This document shows positions 1 to 40,323 of a DNA stretch of 40,323 bases, in pieces. A model generated the notes under the pieces. That model searched no databases. It had not been told where the DNA came from and saw only the letters and a list, made by a program, of their open reading frames with translations. The translations under genes and the position numbers were made by a program. The DNA is from Bacteroidota bacterium (lineage in GTDB: Bacteria > Bacteroidota > Bacteroidia > B-17B0 > Aurantibacillaceae). How positions within the stretch are numbered: the first letter of the stretch is position 1; every line of letters begins with the position of its first letter. The stretch is from the NCBI GenBank assembly GCA_900299295.1, contig OMJH01000004.1, forward strand, positions 1-40,323, written 5' to 3'.

Positions 1-1532
1 ACAGCGCTTCGTGCACACAACGCACCTACACCGGCATCAGAAACCGAATTCGGGTTTCCGGTTTCTGCCATCGCGTGAATCACTTCCATACTTGTCAAAG
101 CTTGCTCCATCACACGGAACGGAACTTCTATTGCGTAACGTGTTGCTTTCGAAATCGCTTCTTTTCGAATGTGTTTTTCTTCATCGGTAGCTTTTGGAAG
201 CGTCATCGCCTGCATAATTCCATTGAACGCGGCGGTGTCTTCATCTACCAGATGCAATAAGTTTTGTTTCATTTGCTCGCCTTTGTTGGCCCAGTCCGAA
301 AATTCTTCCCATCGTGCATCCCAGCCGCGTTTGTGCGAAGATAAATTAGCCACCATGGTTGCAAGCGCTGCGCCAAGCGAGCCGATATAAGCAGAAATGG
401 ATCCACCTCCCGGAGCAGGACTCTCACTCGCGGTTTCATCTGCAAAATCGGAAAGTGATAAACGAATGAGTTTTTTAACGGAGTTTTTTTCGAGCAGATA
501 TTCAATAATTCGTTCTTCAGGTTTAAATTCACTCAACTCATCTAATCCCATGGAGCGGATCGCGATTTTAATCAGCTCCTTTTCACTTACGCCTGTAGAT
601 CGTTTTTGCTTTGTAAGAAAATATTTTCCTGCATCGAGCATCGATTGCAAAGGAATTAGTCCCACCAGTTCTGAACCTGTAACACGTATGCCGCGTTCTT
701 CTGCTTTTTTGCAAACTTCATCAAAGGCAATGTGTACAGGCGTTACAGAAACGTTGGTAAGATTCATTGAAATTTGTGCAACTCCGTATTCTTCAATAAA
801 CCAACCGATGGCCTTTACACATTTCAATGAACCAGGAATCGATATCGGTTTCCCGTTTTCATCTAAAACAATTTTTCCTGTCACGGGATCTCCTTCACGT
901 TTTACACGACCTGCTTCGCGCACATCAAATGCAATTGCATTGGCCCTTCGTGTTGAGGTGCTATTTAAATTTACATTGAAGGCCACGAGAAAATCGCGTG
1001 CTCCAATAACAGTCGCTCCACGTTTGCTGTCCATTTCAGCGAGACCAAAGTCCGGTTTCCATTCGGGAAGTTTTATTTTTTTGAAAAATCCTTCGTACTC
1101 ACCGGCGCGTATAACGGAAAGGTTAGCGCGCGATTTATTGGATTGCGCATTTTCGTATAAATAAACGGGAATCGATAATTCTTCTCCCACTTTTTTTGCA
1201 AGCAATTGAGCATAATTTGCCGTTTCTTCCATTGATATTCCGCGAATGGGAATCAGCGGACAAACATCGGTTGCACCCATGCGCGGATGTTCACCTTTGT
1301 GACGAGACATGTCGATGAGTTCGCCTGCTTTTTTAATGGCACGAAAGGCTGCCAGCACAACAGCTTCGGGGTTTCCTACGAAAGTGACTACCGTTCGGTT
1401 AGTTGCCTTTCCCGGATCAACGTTCAGTAAGCTGACACCCTCAGTATTTTCAATTTCAGCAGTAATCTGACGAATGATATTCATATCGCGACCCTCTGAA
1501 AAGTTGGGTACGCATTCAATGAGTGGTTGCAT
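1..1532 (-). CDS. ftcD: Bifunctional glutamate formimidoyltransferase / formimidotetrahydrofolate cyclodeaminase (partial, C-terminus off the window)
   Basis: Cytosolic enzyme that moves the formimino group of formimino-glutamate (from histidine breakdown) to tetrahydrofolate, then deaminates it to methenyl-THF. The protein begins MQPLIECVPNFSEG and reads 510 codons to the window edge without a stop. The transferase part carries HPRMGATD at residues 82-89; its histidine aligns in position with the catalytic His82 described for mammalian FTCD. The cyclodeaminase part starts near residue 350, with the APGGGS glycine-rich motif around residue 372. Mammalian-type fusions are about 540-560 residues, so only a short C-terminal piece should be missing. 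The start is the ATG at 1532; a TAnnTTTG box lies 16 nt upstream. The next gene upstream is on the same strand but 79 bp away and functionally unrelated. No hutH, hutU or hutI is visible here. Family certain from motifs; both activities inferred. Confidence 0.95.
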   Translation of the reverse strand, partial: MQPLIECVPNFSEGRDMNIIRQITAEIENTEGVSLLNVDPGKATNRTVVTFVGNPEAVVLAAFRAIKKAGELIDMSRHKGEHPRMGATDVCPLIPIRGISMEETANYAQLLAKKVGEELSIPVYLYENAQSNKSRANLSVIRAGEYEGFFKKIKLPEWKPDFGLAEMDSKRGATVIGARDFLVAFNVNLNSTSTRRANAIAFDVREAGRVKREGDPVTGKIVLDENGKPISIPGSLKCVKAIGWFIEEYGVAQISMNLTNVSVTPVHIAFDEVCKKAEERGIRVTGSELVGLIPLQSMLDAGKYFLTKQKRSTGVSEKELIKIAIRSMGLDELSEFKPEERIIEYLLEKNSVKKLIRLSLSDFADETASESPAPGGGSISAYIGSLGAALATMVANLSSHKRGWDARWEEFSDWANKGEQMKQNLLHLVDEDTAAFNGIMQAMTLPKATDEEKHIRKEAISKATRYAIEVPFRVMEQALTSMEVIHAMAETGNPNSVSDAGVGALCARSA

Positions 1533-1548
1533 AAAAAAAAATCTTTTT

Positions 1549-1556
1549 CAAAAGTA
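1549..1556 (-). promoter_or_regulatory. Putative Bacteroidota -7 box of ftcD
   Basis: TACTTTTG on the minus strand matches the phylum consensus TAnnTTTG exactly. It ends 16 nt before the ftcD start codon. I see no TTTG -33 element at the usual 17-23 nt, so only half of the promoter signal is present. Confidence 0.4.
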
Positions 1557-1611
1557 AGAAATAAACGTTGCGAGAGATGGAATCTTCAATTGAAAAAAAA
1601 GATAAGGCAGA

Positions 1612-2412
1612 TTATTTTTCGCTGCGCTTGCGGTGAATTTTTTTCTGAATGAAGCGGTACGTTCCGGGAAACAGGCGCGCGAACAAAACAATCATTTTAC
1701 CTGAGAAGGAATGAACTGAAATACGTTTTTTTGTGTTAAGTTGATGAATTATTTTTTTTGCAGTGAGTTCTCTGCTGAACGGTGTAAACTGATTTCGCTG
1801 GGGTACCGGTTCTGATTTTCCGTCAGGTGAATAAGTTCGTTTTTCAGGTTCATTCTCAGTGAACCAAACGTACGTGATACCGGTGAATACTCCTGTACCG
1901 TCGAGTTCAGTGTCGAGAGATTGAAATAATGCAGTCAGTGCCATTTTTGATGCCGAGTACAAGCTGTACCCGGGTAAGCCGTGTACACCTGCAAGCGATG
2001 AAATCAGTAATATGGATCCTTTGGTTTTCATCAAATGCGGTAACGCAGATTTTAGCAGAAAAAAATTACCCAGTACATTGGCGCCGAAAATTGTTTTCGT
2101 GAGTGCGGGTTCTGTTTCACCAACATTACCATAAGCGGATAAACCGGCATTTAAAATAATTGCATCCAATCTTCCAAACGTACTTGTGCACGATAAAATG
2201 ATATCCTCAGCCTCTTTATCATTTGAAATATCGCCAGAGGCATACAAAACTTGCCCCGGAAATGAAATAAATAAATCTTCCACTCTGGTTTTTCCGTTGG
2301 CCGAGCGGCCATTCAGGCATACTTTATTTCCTGCAAATAGCAATTGACGAGCAACTTCTCTGCCGATTCCTTGTGTCGATCCGGTAATCAAATAAACTTT
2401 TTCTTTCGTCAT
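1612..2412 (-). CDS. Short-chain dehydrogenase/reductase (classical SDR)
   Basis: NAD(P)-dependent oxidoreductase of 266 residues. The cofactor motif TGSTQGIG is at 10-17, NAG at 88-90, and the catalytic tetrad reads N112, S139, Y152, K156 (YSASK). After the Rossmann core, a basic C-terminal tail with a hydrophobic patch (around FARLFPGTY) suggests membrane association or a lipid-like substrate. I chose the ATG at 2412: the stop of the upstream epimerase gene and this start share one base (TGATG), a standard coupling arrangement. A longer reading from TTG at 2418 is possible but less likely. Co-translation suggests the two reductases act in one pathway. Ketosphinganine reductases and polyketide/fatty-acid-type reductases are members of this superfamily, but nothing here fixes the substrate. 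Confidence 0.9.
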   Translation of the reverse strand: MTKEKVYLITGSTQGIGREVARQLLFAGNKVCLNGRSANGKTRVEDLFISFPGQVLYASGDISNDKEAEDIILSCTSTFGRLDAIILNAGLSAYGNVGETEPALTKTIFGANVLGNFFLLKSALPHLMKTKGSILLISSLAGVHGLPGYSLYSASKMALTALFQSLDTELDGTGVFTGITYVWFTENEPEKRTYSPDGKSEPVPQRNQFTPFSRELTAKKIIHQLNTKKRISVHSFSGKMIVLFARLFPGTYRFIQKKIHRKRSEK

Positions 2413-3398
2413 CAGCAATACTTATTTTCTTTGAACCAGTTTAAACAATCGTTGATACCGTTTTCAATCGGAGTTGACGGCATCTGTAATTCATTACGTA
2501 TTTTTTCGGAGGAATAAAATTGTTCGATGTTTCCGATTTTTGCCATCCCATAACTTAATACGGGAGCTTTGCGCGTTATTCTTGCCAAGGACGAATTCAG
2601 GAAACCATATACTATTACCATGCTCCCCGGAATTCGTTTTAATGTAAACGGTTTGTGCATTACATCGCTGACTTTTTTGAAGAACTCCTGATAGGTTAGA
2701 TTTTCCCCTCCTGCAATATAGCATTCGCCGTCTCGTCCCATCGTTAATCCATTGACTGCAGCTGTGGCCACATCCTTTGAGCAAACAAAACTTTTTCCAC
2801 CTTCACTGTACCCGGGAATTTTATTTCCATACAAAGCCAATATCATTTTACCGGAGGAGGGCCCGAAATCATAGGGTCCGATCATGAACGTGGGGTTTAC
2901 TGATATGAACGAAAATTTATTTTCCCGATATTCCTTCAGTAAAAATTCCTGCGCAAGGTATTTACTGTCCATGTAATCCATTTCAAATTTCCATCCATCG
3001 TAGGCATTTGTCTCTTTTCCTGGATTTTGTTTTGTTCCCGGAGCAAAGGAGTTGGCGGTTCCGATATGCACAAAACGTTTTACCTTGTGTTGCTGCGCTG
3101 CACGGACAAGATTTTTCGTGCCCTGTAAATTCACTAGAAGGGTAAGCGGATGTCTTCTTGGCCATACGGTCGTTGAAGCGGCAGCGTGAATGATGAATTC
3201 AGCGCCGCTGCTAAGTGAAATAATCTTATCGTTGTCCAGTAAGTCTCCGATAACAGGTTTGAAATGATCTGATTTAATTTCGGAGATACGTTCGCCCGGC
3301 CGGTACAATGCGGTCACTGAATAATTACGGCGAATTAACTCGCGTAAAATGGAATTGCCAAGCATTCCGCCGGCTCCGCTTAAAAAAACTGAATTCAA
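2412..3398 (-). CDS. NAD-dependent epimerase/dehydratase (extended SDR)
   Basis: Extended SDR of 328 residues. It has an N-terminal GxxGxxG (G8, G11, G14 in GAGGMLG), an acidic GDLLD stretch near 51-55, and a YxxxK pair at Y142/K146. The overall pattern resembles dihydroflavonol-reductase/3-beta-HSD-like members, which act on sugars, sterols or other ketones. The only plausible start is TTG at 3398, because the next methionine falls inside the nucleotide-binding loop. The stop overlaps the start of the downstream SDR by one base, so the two are probably translated together. Some Bacteroidota extended SDRs act in sphingolipid synthesis as ketosphinganine reductase; that is a hypothesis only. 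An exact TAnnTTTG box lies 20 nt upstream of the start. Confidence 0.88.
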   Translation of the reverse strand: MNSVFLSGAGGMLGNSILRELIRRNYSVTALYRPGERISEIKSDHFKPVIGDLLDNDKIISLSSGAEFIIHAAASTTVWPRRHPLTLLVNLQGTKNLVRAAQQHKVKRFVHIGTANSFAPGTKQNPGKETNAYDGWKFEMDYMDSKYLAQEFLLKEYRENKFSFISVNPTFMIGPYDFGPSSGKMILALYGNKIPGYSEGGKSFVCSKDVATAAVNGLTMGRDGECYIAGGENLTYQEFFKKVSDVMHKPFTLKRIPGSMVIVYGFLNSSLARITRKAPVLSYGMAKIGNIEQFYSSEKIRNELQMPSTPIENGINDCLNWFKENKYC

Positions 3399-3418
3399 CA
3401 GGGTCCTTGCTTAAAATT

Positions 3419-3426
3419 CAAAAATA
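3419..3426 (-). promoter_or_regulatory. Putative -7 box for the epimerase-SDR operon
   Basis: TATTTTTG on the minus strand, an exact TAnnTTTG match, ending 20 nt before the TTG start at 3398. No -33 TTTG is seen at the proper distance. Confidence 0.38.
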
Positions 3427-3501
3427 AACTTTAAGCATGAATAATGGAATAAATTTCTACTTTTTCATTCATTGATTTTTCGTTGTCGTTTTTTATTGGA
3501 A

Positions 3502-3528
3502 TTTGAAAATAGAATTTCCTTACATTTA
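3502..3528 (+). promoter_or_regulatory. Weak promoter candidate for the M42-like peptidase
   Basis: TTTG at 3502-3505 and TACATTTA at 3521-3528 (one mismatch to TAnnTTTG) with a short 15-nt spacer. The box ends 8 nt before the ATG at 3537, so a transcript from here would be almost leaderless. Confidence 0.3.
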
Positions 3529-3536
3529 AATCCAAT

Positions 3537-4469
3537 ATGGATTTTCAACTTTTAAAAACAATGTGTGCTATTCATGCTCCCAGCGGCCATGAAAGTGCGA
3601 TGACCGATTTCTTACTGGATTACATTAAACGAAATAAGAAAAAATGGAAGAAACAGCCGAAGATTTTTTCGGGGGATGAATTTCAGGATTGTATAGTTTT
3701 GGTTTTTGGGAAGCCGCGAACGGCAGTATTTGCCCATATCGACAGCATAGGTTTTACCGTTCGCTATAAAAAGGGACTGGTAAAAATTGGCGGTCCGCGA
3801 ACAAAAAGTGATTACGTTCTGATAGGAAAAGATCAACTGGGAGATATTGCATGCAAGTTGATTGCAAAAAAAAATCGTTCGACAGGGGAAACTCAGTTAA
3901 GCTATACCGGCGCTCGTACATTTGAAAGAGGAACAACACTTACATTTAAACCACAATGGAGGGAGACTGAAAATTTTGTTCAATGTTGTTATATGGACAA
4001 TCGCCTTGGCGTTTTTAATGCATTGCAACTTGCTGAGACGATTGAAAACGGTGTGATTTGTTTTACTTGCTATGAAGAGCACGGTGGCGGGACAGTTGCC
4101 TTTCTGCAACGTTTTCTCAAGCAGAAGTATAATGTAAAGCAGGCTTTGATTTCTGATATTACATGGATAACAGAAGGGGTTCGGCCGGGTAAAGGGGTTG
4201 CTCTGAGTTTACGCGATTCATTGATTCCCAGAAAAAAGTTTACTGATAAAATCGTGAAGCTGGCACAATCATCAGGAATTCCGTATCAGTTGGAGGTGGA
4301 AGGTTCGGGTGGAAGTGATGCAAAGGAATTGCAACAATCCGAATATTTGTGGGACTGGATGTTTATTGGTGCGCCAGAAGATAATGTTCATACACCGGAT
4401 GAGAAGGTTCATAAGAAAGACATTGCAGCAATGATAGAAATGTATAAATATCTCATGAATAAATTGTAG
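3537..4469 (+). CDS. M42-family (TET-like) aminopeptidase
   Basis: Probable cytosolic di-metal aminopeptidase that trims peptides, 310 residues. The co-catalytic metal ligands of the M20/M42 clan are visible in order: H67 and D69 in AHIDS, D154 in MDNRLG, the catalytic pair E180-E181 in YEEHGGG, D207 in ISDIT, and H285 in NVHTPDEKV. There is no signal peptide. It is somewhat shorter than typical M42 enzymes (about 340-360 residues) and reads MDNR where DDR is usual, so substrate range or oligomer form may differ. The start is an ATG preceded by a weak promoter. The downstream phosphatase gene begins only 3 nt after the stop, so the two are probably cotranscribed, although no functional link is obvious. 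Confidence 0.87.
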   Translation: MDFQLLKTMCAIHAPSGHESAMTDFLLDYIKRNKKKWKKQPKIFSGDEFQDCIVLVFGKPRTAVFAHIDSIGFTVRYKKGLVKIGGPRTKSDYVLIGKDQLGDIACKLIAKKNRSTGETQLSYTGARTFERGTTLTFKPQWRETENFVQCCYMDNRLGVFNALQLAETIENGVICFTCYEEHGGGTVAFLQRFLKQKYNVKQALISDITWITEGVRPGKGVALSLRDSLIPRKKFTDKIVKLAQSSGIPYQLEVEGSGGSDAKELQQSEYLWDWMFIGAPEDNVHTPDEKVHKKDIAAMIEMYKYLMNKL

Positions 4470-4472
4470 GTT

Positions 4473-6680
4473 GTGCTAATAAAAAAAATTGTAATATTTT
4501 GTTTTTCTTTTTTGAAATTGAAATGTTTTTTCCTGTTTTTTCTATTTCTACAAAGTAGTCAGGTTTTTTATGCTCAATCCCCTGTAAAAGATTTTCCATT
4601 TCAAAACATCCGGATTAACGGTAAAGAACCATCTATAGACACAACGAATAAAAATTCTATTTCCCTTGGAAATGTAGAGAGTAAAGAAGTTATTTATTTG
4701 TTCAATACGGATGCAGACTTAAAGGTCTCTTCAGATACCACTTTTAAATCCTGGATAACAGCCGGACAATTTGAAAAAATGGATACAAGTCGACAACGTA
4801 CCTACTGGATGGGGTTGGAAATTCAAATGCCGCCGGAATTGCATTCGCAAGTTTTTTTTCTTCCTGTTCCCAATCCGTACGTAACCCGGGTCTATGTAAA
4901 TAATCAACTCGTTTATGATTTAATGGAATTGAAAAAAAACGGTAAGGATTGGCTTACTCTGCAGAATATGGTTCCGGTGGTGTTAAATAAAAAGATTAAT
5001 TCAGTTTTCTTTTATGTGTGTTTCACGGATGAACATTCTGTTTTTTCGTTAAAAGACGGAGGTACTATCAAGTCTTATGTTCAGCTAATTGATAATATCA
5101 ATTATCGATCTCAATTGGTTTCACAAATTACTGGCTTAAGTATTTTTTATGGTACAATTACATTGCTTTATTTTTTACTTTATTTTTTAGGATTACGGGA
5201 AAAAAAATACTTTTTAGGCGCTTTATTTACTATAAGCTGCGGGTCAACTTTATTTATTTTAAGCCAGATGATTTATGGTACAGGGTTTCAATCCGTACCC
5301 ATACTCATTGTATTTTTTTGCGTCATACTTTTCACGCCTGTTTCCTTTATGTTGTTCATCATGTCTTTTTTTCATTATGCTATGCCGCGCCTGATGAAAT
5401 GGTTATTTTCAATAACAATTTTTCTTGTGATTTTAGCCCTTGTCTCCCAATGGTTGATTGAAAGTAGTGGCTATTTGGATATTGTCGGAATAACAACTGT
5501 GTTAGCAAGCGGAATTACCCTCTTAATGGCTTTGTTCTATCCAATACGATTTGTTGTACTTGCTTTCAGAGAAAAAAAGCCAAATGCAATGATTATTCTT
5601 ATTGGAATGTTTACTCCGTTGCTTCTGTTGTTTTATTCGTTTATTGAATCAACTGTTTTTAAAAGTAGTTACGTGAATGAAGATTTCCTCACTGTTTTTT
5701 TGATTATTCCTGTTCCATTAAGCATTTTAATTTCGCTGGTAAGGGACTACTCTCTGGCAAACCGCAATTTGTCCTTGCAGTTGGTGAAAGTGGAAGAATT
5801 AACTGCGCAATCAATACGTGAGCAGGAAGAAAAACAACGGATCTTAAGCAATCAAAATGAAATGCTGGAGACGCAGGTAAAAGAAAGAACATCTGAAATT
5901 ATTCAACAGAAAAAAATTGTTGAGGAAAAAAATCATGAGATTCTGGATTCAATTACCTACGCACGCAGATTACAGCAGGCAATGTTACCGCCACTTCGCA
6001 TGTTTCAGCAGGTTTTTTCAGATAGTTTCGTTTTATATAAACCCAAAGATATTGTTGCAGGAGATTTTTACTGGTTACAGCAAAGGAATGGCAATACTTT
6101 TTTTGCCGTTGCTGATTGTACGGGTCATGGCGTGCCGGGTGCTATGGTTAGCGTTGTTTGTAATAATGCACTTAACCGTTGTGTTAATGAATTTGCGTTA
6201 AGCGATCCGGCGGAAATTTTGGGTAAGGCAAGGGATATCGTAATTGCTGAGTTTGAGAAAAGTGATGAGGAGGTGAAAGATGGAATGGATATAAGTTTAT
6301 GTTTGATTTCGGACGCAGAAGTAGTTTGGAGCGGGGCGAATAATCCTTTTTGGCTATTCAGGAAGGCTACAGAAATGATTGAAGAAATTAAGCCGGATAA
6401 ACAACCGATTGGAAAGTTTTCTGAAATGCAACCATTTACTTCTCATCGTATCAAAATTAAAAAGGGGGATACTTTTTATTTGTTCTCTGATGGTTATCAG
6501 GATCAATTTGGCGGCCCTAAAGGAAAAAAATTCAAGGCAATTCAACTTAAACAAGTTTTGCTCTCCATTCAATCGCTATCTATGACGGATCAACAAAAGG
6601 TTCTGAAAACTAAATTTGAAGAATGGAGGGGTAATACTGAGCAAGTTGATGATGTTTGTATCATGGGTATCCGCTACTGA
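4473..6680 (+). CDS. Membrane sensor with 7TM-DISM receptor and SpoIIE/PP2C phosphatase output
   Basis: A 735-residue signalling protein. Hydrophobic residues 5-33 look like a signal peptide. Residues about 35-205 form an extracytoplasmic beta-rich domain as in 7TMR-DISM receptors. Several membrane helices span about 215-425, a coiled coil follows at about 430-505, and the C-terminus is a PP2C-like serine/threonine phosphatase of the SpoIIE class. Phosphatase motifs are intact: DIVAGDFYW near 526, GHGVPGA near 551, SDGY near 672 and DDVC near 726, giving the metal-binding aspartates. Such proteins typically dephosphorylate an anti-sigma-factor antagonist or a similar STAS protein, but none is encoded nearby. 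The start is GTG at 4473; there is no ATG before or within the signal peptide. Confidence 0.88.
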   Translation: MLIKKIVIFCFSFLKLKCFFLFFLFLQSSQVFYAQSPVKDFPFQNIRINGKEPSIDTTNKNSISLGNVESKEVIYLFNTDADLKVSSDTTFKSWITAGQFEKMDTSRQRTYWMGLEIQMPPELHSQVFFLPVPNPYVTRVYVNNQLVYDLMELKKNGKDWLTLQNMVPVVLNKKINSVFFYVCFTDEHSVFSLKDGGTIKSYVQLIDNINYRSQLVSQITGLSIFYGTITLLYFLLYFLGLREKKYFLGALFTISCGSTLFILSQMIYGTGFQSVPILIVFFCVILFTPVSFMLFIMSFFHYAMPRLMKWLFSITIFLVILALVSQWLIESSGYLDIVGITTVLASGITLLMALFYPIRFVVLAFREKKPNAMIILIGMFTPLLLLFYSFIESTVFKSSYVNEDFLTVFLIIPVPLSILISLVRDYSLANRNLSLQLVKVEELTAQSIREQEEKQRILSNQNEMLETQVKERTSEIIQQKKIVEEKNHEILDSITYARRLQQAMLPPLRMFQQVFSDSFVLYKPKDIVAGDFYWLQQRNGNTFFAVADCTGHGVPGAMVSVVCNNALNRCVNEFALSDPAEILGKARDIVIAEFEKSDEEVKDGMDISLCLISDAEVVWSGANNPFWLFRKATEMIEEIKPDKQPIGKFSEMQPFTSHRIKIKKGDTFYLFSDGYQDQFGGPKGKKFKAIQLKQVLLSIQSLSMTDQQKVLKTKFEEWRGNTEQVDDVCIMGIRY

Positions 6681-8078
6681 TTAAAAATTGATTAGATAAA
6701 CTTTTTCAGTAGCGCGGGTAATCGCAGTATATAGCCATCGATAATATTCTTCGTTTATCATTTCATCTGTAATGAAACCCTTATCGATAAATACGCAAGG
6801 CCATTGACCTCCCTGAGATTTATGACATGTAATTGCGAAACAAAATTTTACTTGCAAGGCATTGTAAAAAGGATTTTTTCTAAGATAAGCTTCTTGTTCC
6901 CACCGTTGTGCCTCAGGGCCCAGGTCTTCTAGGATAAGTCGTGCAAGTTTCTTTTGGTCTTCATAGCTCATGTTGGGTTGTTCGGAGTTAATTAAACTCA
7001 GGTTAAGTAGTGCACTTATTTCAGGTTCGTCAGGATAATCAACCATTTTAAATACAACATCGGCGAATAACATTCCGTACATTTCAATTGTTTTAATCAC
7101 CTTTAAAATTTCAATGGCGTCGCCATTGGCAATAAAACCAATTGATGATTTTTCCTCCAATACCGAATAATTGTTTTTTACTACCATCATTAGATCTCCC
7201 GCACTCAGATTTTCCTCCCGAAATTTTATCCGAACCCGAATTTGCTGATTAAATTGATTGGCACGTTTATTACTTCTGGTTATTACAATTACATTTTCTT
7301 CGTCATAATGGCTGTAGGCTGTATTGAGGCTATCTTCAAGCTCCTCGCCATTAATTTTTATTACGTCCTTAAATGAACTGAGTTGGGGTAATTTGTTGGT
7401 TTGTTGAAGTAATTCAATACGAAGTGATGTGGCATTAAATAAAATCCCGCTTTCGGAGGCTTGCCTCACCACCTCCTTAAGCTCACACCATTTTACATTG
7501 AAGGAGAAGTTGCGATGAAGATATTCCGGAAGTAATGCGGGTGAAAGTGAAGTTCCCACAGGAGGTAACTGCGCTACATCACCGATAAAAATAATTTTGC
7601 AATTCTCACCGGAGTAAACATACTCCAATAAATCGCTAAGTAAATTGCTTTGTGAAAATTCGCTTCCCGTTTTTTCCTCACCAATCATCGAGGCCTCATC
7701 AACTACAAACAGCGTATTACTGTGTTTATTTTCCGCTAAACCAAATTGGATGCTTCCATCTGCCTGCATCACTCGCTGATAAATTTTACGGTGAATTGTG
7801 AAGGATTTTTTGCTAGCGTACAGCGAAAGTACTTTGGCTGCACGGCCGGTGGGAGCCAGCAAAACTGTTTTAATCTTGTAAGCCGGAAGCGTTTTTGTGA
7901 GCGCAGCTACCATGCTGGTTTTTCCTGTACCGGCATATCCCTTTATCAGAAAGATATCTTCATTTCTCGAATCAAAAATGAATTCCTCCAACATATTCAT
8001 TAATACTAACTGATTGTTTGTTGGAACAAATGACAAAGCTTGCACCAATCGGTCTTTAAAAGGAATGGTTTTACTCAT
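6681..8078 (-). CDS. RecD-like SF1 DNA helicase (short, stand-alone)
   Basis: ATP-dependent helicase of 465 residues. Walker A GYAGTGKT is at 47-54, motif Ia APTGRA at 75-80, Walker B VVDEAS at 125-130, and motif III GDVAQLPPVG at 166-175. The C-terminal UvrD-like half has CHKSQGGQW and TAITRA near the end. This is the RecD/ExoV-alpha type, but it lacks the long N-terminal region of RecD and RecD2 and has no recB or recC beside it. It is probably a cytosolic repair or replication helicase. It converges on the phosphatase gene with no spacer: the two stop codons abut at 6680/6681. The ATG start at 8078 is unambiguous. Confidence 0.9.
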   Translation of the reverse strand: MSKTIPFKDRLVQALSFVPTNNQLVLMNMLEEFIFDSRNEDIFLIKGYAGTGKTSMVAALTKTLPAYKIKTVLLAPTGRAAKVLSLYASKKSFTIHRKIYQRVMQADGSIQFGLAENKHSNTLFVVDEASMIGEEKTGSEFSQSNLLSDLLEYVYSGENCKIIFIGDVAQLPPVGTSLSPALLPEYLHRNFSFNVKWCELKEVVRQASESGILFNATSLRIELLQQTNKLPQLSSFKDVIKINGEELEDSLNTAYSHYDEENVIVITRSNKRANQFNQQIRVRIKFREENLSAGDLMMVVKNNYSVLEEKSSIGFIANGDAIEILKVIKTIEMYGMLFADVVFKMVDYPDEPEISALLNLSLINSEQPNMSYEDQKKLARLILEDLGPEAQRWEQEAYLRKNPFYNALQVKFCFAITCHKSQGGQWPCVFIDKGFITDEMINEEYYRWLYTAITRATEKVYLINF

Positions 8079-8131
8079 GAAGAGTTTCGATTTCTTTGAA
8101 ATTACAAAAAGTAATTCAATAGGGTAAAAAG

Positions 8132-8160
8132 AAAAAACGCCCTGCAGTGAGGGCGTTTAA
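8132..8160 (-). terminator. Rho-independent terminator of the envelope block
   Basis: Perfect 9-bp stem (8135-8143 with 8150-8158, core CGCCCT/AGGGCG), 6-nt loop, followed on the minus strand by a run of T. It lies 17 bp after the stop of the secreted TPR gene, so it ends the minus-strand block that starts near 18105. Confidence 0.85.
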
Positions 8161-8176
8161 AGATTTTAAAAATGAG

Positions 8177-9430
8177 TTATTTATTTGCCAGCCATCGCTC
8201 TTTCGCATCAGCTGCCATGGTTCGTATTCCCTCGGCACGTCGCTTGTTATCACGATCCGGATCCATCGCCATTAATTTGTCGAAGCATGCTTGTGATTTT
8301 TCATATTCGTCTGTCCACATGTAGGCTTGCTGAAGATTCACCAATAACATCTTTGTTACATTTCTGTCGATACGTGCTTTTCTGCTATCGGGATTCGATT
8401 CTTTCAGTGCGTTTTCCCATAAATCAATTGCTTTTCTGATATTAGGAATTGCAGCAGCTTTTGTCATATCACCTGCCAATGCATTGTAGCCTGCAAGCGC
8501 AGCAGCGTAGGCATCTTTAATATCATTGTAGTTTTCTTTCTCATCTACAATCATCAATTCTGTTTTATAATTTATTTTACGGTAACCGTAATTGTTATTG
8601 ATGATGGTTCCAAGTCGCTGGCAATTATCGTTGATGATTTTTTCCTGCAAATTAGCAAGGTATCCATCTTTTGCACCATTCCACCAACTTTGAAGTTCTC
8701 CCTGTGAATTGAATTCCTGAGAGGTAGCAACGGAGTAATTTGTCATATCCGCGGGGAAATCTTCAAAAATTAATGCGTTATTCAACTCTACGCTGTATCC
8801 TAAGGGATGTTTATATTTTATCAGGTATTTGTATTTTGTAATTGTAACCTGTTGTTTTTGTGCATTGGTTGTGCTAACTGTGCTTGTGGTAAGTTCGGGT
8901 TCCTGACTATCGAAACCAAGCAGCTTAACGGTTATCATCAAGCCACCGGGTGCACTATTAAATCCTTCAAGTTTAAAGTATTTTGATGATAGTAACTCCG
9001 TATCAAAACTTTTTTGGTATTTCTGTTCAACAGGTAATTGCTTGTATGGCTGTGGAATATATTTTTTTTGGGGCTTGTTGTTGTCTCCTAAAAGCAATTT
9101 TTCTGCGAGCGATTTTTTATTCCATGCTTCCATTTCCTTGTTGTATTGATCGTCTGCCATTTTTTGCTGCACGTAGTAAAATTCCATGGCCTTTTGATAG
9201 TCTTCCTCTGCTTTCTTTACGCGCTCTTGATACGATCCCTTAGCGGAGTTAATGTCATCCATATATTTAAGGATAACTTTTGAATAAGAGTTTTTTATGC
9301 TTTTGTCCTGAAGTGGCTTTAAAGGCAGCTGTATATAATCAAAGGAAATGTCATTGTAATCGATATCTTGTGCTGATGAAAAAGACGCCAACACTAAAAT
9401 AAGTAAACTGACAAGGGTAAATTTTTTCAT
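8177..9430 (-). CDS. Secreted coiled-coil/TPR protein of unknown function
   Basis: 417 residues. An N-terminal signal peptide with a clear SPI-type end (LASFSSAQD) sends it to the periplasm or outer membrane. Residues about 45-125 are rich in K, E, Q and Y and look helical or coiled-coil. A beta-rich middle (about 135-260) follows, and residues about 300-417 are helical repeats of TPR type (AYMWTDEYEKSQACFDKL). I do not recognise a named family. It is the last gene of the envelope block and is followed at once by a strong terminator; its own -7 box 17 nt upstream suggests separate expression as well. TPR proteins of this kind often scaffold outer-membrane machinery, but that is inference. Confidence 0.75.
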   Translation of the reverse strand: MKKFTLVSLLILVLASFSSAQDIDYNDISFDYIQLPLKPLQDKSIKNSYSKVILKYMDDINSAKGSYQERVKKAEEDYQKAMEFYYVQQKMADDQYNKEMEAWNKKSLAEKLLLGDNNKPQKKYIPQPYKQLPVEQKYQKSFDTELLSSKYFKLEGFNSAPGGLMITVKLLGFDSQEPELTTSTVSTTNAQKQQVTITKYKYLIKYKHPLGYSVELNNALIFEDFPADMTNYSVATSQEFNSQGELQSWWNGAKDGYLANLQEKIINDNCQRLGTIINNNYGYRKINYKTELMIVDEKENYNDIKDAYAAALAGYNALAGDMTKAAAIPNIRKAIDLWENALKESNPDSRKARIDRNVTKMLLVNLQQAYMWTDEYEKSQACFDKLMAMDPDRDNKRRAEGIRTMAADAKERWLANK

Positions 9431-9447
9431 AAAATTATTTTAGGGTA

Positions 9448-9455
9448 CAAATATA
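9448..9455 (-). promoter_or_regulatory. Putative -7 box for the secreted TPR gene
   Basis: TATATTTG on the minus strand, an exact TAnnTTTG match, ending 17 nt before the ATG at 9430. A TTTG at 9484-9487 is 28 nt away, longer than the usual -33 spacing. Confidence 0.42.
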
Positions 9456-9476
9456 ACAAATATTCGGCCACTTTTT

Positions 9477-9950
9477 TCACCTCCAAACGGATGCGCGAAT
9501 TATAGAATCGATGTTGTTGTCCTGAATATAAATTACTAAGCGATAAAAATGATAAATTCCCAATGAAATGGCTAATAAGGTCGCGACTATTTTTTCTTTT
9601 TTTTGTAATCGGGAAATAATTTTTAATTCTCTTTTTGCGACAATCTTGACTGTTGCAAAAGCAAATAAACCAAAAATTAAAAACGGACCAAACAGATGAA
9701 AGTGAAAACTTTTTCTGAGTTCTCCTGTATAAAGGTAGGCCAGTGATTTTGTAATACCACAACCCGGACAAGGAAATCCAGTTAACAACTTAAATGGACA
9801 AAAAGATTGTTTTTGTTCAATTTCGGTTAAGTCATTTGAATAAATGATTAACAGGGGAAAAACGATGACAAAAAAAAAGCTGATAACTGCTACCAGGTTT
9901 TTTGATGTAAAAACTGATTTAATAAAGTTTGTTGATATCACCCTGAACAA
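9477..9950 (-). CDS. DUF2752 small membrane protein
   Basis: Up to 157 residues with three or four hydrophobic segments. The DUF2752 hallmark CPFKLLTGFPCPGCG with adjacent cysteines is present at about residues 51-65, followed by a TKSLAYLYTGE stretch. The family is an inner-membrane protein of unknown function whose cysteines suggest metal or redox chemistry. There is no ATG: the reading frame opens with TTG at 9950 or GTG at 9941, both inside the end of the DUF4234 gene (23-32 bp overlap), so translation is probably coupled to that gene. DUF2752 genes commonly sit beside small TM2/DUF4234-type genes, as here. Family confident, function unknown. Confidence 0.83.
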   Translation of the reverse strand: MFRVISTNFIKSVFTSKNLVAVISFFFVIVFPLLIIYSNDLTEIEQKQSFCPFKLLTGFPCPGCGITKSLAYLYTGELRKSFHFHLFGPFLIFGLFAFATVKIVAKRELKIISRLQKKEKIVATLLAISLGIYHFYRLVIYIQDNNIDSIIRASVWR

Positions 9951-10269
9951 TCATTGCGGCTACCATTGGGAAAAAGAAACCAAGCACCATGAGCAGAACA
10001 GATTGATCTTTGTTGGGCTCACCGATACACTCATAAATTTTAGGCAACCCTTCCTTGCCTGCTAAGTAGTAAAAATAAATATTGATAGGAACACAGCAAC
10101 CTGAAAAAATTGCAACCACAGGCGATATAACTTCTTTTCCCGCTACCGCATTTATTACCTCTGCTGTTTTTATGTTCCAATAGATAAGGTATAAACCGCA
10201 GGTAATAAACGATAAAATTAAAACTACTACCGGGTCGACTTTGAATTGTGGGATGTGTTGTTGTGTCAT
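9919..10269 (-). CDS. DUF4234-like small membrane protein
   Basis: 116 residues with three predicted membrane helices (about 12-33, 48-70 and 90-110). The sequence around FITCGLYLIYW (about 21-31) is typical of the DUF4234 family, in which a short loop and a conserved G-x-Y-x-x-Y/W-W lie between the first two helices. Function unknown; it is presumably in the inner membrane. It starts two bases after the stop of the OmpA-family gene and overlaps the DUF2752 gene at its 3' end, so the three genes look like one operon. The ATG start at 10269 has no competitor. Confidence 0.78.
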   Translation of the reverse strand: MTQQHIPQFKVDPVVVLILSFITCGLYLIYWNIKTAEVINAVAGKEVISPVVAIFSGCCVPINIYFYYLAGKEGLPKIYECIGEPNKDQSVLLMVLGFFFPMVAAMIVQGDINKLY

Positions 10270-10271
10270 TT

Positions 10272-12779
10272 TTATTTAATAATGATTGTCATGTTTACTC
10301 TTCTGTTCTGTTGTTTGCCAGCTTCTGTATCATTACTTGAAATGGGTTGTGTTTCTCCAAACCATTCAACTATAATTCGAGATGGATTTACCCCTTTAGC
10401 AACAAGATATTTCATAACTGCCTTTGCTCTTTTTTCAGAAAGCAACATATTGCTTTCCGGAGTACCCGAATTATCAGTATGCCCACTGAGTTTGAGTGTC
10501 CAGTCTTTGGTATGTTCCTTGAGAATTTTCGCAAGATTATCAAGAGTTGGATAAGAGGTTTTTCGAATAATTTCCTTACCGCTTGCAAATTCAAGTTGTG
10601 AGAAAGCTTCCTCAATAATGTGCTGTTCTTCCACTTTTATTTTCGGACAACCGAAATTATCAATATCCCCGGCAATAGTAGGACAGCTGTCTTGAATGTC
10701 GATCAGGCCATCCTGGTCACTATCCGGCCATGGGCATCCGTTATTTTCAGGCGGTCCTGCTTGATTCGGGCAATTGTCATTTTTATCAGCAATGCCATCT
10801 TTATCAGAATCCGGACAACCTTTGAATTCCTTCAAACCGGCAAACTCCGGACATTCATCATCCTTGTCTGCGATTCCGTCCTTGTCAATATCAGACCATG
10901 GACAACCATTGTTTTCAGCAGGTCCGGGAACATCAACACACTGGTCAATGTTATCCGTAATTCCATCTTTGTCAGTGTCAGGGCAACCATGTAATTCAAT
11001 TGGTCCGGCCAGCGTTGGGCAACTGTCATTTTTATCTATTATTTTATCACCATCAGTGTCAGGGCATCCTTTAAATTCCGCTAATCCTGCAACGTTCGGG
11101 CATTCATCTTCCATGTCTATGATTTTGTCACCGTCTCTGTCCGGACATCCTTGAAATTCTACAAGGCCCGGTACATCCGGACATTTATCAAATTTGTCTT
11201 GTACCTTATCACCATCGCGATCAGGACAACCCTGAAATTCCCAAACCCCAGGAACTGTTTTGCAAAGATCTTTTTTATCGGAAACGCCATCTTTGTCTTT
11301 ATCCTTTGGTCGTCCAAAAGGAACAGGAATTTTCAGTAGGAAGTAAGCGTCTGCGCCTCTGAAACTTTTATTTCCGAAAAACGCACCCATGTTATCAGTG
11401 CCAACAATAATGGGACCCAGTCGTACGCAAGTTCCATAAGACCAACCATAAAGAAAATGATACTGGAATGGAACAAAAAGTCCAAACCATTTATGATCCC
11501 AGCATGGTGTTATACTGACACTTGAAAAGTCATGAACTTTGTTTGCATTATTTTTGAATTGAAATGCATAATAGGCAACAAAGTTAACGTCAAAGTCTTT
11601 CCATATTCTGTAATCTGCCTGGGCTGAGATTGCGGTGGGTAAATTCATTACAAAAGTTTTTTTGGAGTCATCAACTGTTCCGAGCGACCTTAATGAATCA
11701 TCAAGAGCAGTGAAATTGAGCTGACTGGTATCACCATTTACAATAAGTCCTGAACCGCCGACATCAAATTTATTTCTGAAGTCCAGCATGTTCACATTTG
11801 CCTTGAAATTATGACTGTATTGGCCTTTTGTAAACTTAACACCTCCGATATCTAGTATTGAAAGACCGGCTTTGAATTTATATTTTGTTTGATCCCTGCG
11901 CCAAAGGTTTTTCTCACCGTCCATATCATATTTATACTTCATGTAATCGGGTCTCCATTCATAAACAAAACCAAGGTCAAAGCCAATACCCGGATTTGAA
12001 ACCCATTTGTATTTTAATTCATTGTTTCCGTAAAGATTATTTGAATGCCCATATTCAACTTCAGTGTTAAGGATATTCATTGTAGTATCTGAGGGATATT
12101 GATACTGAAAATTTTTAGCATACAAATACGTGGCTGCAATTCCCTGCATAGCTTTAATACGTCCGGCGGCTTTAAATGCATGTTCATTGTCCTCTTTCAG
12201 CACACGAGCGTAGGTAATTCCGTATTCAGCCCAACTCATTGCCTGCACGCTAAGATTTTTAACACTGAAATCTTTTCTCCAAAGATTTTCCTCCTGAAAA
12301 TCGGTGTACATTAAGCGGGCAAGCTCCGGAGAAACATTATCCACATTCACAAAATTTCTAACATCCCACGTGAGTGCAATTGTGTTTTTGTGGTCAATCT
12401 CTAACAAAAAGGAAGGTAGTACAATTCGGTTACTCAAATAAACCGTTTTATTTTTCCCTCCTTCGTTGGTTTCATAAAAATTATCTTTCACCTGATCTGA
12501 ATTATATGCTGAACTCGCCATCAGCGGATTATAATTCATAAGCCCGCTATTGGTGTTTTGAAGTCCGTAGCGCTTAATTCCGAAATAATTGTTATAAGCC
12601 TTAATACTGAATGCTCCAAGCGTCATATCAAAACGGAAGCGATTGTCTGCAAGATTAGCCGGTTGAATGTCAATTGCTGTTACACCTGCATATTCACTCG
12701 CTGAATAACCGAGAAAATCTTGTGAGATGGCGAACTTGAAAAGAAAAAAAATAAAAAAGGGAAGTAAACGATTTTTCAT
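10272..12779 (-). CDS. OmpA-family outer-membrane protein: DUF5723 domain, eight TSP3 repeats, peptidoglycan-binding domain
   Basis: 835 residues. A signal peptide (1-19, ending FAISQ) is followed by a long beta-barrel-like DUF5723 region (about 20-490) opening with a DIQPANLADNRFRFD-type segment. Eight calcium-binding thrombospondin type 3 repeats then run about 500-712, each about 27 residues with DxDxDG loops and a paired cysteine. The C-terminus (about 725-835) is an OmpA/MotB peptidoglycan-binding domain with LSGHTDNSG and the NRRV ending. The likely role is an outer-membrane barrel tethered to the cell wall through a stiff calcium-bound stalk. Promoter-like elements (TTTG, 19-nt spacer, GACATTTG) lie just upstream. 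Domain architecture is clear; ligand or transported substrate unknown. Confidence 0.9.
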   Translation of the reverse strand: MKNRLLPFFIFFLFKFAISQDFLGYSASEYAGVTAIDIQPANLADNRFRFDMTLGAFSIKAYNNYFGIKRYGLQNTNSGLMNYNPLMASSAYNSDQVKDNFYETNEGGKNKTVYLSNRIVLPSFLLEIDHKNTIALTWDVRNFVNVDNVSPELARLMYTDFQEENLWRKDFSVKNLSVQAMSWAEYGITYARVLKEDNEHAFKAAGRIKAMQGIAATYLYAKNFQYQYPSDTTMNILNTEVEYGHSNNLYGNNELKYKWVSNPGIGFDLGFVYEWRPDYMKYKYDMDGEKNLWRRDQTKYKFKAGLSILDIGGVKFTKGQYSHNFKANVNMLDFRNKFDVGGSGLIVNGDTSQLNFTALDDSLRSLGTVDDSKKTFVMNLPTAISAQADYRIWKDFDVNFVAYYAFQFKNNANKVHDFSSVSITPCWDHKWFGLFVPFQYHFLYGWSYGTCVRLGPIIVGTDNMGAFFGNKSFRGADAYFLLKIPVPFGRPKDKDKDGVSDKKDLCKTVPGVWEFQGCPDRDGDKVQDKFDKCPDVPGLVEFQGCPDRDGDKIIDMEDECPNVAGLAEFKGCPDTDGDKIIDKNDSCPTLAGPIELHGCPDTDKDGITDNIDQCVDVPGPAENNGCPWSDIDKDGIADKDDECPEFAGLKEFKGCPDSDKDGIADKNDNCPNQAGPPENNGCPWPDSDQDGLIDIQDSCPTIAGDIDNFGCPKIKVEEQHIIEEAFSQLEFASGKEIIRKTSYPTLDNLAKILKEHTKDWTLKLSGHTDNSGTPESNMLLSEKRAKAVMKYLVAKGVNPSRIIVEWFGETQPISSNDTEAGKQQNRRVNMTIIIK
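10645..11307 (-). repeat. Coding tandem repeats (eight TSP3 calcium-binding units)
   Basis: Eight in-phase repeats of about 81 bases inside the OmpA-family gene, each encoding a D-x-D-x-D-G loop and a GCP ending. Units 5 and 7 share an insertion ending in ENNGCPW that the others lack, which suggests growth by duplication of a multi-repeat block. Confidence 0.85.
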
Positions 12780-12795
12780 GGGGTTTATTGAATAA

Positions 12796-12826
12796 CAAAT
12801 GTCTGAAAAAATGGAGTTTAATCAAA
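12796..12826 (-). promoter_or_regulatory. Promoter of the OmpA-family gene
   Basis: On the minus strand, TTTG (12826-12823), a 19-nt spacer, and GACATTTG (12803-12796, one mismatch to TAnnTTTG). The box ends 16 nt before the ATG at 12779. Both elements are present at the proper distance, so this is one of the better candidates here. Confidence 0.48.
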
Positions 12827-12841
12827 ACAAAATGCAATACT

Positions 12842-15448
12842 TTAAAAAGAATATGCGCTGATGAGGTCATCATTTATGGTGATGATATAGAAAAAACCAT
12901 CATCATTTAACATTTCGCAAACAGGTGGCTGTGTAGATTTAAAATTGTATGCACTGATTTTTTTAAAATTACCGTCTAATAAAATGGACTGACCATTTTG
13001 AGTTATCGTCGAGTAATAAATGGATTTTGATTTAGTTATTTTTTTTAATGATGGGGTTAATTCATTATCAAATTTCAGCGATTGAATCAATTTCCCCTGA
13101 TTATCAAAGGCTTCAAGGTTGTTGTTCTGAATCAAAATCAAATCAAAATTATCATTCTGTGTTTTTTTTAGTAAAAACCATTTCGGATTTTCAAGTTCAG
13201 TTTTTATTTCTATTTTTTCAATTTCATTGTTGAGTCGAGTTTTATTAAGTGATTTATTTTGTATGTCGTAAAAGAAAATTGCAGATTTATCAATTCCTTT
13301 TCCGTATTGTATAGATAATCCATCATTAGCACAAAATATGGAATGTGTAATAGCAAGTCGTTTTTCGCCCTTTCTGCCCAACCCGTAAAAATTGCCTTCT
13401 ATGTCTGTAACCATTAAATAATCTTTTGAATTTATACGGTGCCATTCCACAGGCTGAGTAACTCGTTTTTTTGTACCCGCAAATTCGAAGCCATCAACAG
13501 GTTTACCGTCTGAACGTAAAACATGAATCTTGTTCAGAGTATCAACATAAATAATTCGATAATCACCGTTTTTTTCATAATCAAAAACATTAATTGCATT
13601 GGTCGATGGAATGTTAAGGCTGACAGGGAATCCAGCCACTTCATTCCCATTTCTGTCAATCAGATGGATTGCGGTTGCTGTATTGAACAAATATTGTAAT
13701 TTATTGTTTTTATAAAAATCTACTTGAAAAATTGCACTCTTTTTTAAATCCTCTATTTCTTTTTTCCATAAAATTTTGCCGGTATTTCCAATCAGGTATA
13801 GGTTTTTGTTCACATCCTGAACAATCATTTCAGTCATTCCTGTTTTGTGATTAAGCACAAATTCTGGGGATGAAATAATTGTTGTATCCAATTTTGTTTC
13901 CCAAATGGATTCATTATTTACTTTGTCGGTAGGACTATATAATAAGTAGGTTTGCGCTATTAGGTTTTCCTTGGCGGATGATAGTTGAAAACTTAATGTG
14001 TTAAGTTTATTATATAGTTCAGAATGATTGGATAAAAAATCGAGGATATTGTTACTTAAAAAATTGGGCGTTGAAGTGGAGGGTAAAAAATTATAGCTCA
14101 TAAAATTACACGCATCAGATACTTTACCATTTATGAGACGCTTATAGTTTTCATTTTCCGCTAAGGTTTTGCCTCTCTCAATTTCCTGATTGTATTCAAG
14201 ACATGAACTGTCACTTTCACAAAAAACCAGATAATCTGAATTAAAAAACAGGTACTGCATTTCTTTGGCTATCAAACCTGCCGTAAGCTGACTTAAAAAC
14301 TGTGGTTTTTTTATGTAAAAAAGCGTGTCACTGCCTTTAATATTGTTGAGTGATTTTTTTTCAAGAGAATTAGAACGTATTAGTTTTTTAACCTCTTCAA
14401 TTTCCTGTATTCTGAGTTGTACATATTTTCTTCGTTTACCATTCTTGATTTCTGTTTCCAATAAAACGATTTCATTTCCAACCATACGGGAAATTTTTCC
14501 GGACAAACTATCGTTTTGCTGTTTGTTGTTCGTTAAATAAAAATTATTGTAAAAGGATGAATAATCACTGAAACCAAAAAAAGTAAAATTGATGGTTTGT
14601 TCCGGTATATGTTGGATGAATTCAATATCCTGTGGCTCCTGTTTAATTAGTTCCTTGTAAAGTGAGCTTGAATCTGATTTTATAATTCCGTTTAAAGAAA
14701 ATTCAGCAGGCTTAATATCTGCGTCTAATTCAATCCATCCCGAATTCATGTATTTGCCGATATCTGCTTGTAAAAATGAATGGGTTTTATTTAGGTTTAA
14801 AAATATCCTGCAATCATTTTTATTACCTGCAAATTCAATTACTTTATTAAAATCTTTATTTTTTTGTAACGTTTTTTCAGCAGTCATGCAATTATCCAAT
14901 AAATTCTTGTCTTCACAAACCCAAATTGTGTTTTTATTCAAGTATCCATAATAACTTTTACTTCCGTTGGTTGGTGAATATTTGAAAATGCTCCTTAATG
15001 ATTTTTTAGCAATTTCTTTTTCGAGCTTTCCACCTGTTTTTTTAAGTAGTTTCTGCCATATTTCTAATCCTTTTGCTGATGTATGGAACGCTAAAAGAAA
15101 ATTGAACTGATTGTGTTCATTGTATGCAACAAGGCTGATTGATTTTTCATTGATGTACGCTTCCGGATCATCGGTTGCCTCCAAAATAGAATCGAGGAGT
15201 TTCAAGTTGATGATACTTTCGGGTTCTAATTTATTTTTCTGCAATTCTTGCCAAAGCAAACTCGTTTCATTTAGTTTTTTCAGCAAGGATGAGAAGTCTC
15301 TGGATTCAATTATGAAGGCACAAGAATCGGGAAGGTTGAAAATGGCGGCGGATTCATGTTGTTTCGATACGGAAAGATACCAATAACCAAAAACCAGTCC
15401 TAGAACAAATAAAACAATCAGTAACCAAAATCCGATTTTTTTTATCAC
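12842..15448 (-). CDS. Membrane-anchored DUF3352-like protein with C-terminal beta-propeller
   Basis: About 868 residues. One N-terminal membrane helix (IGFWLLIVLFVLGLVFGYWY) leaves the rest in the periplasm. The N-terminal half (about 30-500) resembles DUF3352-type proteins, with repeated beta-alpha units and a PDSCAFIIES-like opening. The C-terminal part (about 530-868) has repeating strands such as LIDRNGNEVAGFP and VLRSDGKPVDGFEF, typical of FG-GAP/PQQ-like propellers. No ATG is available: GTG at 15448 gives MIKKIGFW, while TTG at 15457 lies inside a TAnnTTTG box, so I prefer GTG. It follows the TamA-like gene by about 80 bp on the same strand. Function unknown; a periplasmic partner of that protein is a guess from context. 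Confidence 0.75.
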   Translation of the reverse strand: MIKKIGFWLLIVLFVLGLVFGYWYLSVSKQHESAAIFNLPDSCAFIIESRDFSSLLKKLNETSLLWQELQKNKLEPESIINLKLLDSILEATDDPEAYINEKSISLVAYNEHNQFNFLLAFHTSAKGLEIWQKLLKKTGGKLEKEIAKKSLRSIFKYSPTNGSKSYYGYLNKNTIWVCEDKNLLDNCMTAEKTLQKNKDFNKVIEFAGNKNDCRIFLNLNKTHSFLQADIGKYMNSGWIELDADIKPAEFSLNGIIKSDSSSLYKELIKQEPQDIEFIQHIPEQTINFTFFGFSDYSSFYNNFYLTNNKQQNDSLSGKISRMVGNEIVLLETEIKNGKRRKYVQLRIQEIEEVKKLIRSNSLEKKSLNNIKGSDTLFYIKKPQFLSQLTAGLIAKEMQYLFFNSDYLVFCESDSSCLEYNQEIERGKTLAENENYKRLINGKVSDACNFMSYNFLPSTSTPNFLSNNILDFLSNHSELYNKLNTLSFQLSSAKENLIAQTYLLYSPTDKVNNESIWETKLDTTIISSPEFVLNHKTGMTEMIVQDVNKNLYLIGNTGKILWKKEIEDLKKSAIFQVDFYKNNKLQYLFNTATAIHLIDRNGNEVAGFPVSLNIPSTNAINVFDYEKNGDYRIIYVDTLNKIHVLRSDGKPVDGFEFAGTKKRVTQPVEWHRINSKDYLMVTDIEGNFYGLGRKGEKRLAITHSIFCANDGLSIQYGKGIDKSAIFFYDIQNKSLNKTRLNNEIEKIEIKTELENPKWFLLKKTQNDNFDLILIQNNNLEAFDNQGKLIQSLKFDNELTPSLKKITKSKSIYYSTITQNGQSILLDGNFKKISAYNFKSTQPPVCEMLNDDGFFYIITINDDLISAYSF

Positions 15449-15454
15449 AATGAT

Positions 15455-15462
15455 CAAAATTA
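15455..15462 (-). promoter_or_regulatory. Putative -7 box that decides the DUF3352-like start
   Basis: TAATTTTG on the minus strand, an exact match, ending 6 nt before the GTG at 15448. The alternative TTG start overlaps the box. A transcript starting here would be leaderless or nearly so. No -33 element is seen. Confidence 0.35.
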
Positions 15463-15528
15463 ATCTTCAGTGGGTAAAAAGATTTATTTTGCTTTAGCGA
15501 ATTATTAAATTTCAATTGTGAATAGAAA

Positions 15529-18105
15529 TTAAAACGGATAGCCAATTCCGAAATTGACGACCGTTTGTTTTACGTCGGCTTTCCATTTTTCGCCTTCCGG
15601 CAATGCAGGATCATGGAGCCTGAATGCTGCGTCAAGTCGAATGATAAAAAATGAAAAATCCATTCGCAACCCGAATCCGGTCCCAACACCTAAGTTTTTA
15701 TAGAATGTGTTGAAATTAAATTCTCCATTGGGTTTTAATGGATCTGCTTTTCTGAGAAATACGTTACCGGCGTCTAAAAAAAATGCTCCGTTTATTATTT
15801 TGTAAATCAGAAAACGATATTCGAAGTTTGCCTCAATTTGATTATCACCAATTCTGTCAAATTGAAAACCTTGATTTTGACTTGAACCTCCCGGACCTAA
15901 TGTTCGTGCCCTCCATGCTCTGACTGAGTTAGGGCCTCCGGCGAAAAAACCTTTTTCGTATGGAAGAACTTTCATATTACCGTAGGGGTAACCAACGCCA
16001 GCGTAAAATCGAAGTACAAGTCGGTTGGTTTTGTATAGATTACGATAGTAGCGAAAATCCGTTTCAACACGGATGAATTGGGCGAAGGGGGTTTTGTAAA
16101 TGGAAAAGCTACCATTTGTATCGCGCTGCTGTTTTAAAACATATTCAAAAAAAGGACTAATCAGATTTCCGGCGGATTCAAAACTCGTTTTCAAATAATA
16201 AATATTTTTTGCTTTAGGTTTGTTTTGGTTATTGTAATAATAATTTATTCGGCCCACACTGGTAATATGGTTGCGGAAGGAGTTTTTAAGAAAATAATCA
16301 GTTGAAGCGTTTAGTGCTTGTTGAAAGGCATCAGATGTACTTGTTACATTTATTACACTTATTTCACAGGGAGTTACTGCAAATCGATTGTATTCTCCCA
16401 TTTTCCATTGGTAGGCATAGGAGAGATTGATAATGGTTCGACCGAATTCTGGCCTTTTCTGATAATTTCCCGAACTTGTAAGTATTGTTTTTGGGGAGGC
16501 GCTTGGTTTGAATTTTATATCATTCAGCGGCCATGGAAAAAATGCTCGTGGGAAATAGAGGTTGAGCTCAGGACCAAATTGAATAGTGTTAAAAAACCTG
16601 TCCACAGCCGTCGGATCGAAATCATGGTTTTGGGCACCGAATGATTTTTGAGCTGTTAAGCCACCTTTAAGTTTTACTTCAAGTAACTCGGCTCCTTTGA
16701 AAATATTCCTGTTTTGGTAAATTAAACTACCTGCTATTCCAATGTTGCCGGAAGTGTTGGTGCCTTCAGCTTCAGCGGTATAACTTTGTTTCATAACCGG
16801 TGTCATTTGAATGATCATGTTTAAATGATCAGGTTTACCGGGTAGGGTATCAAAAACTATATTAATGTTTCGAAAGGCGCGTAAATCAGAAAGGCGCTTG
16901 TATGTTTCCTCAGCAGAGGAATAATTGTAATAGGATCCTTTTGTAACACTTATTAAATGACTCAACACGGCTGGACGGAATTGTAGTTTTTCGCTATGCA
17001 GGAAGCAATAATTAGTTCCCCTTTCGAAGAAATATGCAGTATCATATTTTGAACTTTTTTTGTATGGATTGTAATCGGTTATCGTATATATATTTTCAAT
17101 TTTAAATCGATGATGGTTTCTGTACAATAATGAATCCTGCCCGTTCACTTTGGTTTTGTAATAGAATTTTTTGATGCCAATGGTGATATCTGCCATATGG
17201 CTATTCAAGTTCGTGTCGATTAAAAAATAAATGTAATCTTGAGCAAATTCAAAGTACCCGTTATTAATTTCTGTTTTGTAAATACGTTCTCTTTCGGCCG
17301 TCAGAATATCGGCTTGATAATTTTCGGTTTCTTTAATTTTGCAGAATGCTGTATCTGATAAAACAAAATTTGACAGAACAGAATCTTCGATTTTGTATTT
17401 TATGCTCCTGATTTTGTAAGGTTTTCCCGGTTTTAGAATGTAAAATACATCGGCCATTTTTTTCTTGCCCTTTGGCTCATAAACTATTGAATCCGTTACA
17501 ACAGCATTGAAATAGCCGTTGTTTGCACAATATTTTTTTAATTGTTTTACGGAGGTATTGGTAAGAAAAGTGTCCAGGATTACAGGCGCTTCGCCAATTT
17601 CTTGAATTTTTTCAAGAAAAGTAAGATCCTCCGGATTTTTAAGTTTAGGTTTTTTCGGAATCCTTTGCTTTAATAATGGTTTGCCTTTGAGTGCCCGTCG
17701 TTTATTTTTGCGGTCGCGTTTTGCGTCTTTTTTCTTATTGAACTCTTCGTTTTTAATAATCGCACGAGCGTTATCTTTTTCATATTTTAAATTACGCTCT
17801 GTTTTTTTTTTCGTTAATTTTTCCTGATTAACAGAATTGTAAAGCCATGTAAAAAAGGGTATGGTTTTAAATAATTTTCTGTTCGGTTGCTGGCGGATAA
17901 AGGTATTTAGTATTTCAGGTTCAAAGAATTTGTTTTTTTCGATGATTATATTTCTCCTAACTAAATATTCTCTGCCGCTGTAAATCCCGTCTTGTAACTC
18001 ACCGTCTTTTAATTTTTTTACCGGACTGCAACCAAAAATCAATAAGTACAATAACAAAAAGAAAATTAAATTTGTATTTTTCCGATTGATCAATTTTCTT
18101 CTCAT
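15529..18105 (-). CDS. Lipidated BamA/TamA-family outer-membrane assembly protein (TamL-like)
   Basis: 858 residues. The N-terminus is a type II signal peptide ending at C26 (LLIFGC), so the mature protein is a lipoprotein, the form of TamA described in Bacteroidota as TamL. POTRA-like beta-alpha repeats occupy about 110-440, after a lysine/arginine-rich insertion at about 85-150. The C-terminal 16-strand barrel holds the Omp85 signature region GGPNSVRAWRARTLGPG and ends in the aromatic pattern VNFGIGYPF. The expected role is insertion or assembly of outer-membrane proteins. I chose ATG at 18105 (MRRKLINRK), since the longer TTG reading would overlap the divergent methyltransferase gene. Ten consecutive T at about 17802-17811 encode lysines. 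No tamB gene follows it here. TamA versus another Omp85 subfamily remains open. Confidence 0.86.
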   Translation of the reverse strand: MRRKLINRKNTNLIFFLLLYLLIFGCSPVKKLKDGELQDGIYSGREYLVRRNIIIEKNKFFEPEILNTFIRQQPNRKLFKTIPFFTWLYNSVNQEKLTKKKTERNLKYEKDNARAIIKNEEFNKKKDAKRDRKNKRRALKGKPLLKQRIPKKPKLKNPEDLTFLEKIQEIGEAPVILDTFLTNTSVKQLKKYCANNGYFNAVVTDSIVYEPKGKKKMADVFYILKPGKPYKIRSIKYKIEDSVLSNFVLSDTAFCKIKETENYQADILTAERERIYKTEINNGYFEFAQDYIYFLIDTNLNSHMADITIGIKKFYYKTKVNGQDSLLYRNHHRFKIENIYTITDYNPYKKSSKYDTAYFFERGTNYCFLHSEKLQFRPAVLSHLISVTKGSYYNYSSAEETYKRLSDLRAFRNINIVFDTLPGKPDHLNMIIQMTPVMKQSYTAEAEGTNTSGNIGIAGSLIYQNRNIFKGAELLEVKLKGGLTAQKSFGAQNHDFDPTAVDRFFNTIQFGPELNLYFPRAFFPWPLNDIKFKPSASPKTILTSSGNYQKRPEFGRTIINLSYAYQWKMGEYNRFAVTPCEISVINVTSTSDAFQQALNASTDYFLKNSFRNHITSVGRINYYYNNQNKPKAKNIYYLKTSFESAGNLISPFFEYVLKQQRDTNGSFSIYKTPFAQFIRVETDFRYYRNLYKTNRLVLRFYAGVGYPYGNMKVLPYEKGFFAGGPNSVRAWRARTLGPGGSSQNQGFQFDRIGDNQIEANFEYRFLIYKIINGAFFLDAGNVFLRKADPLKPNGEFNFNTFYKNLGVGTGFGLRMDFSFFIIRLDAAFRLHDPALPEGEKWKADVKQTVVNFGIGYPF

Positions 18106-18113
18106 CAGTAAAA

Positions 18114-18146
18114 CAAAATTAAGCTTTTTGCAGCATGTTAAGCAAA
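18114..18146 (-). promoter_or_regulatory. Promoter of the TamL-like gene, embedded in the methyltransferase 5' end
   Basis: On the minus strand, TTTG (18146-18143), a 21-nt spacer and TAATTTTG (18121-18114). Both elements and the spacing match the Bacteroidota consensus. The -33 element lies within the first codons of the divergent RNA methyltransferase gene. The -7 box ends 8 nt before the ATG at 18105, predicting a very short or absent leader. Confidence 0.5.
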
Positions 18147-18905
18147 GCAACGATTAAGTATATAAAGCAAATTCAAAAAAAAAAAAACCGAGACAAGGAA
18201 TCTGTTTTTTTTGCTGAAGGCCGAAAAATTGCCATCGAATTACTTGAATCGGACGTAAAAATTCTTCATCTATTTGCGTCAGACGTATTTATTCAAACGA
18301 ATAAAGTGTTGATTAAAAAAGCCTGTAATTCAATTGAGATTATTTCCCCTGAGGAATTGAAATCTATTTCCTTATTATCCCAACCGGAAGACTGTTTCAT
18401 TGTGGCTGAGAAAAAAAATACACACTTTAAACCGGATGATTTACATGATCAACTTGTCATATTTCTGGACGGTATTCGCGATCCCGGAAACCTTGGCACT
18501 ATCATCCGCGTTTGTGATTGGTTTGGCATCCAGTATTTATTTTGCTCACCTGATTGCGTTGATGTCTATAATCCAAAAGTTATCCAGGCTTCCATGGGAT
18601 CTTTTTTAAGGGTGATGCCAATATATATGGATTTAAACGCAATCGTTAGTAATTTTAAGGGGCAAAATTTAAAAATCCCTATGGTTTATGGGGCCTTTAT
18701 GTCTGGTGATAGTGTGTTTTCAATTGATAATTTTCATGCAGGCATCTTAGTTATCGGAGGCGAGGCAAATGGAATACGACCAGAATTGTTCGCAATGATT
18801 GACAGAAAAATTACAATTCCGAGATTTAGCGAAAAGGCTGAGTCATTAAATGCAGCGGTTGCTGCTTCAGTGATTATTTCTCAGTTCAAACGAATCAACG
18901 CCTGA
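18135..18905 (+). CDS. SpoU/TrmH-family RNA 2'-O-ribose methyltransferase
   Basis: Cytosolic SAM-dependent enzyme that methylates a ribose in rRNA or tRNA, 256 residues. An N-terminal substrate-binding domain (about 1-105) precedes the knotted SPOUT domain. The three SpoU motifs are intact: motif 1 DGIRDPGNLGTIIR at about 112-125, motif 2 VIGGEANGI at about 206-214, and motif 3 ESLNAAVAASV at about 236-246. The start is the ATG at 18135, only 29 bp from the divergent TamL-like start. Codons 14-18 contain 13 consecutive A residues, a possible slippage site. The gene converges with the TolB-like gene with no spacer. The exact methylated position cannot be read from the sequence. Confidence 0.92.
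   Translation: MLSKATIKYIKQIQKKKNRDKESVFFAEGRKIAIELLESDVKILHLFASDVFIQTNKVLIKKACNSIEIISPEELKSISLLSQPEDCFIVAEKKNTHFKPDDLHDQLVIFLDGIRDPGNLGTIIRVCDWFGIQYLFCSPDCVDVYNPKVIQASMGSFLRVMPIYMDLNAIVSNFKGQNLKIPMVYGAFMSGDSVFSIDNFHAGILVIGGEANGIRPELFAMIDRKITIPRFSEKAESLNAAVAASVIISQFKRINA
18175..18187 (+). repeat. A13 homopolymer within the RNA methyltransferase gene
   Basis: Thirteen consecutive adenines spanning the codons for Gln-Lys-Lys-Lys-Asn near the N-terminus. It is the longest homopolymer I noticed inside a coding region here, long enough for replication or transcription slippage. Confidence 0.9.
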
Positions 18906-19943
18906 TTATTCAACCCAATCAGCAATAAAAACATTGGTGTCGCGGGTATTCCCATTGTCGCGGTTAGATGACCATGAAATTTTTTTTCCGTCAGGCGAAA
19001 ACATTGGGAACGAATTAAAAACACTTTCTGTTGTGACTTTTTCCAGATTGGTTCCGTCGAGATTTATTAACCACAATTGAAAGTCGTAGCCACGGCTGCT
19101 ATGGTGGTTCGATGAAAAAATGATTTTATCTCCTTTAGGAGTGAAGAAGGGAGCCCAATTTGCTTTACCGAGGTGTGTAATTTGCCGTAAGTCACTACCA
19201 TCGGTATTACAGGTGTATATTTCCATTTTTGTGGGTGAAACCAATCCTTGATGGAGTAAATCCAGATATTCTTTTTTCTCTGCTTCAGTTTCTGGTCGTG
19301 AAGCTCTGAACACTATTTTTTTACCGTCAGGTGAAAAGAAAGCGCCGCCATCATATCCTAAGCCGAAGGTGATTTGTTTTTGATTTTTTCCATCCGGATC
19401 CATAACCCATAGTTCTAGATCGCCACTTCGATCACTTGTAAAAACAATTTTATCGCCTTTGGGTGAAAGGGTGGCTTCGGCGTCGTAACCGGGTGTATTT
19501 GTTAGCTGCTGAATAATTTTTCCGTTTAAATCCGAAACGTAAATGTCGTATTCTTTATAAATAGGCCAAAGATATTTGCCTGGAATATTTACCGGTTGTG
19601 GCGGGCAAGAGTCATTTGCATAATGGGTTGATGCGAAAAGTATTTTTTTGTTTCCTTTCATGAAATAGGAACACGTAGTTCTTCCTTTGCCTGTAGAAAT
19701 TAATTTAGGCTTATATGCGGAGTCACCGCTTGCTTTTTTCACTTCCATCATAAAAATCTGGTCGCATTGTGAGTTCCACTTTCGGAAATTGCTTTGAAAG
19801 GTTAGTTTTTTTGAATCAAAACTCCAATAAGCTTCGGCGTTATCTCCTCCAAACGTGAGTTGTTTGATGTTTTGCAGGTGTTTTTCATTTTGAGAAAAAA
19901 CTAAACCGGTAAATAACAAAAGTTGAGTTAAAATTTTTTTCAT
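18906..19943 (-). CDS. Secreted TolB-like beta-propeller protein (PD40 repeats)
   Basis: About 345 residues. A signal peptide (MKKILTQLLLFTGLVFSQ) is followed by at least five WD40-like/PD40 repeats with the hallmark SPDGKKI and SPKGDKI turns, e.g. near SPKGDKIVFTSDRSGD, FSPDGKKIVFRASR and FSPDGKKISWSSNRDNG. This is the TolB-propeller fold, with no TolB N-terminal domain and no peptidase domain, so it is probably a periplasmic binding or scaffolding protein. Possible starts are ATG 19949 and ATG 19943; I prefer 19943 because a TAnnTTTG box ends at 19950, which would leave no room for transcription to begin before 19949. The gene follows the CAP-OmpA gene on the other side and has no Tol-Pal neighbours. 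Confidence 0.82.
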   Translation of the reverse strand: MKKILTQLLLFTGLVFSQNEKHLQNIKQLTFGGDNAEAYWSFDSKKLTFQSNFRKWNSQCDQIFMMEVKKASGDSAYKPKLISTGKGRTTCSYFMKGNKKILFASTHYANDSCPPQPVNIPGKYLWPIYKEYDIYVSDLNGKIIQQLTNTPGYDAEATLSPKGDKIVFTSDRSGDLELWVMDPDGKNQKQITFGLGYDGGAFFSPDGKKIVFRASRPETEAEKKEYLDLLHQGLVSPTKMEIYTCNTDGSDLRQITHLGKANWAPFFTPKGDKIIFSSNHHSSRGYDFQLWLINLDGTNLEKVTTESVFNSFPMFSPDGKKISWSSNRDNGNTRDTNVFIADWVE

Positions 19944-19949
19944 GGACAT

Positions 19950-19957
19950 CAAATATA
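19950..19957 (-). promoter_or_regulatory. Putative -7 box for the TolB-like gene
   Basis: TATATTTG on the minus strand, exact match, directly abutting the ATG at 19949 and ending 6 nt before the ATG at 19943. If real, the mRNA is leaderless and the shorter start is the one used. No -33 element is seen. Confidence 0.37.
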
Positions 19958-19988
19958 CCTATTTGATAAATTTATTTAAGAAATTTTT

Positions 19989-22382
19989 TTAATGTGGACA
20001 TCCGGCATCCATGAAGGTTTGCTTAATATTTGGGTTGTCCAAAACCTGAAAACTTAAATTGGGTGCTCCGAATAGTTTGCAATAGCGATCCGGATTTTTT
20101 TCTTTTGCGATGGTTAAAGCTTTGCTAAAGTTGCGTGAATAAAATTTTTCTGGCAGGTGTGAAGCAATACTGATGTAGGCAAAAATTAAATTTTCGGAGG
20201 CTTCTGCAGAAGTTAAATGGGGTTCAAGAATCGAAGCTGCAAATTCGTATTCACCGGCGTTAGTAAAAACATAGGCGAGTTTTAATGAATTTTCCCAATT
20301 TGACTCCTTGAAATTATAGAAGGATTTTATTCTTGAAATACAGGATTCAATTTTACCTTCCATTCCCTCTATGGTGTCGTAATGGTCAATGATTTTAAAA
20401 TTCCACTCCGCATTTAATGCATCTGTTTCCTTTTTTGCGATAGGTGTTTTATACAGTGCATTGATTTGATTTTGAAATTGCGACTGATAATTTTCATCCC
20501 CAACAGTGCTATCAAGTTTTACGGAACAAAATATTGAGTTGTAACTTGCATATGCATTTTCCGGGTCGAATTCAGTAATTTTTTTAAGTTCTTTCTGGAT
20601 TTCTTCGTTAGGAAGCGTGTCATTCATCAGGTAATCAAAATAATTTCGCATTACCAGTATTGGTGTGTTTTTTTTTGTAAGTGGGATTTCAAGCTTTGAC
20701 CATGTTTCAGGGCTATATTTTCCATTTTGTAGATTATAAAAAATAAAATTCAAAATACGAAAAGCCAATTTGTAATTTTCCTGCTTTACCGCCTGGTTAA
20801 ATTTCATAAAGGCAAATTTTTCTTCCTTGTTACCTGAAATGTCGTAGGTTACATCCATGACTATCTGAGCAAAGCGCTCTTTTGCCAAAATCGGTTCCAA
20901 TTCTTCGAGCAGGCTAGAGTTTTTATTTATTTCTTTTATGGCCTGCCTTTTATTCATTTTGGAGAGGTAATCAAATTTTCCATCTTCGGCTTCCATTTGA
21001 AACAATAACCAGGAATCGTTGGTAACAATCATAGGTGTTACTGAAGTTTGATTAATCTTATGCAATATTTTAGTAATGCTTTCTGCTCGTCTGTGCTGAA
21101 GTGCATCGTTGGCTGTTGAATCGCCTTCAATTGACGAATAAGCATAAATGTAAAGACCATCAATATGAAAATCCGGTTCATTAAGTGCGTCGATTAAAGG
21201 TTTAATGTCTTCGGGTTTAAATTCAGATTTGTTTTTTTCAAATGGAACAATGAAATTAAGCAGGGAAGTTTCGCCCTTTGGTTCGAATGGTAATGCTCGG
21301 GCAGAAATGCCTTCCGGCGGTGCAAGCATGGTTAATGGTGTGTTGCTTTTCTGAATACCTTCTTCAAGATAAGACTGTAGCACGGTTTTACATATTTTAT
21401 TATCTTGAACTACCATTAAGTTTAATTCATAGGAACCGGAAATTCCGGACGGCAGTTTACCAATTTCAACTTTTATTTTATTGATTTTTACTTTCTTTTT
21501 AGCTTTTGGATCCGGTTTGATTTGGTTTTTTTCAAAAAGTTTATCACGATATATCACCTTTTGCATAACGCCTTTATTTTTCTGATTGTTATCAACGATG
21601 TTGTATCCCGGATGCTTATACTGTTCAAATTGAATTATATCTACTCCCAGTCCGTCAGTTGGTTTTTTTATTAGTTTTTTCAAATATTTCAGATTATCAT
21701 ATTCAATGTAAATTTTGCCTTTTTCTACTTTTAATCCTTTATGCAGTTTTTCAAAATCTTTCCATGCACTGCAGTTTTTACATGTCTTAGCATCCGGTCC
21801 TTTTAGTTTTTTGCTTTTGTTATTATATTTTACTTTTAATTCACTTTTTTTCTTTGCGCCGTCGTTGAAACTTTCGTAGCCACCAAGCATACAAGAAACA
21901 TAATGTTTCTTATTGTCTTTATCCGACATTTCTCCAAATCCACAAAAAACCCAGTTGGGTTGCAACAGCGCAACTTTCATACGCTTTTCTGTTTTCCATT
22001 TCGCCATTATTGTTTGTGAAATTTCTTTAACTGAAATACTTTTCTTGCCTTTCGCAGCTACAAAAGCAAATTCAACTTCGTCAGCTTTTAAAGTACCACC
22101 TTCTTTTTTTAATTTTTCACCTGGGGTTTTTCCTCCGGCGTTCGGATCCGCCTTCTGAATTTTAGCCATTTGAGCAGCACTTTTTTTTGCTGCATTTTCA
22201 AGTATATTATTTGTCTCTAACGTGTCTACTCCGTGCTCTTTTCGATAATCGTTAATTCCGGATTGCAATGCGCGAAATAAATCTGCAGGAGAAAAATCAG
22301 CGTTTTGTGAGCGTTCAATAGCTGGAAAAAAAAAGAAAAAGCTTAACGATAAAAGAAAATAAAGTTTTGAATGATTTTGCAT
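19989..22382 (-). CDS. Secreted multidomain protein: CAP (SCP/PR-1) domain, OmpA-like domain, helical repeats
   Basis: 797 residues. A signal peptide (about 1-25) leads into a CAP/SCP domain (about 30-175) recognisable from INDYRKEHGVDTL, NNILENAAKKSAAQMA and NWVFCGFGE. A lysine-rich linker with a CKNC pair (about 200) and a beta-rich segment follow. Residues about 380-460 resemble an OmpA-like domain (IVPFEKNKSEFKPEDIKPL, then YAYSSIEGD and QHRRAESI). The remainder is helical and TPR-like, ending in a cysteine. The combination suggests a peptidoglycan-associated periplasmic or outer-membrane protein with a ligand-binding CAP module. CAP catalysis is not implied: the usual histidine-glutamate pairs are not obvious. 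Start is ATG at 22382; its own promoter is unclear (TAACCTTG, one mismatch). Confidence 0.8.
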   Translation of the reverse strand: MQNHSKLYFLLSLSFFFFFPAIERSQNADFSPADLFRALQSGINDYRKEHGVDTLETNNILENAAKKSAAQMAKIQKADPNAGGKTPGEKLKKEGGTLKADEVEFAFVAAKGKKSISVKEISQTIMAKWKTEKRMKVALLQPNWVFCGFGEMSDKDNKKHYVSCMLGGYESFNDGAKKKSELKVKYNNKSKKLKGPDAKTCKNCSAWKDFEKLHKGLKVEKGKIYIEYDNLKYLKKLIKKPTDGLGVDIIQFEQYKHPGYNIVDNNQKNKGVMQKVIYRDKLFEKNQIKPDPKAKKKVKINKIKVEIGKLPSGISGSYELNLMVVQDNKICKTVLQSYLEEGIQKSNTPLTMLAPPEGISARALPFEPKGETSLLNFIVPFEKNKSEFKPEDIKPLIDALNEPDFHIDGLYIYAYSSIEGDSTANDALQHRRAESITKILHKINQTSVTPMIVTNDSWLLFQMEAEDGKFDYLSKMNKRQAIKEINKNSSLLEELEPILAKERFAQIVMDVTYDISGNKEEKFAFMKFNQAVKQENYKLAFRILNFIFYNLQNGKYSPETWSKLEIPLTKKNTPILVMRNYFDYLMNDTLPNEEIQKELKKITEFDPENAYASYNSIFCSVKLDSTVGDENYQSQFQNQINALYKTPIAKKETDALNAEWNFKIIDHYDTIEGMEGKIESCISRIKSFYNFKESNWENSLKLAYVFTNAGEYEFAASILEPHLTSAEASENLIFAYISIASHLPEKFYSRNFSKALTIAKEKNPDRYCKLFGAPNLSFQVLDNPNIKQTFMDAGCPH

Positions 22383-22509
22383 TAAGTTTATTTCAATTGG
22401 GCAAGGTTACAATTTTTTTAATGAATAAGCATTGAAATACCTTATACTAAGTATCAACAGGAAATAAACAATCTTATAAAAAAATTAGTTTTAATTGTTT
22501 TATCTTCAG

Positions 22510-22517
22510 TATTTTTG
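22510..22517 (+). promoter_or_regulatory. Putative -7 box for the biotin carboxylase gene
   Basis: TATTTTTG, exact TAnnTTTG match, ending 16 nt before the ATG at 22534. A TTTT at 22489-22492 sits where a -33 TTTG would be. The AAAGGA just downstream of the box resembles a Shine-Dalgarno but is rather far from the start codon. Confidence 0.42.
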
Positions 22518-22533
22518 AAAGGAAAATTTTCTC

Positions 22534-24012
22534 ATGCGAAAAATATTAGTTGCAAATCGTGGTGAAATCGCTTTACGTGTAATGCGTTCCATAAAGGAGA
22601 TGGGAATTTCTACCGTTGCTGTTTATTCAGAAGCAGATAAAAATGCACCCTTTGTTCGCTTTGCGGATGAGGCTGTCTGCATTGGTCCTCCTCCAAGTTC
22701 CCAGTCGTATTTGAATGCTGCCAAAATTCTTGAAGTTTGTCATACGCTTGGTGTTGATGGTATTCATCCAGGTTATGGTTTTTTATCTGAGAATGCTGAA
22801 TTTGCAAAAGCAGTAATCACGTCTGGAATTACGTTTATCGGACCTTCGGCGGAAGCAATGGAAATGATGGGCGATAAACTTAGCGCAAAGGCGGCAGCCG
22901 CCCAATACAATATTCCAATGGTGCCCGGCAGCAAGGGTAGCATTAGCAATGTGGATGAAGCTGTTTCAGTTGCAAAAAAAGTGGGGTTACCGATTTTAAT
23001 CAAGGCAAGTTCCGGTGGTGGAGGAAAAGGGATGCGTTTGGTGGAGGAAATTTCAACGCTCAAGGAACAAATGGCGCTTGCAATAAGCGAGGCAACATCC
23101 GCATTTGGTGACGGAAGTGTGTTCATCGAAAAATTCGTGAGTGGTCCGCGGCATATCGAAATTCAAATTTTGGCTGACAACCATGGGAACGTTGTGTATT
23201 TATTTGAAAGGGAATGTTCGATACAGCGTCGACATCAAAAGGTTATTGAGGAGGCACCTTCATCAGTGTTGAGCCCCGAGTTGAGAAAGAAAATGGGAGA
23301 ATGCGCAGTAAATGTAGCTCGGGCATGCAATTATTCAGGTGCCGGAACTGTTGAATTCCTGATTGATGACAGTTTGAATTTCTATTTTCTGGAAATGAAT
23401 ACCCGGCTACAAGTTGAGCATCCGGTTACCGAAATGATAACAGGTATTGATTTGGTTAAGGAGCAAGTAAAAGTTGCACGTGGTGAGAAGCTCTCCTTTC
23501 AGCAAGAAGCTTTGACGATTAATGGTCACGCCATAGAGGTTCGAGTTTATGCAGAGGATCCTATGAATAACTTTTTACCAGATATCGGGACCTTAGAGAC
23601 TTATCAAAGGCCTGTAGGGCATGGGGTAAGAGTTGACGATGGCTTTGAAGAAGGAATGCAGATTCCCATTTATTATGACCCCATGATCGCCAAGTTAGTT
23701 GTTCATGGAACAAATCGATCAGAGGCAATTCAAAAAACTATTAATGCCATTAAAAATTACAAAGTGAGTGGGGTTGAAACTACACTTGATTTTTGTCGTT
23801 TTGTATTAGAACATGAGGCGTTTAAAACCGGAAAATTCGACACGAATTTTATCAAATACCATTTTAGTCCTGAAAAATTGTTGAACGAAAGTCAGGAAGA
23901 GGCCAAACTTGCTGCAGTTTTATCCAGTTGGTTGATTGATGAAAAAGGGAAATCACCCGACAATTCATTAAATAAGGTTAAATTAAGCAAGTGGAGTCTT
24001 AACAGGCGTTAA
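22534..24012 (+). CDS. accC: Biotin carboxylase subunit of an acyl-CoA carboxylase
   Basis: Cytosolic ATP-grasp enzyme of 492 residues that carboxylates biotin on a carrier protein with bicarbonate and ATP. The N-terminus MRKILVANRGEIALR, the glycine-rich ATP loop SSGGGGKGMR, and the active-site EMNTRLQVEHPVTE block are all canonical. AccC proper is about 450 residues; the extra 40 at the end resemble the beginning of the linker that in propionyl-CoA carboxylase alpha subunits leads to a biotinyl domain, but no biotin-attachment motif follows. No biotin carrier or carboxyltransferase gene is adjacent, so partners must be elsewhere. It may serve acetyl-CoA or propionyl-CoA carboxylase; I cannot decide, and the symbol is by similarity. 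A DUF4294 gene follows 51 bp downstream. Confidence 0.93.
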   Translation: MRKILVANRGEIALRVMRSIKEMGISTVAVYSEADKNAPFVRFADEAVCIGPPPSSQSYLNAAKILEVCHTLGVDGIHPGYGFLSENAEFAKAVITSGITFIGPSAEAMEMMGDKLSAKAAAAQYNIPMVPGSKGSISNVDEAVSVAKKVGLPILIKASSGGGGKGMRLVEEISTLKEQMALAISEATSAFGDGSVFIEKFVSGPRHIEIQILADNHGNVVYLFERECSIQRRHQKVIEEAPSSVLSPELRKKMGECAVNVARACNYSGAGTVEFLIDDSLNFYFLEMNTRLQVEHPVTEMITGIDLVKEQVKVARGEKLSFQQEALTINGHAIEVRVYAEDPMNNFLPDIGTLETYQRPVGHGVRVDDGFEEGMQIPIYYDPMIAKLVVHGTNRSEAIQKTINAIKNYKVSGVETTLDFCRFVLEHEAFKTGKFDTNFIKYHFSPEKLLNESQEEAKLAAVLSSWLIDEKGKSPDNSLNKVKLSKWSLNRR

Positions 24013-24063
24013 TGTTTGGTTACTTTGGAATATGTTTTGGAATAAAAAGAAAGTTCCGAAAAT

Positions 24064-24702
24064 ATGAAAACCACAAGAAACACTAAAAATTTATATTCCC
24101 CAACCGTATATCTTTTTGTATTCCTTTTTATCGTTTTTGGATATTCATTTCCCCTAAAAGCTCAATCACCTATTATTGATTATTCCAATCAATTTTTACT
24201 TCCCGGGATAATTGTGGATGGAGATACTGTGGCGCTGGTGTGGCTGGAAACGGTTACGGTTCAGGCTGAGATGAAATTTGCTTCCAAACGTGATAAGGCG
24301 GCGTGGGACAGGTTAAAAAACAATGTCAAAAAAGCGTATCCATACGCTATAATTGCTGCGGCTCGTTTTCATCAATATGAAAATGAATTAAGCAATATTC
24401 CGGATGAGCTTAAACGAAAAGCTTATATGAAAGAGGCGGAGAAACAATTAAAGCGAGAATTTGAAGGCCAGTTAAAAAAACTTACAGTCAGGCAGGGAAG
24501 GATTCTCATTAAACTGATTGATCGTGAAACCGGTAAAACTTCGTTCGAACTAGTTAAGCAATTACGAGGTAATTTCAGTGCCTGGGTGTGGCAAAACCTG
24601 GCACTTTTGTTTGATTCAGATTTAAAGTCAGAATATGATCCCAATGGTTCTGATAAATTGATTGAATTGGCAATTGCTCAAATTGAATCCGGAGCTTACT
24701 GA
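24064..24702 (+). CDS. DUF4294 exported protein
   Basis: 212 residues with an N-terminal hydrophobic signal (about 14-33, FVFLFIVFGYSFPLKAQ). The rest matches the DUF4294 family known from Bacteroidota, including a VDGDTVALVWLE opening, a helical KKAYPYAIIAAARF segment and the RQGRILIKLIDRETG region. Function unknown; probably periplasmic. It follows the biotin carboxylase gene on the same strand and may share its transcript. Its end overlaps the convergent Ppx/GppA gene by seven bases. Start ATG at 24064 gives a standard signal peptide. Confidence 0.85.
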   Translation: MKTTRNTKNLYSPTVYLFVFLFIVFGYSFPLKAQSPIIDYSNQFLLPGIIVDGDTVALVWLETVTVQAEMKFASKRDKAAWDRLKNNVKKAYPYAIIAAARFHQYENELSNIPDELKRKAYMKEAEKQLKREFEGQLKKLTVRQGRILIKLIDRETGKTSFELVKQLRGNFSAWVWQNLALLFDSDLKSEYDPNGSDKLIELAIAQIESGAY

Positions 24703-25625
24703 TGAAATAATTGCAGTAATGCACCTTCCTTCAAACTCCAAAGGGTGCTTTTCATTTGTTTCGGTTTTACTTTTTTTAAAACGAATTGAACGAAAAGTGC
24801 TGCAACCACAATCATTTCTACCCTCATCGGAATTAAACCTTTTATATTTTCTCGCTCGGTTCGAGTTGAACCGATCACTAAATCGCAAATACAATTGAAT
24901 TCTTCAAAGGAGTAATCTCTACAGTTGGGATTTGTTGTTAATGGTTGATTTTTGAATTTTTCATCCATCATTTCCAAAAACGAATCAAAAGCACCCGATG
25001 ACCCAATGAGTTCGTGGACCGGATTATGGTTAAGTGCACCAAAAAGAGATTGTAATTCTGAATTAAGATAATTTTCAATTTTCAGGATATTCTCACTGGA
25101 AATCGGATCCTCAGGTGCAAAACGTTGTATCAACCGCGCCGCCCCCAGTAAATAACTTTCTTTCCAGATTATTCCATTCCGGTTTCCAATGATGAATTCC
25201 GTACTGCCTCCTCCAATATCCATTATCAATGAATTTTTATCGTTTAATTGTGCGGCCGCTGCATTACCACAAAAAATCAACTCTGCTTCCATTTCGCCGC
25301 TAATAATTTCAATTTCAATTCCGGTTTCAATTCTTGCAGCCTCAATAAAAACAGCTCCATTTTTAGCAGTTCTGATTGCGCTTGTTGCCAAGGCACGAAT
25401 CTCTTTTATGTTGTGTTTTTTAAGAATATGCGTGAAATCGCCTAAGGCTTTAATTCCCCGACTAATTGCTTCATCCGATAAATATCCTTCATTAATTGTT
25501 CCTTTTCCCAGCATTACTGGTATGCGACACGAATCAATTTTATCGAATCCGGTGTTGGTGCGTCTGGCAATTAGTAGGTTAAAAGTATTTGTACCCAAAT
25601 CAATTACCGCAACAGTTCGTGTCAT
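24696..25625 (-). CDS. Ppx/GppA-family exopolyphosphatase / pppGpp phosphatase
   Basis: Cytosolic phosphohydrolase of 309 residues in the sugar kinase/actin-like fold. It begins with the phosphate-binding loop VIDLGTNTFNLL and has the second loop LIMDIGGGSTEFI at about 141-153. It matches the short form (Ppx/GppA domain only, about 300 residues) common in Bacteroidota, without the C-terminal HD-like domain of E. coli Ppx (513 residues). It may hydrolyse polyphosphate or pppGpp; the sequence alone does not decide. It is divergent from the importer operon (54 bp between starts) and overlaps the DUF4294 gene tail to tail by 7 bp. Confidence 0.92.
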   Translation of the reverse strand: MTRTVAVIDLGTNTFNLLIARRTNTGFDKIDSCRIPVMLGKGTINEGYLSDEAISRGIKALGDFTHILKKHNIKEIRALATSAIRTAKNGAVFIEAARIETGIEIEIISGEMEAELIFCGNAAAAQLNDKNSLIMDIGGGSTEFIIGNRNGIIWKESYLLGAARLIQRFAPEDPISSENILKIENYLNSELQSLFGALNHNPVHELIGSSGAFDSFLEMMDEKFKNQPLTTNPNCRDYSFEEFNCICDLVIGSTRTERENIKGLIPMRVEMIVVAALFVQFVLKKVKPKQMKSTLWSLKEGALLQLFHQ

Positions 25626-25679
25626 TAAAAACCTGTTATTTGTGAATTAATATTTAAATATACTGAATAAATTAGCGAG

Positions 25680-26810
25680 GTGAAATCAGTTGTAATAATT
25701 GTCTTAATCATTGTTGCAAGTTTTTTTTCTTGCGTTGATAAAAAGGACAAGGATGTAAGGTCAAGGCATAACTCCCGGGTTGAATCAGCGCTTTTTTCCA
25801 TTGTTCAAAATAAGGGTTTTAAAGTCGTACATGTTTTTAAAGATAATTTCCATCAAGATACACTGTTTAATTATGTGCTTTATCATCGTGGGGAAATAAA
25901 ACCCTCTGTGAATTTTTCTGCTGTTTATATTGAGACTCCTGTGCGAAGAGTCGCATGTCTGTCGAACATCTATGTGGGTTGCCTGACTCGATTGGGTCTT
26001 ACGCACACAATTGTGGGTGTTGATGACGCCAAAAATATTTGTAATGCTGAAGTTCGCCAAGGTGTAGCATCAGGTCAAATCCAGGAATTAAATGTTGGAG
26101 AAAATCTCAATATCGAAAAAGTGCTACTTCTTCATCCTGACATTATTTTTCGTTTTGGAACAGGTAATGAACTTTTAGATTTTCCGGAATTACTGAAACA
26201 ATCTGATATCCCTGTTGCAATAAGTTTGGATTACCGTGAAGCAAATCCATTAATCCGGGCATCTTGGTTAAAATTTGTTGCAGCCTTTTTTGAGATGGAT
26301 TCTGACGCTGATTCTATTTTAAATACAATTAATCAAAATTACAATTCGTTAAACGAAAAAGTAAGAAACACTTCTTTTCATCCTACGGTTGTTACGGAAG
26401 TACCTTATAAAGAGGTATGGTATGTTCCCGGAGGCAAAAGCTACATGGCAGCACTTTTAAAGGATGCTGGTGCGAACTATCTATGGGCGGATGATCAACA
26501 TGAAGGAAGTCTTGCGCTTTCATTCGAACAAGTTTTTAAAAAAGCAGTAAATGCGGACTTCTGGTTAAATGTGCAACACTGTAAAACAATAAATGAAGTG
26601 GAAAATTATGATTCACGAAATAAAAAGTTTAAGGCATTTCTTAATAGAAATATTTATAATAATGATTTAAGAAATACAAAATCAGGAGCTTTTGCGTATT
26701 GGGAAACAGGTTTAATTTCACCGGATGAACTACTAGCCGATCTAATTTCTATCTTTCATCCTGAATTATTGCCCAATCGTCAGTTCAGGTATTATCGAAA
26801 ATTAAATTGA
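25680..26810 (+). CDS. Substrate-binding lipoprotein of a metal-chelate/cobalamin-type ABC importer
   Basis: 376 residues. A type II signal peptide ends at C18 (ASFFSC), placing the protein as a lipoprotein. The body follows the class III periplasmic-binding (BtuF/FepB) fold, with VACLSNIYVGCLTRLGL and the DYREANPLIRASWLKF stretch seen in Bacteroidota relatives of siderophore or cobalamin binding proteins. Start is GTG at 25680, since no ATG precedes the signal peptide. Its stop overlaps the permease start. No TonB receptor or riboswitch is visible; only 54 bp separate it from the divergent Ppx/GppA gene. The ligand is undetermined: cobalamin, haem or ferric siderophore are all possible. Confidence 0.88.
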   Translation: MKSVVIIVLIIVASFFSCVDKKDKDVRSRHNSRVESALFSIVQNKGFKVVHVFKDNFHQDTLFNYVLYHRGEIKPSVNFSAVYIETPVRRVACLSNIYVGCLTRLGLTHTIVGVDDAKNICNAEVRQGVASGQIQELNVGENLNIEKVLLLHPDIIFRFGTGNELLDFPELLKQSDIPVAISLDYREANPLIRASWLKFVAAFFEMDSDADSILNTINQNYNSLNEKVRNTSFHPTVVTEVPYKEVWYVPGGKSYMAALLKDAGANYLWADDQHEGSLALSFEQVFKKAVNADFWLNVQHCKTINEVENYDSRNKKFKAFLNRNIYNNDLRNTKSGAFAYWETGLISPDELLADLISIFHPELLPNRQFRYYRKLN

Positions 26811-27835
26811 AAAATTCAGCTTCTACACGTTTAAAATTTTTATTTGCTTGCATTGTCATGTTGCTCGCTTTTCTCTTTTCCTTGTCTTCAGGTGTTTCTG
26901 ATTTGGGCGCGACCGAAATAATTCGGATTTTATTTAATAACTCGACTCCCGAATTACTTAAGGATATTTTTTTTCAGTTTCGTTTACCAAAAACATTTAC
27001 AGCTATTCTCGCCGGAATGGCCTTGTCTGTATCAGGCTTATTAATGCAAACCTTGTTTCGGAATCCGCTTGCCGGTCCTTACGTATTAGGAATTACCGGG
27101 GGATCAAATTTGATGGTAGCATTACTGGTAATGGGCACAACGGCTGCAGAAATTCAATTTACTTCCGTAGTCAATAATATTGCAGTTCCTGTTTCTGCTG
27201 CAATCGGCGCGTTAATCGCCTTGTTTTTTATTCTTCTGATTTCAATAAAGGTTCATTCTTCGGTTTCGTTGTTATTGGCTGGTTTAATGTTAGGATTTAT
27301 ATACGGTTCAATACAAAATATCCTTGAATTTCTGGCAAGTCCTGAGGCTATAAAACGATTTACCTTGTGGAGCATGGGTAGTTTGGGAAATGTATCTATA
27401 CATCAGCTTTTTTTACTTTCGTTATTTGTTTTACCTGGATTTCTTTTCGCATTTTTCCTATCCAAACAGCTTGATGTTTTTATGTTGGGCGATGATTATT
27501 CAACTTCTTTAGGAATAAATTTAAATTTTTTCAGGTGGTCTGTTGTGCTCGTTACCGCTCTGCTCACCGGTGTTGTTGTTGCATACTGCGGGCCAATTGC
27601 ATTTATTGGCCTTGCCGTTCCTCATTTAACCCGAATGATCTGGTTAACGCCCCATCATCGTATATTAGTTCCTGCCACTGCAATAACCGGTGCAACCTTA
27701 TTGTTGTTATGCGACGGATTAGGGAATATGTTTTCGAATCATTTTGTGATTCCAATTAACATTGTTACCTCTTTAATCGGGGCACCTTTCGTTTTATATT
27801 TACTATTTCGAAACACAACATTTCAATTTGGGTAA
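26807..27835 (+). CDS. FecCD-family ABC importer permease
   Basis: 342 residues with about nine or ten membrane helices, the inner-membrane channel for the binding protein upstream. Typical FecCD features are visible: FRLPKTFTAILAGMALSVSGLLMQ, RNPLAGPYVLGI, the MLGDDYSTSLGIN region and the C-terminal GPIAFIGLAVPHLTR. It opens with TTG at 26807, which overlaps the TGA stop of the binding-protein gene, an arrangement expected of coupled translation. It ends by overlapping the ATPase start by one base. Substrate not readable. Confidence 0.92.
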   Translation: MKNSASTRLKFLFACIVMLLAFLFSLSSGVSDLGATEIIRILFNNSTPELLKDIFFQFRLPKTFTAILAGMALSVSGLLMQTLFRNPLAGPYVLGITGGSNLMVALLVMGTTAAEIQFTSVVNNIAVPVSAAIGALIALFFILLISIKVHSSVSLLLAGLMLGFIYGSIQNILEFLASPEAIKRFTLWSMGSLGNVSIHQLFLLSLFVLPGFLFAFFLSKQLDVFMLGDDYSTSLGINLNFFRWSVVLVTALLTGVVVAYCGPIAFIGLAVPHLTRMIWLTPHHRILVPATAITGATLLLLCDGLGNMFSNHFVIPINIVTSLIGAPFVLYLLFRNTTFQFG

Positions 27836-28614
27836 TGGCCACACATGAACTGGATTTAAAAAATGTTTCTATTGGCTATGGAAAGAATAAAATTCTTTTT
27901 AATGAATTAAGTTTTTCCATTGGTTCAGGTGTTTCTTCGATAATTGGTTTAAATGGAAGCGGGAAATCAACATTGATAAAATCGATTGCCGGATTACTCC
28001 CTTTACAGCAGGGTAAAATATTTTTAGATCGGAAAGACACCGCTGAATGGTCGGCAGTTGAAAAGGCAAGGAAATTCAGCATTTTATTAACCCAGCGTCC
28101 CAAATTACCCTACTTTTCAGTTTATGATTTTGTTGCTATGGGACGAAGTCCATATACTTCAATTACCGGGAAATTGACCCCTGAAGATGTTGAACAGATT
28201 GAAAAGGCATTAATAAAATGTGGTATTGAAAGTTTAAGAAATTCTTTAATTGATGAAATAAGTGACGGGCAACGACAAAAATGTGCGCTTGCTTGTGCAA
28301 TTGCTCAACAAACACCGGTTATTTTGCTGGATGAACCCACTACATTTCTTGACTTCCGTTCTCGATATTCCTGGATGGAATTGTTGCAATCTCTTGCCGC
28401 AGATGAAGGCAAAATCATTTTATTTGCCTCTCACGATCTTGAGGCCGTTTTTCATTTTTCCTCGCAGTGTATTTTACTCACAGAAAGTGGTAAAATTGAA
28501 TTAATCGTAAAAGACAACTTTCATTCCTCGATCGCCATCAGTGAAATGCTAAAAAATTCCTCCTTGAAATTTGACGGCGATCACTTACGTTTCTTACATT
28601 CCGCAAATAGCTAA
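27835..28614 (+). CDS. ABC importer ATPase (FepC/BtuD type)
   Basis: 259 residues, cytosolic. Walker A GLNGSGKST near 42-50, signature ISDGQRQK near 141-148 (this form with D instead of the second G is common in Bacteroidota relatives), Walker B VILLDEPTTFLD near 162-173, and H-loop FASHD near 199-203. It drives the FecCD permease encoded just upstream. Start is the ATG at 27835, sharing a base with the permease stop (TAATG). It ends with the same type of overlap into the WD40 gene. All motifs appear competent. Confidence 0.93.
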   Translation: MATHELDLKNVSIGYGKNKILFNELSFSIGSGVSSIIGLNGSGKSTLIKSIAGLLPLQQGKIFLDRKDTAEWSAVEKARKFSILLTQRPKLPYFSVYDFVAMGRSPYTSITGKLTPEDVEQIEKALIKCGIESLRNSLIDEISDGQRQKCALACAIAQQTPVILLDEPTTFLDFRSRYSWMELLQSLAADEGKIILFASHDLEAVFHFSSQCILLTESGKIELIVKDNFHSSIAISEMLKNSSLKFDGDHLRFLHSANS

Positions 28615-29519
28615 TGGTACGTGTTAAACAAGTTTTTTCTTTATCAGGTCACGCTGCCGCCATTTATTTTTTATGTGAGGGTACAAGACGCGGTACAGTT
28701 ATAAGCGGAGGCGCAGACAAGTTTATTGCGCAATGGAATCTTGAAGATGGAACTCAGGATAAATTTTTTGCTAAACTTCCTTCGCCTATTTTTTCTATGC
28801 TAAATTTACCGGAGGCGCAGCAGTTATGGATAGGTACAGCCAACGGAAATATTCATGTAATTGATACAAAATCAAATCGTGAAATTCATACCTTTTCGTT
28901 TCATAAAGCTCAAGTATTTTGCATTGAGCAATCTCCCAAAAATGGTTTGGTTTACACATGTGCAGGCGACGGGACTCTCGCCCTTTTTGATAATGAAAAG
29001 CTAACTAATTTAGAATTTATCAAAGTAAGTCAGCAAAAACTGCGTTCCATTAATTTTTTGCAAAACAATATTTTAATTGCCGAGGGCGGTGGGAATAGTT
29101 TGCTGTTTGATGCTGCTTCAAGTAGTGTTGTAACGACTTTCAAATCTGATTCTTTTGCTACCAATTGCCATCTCTTTTCTCAGCAAGGTTCTCTTCTTGT
29201 TTCCGGAGGCAGAGATGCACACTTGCGCATTTGGGATATCGCTGATAACTTTAAGTTGCTGAAAAAAATTCCCGCTCATAATTTTGCCATTTACCGTTTG
29301 TTATGTCTCAAAACGGACAAACTTTTTGCAACTGCAAGCAGGGACAAAACCATTAAACTTTGGGACGCTGAATTTCGTCCGTTGTTGAGAATTAACCACG
29401 AACAATTTAAGGGACACACACATTCTGTGAACGCTTTATATTGGAATGAGGAACTAAATCTTCTTGTATCAGCGGGAGATGATCACCGTATAATGGCTTG
29501 GAAATTGGGGTTTGATTGA
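28614..29519 (+). CDS. Cytoplasmic seven-bladed WD40-repeat protein, coupled to the importer
   Basis: 301 residues with no signal peptide or membrane segment. I count seven repeats, from GHAAAIYF to the final AWKL, each ending in a D-x-x-I-x-x-W/F-D type strand (GADKFIAQWN, GDGTLALFD, GRDAHLRIWD, SRDKTIKLWD, GDDHRIMAWK). That is one complete propeller, normally a protein-interaction platform. The ATG at 28614 overlaps the ATPase stop by one base (TAATG), so it is very probably made with the importer. A role in the importer, such as binding the ATPase or the incoming ligand, is inferred only from this position. No enzymatic domain is fused. Confidence 0.88.
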   Translation: MVRVKQVFSLSGHAAAIYFLCEGTRRGTVISGGADKFIAQWNLEDGTQDKFFAKLPSPIFSMLNLPEAQQLWIGTANGNIHVIDTKSNREIHTFSFHKAQVFCIEQSPKNGLVYTCAGDGTLALFDNEKLTNLEFIKVSQQKLRSINFLQNNILIAEGGGNSLLFDAASSSVVTTFKSDSFATNCHLFSQQGSLLVSGGRDAHLRIWDIADNFKLLKKIPAHNFAIYRLLCLKTDKLFATASRDKTIKLWDAEFRPLLRINHEQFKGHTHSVNALYWNEELNLLVSAGDDHRIMAWKLGFD

Positions 29520-29554
29520 AATCATAAATCTTAATTTTTCTAAAGCGTGGTGAG

Positions 29555-29589
29555 TTTGGCGTTTATTCAAGTTTAATTTTCTAACTTTA
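29555..29589 (+). promoter_or_regulatory. Weak promoter candidate for the amidotransferase-like gene
   Basis: TTTG at 29555-29558, a 23-nt spacer and TAACTTTA at 29582-29589 (one mismatch). It ends 13 nt before the ATG at 29603. Confidence 0.33.
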
Positions 29590-29602
29590 AAAAACTTTTA
29601 AA

Positions 29603-30868
29603 ATGCGGAAATTCTTTTTTCTTTTATTCGCTGCATTTTTCTCCGTATCACTTTTTGGCACCTATATTCTGGTTCCAATGGATAATTTTCAGAAAAACCA
29701 CTTAAAGTCATATGGAATTGCCTACTGGGTTTTATCAAACGATATTGAGGTACAATGGTTGTTAAATTACCGTGGCGGAAGTTTTTTATTCCAGTATAAC
29801 AAGCAATTAGCACTGGAGTGTACAACCCGTGATGTTACATTTGAAACACTTCCTGATGCTCAGGTAGCTGCGCTGCTCGATGAAATCAGTAATCCTGAAG
29901 TTAATCAGGATGCAATTAAACTCCAGAAAGCTCCACGCATGGCTGTTTATTCACCGAAAGGGAAACAGCCATGGGATGATGCCGTAACGCTTGTACTTAC
30001 CTACGCAGAAATTCCTTATGACGTAATTTACGACGAAGAAATTTTATCCGATGTCTTGCCGAAGTACGATTGGTTGCATTTGCATCACGAAGATTTTACC
30101 GGACAGTACGGACGTTTTTACAGCAGTTACCGAAATGCACCCTGGTACAAGGCTGAGGTAAAATCGAATGAGGACATGGCAAAGAAACTAGGCTATGGAA
30201 AAGTTTCCCAAATGAAATTGGCTGTTGCTCAAAAAATAAGGGATTATTGTTTTGGGGGTGGGTTTTTATTTGCCATGTGCTCCGCATCTGATAGTTATGA
30301 CGTTGCGCTTGCCGCGGAAGGAGTGGATATTTGTGCGGATATTTTTGATTACGATGCCGCAGATCCTTCCATGAATAAGAAAATCGATTACTCTAAATGT
30401 TTTGCATTCGAAAACTTTACACTCAGTACTAATCCTTATGAATATGAGTTTTCAAGTATAGATACCTACAACTCACGAAGTGCTGCGGGCGTTTCGAAGG
30501 AAAATGATTTTTTTACTCTTTTTGATTTTTCTGCAAAATGGGATCCTGTTCCGAGTATGTTGTGCCAGAATCATGAAACCATGATTAAAGGATTCTGGGG
30601 GCAGACGGTTGGATATGACAAGCGATATATCAAAAAAAATGTTTTGGTGATGGGGGAAAATAAATCCATCAACGAGGCTCGCTACATTCATGGTGAATTC
30701 GGAAAAGGTACCTGGAGTTTTTATGGCGGACACGACCCGGAAGATTATCAGCACCGGGTGGAGGATCCGCCTACCGATTTAAAATTACATCCCAATTCTG
30801 CCGGATACCGTCTCATCTTAAATAACGTTTTGTTCCCGGCTGCCAAAAAGAAAAAACGCCAAACATAG
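29603..30868 (+). CDS. Secreted conserved Bacteroidota protein with class I amidotransferase-like fold (often mislabelled asparagine synthetase B)
   Basis: 421 residues. A signal peptide (MRKFFFLLFAAFFSVSLFG) precedes a domain opening TYILVPMDNFQKNHLKSYG. I recall this kind of sequence being called asparagine synthetase B in related genomes, but I see neither the N-terminal catalytic cysteine at position 2 nor the SGG(L/I)DS pyrophosphatase loop of AsnB. Instead residues about 110-260 look like a GATase1/ThuA-like fold, with the nucleophile-elbow-like FAMCSASDS near 227-235 and a C-terminal GKGTWSFYGGHDPEDY. Activity is unknown and may be absent. It is followed 3 nt later by a small helical protein, so the two are probably cotranscribed. 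Confidence 0.72.
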   Translation: MRKFFFLLFAAFFSVSLFGTYILVPMDNFQKNHLKSYGIAYWVLSNDIEVQWLLNYRGGSFLFQYNKQLALECTTRDVTFETLPDAQVAALLDEISNPEVNQDAIKLQKAPRMAVYSPKGKQPWDDAVTLVLTYAEIPYDVIYDEEILSDVLPKYDWLHLHHEDFTGQYGRFYSSYRNAPWYKAEVKSNEDMAKKLGYGKVSQMKLAVAQKIRDYCFGGGFLFAMCSASDSYDVALAAEGVDICADIFDYDAADPSMNKKIDYSKCFAFENFTLSTNPYEYEFSSIDTYNSRSAAGVSKENDFFTLFDFSAKWDPVPSMLCQNHETMIKGFWGQTVGYDKRYIKKNVLVMGENKSINEARYIHGEFGKGTWSFYGGHDPEDYQHRVEDPPTDLKLHPNSAGYRLILNNVLFPAAKKKKRQT

Positions 30869-30871
30869 AGG

Positions 30872-31294
30872 ATGTATCGCAAGGATTACATCATGCGCAT
30901 GGTGGAAGATTTCGGGCGTTTATTGAATGAAATTATTCACCTACGTAAAGAATCAAAATTAACGGAAGCAGAAAAGAAAATTTCTGCCGCAGGTGAGGTT
31001 TATTTTACTTTTTCATTTGAAGAAGTTCTGAATTTTCCTGATGATGGTTTGCGCGAGGAACTTATTTCTAAAAAGAAACTACACCCGCAACAAATCAGAA
31101 TGCTTGCTGAGATTTTTTTTCAAAAAGGTTGGATATTCTTGGATAAAAACGAAAATTTAAAAATTAATTATTTTAAAAGATCATTGACGCTGTTCAAGAT
31201 GTTTCTTGAGCTTGAACCAAGCCTTTTTGATGTAGAGGTAATTCAACGACTTTCCATTTTGCATGATTTATGTAGTTCCACCGGTCTGAATTAA
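30872..31294 (+). CDS. Small helical protein (DUF6483-like)
   Basis: 140 residues, predicted almost entirely helical and cytosolic. The opening MYRKDYIMRMVEDFGRLLNEI resembles the start of DUF6483-type proteins, and the LRKESKLTEAEKKI and FFQKGWIFLDKN stretches are TPR-like. Function unknown. It starts 3 nt after the secreted amidotransferase-like gene. It differs from that neighbour in having no export signal, so a shared function is not obvious. Name match from memory only. Confidence 0.6.
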   Translation: MYRKDYIMRMVEDFGRLLNEIIHLRKESKLTEAEKKISAAGEVYFTFSFEEVLNFPDDGLREELISKKKLHPQQIRMLAEIFFQKGWIFLDKNENLKINYFKRSLTLFKMFLELEPSLFDVEVIQRLSILHDLCSSTGLN

Positions 31295-31339
31295 TTGGAT
31301 AAAAATTATTACAGGTTAGGAATATTTGAATGTGTGTTT

Positions 31340-31347
31340 TATATTTG
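31340..31347 (+). promoter_or_regulatory. Putative -7 box for the small outer-membrane protein-lipA operon
   Basis: TATATTTG, exact TAnnTTTG match, ending 17 nt before the ATG at 31365. A TTTG at 31325-31328 is only 11 nt away, too close for a normal -33 element. Confidence 0.42.
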
Positions 31348-31364
31348 TTTAAGTTGTATTATTC

Positions 31365-32093
31365 ATGCGCTACTTGCTGACCATAATTTTGTTTTTAATT
31401 TTAACTCATTTGGTTTCAGCCCAGGCATCCACTCCAAATTCCGTATCAAATGTTTTACTGAGAAATGAAGCAAGTTTTGGGGTTGTTCTCCATTCCGAAG
31501 GCGCCGGTATGCTTTATCGCCGTGGTAAACATGTGACAGGAACACGGAAGAGAATACTTGAAATTGAGGGAGTAACAATGCATCATCCGAAGGAGATTAA
31601 AATTTCACGGTCTGATAATTCAAAAGGGTTTTATTTTGGAAAATTGAATTCGCTTTATTTTGCGCGCACCGGTGCAGGATTTCATCGTGTTTTGTTTCGT
31701 AAAGGGGAAGGGCGAGGTGCTGAAATCCGTTACGCTTTTATTGGAGGAGGTACCTTGAGTATGGCCAAACCAGTTTTTCTAGATATTTACGGCACCGATC
31801 AAAAAACTGTTTCGAGTGAAAGATATGATCCGGACATTCATAATTCTACCAATATTTATGGGAGATCCTCTTTTTTTACCGGAATTCGTTACACCCGGAT
31901 TTACCCTGGTTTTTATGGAAAAGTTGCGTTGAGTTGTGAACTGGGGGATAATAAAGATCGTTTACGTTTATTGGAAGTCGGAGCAGTTGCTGACATTTTT
32001 CCGTTTGCAATTCCCGTGATGGCAAGTCAGAATCCTCAAAATATTTTCGCTAATTTTTACATCAGTTATTCCTTTGGAAAAAAGTGGATTTAG
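31365..32093 (+). CDS. Small outer-membrane protein upstream of lipA
   Basis: 242 residues. A clear signal peptide (1-19, LVSAQ) and a beta-rich body ending in [14 protein letters not shown], with alternating hydrophobic and aromatic residues, fit a small outer-membrane beta-barrel (perhaps eight strands). I do not recognise a named family. It shares an operon with lipA, whose start lies inside its last codons (10 bp overlap); I recall a similar exported protein beside lipA in related genomes but cannot verify it. Any link to lipoate metabolism is unproven. Confidence 0.68.
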
Positions 32094-32941
32094 TAAAAGA
32101 AAAAAATAAAAAGCCGGATTGGCTACGCGTAAAACTTCCCACCGGGGAGGAGTATCTAAAAGTCAGGAAACTTGTTGATCAACATAAATTACACACGATT
32201 TGCGAGAGCGGAAATTGTCCGAATATGGGTGAATGTTGGGGTGCAGGCACTGCAACTTTCATGATTTTGGGCAATGTATGTACACGATCTTGCGGATTTT
32301 GTGCTGTTGCAACCGGGCGACCCGGAGTTTTGGACTGGGGAGAGCCAATGCGCGTGGCGAATTCAGTTTTGCTAATGAAAATTAAGCACTGTGTTATTAC
32401 TTCGGTTGATCGGGATGATTTGAAAGACGGCGGTTCAATAATTTGGGCCGAAACCATTAAAGCAATCCGTAAACAGTCTCCTCAAACCAAATTTGAAACC
32501 CTGATTCCTGATTTTGCAGGTAAATGGGAAAATCTTCAAAGGGTAATTGATGTACGTCCGGATATCGTTTCGCATAATTTGGAAACCGTTAGAAGACTCA
32601 CAGCAAGGGTAAGAATTCAGGCGAAATACGATCGAAGTCTAGAACTGTTAAAACGGGTTCATGATTCAGGTATTCATACTAAATCAGGGATTATGCTTGG
32701 TTTAGGAGAAACGCGTGATGAAATTCTAGATTCAATGGATGATTTACGTAAAAACGGTGTGGATGTACTTACTTTGGGACAGTATTTACAGCCAACTTCA
32801 AAGCATCTACCGGTTGAACGCTTTATCCGGCCGGAAGAATTTATAGATCTTAAGCAGGAAGGGTTAAACCGAGGATTTAAATTTGTTGAATCTGGTCCTC
32901 TCGTCAGATCCTCGTATCATGCTGAAAAACATATATTTTAG
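32084..32941 (+). CDS. lipA: Lipoyl synthase
   Basis: Radical SAM enzyme that inserts two sulfur atoms into octanoyl chains on lipoyl domains, cytosolic, 285 residues. The auxiliary cluster cysteines are C40, C45 and C51 ([12 protein letters not shown]), and the radical SAM cluster is C66, C70, C73 (CTRSCGFC). The C-terminal RSSYHAEKH holds the serine typical of the auxiliary site. Length and motifs match bacterial LipA. The start is GTG at 32084, inside the end of the preceding gene; no ATG occurs before the first cysteine motif, so coupled translation is likely. The preceding exported protein is not a known lipoate enzyme, and no lipB is visible. Confidence 0.96.
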
Positions 32942-33078
32942 ACTTTTAGTTTTTCGTATTGTTGCCCACCGTTGCCCTTGGGTTTGAACGGCTTAAATTT
33001 TAAATAAAATTTTTTCACTTCAAGACAGTCTATTTTCAAGAAAATAAACTATTTTTAGCCTTCAAATTGATATTCCTA

Positions 33079-36000
33079 ATGAAAACATCTACTTTGCTCA
33101 AATCAATGGCCGTCGGGTTAGGCGGTGCTTTGGTTTTTGGATTTGCTTTTTTCTCTATTGGTAGCCGATATTCTCCTCGACATAAAGGTGGAGTTGAACT
33201 ATCGCAAAATTTTGCAGGCGCAGCAAACTATTATCACTGGTTGCGTCAAGATCCCTCAACAGGCAAAATTAACCTTGGAGCAATGGCAGCGTTTCAACAG
33301 GAAATGATGTCGATGAATTCGTCCGTGGCAAAAACAGCCAGCTTGATGAACCTGGCCTGGGAAGAAATGGGTCCAGACAATATTGGCGGTCGTTGCCGTG
33401 CCATTTTAGTTGATAAAATGAACACCAGCCGAATGTTTGCCGGCGGTGTTTCCGGGGGATTGTTTATGTCAACAAATGCAGGTGGTACATGGATGCCCGT
33501 TAATGATACTTTGCCTAACATGGTAGTTAGTTGTATTACGCAGGATGGGGATGGAAATATACTTTTTGGAACCGGTGAAGGAATGGCGCGTGGTGGAAAT
33601 GGTGATGGAAACTCTGCATTTATTGGTGCTGGTTTATTTAAGATGAATTATAATTCTGTAAGTGATTCCTACTCTAATCCTCATGTAATTGCTGCAACGG
33701 TCCCAACTCCTAATAACAATACCATTGCCACCTGGGCTTACATCAACAGAGTAAAAGTTAGTCCTTCAAAAATTAATGGTAATTACTACATTTATTGTGC
33801 AACCGGTGATGGTTTGAAACTTTCTACTGATGGTGGTGCAACCTTTGTTGACGCAATTACAACGCTTAACAACAAATTTTGTTTCGATGTTGATGTTTGT
33901 AATAATGGTGCAGTTTATTGCAGCGGAGGCTCGTATTTAGGCGGCAATAATAAGATTTATTATTCTGCTCCCGGAAATAATGGCGGCGCCGGTACCTTTA
34001 CAGACGTCACCCCTCCAACGAATTCCTCAATGCCTTGGGGTTCTTTCGGTCGTATTGAAATTGCGCCTTCACTTACCAACTCAAATATCATTTATGCTTC
34101 AATCGCAAAACCGATTAATACAGGCGCTGCAACCACACTTGGTGTTGTTCAATCAATTAATGCCGGCGCTAATTGGAATGTTTTGGCAATCGGTAATGTG
34201 AATTTTGAAGTTTTTGCCGAATATGGGCAAGGCGATTATGATCATATTTTAGAAGTATTCCCTGATAATGATTATTCCATTTTATTGGGTGGCGTGGATC
34301 TTTATAAATGGGATGCCGTAGACCCTTCTTTAAGCCCGAGTATTGGTTCTTTTGATCAGGCCAGTTATCAGGGCGGGTTCCCGTTCTTTTCAAAATATAT
34401 TCATGCCGATCACCATACTATTGCCTTTCATCCTACAAACCCAAATCAGTATTATGTAGGTACAGATGGTGGTATTTTCAGAACCCAAGATAGAGGAGAT
34501 TCTTATACCCAGATGAACAACGGTTTCAATGCCACTCAGTTTTATGATGTTTCATTTGAGCGCGATGCTATTTGGACTTTCGGGCCTAATACGGGATCTT
34601 ATAATGGGGCTGGTGTTTTGGGTGGAGCTCAGGATAATGGAACACCCTATATTAACGGTAATGGTAATACCGTTCGCGCCGGAGAGTCAATAAACGGTGG
34701 TGATGGTTTTTATTCAGAAGCTTCAATGCTCTCGCCGAACACATTCTTCATGACAAGCTATTATGGTTTCCTAAACAGAACATCAAGCAGGACATATGGT
34801 GCTGATTTTTATCCTGCTGATCGTCCGAATATGATCACCTGTTCAAATACTGCTGTTCCGGGGGATTATGCCTTTGCTTCGTTTGTTACGCCAATCGCAT
34901 TATATGAAACTTCAAATCTTAGCAATGGTGTTGACTCTGTTCAGTTTGTTGTAGACTCATTAAAAAACACAAGCGCAGCAGTTGCAAACGGCTCACAACA
35001 ATCTTTTAGTTTTTCATTAACTAAGCCTCAGGCTTCAGCTGTTGTGGATAACGTAACATTAAAAATTACTGCCGGTTCCCAAGTCGTAACCTCTGATGCT
35101 TCCGGTAATTTAGGTGGAGCCGGAACAGGAACCTACAATGCCTCTACTAACATTGTTAACGTTACATTTAACTCTATCCCGGTAAACAATACGCCCATTA
35201 AGGTAACCGCTGCTATATCATATCCTGTGGGGTCTTCACTGTCATTAACTACGGCATCTTTGACAATGAAATTTAATTACAACACTACATCTGCACTTTA
35301 TACCGGTGATACAATTCAAATTATGGACCCGATTCAAGCGCGATTGGCTGTTGGGCTAAGTGGAGCTGTTTATATTAATAAAAATCCATTAAATTTCTCT
35401 GCAATTCCAAATTGGGTGAAGGTTGCGGGTGCAAATTCTGTAAATGACCTTGGCGCTACAAATGCTTTTTCAGGTACGGTTCAAACCTTAGAGTGGGGTG
35501 GTATTAATTACCTATATGTTGCTACAACAGCAGGTGTTCTTTGGAGAGTGTCTGGTTTAGGCCAGGTAAGTAACTTCGAACAGGATATTGATTCATTCGC
35601 TGTTGCCAGTTTATCATGGAAATGCAATAAAAACACGGATTGTCCAATAACAATTGAAAAAATTGCAGGCTTTTCGGGTCGTGCAATTACGAGCATTGCG
35701 GTTGATCCAACAAACCCTGACCGGATTGCTGTGACGCTGGGTAATTATGGTGTGACCAGCCACGTTTATTATTGTAATAACGCCACAAGTTGTACAGCAA
35801 GCACTACCACCGCAAATTTCACTCAGCTCCCTGCCATTTCGTGTCCTGTTTATTCTTCGGTTTTTGTTCAAACCTCTTACAATGAGACGAATCCTAATAA
35901 CCTTCTTATTGGAACTGAGGTGGGCGTTCGAAGTATAGATTTGAGTTCTCCTACATCATGGACAAATGAAGGATTAAATAGTTCAGGTATTTATCCAAAT

Positions 36001-36429
36001 GTTCCTACTTTTATGCTTAAACAACAGAGGCTTGGAAATTGGGAATGTTATAATTCCGGTGTAGTTTATGCTGCATCGCATGGAAGGGGCTTTTGGAAAT
36101 CGAATAATTATTATCAGCCTTTAAGTGTGGGTGTTCCTGAAATACAGTCCGGAATTCAATCTGCAGCAAATACTGTGAAAGTATATCCGAATCCGGCAAG
36201 CGAATTCACAAATGTTTGTTTTAGTTTGGCTGAGGATACACGAATCATCATTTCGGTTTATGACCTTAAAGGAAGTAAATTAAAATCTGTAGTTTGCGGA
36301 AAGCTTCAGAAAGGTGCTCAAACAATACAGGTGGAATTGGATGATTTAGCAAAAGGTACTTATATCCTTTCGGTATCGAGCGATCAGGATGTATTAGGCA
36401 CCTCCCGTATTGTTAAACTTAACGACTAA
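33079..36429 (+). CDS. Large type IX secretion cargo with BNR/VPS10-like propeller repeats
   Basis: 1116 residues from the ATG at 33079 (a TTG four codons earlier is less likely). A hydrophobic N-terminal segment (about 9-27) acts as the export signal. Residues about 75-480 contain sialidase/BNR-like or VPS10-like repeats, with S-T-x-x-G-x-T-W turns such as MSTNAGGTW and LSTDGGATF. The middle (about 600-740) is beta-sandwich-like, and a third propeller-like part leads to the C-terminal type A sorting domain (about 1035-1116), beginning VKVYPNPAS and ending with YILSVSSD and IVKL. The protein is therefore expected to be moved across the outer membrane by the type IX system and anchored or released. 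No catalytic residues were assigned; adhesin or glycan binding is possible. Confidence 0.9.
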   Translation: MKTSTLLKSMAVGLGGALVFGFAFFSIGSRYSPRHKGGVELSQNFAGAANYYHWLRQDPSTGKINLGAMAAFQQEMMSMNSSVAKTASLMNLAWEEMGPDNIGGRCRAILVDKMNTSRMFAGGVSGGLFMSTNAGGTWMPVNDTLPNMVVSCITQDGDGNILFGTGEGMARGGNGDGNSAFIGAGLFKMNYNSVSDSYSNPHVIAATVPTPNNNTIATWAYINRVKVSPSKINGNYYIYCATGDGLKLSTDGGATFVDAITTLNNKFCFDVDVCNNGAVYCSGGSYLGGNNKIYYSAPGNNGGAGTFTDVTPPTNSSMPWGSFGRIEIAPSLTNSNIIYASIAKPINTGAATTLGVVQSINAGANWNVLAIGNVNFEVFAEYGQGDYDHILEVFPDNDYSILLGGVDLYKWDAVDPSLSPSIGSFDQASYQGGFPFFSKYIHADHHTIAFHPTNPNQYYVGTDGGIFRTQDRGDSYTQMNNGFNATQFYDVSFERDAIWTFGPNTGSYNGAGVLGGAQDNGTPYINGNGNTVRAGESINGGDGFYSEASMLSPNTFFMTSYYGFLNRTSSRTYGADFYPADRPNMITCSNTAVPGDYAFASFVTPIALYETSNLSNGVDSVQFVVDSLKNTSAAVANGSQQSFSFSLTKPQASAVVDNVTLKITAGSQVVTSDASGNLGGAGTGTYNASTNIVNVTFNSIPVNNTPIKVTAAISYPVGSSLSLTTASLTMKFNYNTTSALYTGDTIQIMDPIQARLAVGLSGAVYINKNPLNFSAIPNWVKVAGANSVNDLGATNAFSGTVQTLEWGGINYLYVATTAGVLWRVSGLGQVSNFEQDIDSFAVASLSWKCNKNTDCPITIEKIAGFSGRAITSIAVDPTNPDRIAVTLGNYGVTSHVYYCNNATSCTASTTTANFTQLPAISCPVYSSVFVQTSYNETNPNNLLIGTEVGVRSIDLSSPTSWTNEGLNSSGIYPNVPTFMLKQQRLGNWECYNSGVVYAASHGRGFWKSNNYYQPLSVGVPEIQSGIQSAANTVKVYPNPASEFTNVCFSLAEDTRIIISVYDLKGSKLKSVVCGKLQKGAQTIQVELDDLAKGTYILSVSSDQDVLGTSRIVKLND

Positions 36430-36444
36430 GACTTCCAGTTAATT

Positions 36445-36477
36445 TAAAAAAGCTATCCAAAGGATAGCTTTTTTTTT
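36445..36477 (+). terminator. Strong, probably bidirectional terminator
   Basis: Perfect stem 36446-36458 / 36462-36474 (GCTATCC with GGATAGC, extended by A/T pairs), 3-nt AAA loop, then a T run to 36477. The A run on the left gives a T run on the other strand, so it can serve both the type IX cargo gene and the convergent SirB1-like gene that ends at 36500. Confidence 0.88.
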
Positions 36478-36499
36478 GATTCAAAATGTAAGTTCCTGT

Positions 36500-37390
36500 T
36501 TATAAAAAAACATTCATTTCTTTCAATAGTCTTTTTAGATTTTCGACCTGATTATTTTTATTTCTTCTTTCATATGAAGCAATCAGGTTTCGAATAACAC
36601 GCTTAACGATGTCCAGATTGGTACAAGGTTTATAATAGCGTGAAGTGGGTTCAATGTTTTGGTCAGAAAGAAATTTGTCAATATCTTCTTTACTGAAAAT
36701 AATCCCGTTACTGAATGCATTGATGTAGAAAAGCATATTTTCAGGTAAACCCTTTTCATTGTAGCTTACTATGCTTGCAGAATCATCATTGTAGCCCAAA
36801 ATAAAATGAAGCGGTAAATCAATACCAAATACAGGGATGTTTAGCTCGTTGCAAATGAGAAGATAGATAATGCTGAGAGAAATTGGGTTACCGGTTCGTT
36901 CATTTAATACTGCATGTATATAGGAGTTTTCAGGAGAATGGTAGTTTTCAGTATTTCCCCTAAAACCGTGTACGGTATATAAAACATGATTAATAATTTT
37001 AATTTTTTCAAGGGCAGTTAAGTTGTCATTAATTTCAAGCCATACATCTTGGGTAATTTCTTTTAATTGGGCTTTTATTTTGTCCTCATCCAAATGGATT
37101 TTATCCAGCCGGGAAATAATCATCATTCCCTTTAAAAGGTCGTACTCCTCTTCTTTGGCCCATTGCGTTAATTCCTTAGCGGTAGTCTCAATTTGAATCG
37201 AGTTAATAATATTCTCAATCCGATTCTGGATAATTTCATCAAATGAATCGTCACGCGCGGCTTCCAGATGAGGAATCACCTCAAAACCGTATGAAATGAA
37301 TTTCCCTTTTATTTGATTATAAATCAATTCATCAGGGTCATCCAGTAATTGAATGAGAGCGTTAACTTCTTGCGTATTCATGCTTGTCAT
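36500..37390 (-). CDS. SirB1-like transglutaminase-core family protein
   Basis: 296 residues, cytosolic. The N-terminal third (about 1-110) is helical, followed by the Transglut_core2/SirB1 domain with RTGNPISLSIIYLLICNEL near 165-183 and GIDLPLHFIL near 189-198. In this family the transglutaminase cysteine is usually lost, and no clear Cys-His-Asp triad is visible, so it is probably not an active transglutaminase or protease. The C-terminus (KRVIRNLIASYERR) is again helical. Start ATG at 37390 or 37381 (MNTQEV). An exact TAnnTTTG box lies 45 nt upstream. Role unknown. Confidence 0.82.
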   Translation of the reverse strand: MTSMNTQEVNALIQLLDDPDELIYNQIKGKFISYGFEVIPHLEAARDDSFDEIIQNRIENIINSIQIETTAKELTQWAKEEEYDLLKGMMIISRLDKIHLDEDKIKAQLKEITQDVWLEINDNLTALEKIKIINHVLYTVHGFRGNTENYHSPENSYIHAVLNERTGNPISLSIIYLLICNELNIPVFGIDLPLHFILGYNDDSASIVSYNEKGLPENMLFYINAFSNGIIFSKEDIDKFLSDQNIEPTSRYYKPCTNLDIVKRVIRNLIASYERRNKNNQVENLKRLLKEMNVFL

Positions 37391-37435
37391 TTTTTCTGCG
37401 GTTGAATTTACAGCAGGTATTTACGCAAAAATATC

Positions 37436-37443
37436 CCTGACAA
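37436..37443 (-). promoter_or_regulatory. Putative -7 box for the SirB1-like gene
   Basis: TATTTTTG on the minus strand, exact match, about 45 nt before the ATG at 37390, which would leave a leader of about 40 nt. No -33 TTTG is seen at the right distance. Confidence 0.33.
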
Positions 37444-37482
37444 GGAAGATTTATAATCAGACTTACTTCAAAAATTCAACAA

Positions 37483-38367
37483 TCATGATGTTAATCGTTG
37501 TAAACATTGCTCTATTAATAAGTCAACACTTTGGGTATAATTGTGTGTGAACTCTTTTTTTACTCGATTGGCAATTATTACGCAAACCGTTAAGCAATTG
37601 TGTCCAAGTAAGGCACCTAATCCATACAGGGCGGAAGTCTCCATTTCGAAATTTGTAATCCGTAGATCATTATATCGGAAGGTACCCAATAAATCATTTA
37701 AATCGGGCTTAGCGGCTCTAAGACGCAGTTGCCTGCCTTGTGGACCATAAAAACCCGGAGCCGTAGTCGTAATACCATTAAAATTCCCGGTTTTAAATTT
37801 CATGAATAAAACTTCATCAGATTTTACACAATAGGGATGAGGCAAATTGTAGGCCCATCCAGTGTGCTTAACGAAAGCATCGCAAATGTCCTGTCGCGTA
37901 ACACTTTCCCATTTCTGATAAAAGGTTAAAATCCCGTCAATTCCGAGTCCATATTCTGAAACAACTAAACCATTCACCGGGATATCTTCTTGCAATGAAC
38001 CGGATGTGCCAAGTCGTATGATGTTTAGCTTTCGTTTTACTTCCTTTTCTGTTCGGCTATTTGGGTCTATGTTTACCGCAGCATCCAATTCATTTAATAC
38101 AATGTCAATGTTATCGGGACCTATTCCGGTTGATAAAACGGTGATTCGCTTACCTTTATAAATTCCAGTATGTGTCACAAATTCGCGATGTTCAGTTTTA
38201 AAATCAACTGACGAAAAGTGCCGTGAAATTTGTGCTACGCGTCCTTGGTCTCCCACCACAATTACATCGTCTGCTATATCTTCATTGCATAAATTAATGT
38301 GATAAACTTTTTTTTCTGATGTTAATATCAATTCAGTTTCCGGAAAAAAACGCGGTTGCTTGTCCAT
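37483..38367 (-). CDS. Nucleoside phosphorylase (uridine/purine phosphorylase family)
   Basis: 294 residues, cytosolic. It has the PNP_UDP_1 fold: phosphate-site GDQGRV near 38-43, IGPDNIDIVLNELDA near 81-95, RLGTSGSLQEDI near 118-129, and NFEMETSALYGLG near 251-263, whose glutamate binds the ribose. It cleaves a nucleoside with phosphate in salvage; base preference (uridine or other) is not fixed by these motifs, though the family in Bacteroidota is usually called uridine phosphorylase-like. The gene sits 92 bp upstream of the SirB1-like gene on the same strand and divergent from the MacB-type transporter. ATG at 38367 is clear. Confidence 0.9.
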   Translation of the reverse strand: MDKQPRFFPETELILTSEKKVYHINLCNEDIADDVIVVGDQGRVAQISRHFSSVDFKTEHREFVTHTGIYKGKRITVLSTGIGPDNIDIVLNELDAAVNIDPNSRTEKEVKRKLNIIRLGTSGSLQEDIPVNGLVVSEYGLGIDGILTFYQKWESVTRQDICDAFVKHTGWAYNLPHPYCVKSDEVLFMKFKTGNFNGITTTAPGFYGPQGRQLRLRAAKPDLNDLLGTFRYNDLRITNFEMETSALYGLGALLGHNCLTVCVIIANRVKKEFTHNYTQSVDLLIEQCLQRLTS

Positions 38368-38491
38368 TTGAAATAGTATTCTTTTTAGTATCTAAAATTA
38401 ATTTTTTTTCTTTCAAATCAGCATAAACTTTCCGTTCGTATATTATTTTATCCATTCAGCCTTTCCTGCGTTTTTGCATTTTCAGAATACT

Positions 38492-38499
38492 TACCTTTG
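38492..38499 (+). promoter_or_regulatory. Putative -7 box for the MacB-type transporter operon
   Basis: TACCTTTG, exact TAnnTTTG match, ending 6 nt before the ATG at 38506. A TTTG at 38473-38476 is 15 nt upstream, slightly short of the usual spacing. Transcription would begin at or next to the start codon. Confidence 0.42.
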
Positions 38500-38505
38500 A
38501 AAATA

Positions 38506-39186
38506 ATGATTGAAGTTGTTCAGCTGAATAAAGTTTATGAAAAGGGGAAGACCCGAATCGGAGCTGTTAATGATGTTTCTTTCAACGTTGCAGAAGGTGA
38601 ATTTGTTTCTGTGGTAGGAAAATCGGGTTCAGGTAAATCAACCTTATTGAATTTGTTGGCGGGATTGGATGCGGCGACTTCTGGTGAAATCAAATTTAAC
38701 GGTTCAGATATCTGTAAATTTTCAAGAAAGCAATTCGTTATGCATCGGCGTAACACCATCGGAATAATTTTTCAATCATTTAATTTAATAGGAAGTAGGA
38801 CCGCAGTTGATAATGTAGAGCTTGCTCTGATATTCGGCGGGGTTCCCCGTTCGGAACGTCGTGCACGCGCAATTGCCTTGCTTCAACGTGTAGGATTAAA
38901 GGATCGTATCTTTCATAAACCTACTGAGTTGTCCGGTGGTGAGGCTCAGCGCGTGGCCATATGTCGTGCACTGGCAAATAATCCTCCGTTTATTCTTGCC
39001 GATGAACCAACCGGAAATCTTGATTCCACAACTACCCGAGATATTTTATCTCTGCTTAAACAACTGCAAAAAGAGGAAGGTCGCACAATTGTGATGATTA
39101 CCCACGACATGGAAACCGCCAATACAGTTTCTGATAAAATAATCACGCTTTCGGATGGTAAAATAATTAATGAAGTAAGAAGATGA
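38506..39186 (+). CDS. MacB/LolD-type ABC transporter ATPase
   Basis: 226 residues from the ATG at 38506; a TTG three codons earlier overlaps a promoter box and is less likely. Walker A GKSGSGKST near 38-46, Q-loop IIFQSFNL near 88-95, signature LSGGEAQR near 144-151, Walker B ILADEPTGNLD near 166-176, and H-loop MITHD near 201-205. It powers the permease encoded next. These exporters act as mechanotransmission machines for lipoproteins, peptides or drugs. Its stop overlaps the permease start (ATGA), showing tight coupling. Confidence 0.93.
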   Translation: MIEVVQLNKVYEKGKTRIGAVNDVSFNVAEGEFVSVVGKSGSGKSTLLNLLAGLDAATSGEIKFNGSDICKFSRKQFVMHRRNTIGIIFQSFNLIGSRTAVDNVELALIFGGVPRSERRARAIALLQRVGLKDRIFHKPTELSGGEAQRVAICRALANNPPFILADEPTGNLDSTTTRDILSLLKQLQKEEGRTIVMITHDMETANTVSDKIITLSDGKIINEVRR

Positions 39187-40323
39187 GCTTCCGGGATATC
39201 ATACGTCAGGCATTGAATAATTTGCGTAGAACAAAAATCCGCACTTTTTTAACCACCCTTGGAGTTGTCATTGGAATAGCTGCACTTGCTTCTCTCGTGT
39301 CGTTCGGAACCGGTCTGGAAAAAAAAGTTACCGAGGTATTTAATGCGAACGATCTTTTCACCAGTTTAACCTTAACTGCTTCGCCAATTCGTTTCGGTAA
39401 TCCGGATGAAGCCATTCGCGATACAACAAAAACCAAACGAACACCTTTAAATGATTCGATAATTGAAGTCATCCGGAAACTTCCGGAGGTAGAAATCATT
39501 TATCCTGAAATAACAATAGCCGGTCGATTTAAACTCGGTAACGATTCTGCAACCGCAGCGATTACCGGGATGCCGGCTTCCATGGCGCAATATAAACCCT
39601 ATGACAAGTTGGTGGGCGGTAAATTTTTTTCGAACGATTCAGCGCAGGTGGTTGTGGTGAGCACCGCTCTGTTGCGTCGCATGAATCTGGTGATTAAGGA
39701 TTCAACAAATACCGACGTGGTTATTGACACAAGCAATGCTCGCTATCGTAAAAGAAGATTCGTTCCACTTGATTCAATTATTGGAAGAAAAATTGAAATT
39801 TATGTTGCAACTGCGGCATTTAATCCCGCAGCGATGTTTGGTATCCCGTCTCCATCATCCGGAGTGGTTCAGAAAAAATATGAATTTGTAATTGGTGGTG
39901 TTTTTAAACAGGAAGGATTTTCAACGCGAGGTGTCCCGACAGATGTCATCATGCCGATAAAAAAGATTCAGCGTATTCCCTCAGTTGGTTTTACCAATGT
40001 ATTTGAATTGTTGAGTCGTGCCGGTGGTGAAAAAAGTAAATATTCAACAGTATACGTAAGAGTGAAAGACATGAAATTCGCTGACCCAATAAAAAAGCGA
40101 TTTGAAAAAATGAATTTAAACGTGTTGAGTTTTTCAGATCAGTTGAAAGAAATCCGTCAGGGATTTTATATCGTGCAAAGTGTTTTAGCCGTAGTTGGTA
40201 TTATATCACTTTTTGTGGCCGGATTAGGGATCATTAACACCATGTTGATGTCCATTCTGGAACGTACCCGTGAAATCCGAATCATGAAAGCCATTGGCGG
40301 AAGTGAATTACAGATACGAAGTA
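39183..40323 (+). CDS. MacB/FtsX-type ABC transporter permease (partial, C-terminus off the window)
   Basis: 380 codons are visible from the ATG at 39183 to the window end. An N-terminal helix (about 20-42) follows the amphipathic SFRDIIRQALNNLRRTKIRT, then a large MacB-like periplasmic domain (about 45-315), then the first of the C-terminal helices (VLAVVGIISLFVAGLGIINTML) and the ERTREIRIMKAIGGS cytoplasmic loop that contacts the ATPase. The last two helices would lie beyond the edge. The start codon overlaps the ATPase stop (ATGA). Export substrate unknown; no membrane-fusion protein gene is visible in the window. Confidence 0.93.
   Translation, partial: MSFRDIIRQALNNLRRTKIRTFLTTLGVVIGIAALASLVSFGTGLEKKVTEVFNANDLFTSLTLTASPIRFGNPDEAIRDTTKTKRTPLNDSIIEVIRKLPEVEIIYPEITIAGRFKLGNDSATAAITGMPASMAQYKPYDKLVGGKFFSNDSAQVVVVSTALLRRMNLVIKDSTNTDVVIDTSNARYRKRRFVPLDSIIGRKIEIYVATAAFNPAAMFGIPSPSSGVVQKKYEFVIGGVFKQEGFSTRGVPTDVIMPIKKIQRIPSVGFTNVFELLSRAGGEKSKYSTVYVRVKDMKFADPIKKRFEKMNLNVLSFSDQLKEIRQGFYIVQSVLAVVGIISLFVAGLGIINTMLMSILERTREIRIMKAIGGSELQIRS

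Follow-up and report, generated by a model that had tools for sequence, protein, structure and literature searches.

The cobalamin importer BtuFCD combines a binding protein, a FecCD-type permease and an ATPase, and DUF71 genes often stand in clusters with genes for B12 transport, as described in the accessible text of PMC3541065. For WD40 propellers, the accessible part of a prokaryotic survey (PMC5587647) reports no WD40 gene with broadly conserved neighbours across seven Cyanobacteria, some neighbours being conserved within a family, and lists one Nostocales WD40 gene that adjoins a 'cobalamin synthesis protein, P47K'. Our literature searches found no report of the present WD40 protein beside importers or in Bacteroidota, and neither the family libraries nor the literature searched held a named function for the WD40 family considered here. 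The locus analysed here lies in the window, a stretch of 40,323 nucleotides from a Bacteroidota genome. Like BtuFCD, the window has a binding protein (Peripla_BP_2), a FecCD permease and an ABC ATPase in one run, and so holds a complete gene set of the BtuFCD type. Unlike that system, the run has a WD40 gene added and, since an Rfam scan of the window gave no match, no cobalamin riboswitch on the importer operon; cobalamin transport here is predicted from the genes.

The four-gene run and the ligand of its importer

The WD40 gene is the fourth of a tight plus-strand run (25680-29519) that begins with the genes of the binding protein, the permease and the ATPase (Table 1). The junctions within this run overlap by 4, 1 and 1 bases, in agreement with the initial annotation, which had placed the WD40 gene as the fourth member of a tightly overlapping importer operon and had singled out the ATPase and WD40 genes together (27835-29519). 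At the last junction, gcTAATGgta, the ATPase stop codon (28612-28614) and the WD40 ATG (28614-28616) have one base in common, which confirms that the WD40 gene starts inside the stop of the ATPase gene. Because the four genes are so tightly spaced, the WD40 gene is likely co-transcribed with the importer and translated by re-initiation at the TAATG, and the tight overlap could provide stoichiometric co-expression of the WD40 protein and the ATPase. The one-base overlap is itself an ordinary arrangement. Across 129 WD40 loci, counted with a simple gene caller and genes of at least 100 aa, overlaps of 1 or 4 bases join the WD40 gene to its upstream neighbour in 5 of 63 pairs (7.9%), as against 62 of 589 other same-strand pairs (10.5%), and are thus no commoner than background. 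Downstream, a gene at 29603 starts 83 bases past the WD40 gene; its product of 421 aa matches nothing in Pfam at E<=0.001, and the same region (29603-31294) also encodes a protein of 140 aa that weakly matches DUF6483. Counterparts of both genes follow the WD40 gene in genome G001 as well (L033), where the counterpart of the 421-aa protein is 78% identical.

Table 1. Coordinates of the importer genes, the WD40 gene and their junction in the window.
Feature	Coordinates	Strand	Remarks
Periplasmic binding protein of importer	25680..26810	+	Peripla_BP_2 (PF01497), E 5.7e-22; GTG start as called
FecCD-type permease	26807..27835	+	FecCD, E 1.2e-80
Importer ATPase, 259 aa	27835..28614	+	ABC_tran, E 4.5e-25; last stop base shared with WD40 start
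Soluble seven-bladed WD40 propeller, 301 aa	28614..29519	+	WD40, E 2.9e-31
TAATG stop/start overlap	28612..28616	+	possible translational coupling

The ligand of the importer was considered from the permease, the binding protein and the remainder of the genome (G000). The permease is the sole FecCD match in this 93%-complete genome, and its nearest solved relatives are the HmuU and BtuC structures; its best NCBIfam equivalog is BtuC, at 192.4 bits, which lies under the cut-off of 334. For the binding protein, solved structures gave no useful match, the nearest standing at E 0.35 or worse. The genome contains one cobalamin riboswitch match (C135:4417-4615), on a different contig from the importer. 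This riboswitch heads an operon (L237:4417-9635) encoding a TonB receptor, a DUF4465 protein, an unknown surface protein and a DUF5074 protein, the last of which we take to correspond to BtuG. The surface protein and the protein at the corresponding position in genome G035 (L038) share 56% identity across 261 columns, and a four-gene B12 receptor operon is therefore common to two families. DUF4465 proteins are described as B12 binders in the accessible text of PMC13398666. Because the genome combines a single FecCD match with this riboswitch-headed receptor operon, cobalamin is by context the most likely ligand of the importer, which we file as FecCD type with its transport predicted, and a metal chelate is less likely. 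Of the two ligands allowed by the initial annotation, metal chelate or cobalamin, the second is thus favoured. A relative of the same surface protein also occurs one gene beyond the WD40 gene in another genome (G666; L203:6535-7593).

The WD40 protein and its family

The WD40 protein matched PF00400 at 107 bits (cut-off 27), together with many other propeller models, whereas NCBIfam gave no match. No signal peptide or membrane segment is obvious in the protein by eye. An AlphaFold2 model built with 84 family sequences (pLDDT 97.1, pTM 0.93, 28 strands) predicts a clean, closed propeller of seven four-stranded blades, and the soluble seven-bladed protein proposed in the initial annotation is upheld. 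Searches of this model with Foldseek and VIA-align returned generic WD40 propellers (such as PLRG1, LIS1, COPI beta-prime and PkwA), with solved examples at Z up to 38.1, and these generic matches suggest no function. In the 84-row alignment ten columns are invariant (R144, H222, S242, D244, K245, W250, H268, N273, D289 and D290), and the family consensus includes SGGRDAHL, IPAHNxAIY and ATASRDKTIK. The loops of the top face have a mean conservation of 0.578 compared to 0.352 for the bottom face, and columns conserved at 90% or more number 15 in the top loops and 0 in the bottom loops. The structural GH and D positions found in WD40 repeats generally account for part of this top-face conservation.

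A sample of 395 genomes from the class, presumably Bacteroidia, gave matches to this full-length family in 230, one in each (15-row profile, E<=1e-55), and with the same profile 10 of the 87 genomes of the order matched at E<=1e-45. In a sample of the phylum, 30 of 395 genomes matched below 1e-60 and all 30 fall inside the class; at 1e-20 the count rises to 158, inflated by other WD40 proteins. A scan of contigs using the single WD40 protein returned one locus only. The gene tree (49 rows including an outgroup) follows taxonomy, in that its 16 families are accounted for by 15 changes, as few as there can be, which argues that the family is old and has been inherited mainly vertically with many losses.

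Gene neighbourhoods of the WD40 family

Neighbouring genes were counted at 164 WD40 loci, a set without L103-L107, which are partial or outgroup loci, and without six duplicates, five of which were recognised by the same genome handle and one (L148) judged equal to L031 by an identical upstream protein start and gap. An importer-type ATPase lies directly upstream on the same strand at 1 of these 164 loci, the window alone; the contig of the sole genome of the same genus (G001) breaks within the WD40 gene, and 13 of the 164 loci, G001 among them, have less than 1 kb on one side. Within 3.5 kb of the WD40 gene, FecCD occurs at two loci (the window and G008), an importer binding protein in the window only, and DUF71 at four (G005, G008, G013 and G035), these 3.5-kb counts being incomplete for L150-L176 (less duplicates), where the flanks are 1.5 kb or shorter. 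The scripted gene calls used a simple longest-ORF method, and the 164 loci are a subset of the family, which has 230 matching genomes in the class sample alone. Adjacency of the WD40 gene to an importer was thus not found to recur across genera or families, and a conserved importer linkage was rejected on these counts. The initial annotation had named occurrence in this genome only as one outcome that would speak against its functional reading of the linkage, and what we observe comes close to it, with a looser cluster in one further genome.

Importer genes are also common where the WD40 gene is absent. FecCD is present in 82 of the 87 genomes of the order, in 9 of the 10 that carry the WD40 gene as against 73 of the 77 that lack it, and a cobalamin riboswitch was found in 37 of 41 relatives, compared to a strong WD40 match (E 1e-37 or better) in 15 of 41. 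Most relatives therefore keep B12 uptake genes without the WD40 gene. The proposal in the initial annotation that the WD40 protein binds the ATPase, regulates transport or passes on the ligand finds no support in the near-absence of adjacency or in the many FecCD-bearing relatives without the propeller.

The genes that do adjoin the WD40 gene are diverse. In a set of 130 loci, which probably holds one genome twice (L031/L148), an upstream gene was called in 127; it is on the same strand in 73 of these and falls in 45 clusters, with 43 of the 73 within 30 bases of the WD40 gene and 23 overlapping it. Tight joins of this kind also link the WD40 gene to unrelated genes, among them one for a permease of the FtsX type (L031) and one for a DUF71 enzyme (L034). 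Other families repeatedly show an opposite-strand PPTase, DivIVA, his genes and HSP90 near the WD40 gene, each cluster being named after one or two of its members. In a set of 140 loci that still contained six duplicates and five outgroup loci, counted up to three genes away from the WD40 gene, the PPTase cluster occurs at 21 loci in 7 families on the opposite strand, DivIVA at 16 loci in 5 families on the downstream side, and HSP90 at 13 loci in 6 families. The PPTase and DivIVA flanks (L040, L043, L075-L085, L092 and others) are the most recurrent neighbourhood of the family. At L036:6043-7884 the HSP90 gene directly adjoins the WD40 gene.

A signal related to B12 was sought in the same flanks. 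Cobalamin riboswitches occur at 2 of the 164 loci (G008 and G035), compared to about 0.6 expected in 1.65 Mb of flanks (Poisson P ~0.11 for at least 2), with the base rate taken from 51 riboswitches in 41 genomes, or ~148 Mb by rounded genome sizes. The scan relied on an nhmmer profile trained on three riboswitches, of which two lie in the counted loci, and may miss others; the profile also matched riboswitch-like sequence in four DUF71 loci outside its training (L140, L144, L145 and L147). Two riboswitch-bearing loci are compatible with chance and also with a weak link to B12. In G008 a FecCD gene, an ATPase gene and two DUF71 genes lie on one side of the WD40 gene and the riboswitch on the other. 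In G035 the WD40 gene converges on a receptor operon that starts with a riboswitch and ends in DUF71. With the surface-protein relative near the WD40 gene of G666 as a third case, B12-related genes recur next to this propeller, which speaks against its independence.

The origin of the ATPase-WD40 pair may be traced through these DUF71 loci. The gene order in G008 is DUF71-FecCD-ATPase-DUF71-WD40, in G005 and G013 (L034 and L035) a cytochrome-c-assembly gene, DUF71 and WD40 follow one another, and in G019 (L004:3-1963) the cytochrome-c-assembly gene is followed by WD40 after a 29-base gap with DUF71 missing. The WD40 tree joins the window and G001 as the sister group of G008, G019, G005 and G013, with 95% support for the six rows. 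We suggest that the WD40 gene joined a B12 cluster in the clade of these six rows, that an intermediate cluster of permease, ATPase, DUF71 and WD40 would have resembled G008, and that DUF71 would then have been lost from between the ATPase and WD40 genes in the lineage of the window. The pair thus probably arose via a G008-like cluster and loss of DUF71, in an order of loss that we infer. The permease tree (14 chosen rows) lends a G008-like ancestor no support, as the window permease groups with genus g2 and not with G008 (92% support, on a long branch). DUF71 was also considered as an obligate partner of the WD40 protein. The genome of the window has no PF01902 match, and PF01902 shows no association with the WD40 gene, being present in 4 of the 10 WD40-bearing genomes of the order and in 33 of the 77 that lack it. 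An obligate partnership is ruled out by these co-occurrence counts and by two cases that have WD40 with no DUF71 alongside.

Interpretation and comparison with known systems

We favour, with a probability of roughly 75%, a model in which the WD40 protein is an ancient, independent, scaffold-type propeller, vertically inherited and with a partner other than the importer, that came to lie behind a BtuFCD-type importer in the lineage of the window. The propeller would bind other proteins at its conserved top face, serving as a platform, and would have no role in transport. The pairing with the ATPase appears to be a chance outcome of local gene order, without joint function, because an old and widespread family sits beside many different genes elsewhere. 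A rival explanation is that the WD40 gene simply gains read-through expression from its place behind the importer and has a housekeeping role connected with one of its commoner neighbours, such as PPTase, DivIVA or HSP90. The recurrence of these three clusters within three genes of WD40 (21, 16 and 13 of 140 loci, in 7, 5 and 6 families) points in this direction, although none is general across the loci and each may reflect shared gene-order ancestry, and we consider a role of this kind improbable. The WD40 protein could instead serve the importer as an accessory subunit, docked on the ATPase dimer, that would regulate transport or take over the corrinoid. The one-base overlap, the tight four-gene run and the apparently cytoplasmic location of both proteins are consistent with this arrangement, yet direct adjacency is confined to 1 of 164 loci and a FecCD gene within 3.5 kb to 2, the order has FecCD in 82 of 87 genomes compared to WD40 in 10 of 87, tight overlaps also join the WD40 gene to unrelated genes (the FtsX-type permease of L031 and the DUF71 gene of L034), and overlaps of 1 or 4 bases do not exceed the background rate. 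Docking on the importer is accordingly rated very improbable.

Two further explanations involve corrinoid salvage. In eukaryotic diphthamide synthesis the WD40 protein Dph7, which has methylesterase activity, works in the same pathway as Dph6, and the WD40 and Dph6-like DUF71 proteins could by analogy act jointly in corrinoid salvage, the enzyme having been lost from the window. DUF71 adjoins the WD40 gene in G005, G013 and G008 and, convergently, in G035, and the clustering of DUF71 genes with B12 transport genes in the accessible text of PMC3541065 agrees with such a role. The adjacency is nonetheless limited to 4 of 164 loci, PF01902 is as frequent without the WD40 gene as with it (33 of 77 vs 4 of 10), the window genome lacks PF01902, and L004 has the WD40 gene without an adjacent DUF71, so that we give a joint role with DUF71 slightly less credence than docking on the importer. 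Least probable of all is a more local recruitment, restricted to genera g1, g5 and g8, in which the propeller would dock a BtuD-type ATPase or DUF71 and couple import to corrinoid processing, a bacterial parallel to Dph7/Dph6.

The linkage itself is ordinary, and the uncharacterised, widely kept propeller family is mildly interesting. A one-base overlap in a single genome is weak evidence for function because in other genomes this propeller gene overlaps or closely adjoins many genes of unrelated kinds. The family, with one copy in each matching genome and ten residues invariant across 84 members, offers a clean target for functional study. Among known systems, the DUF71/COG2102 B12-salvage clusters described in the accessible text of PMC3541065 have a counterpart in G008 and G035, where the WD40 gene lies within or beside such a cluster; the genome of the window differs in having no PF01902, and in that text a WD domain is mentioned for yeast Dph7 only. 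The WD40 domain of PkwA from Thermomonospora curvata (5yzv) is likewise a PF00400 protein with the seven-bladed fold, at TM 0.85-0.87 and 21-22% identity to the window protein. PkwA is described as a probable serine/threonine-protein kinase, whereas the propeller family of the window stands without an extra domain and has a consensus of its own.
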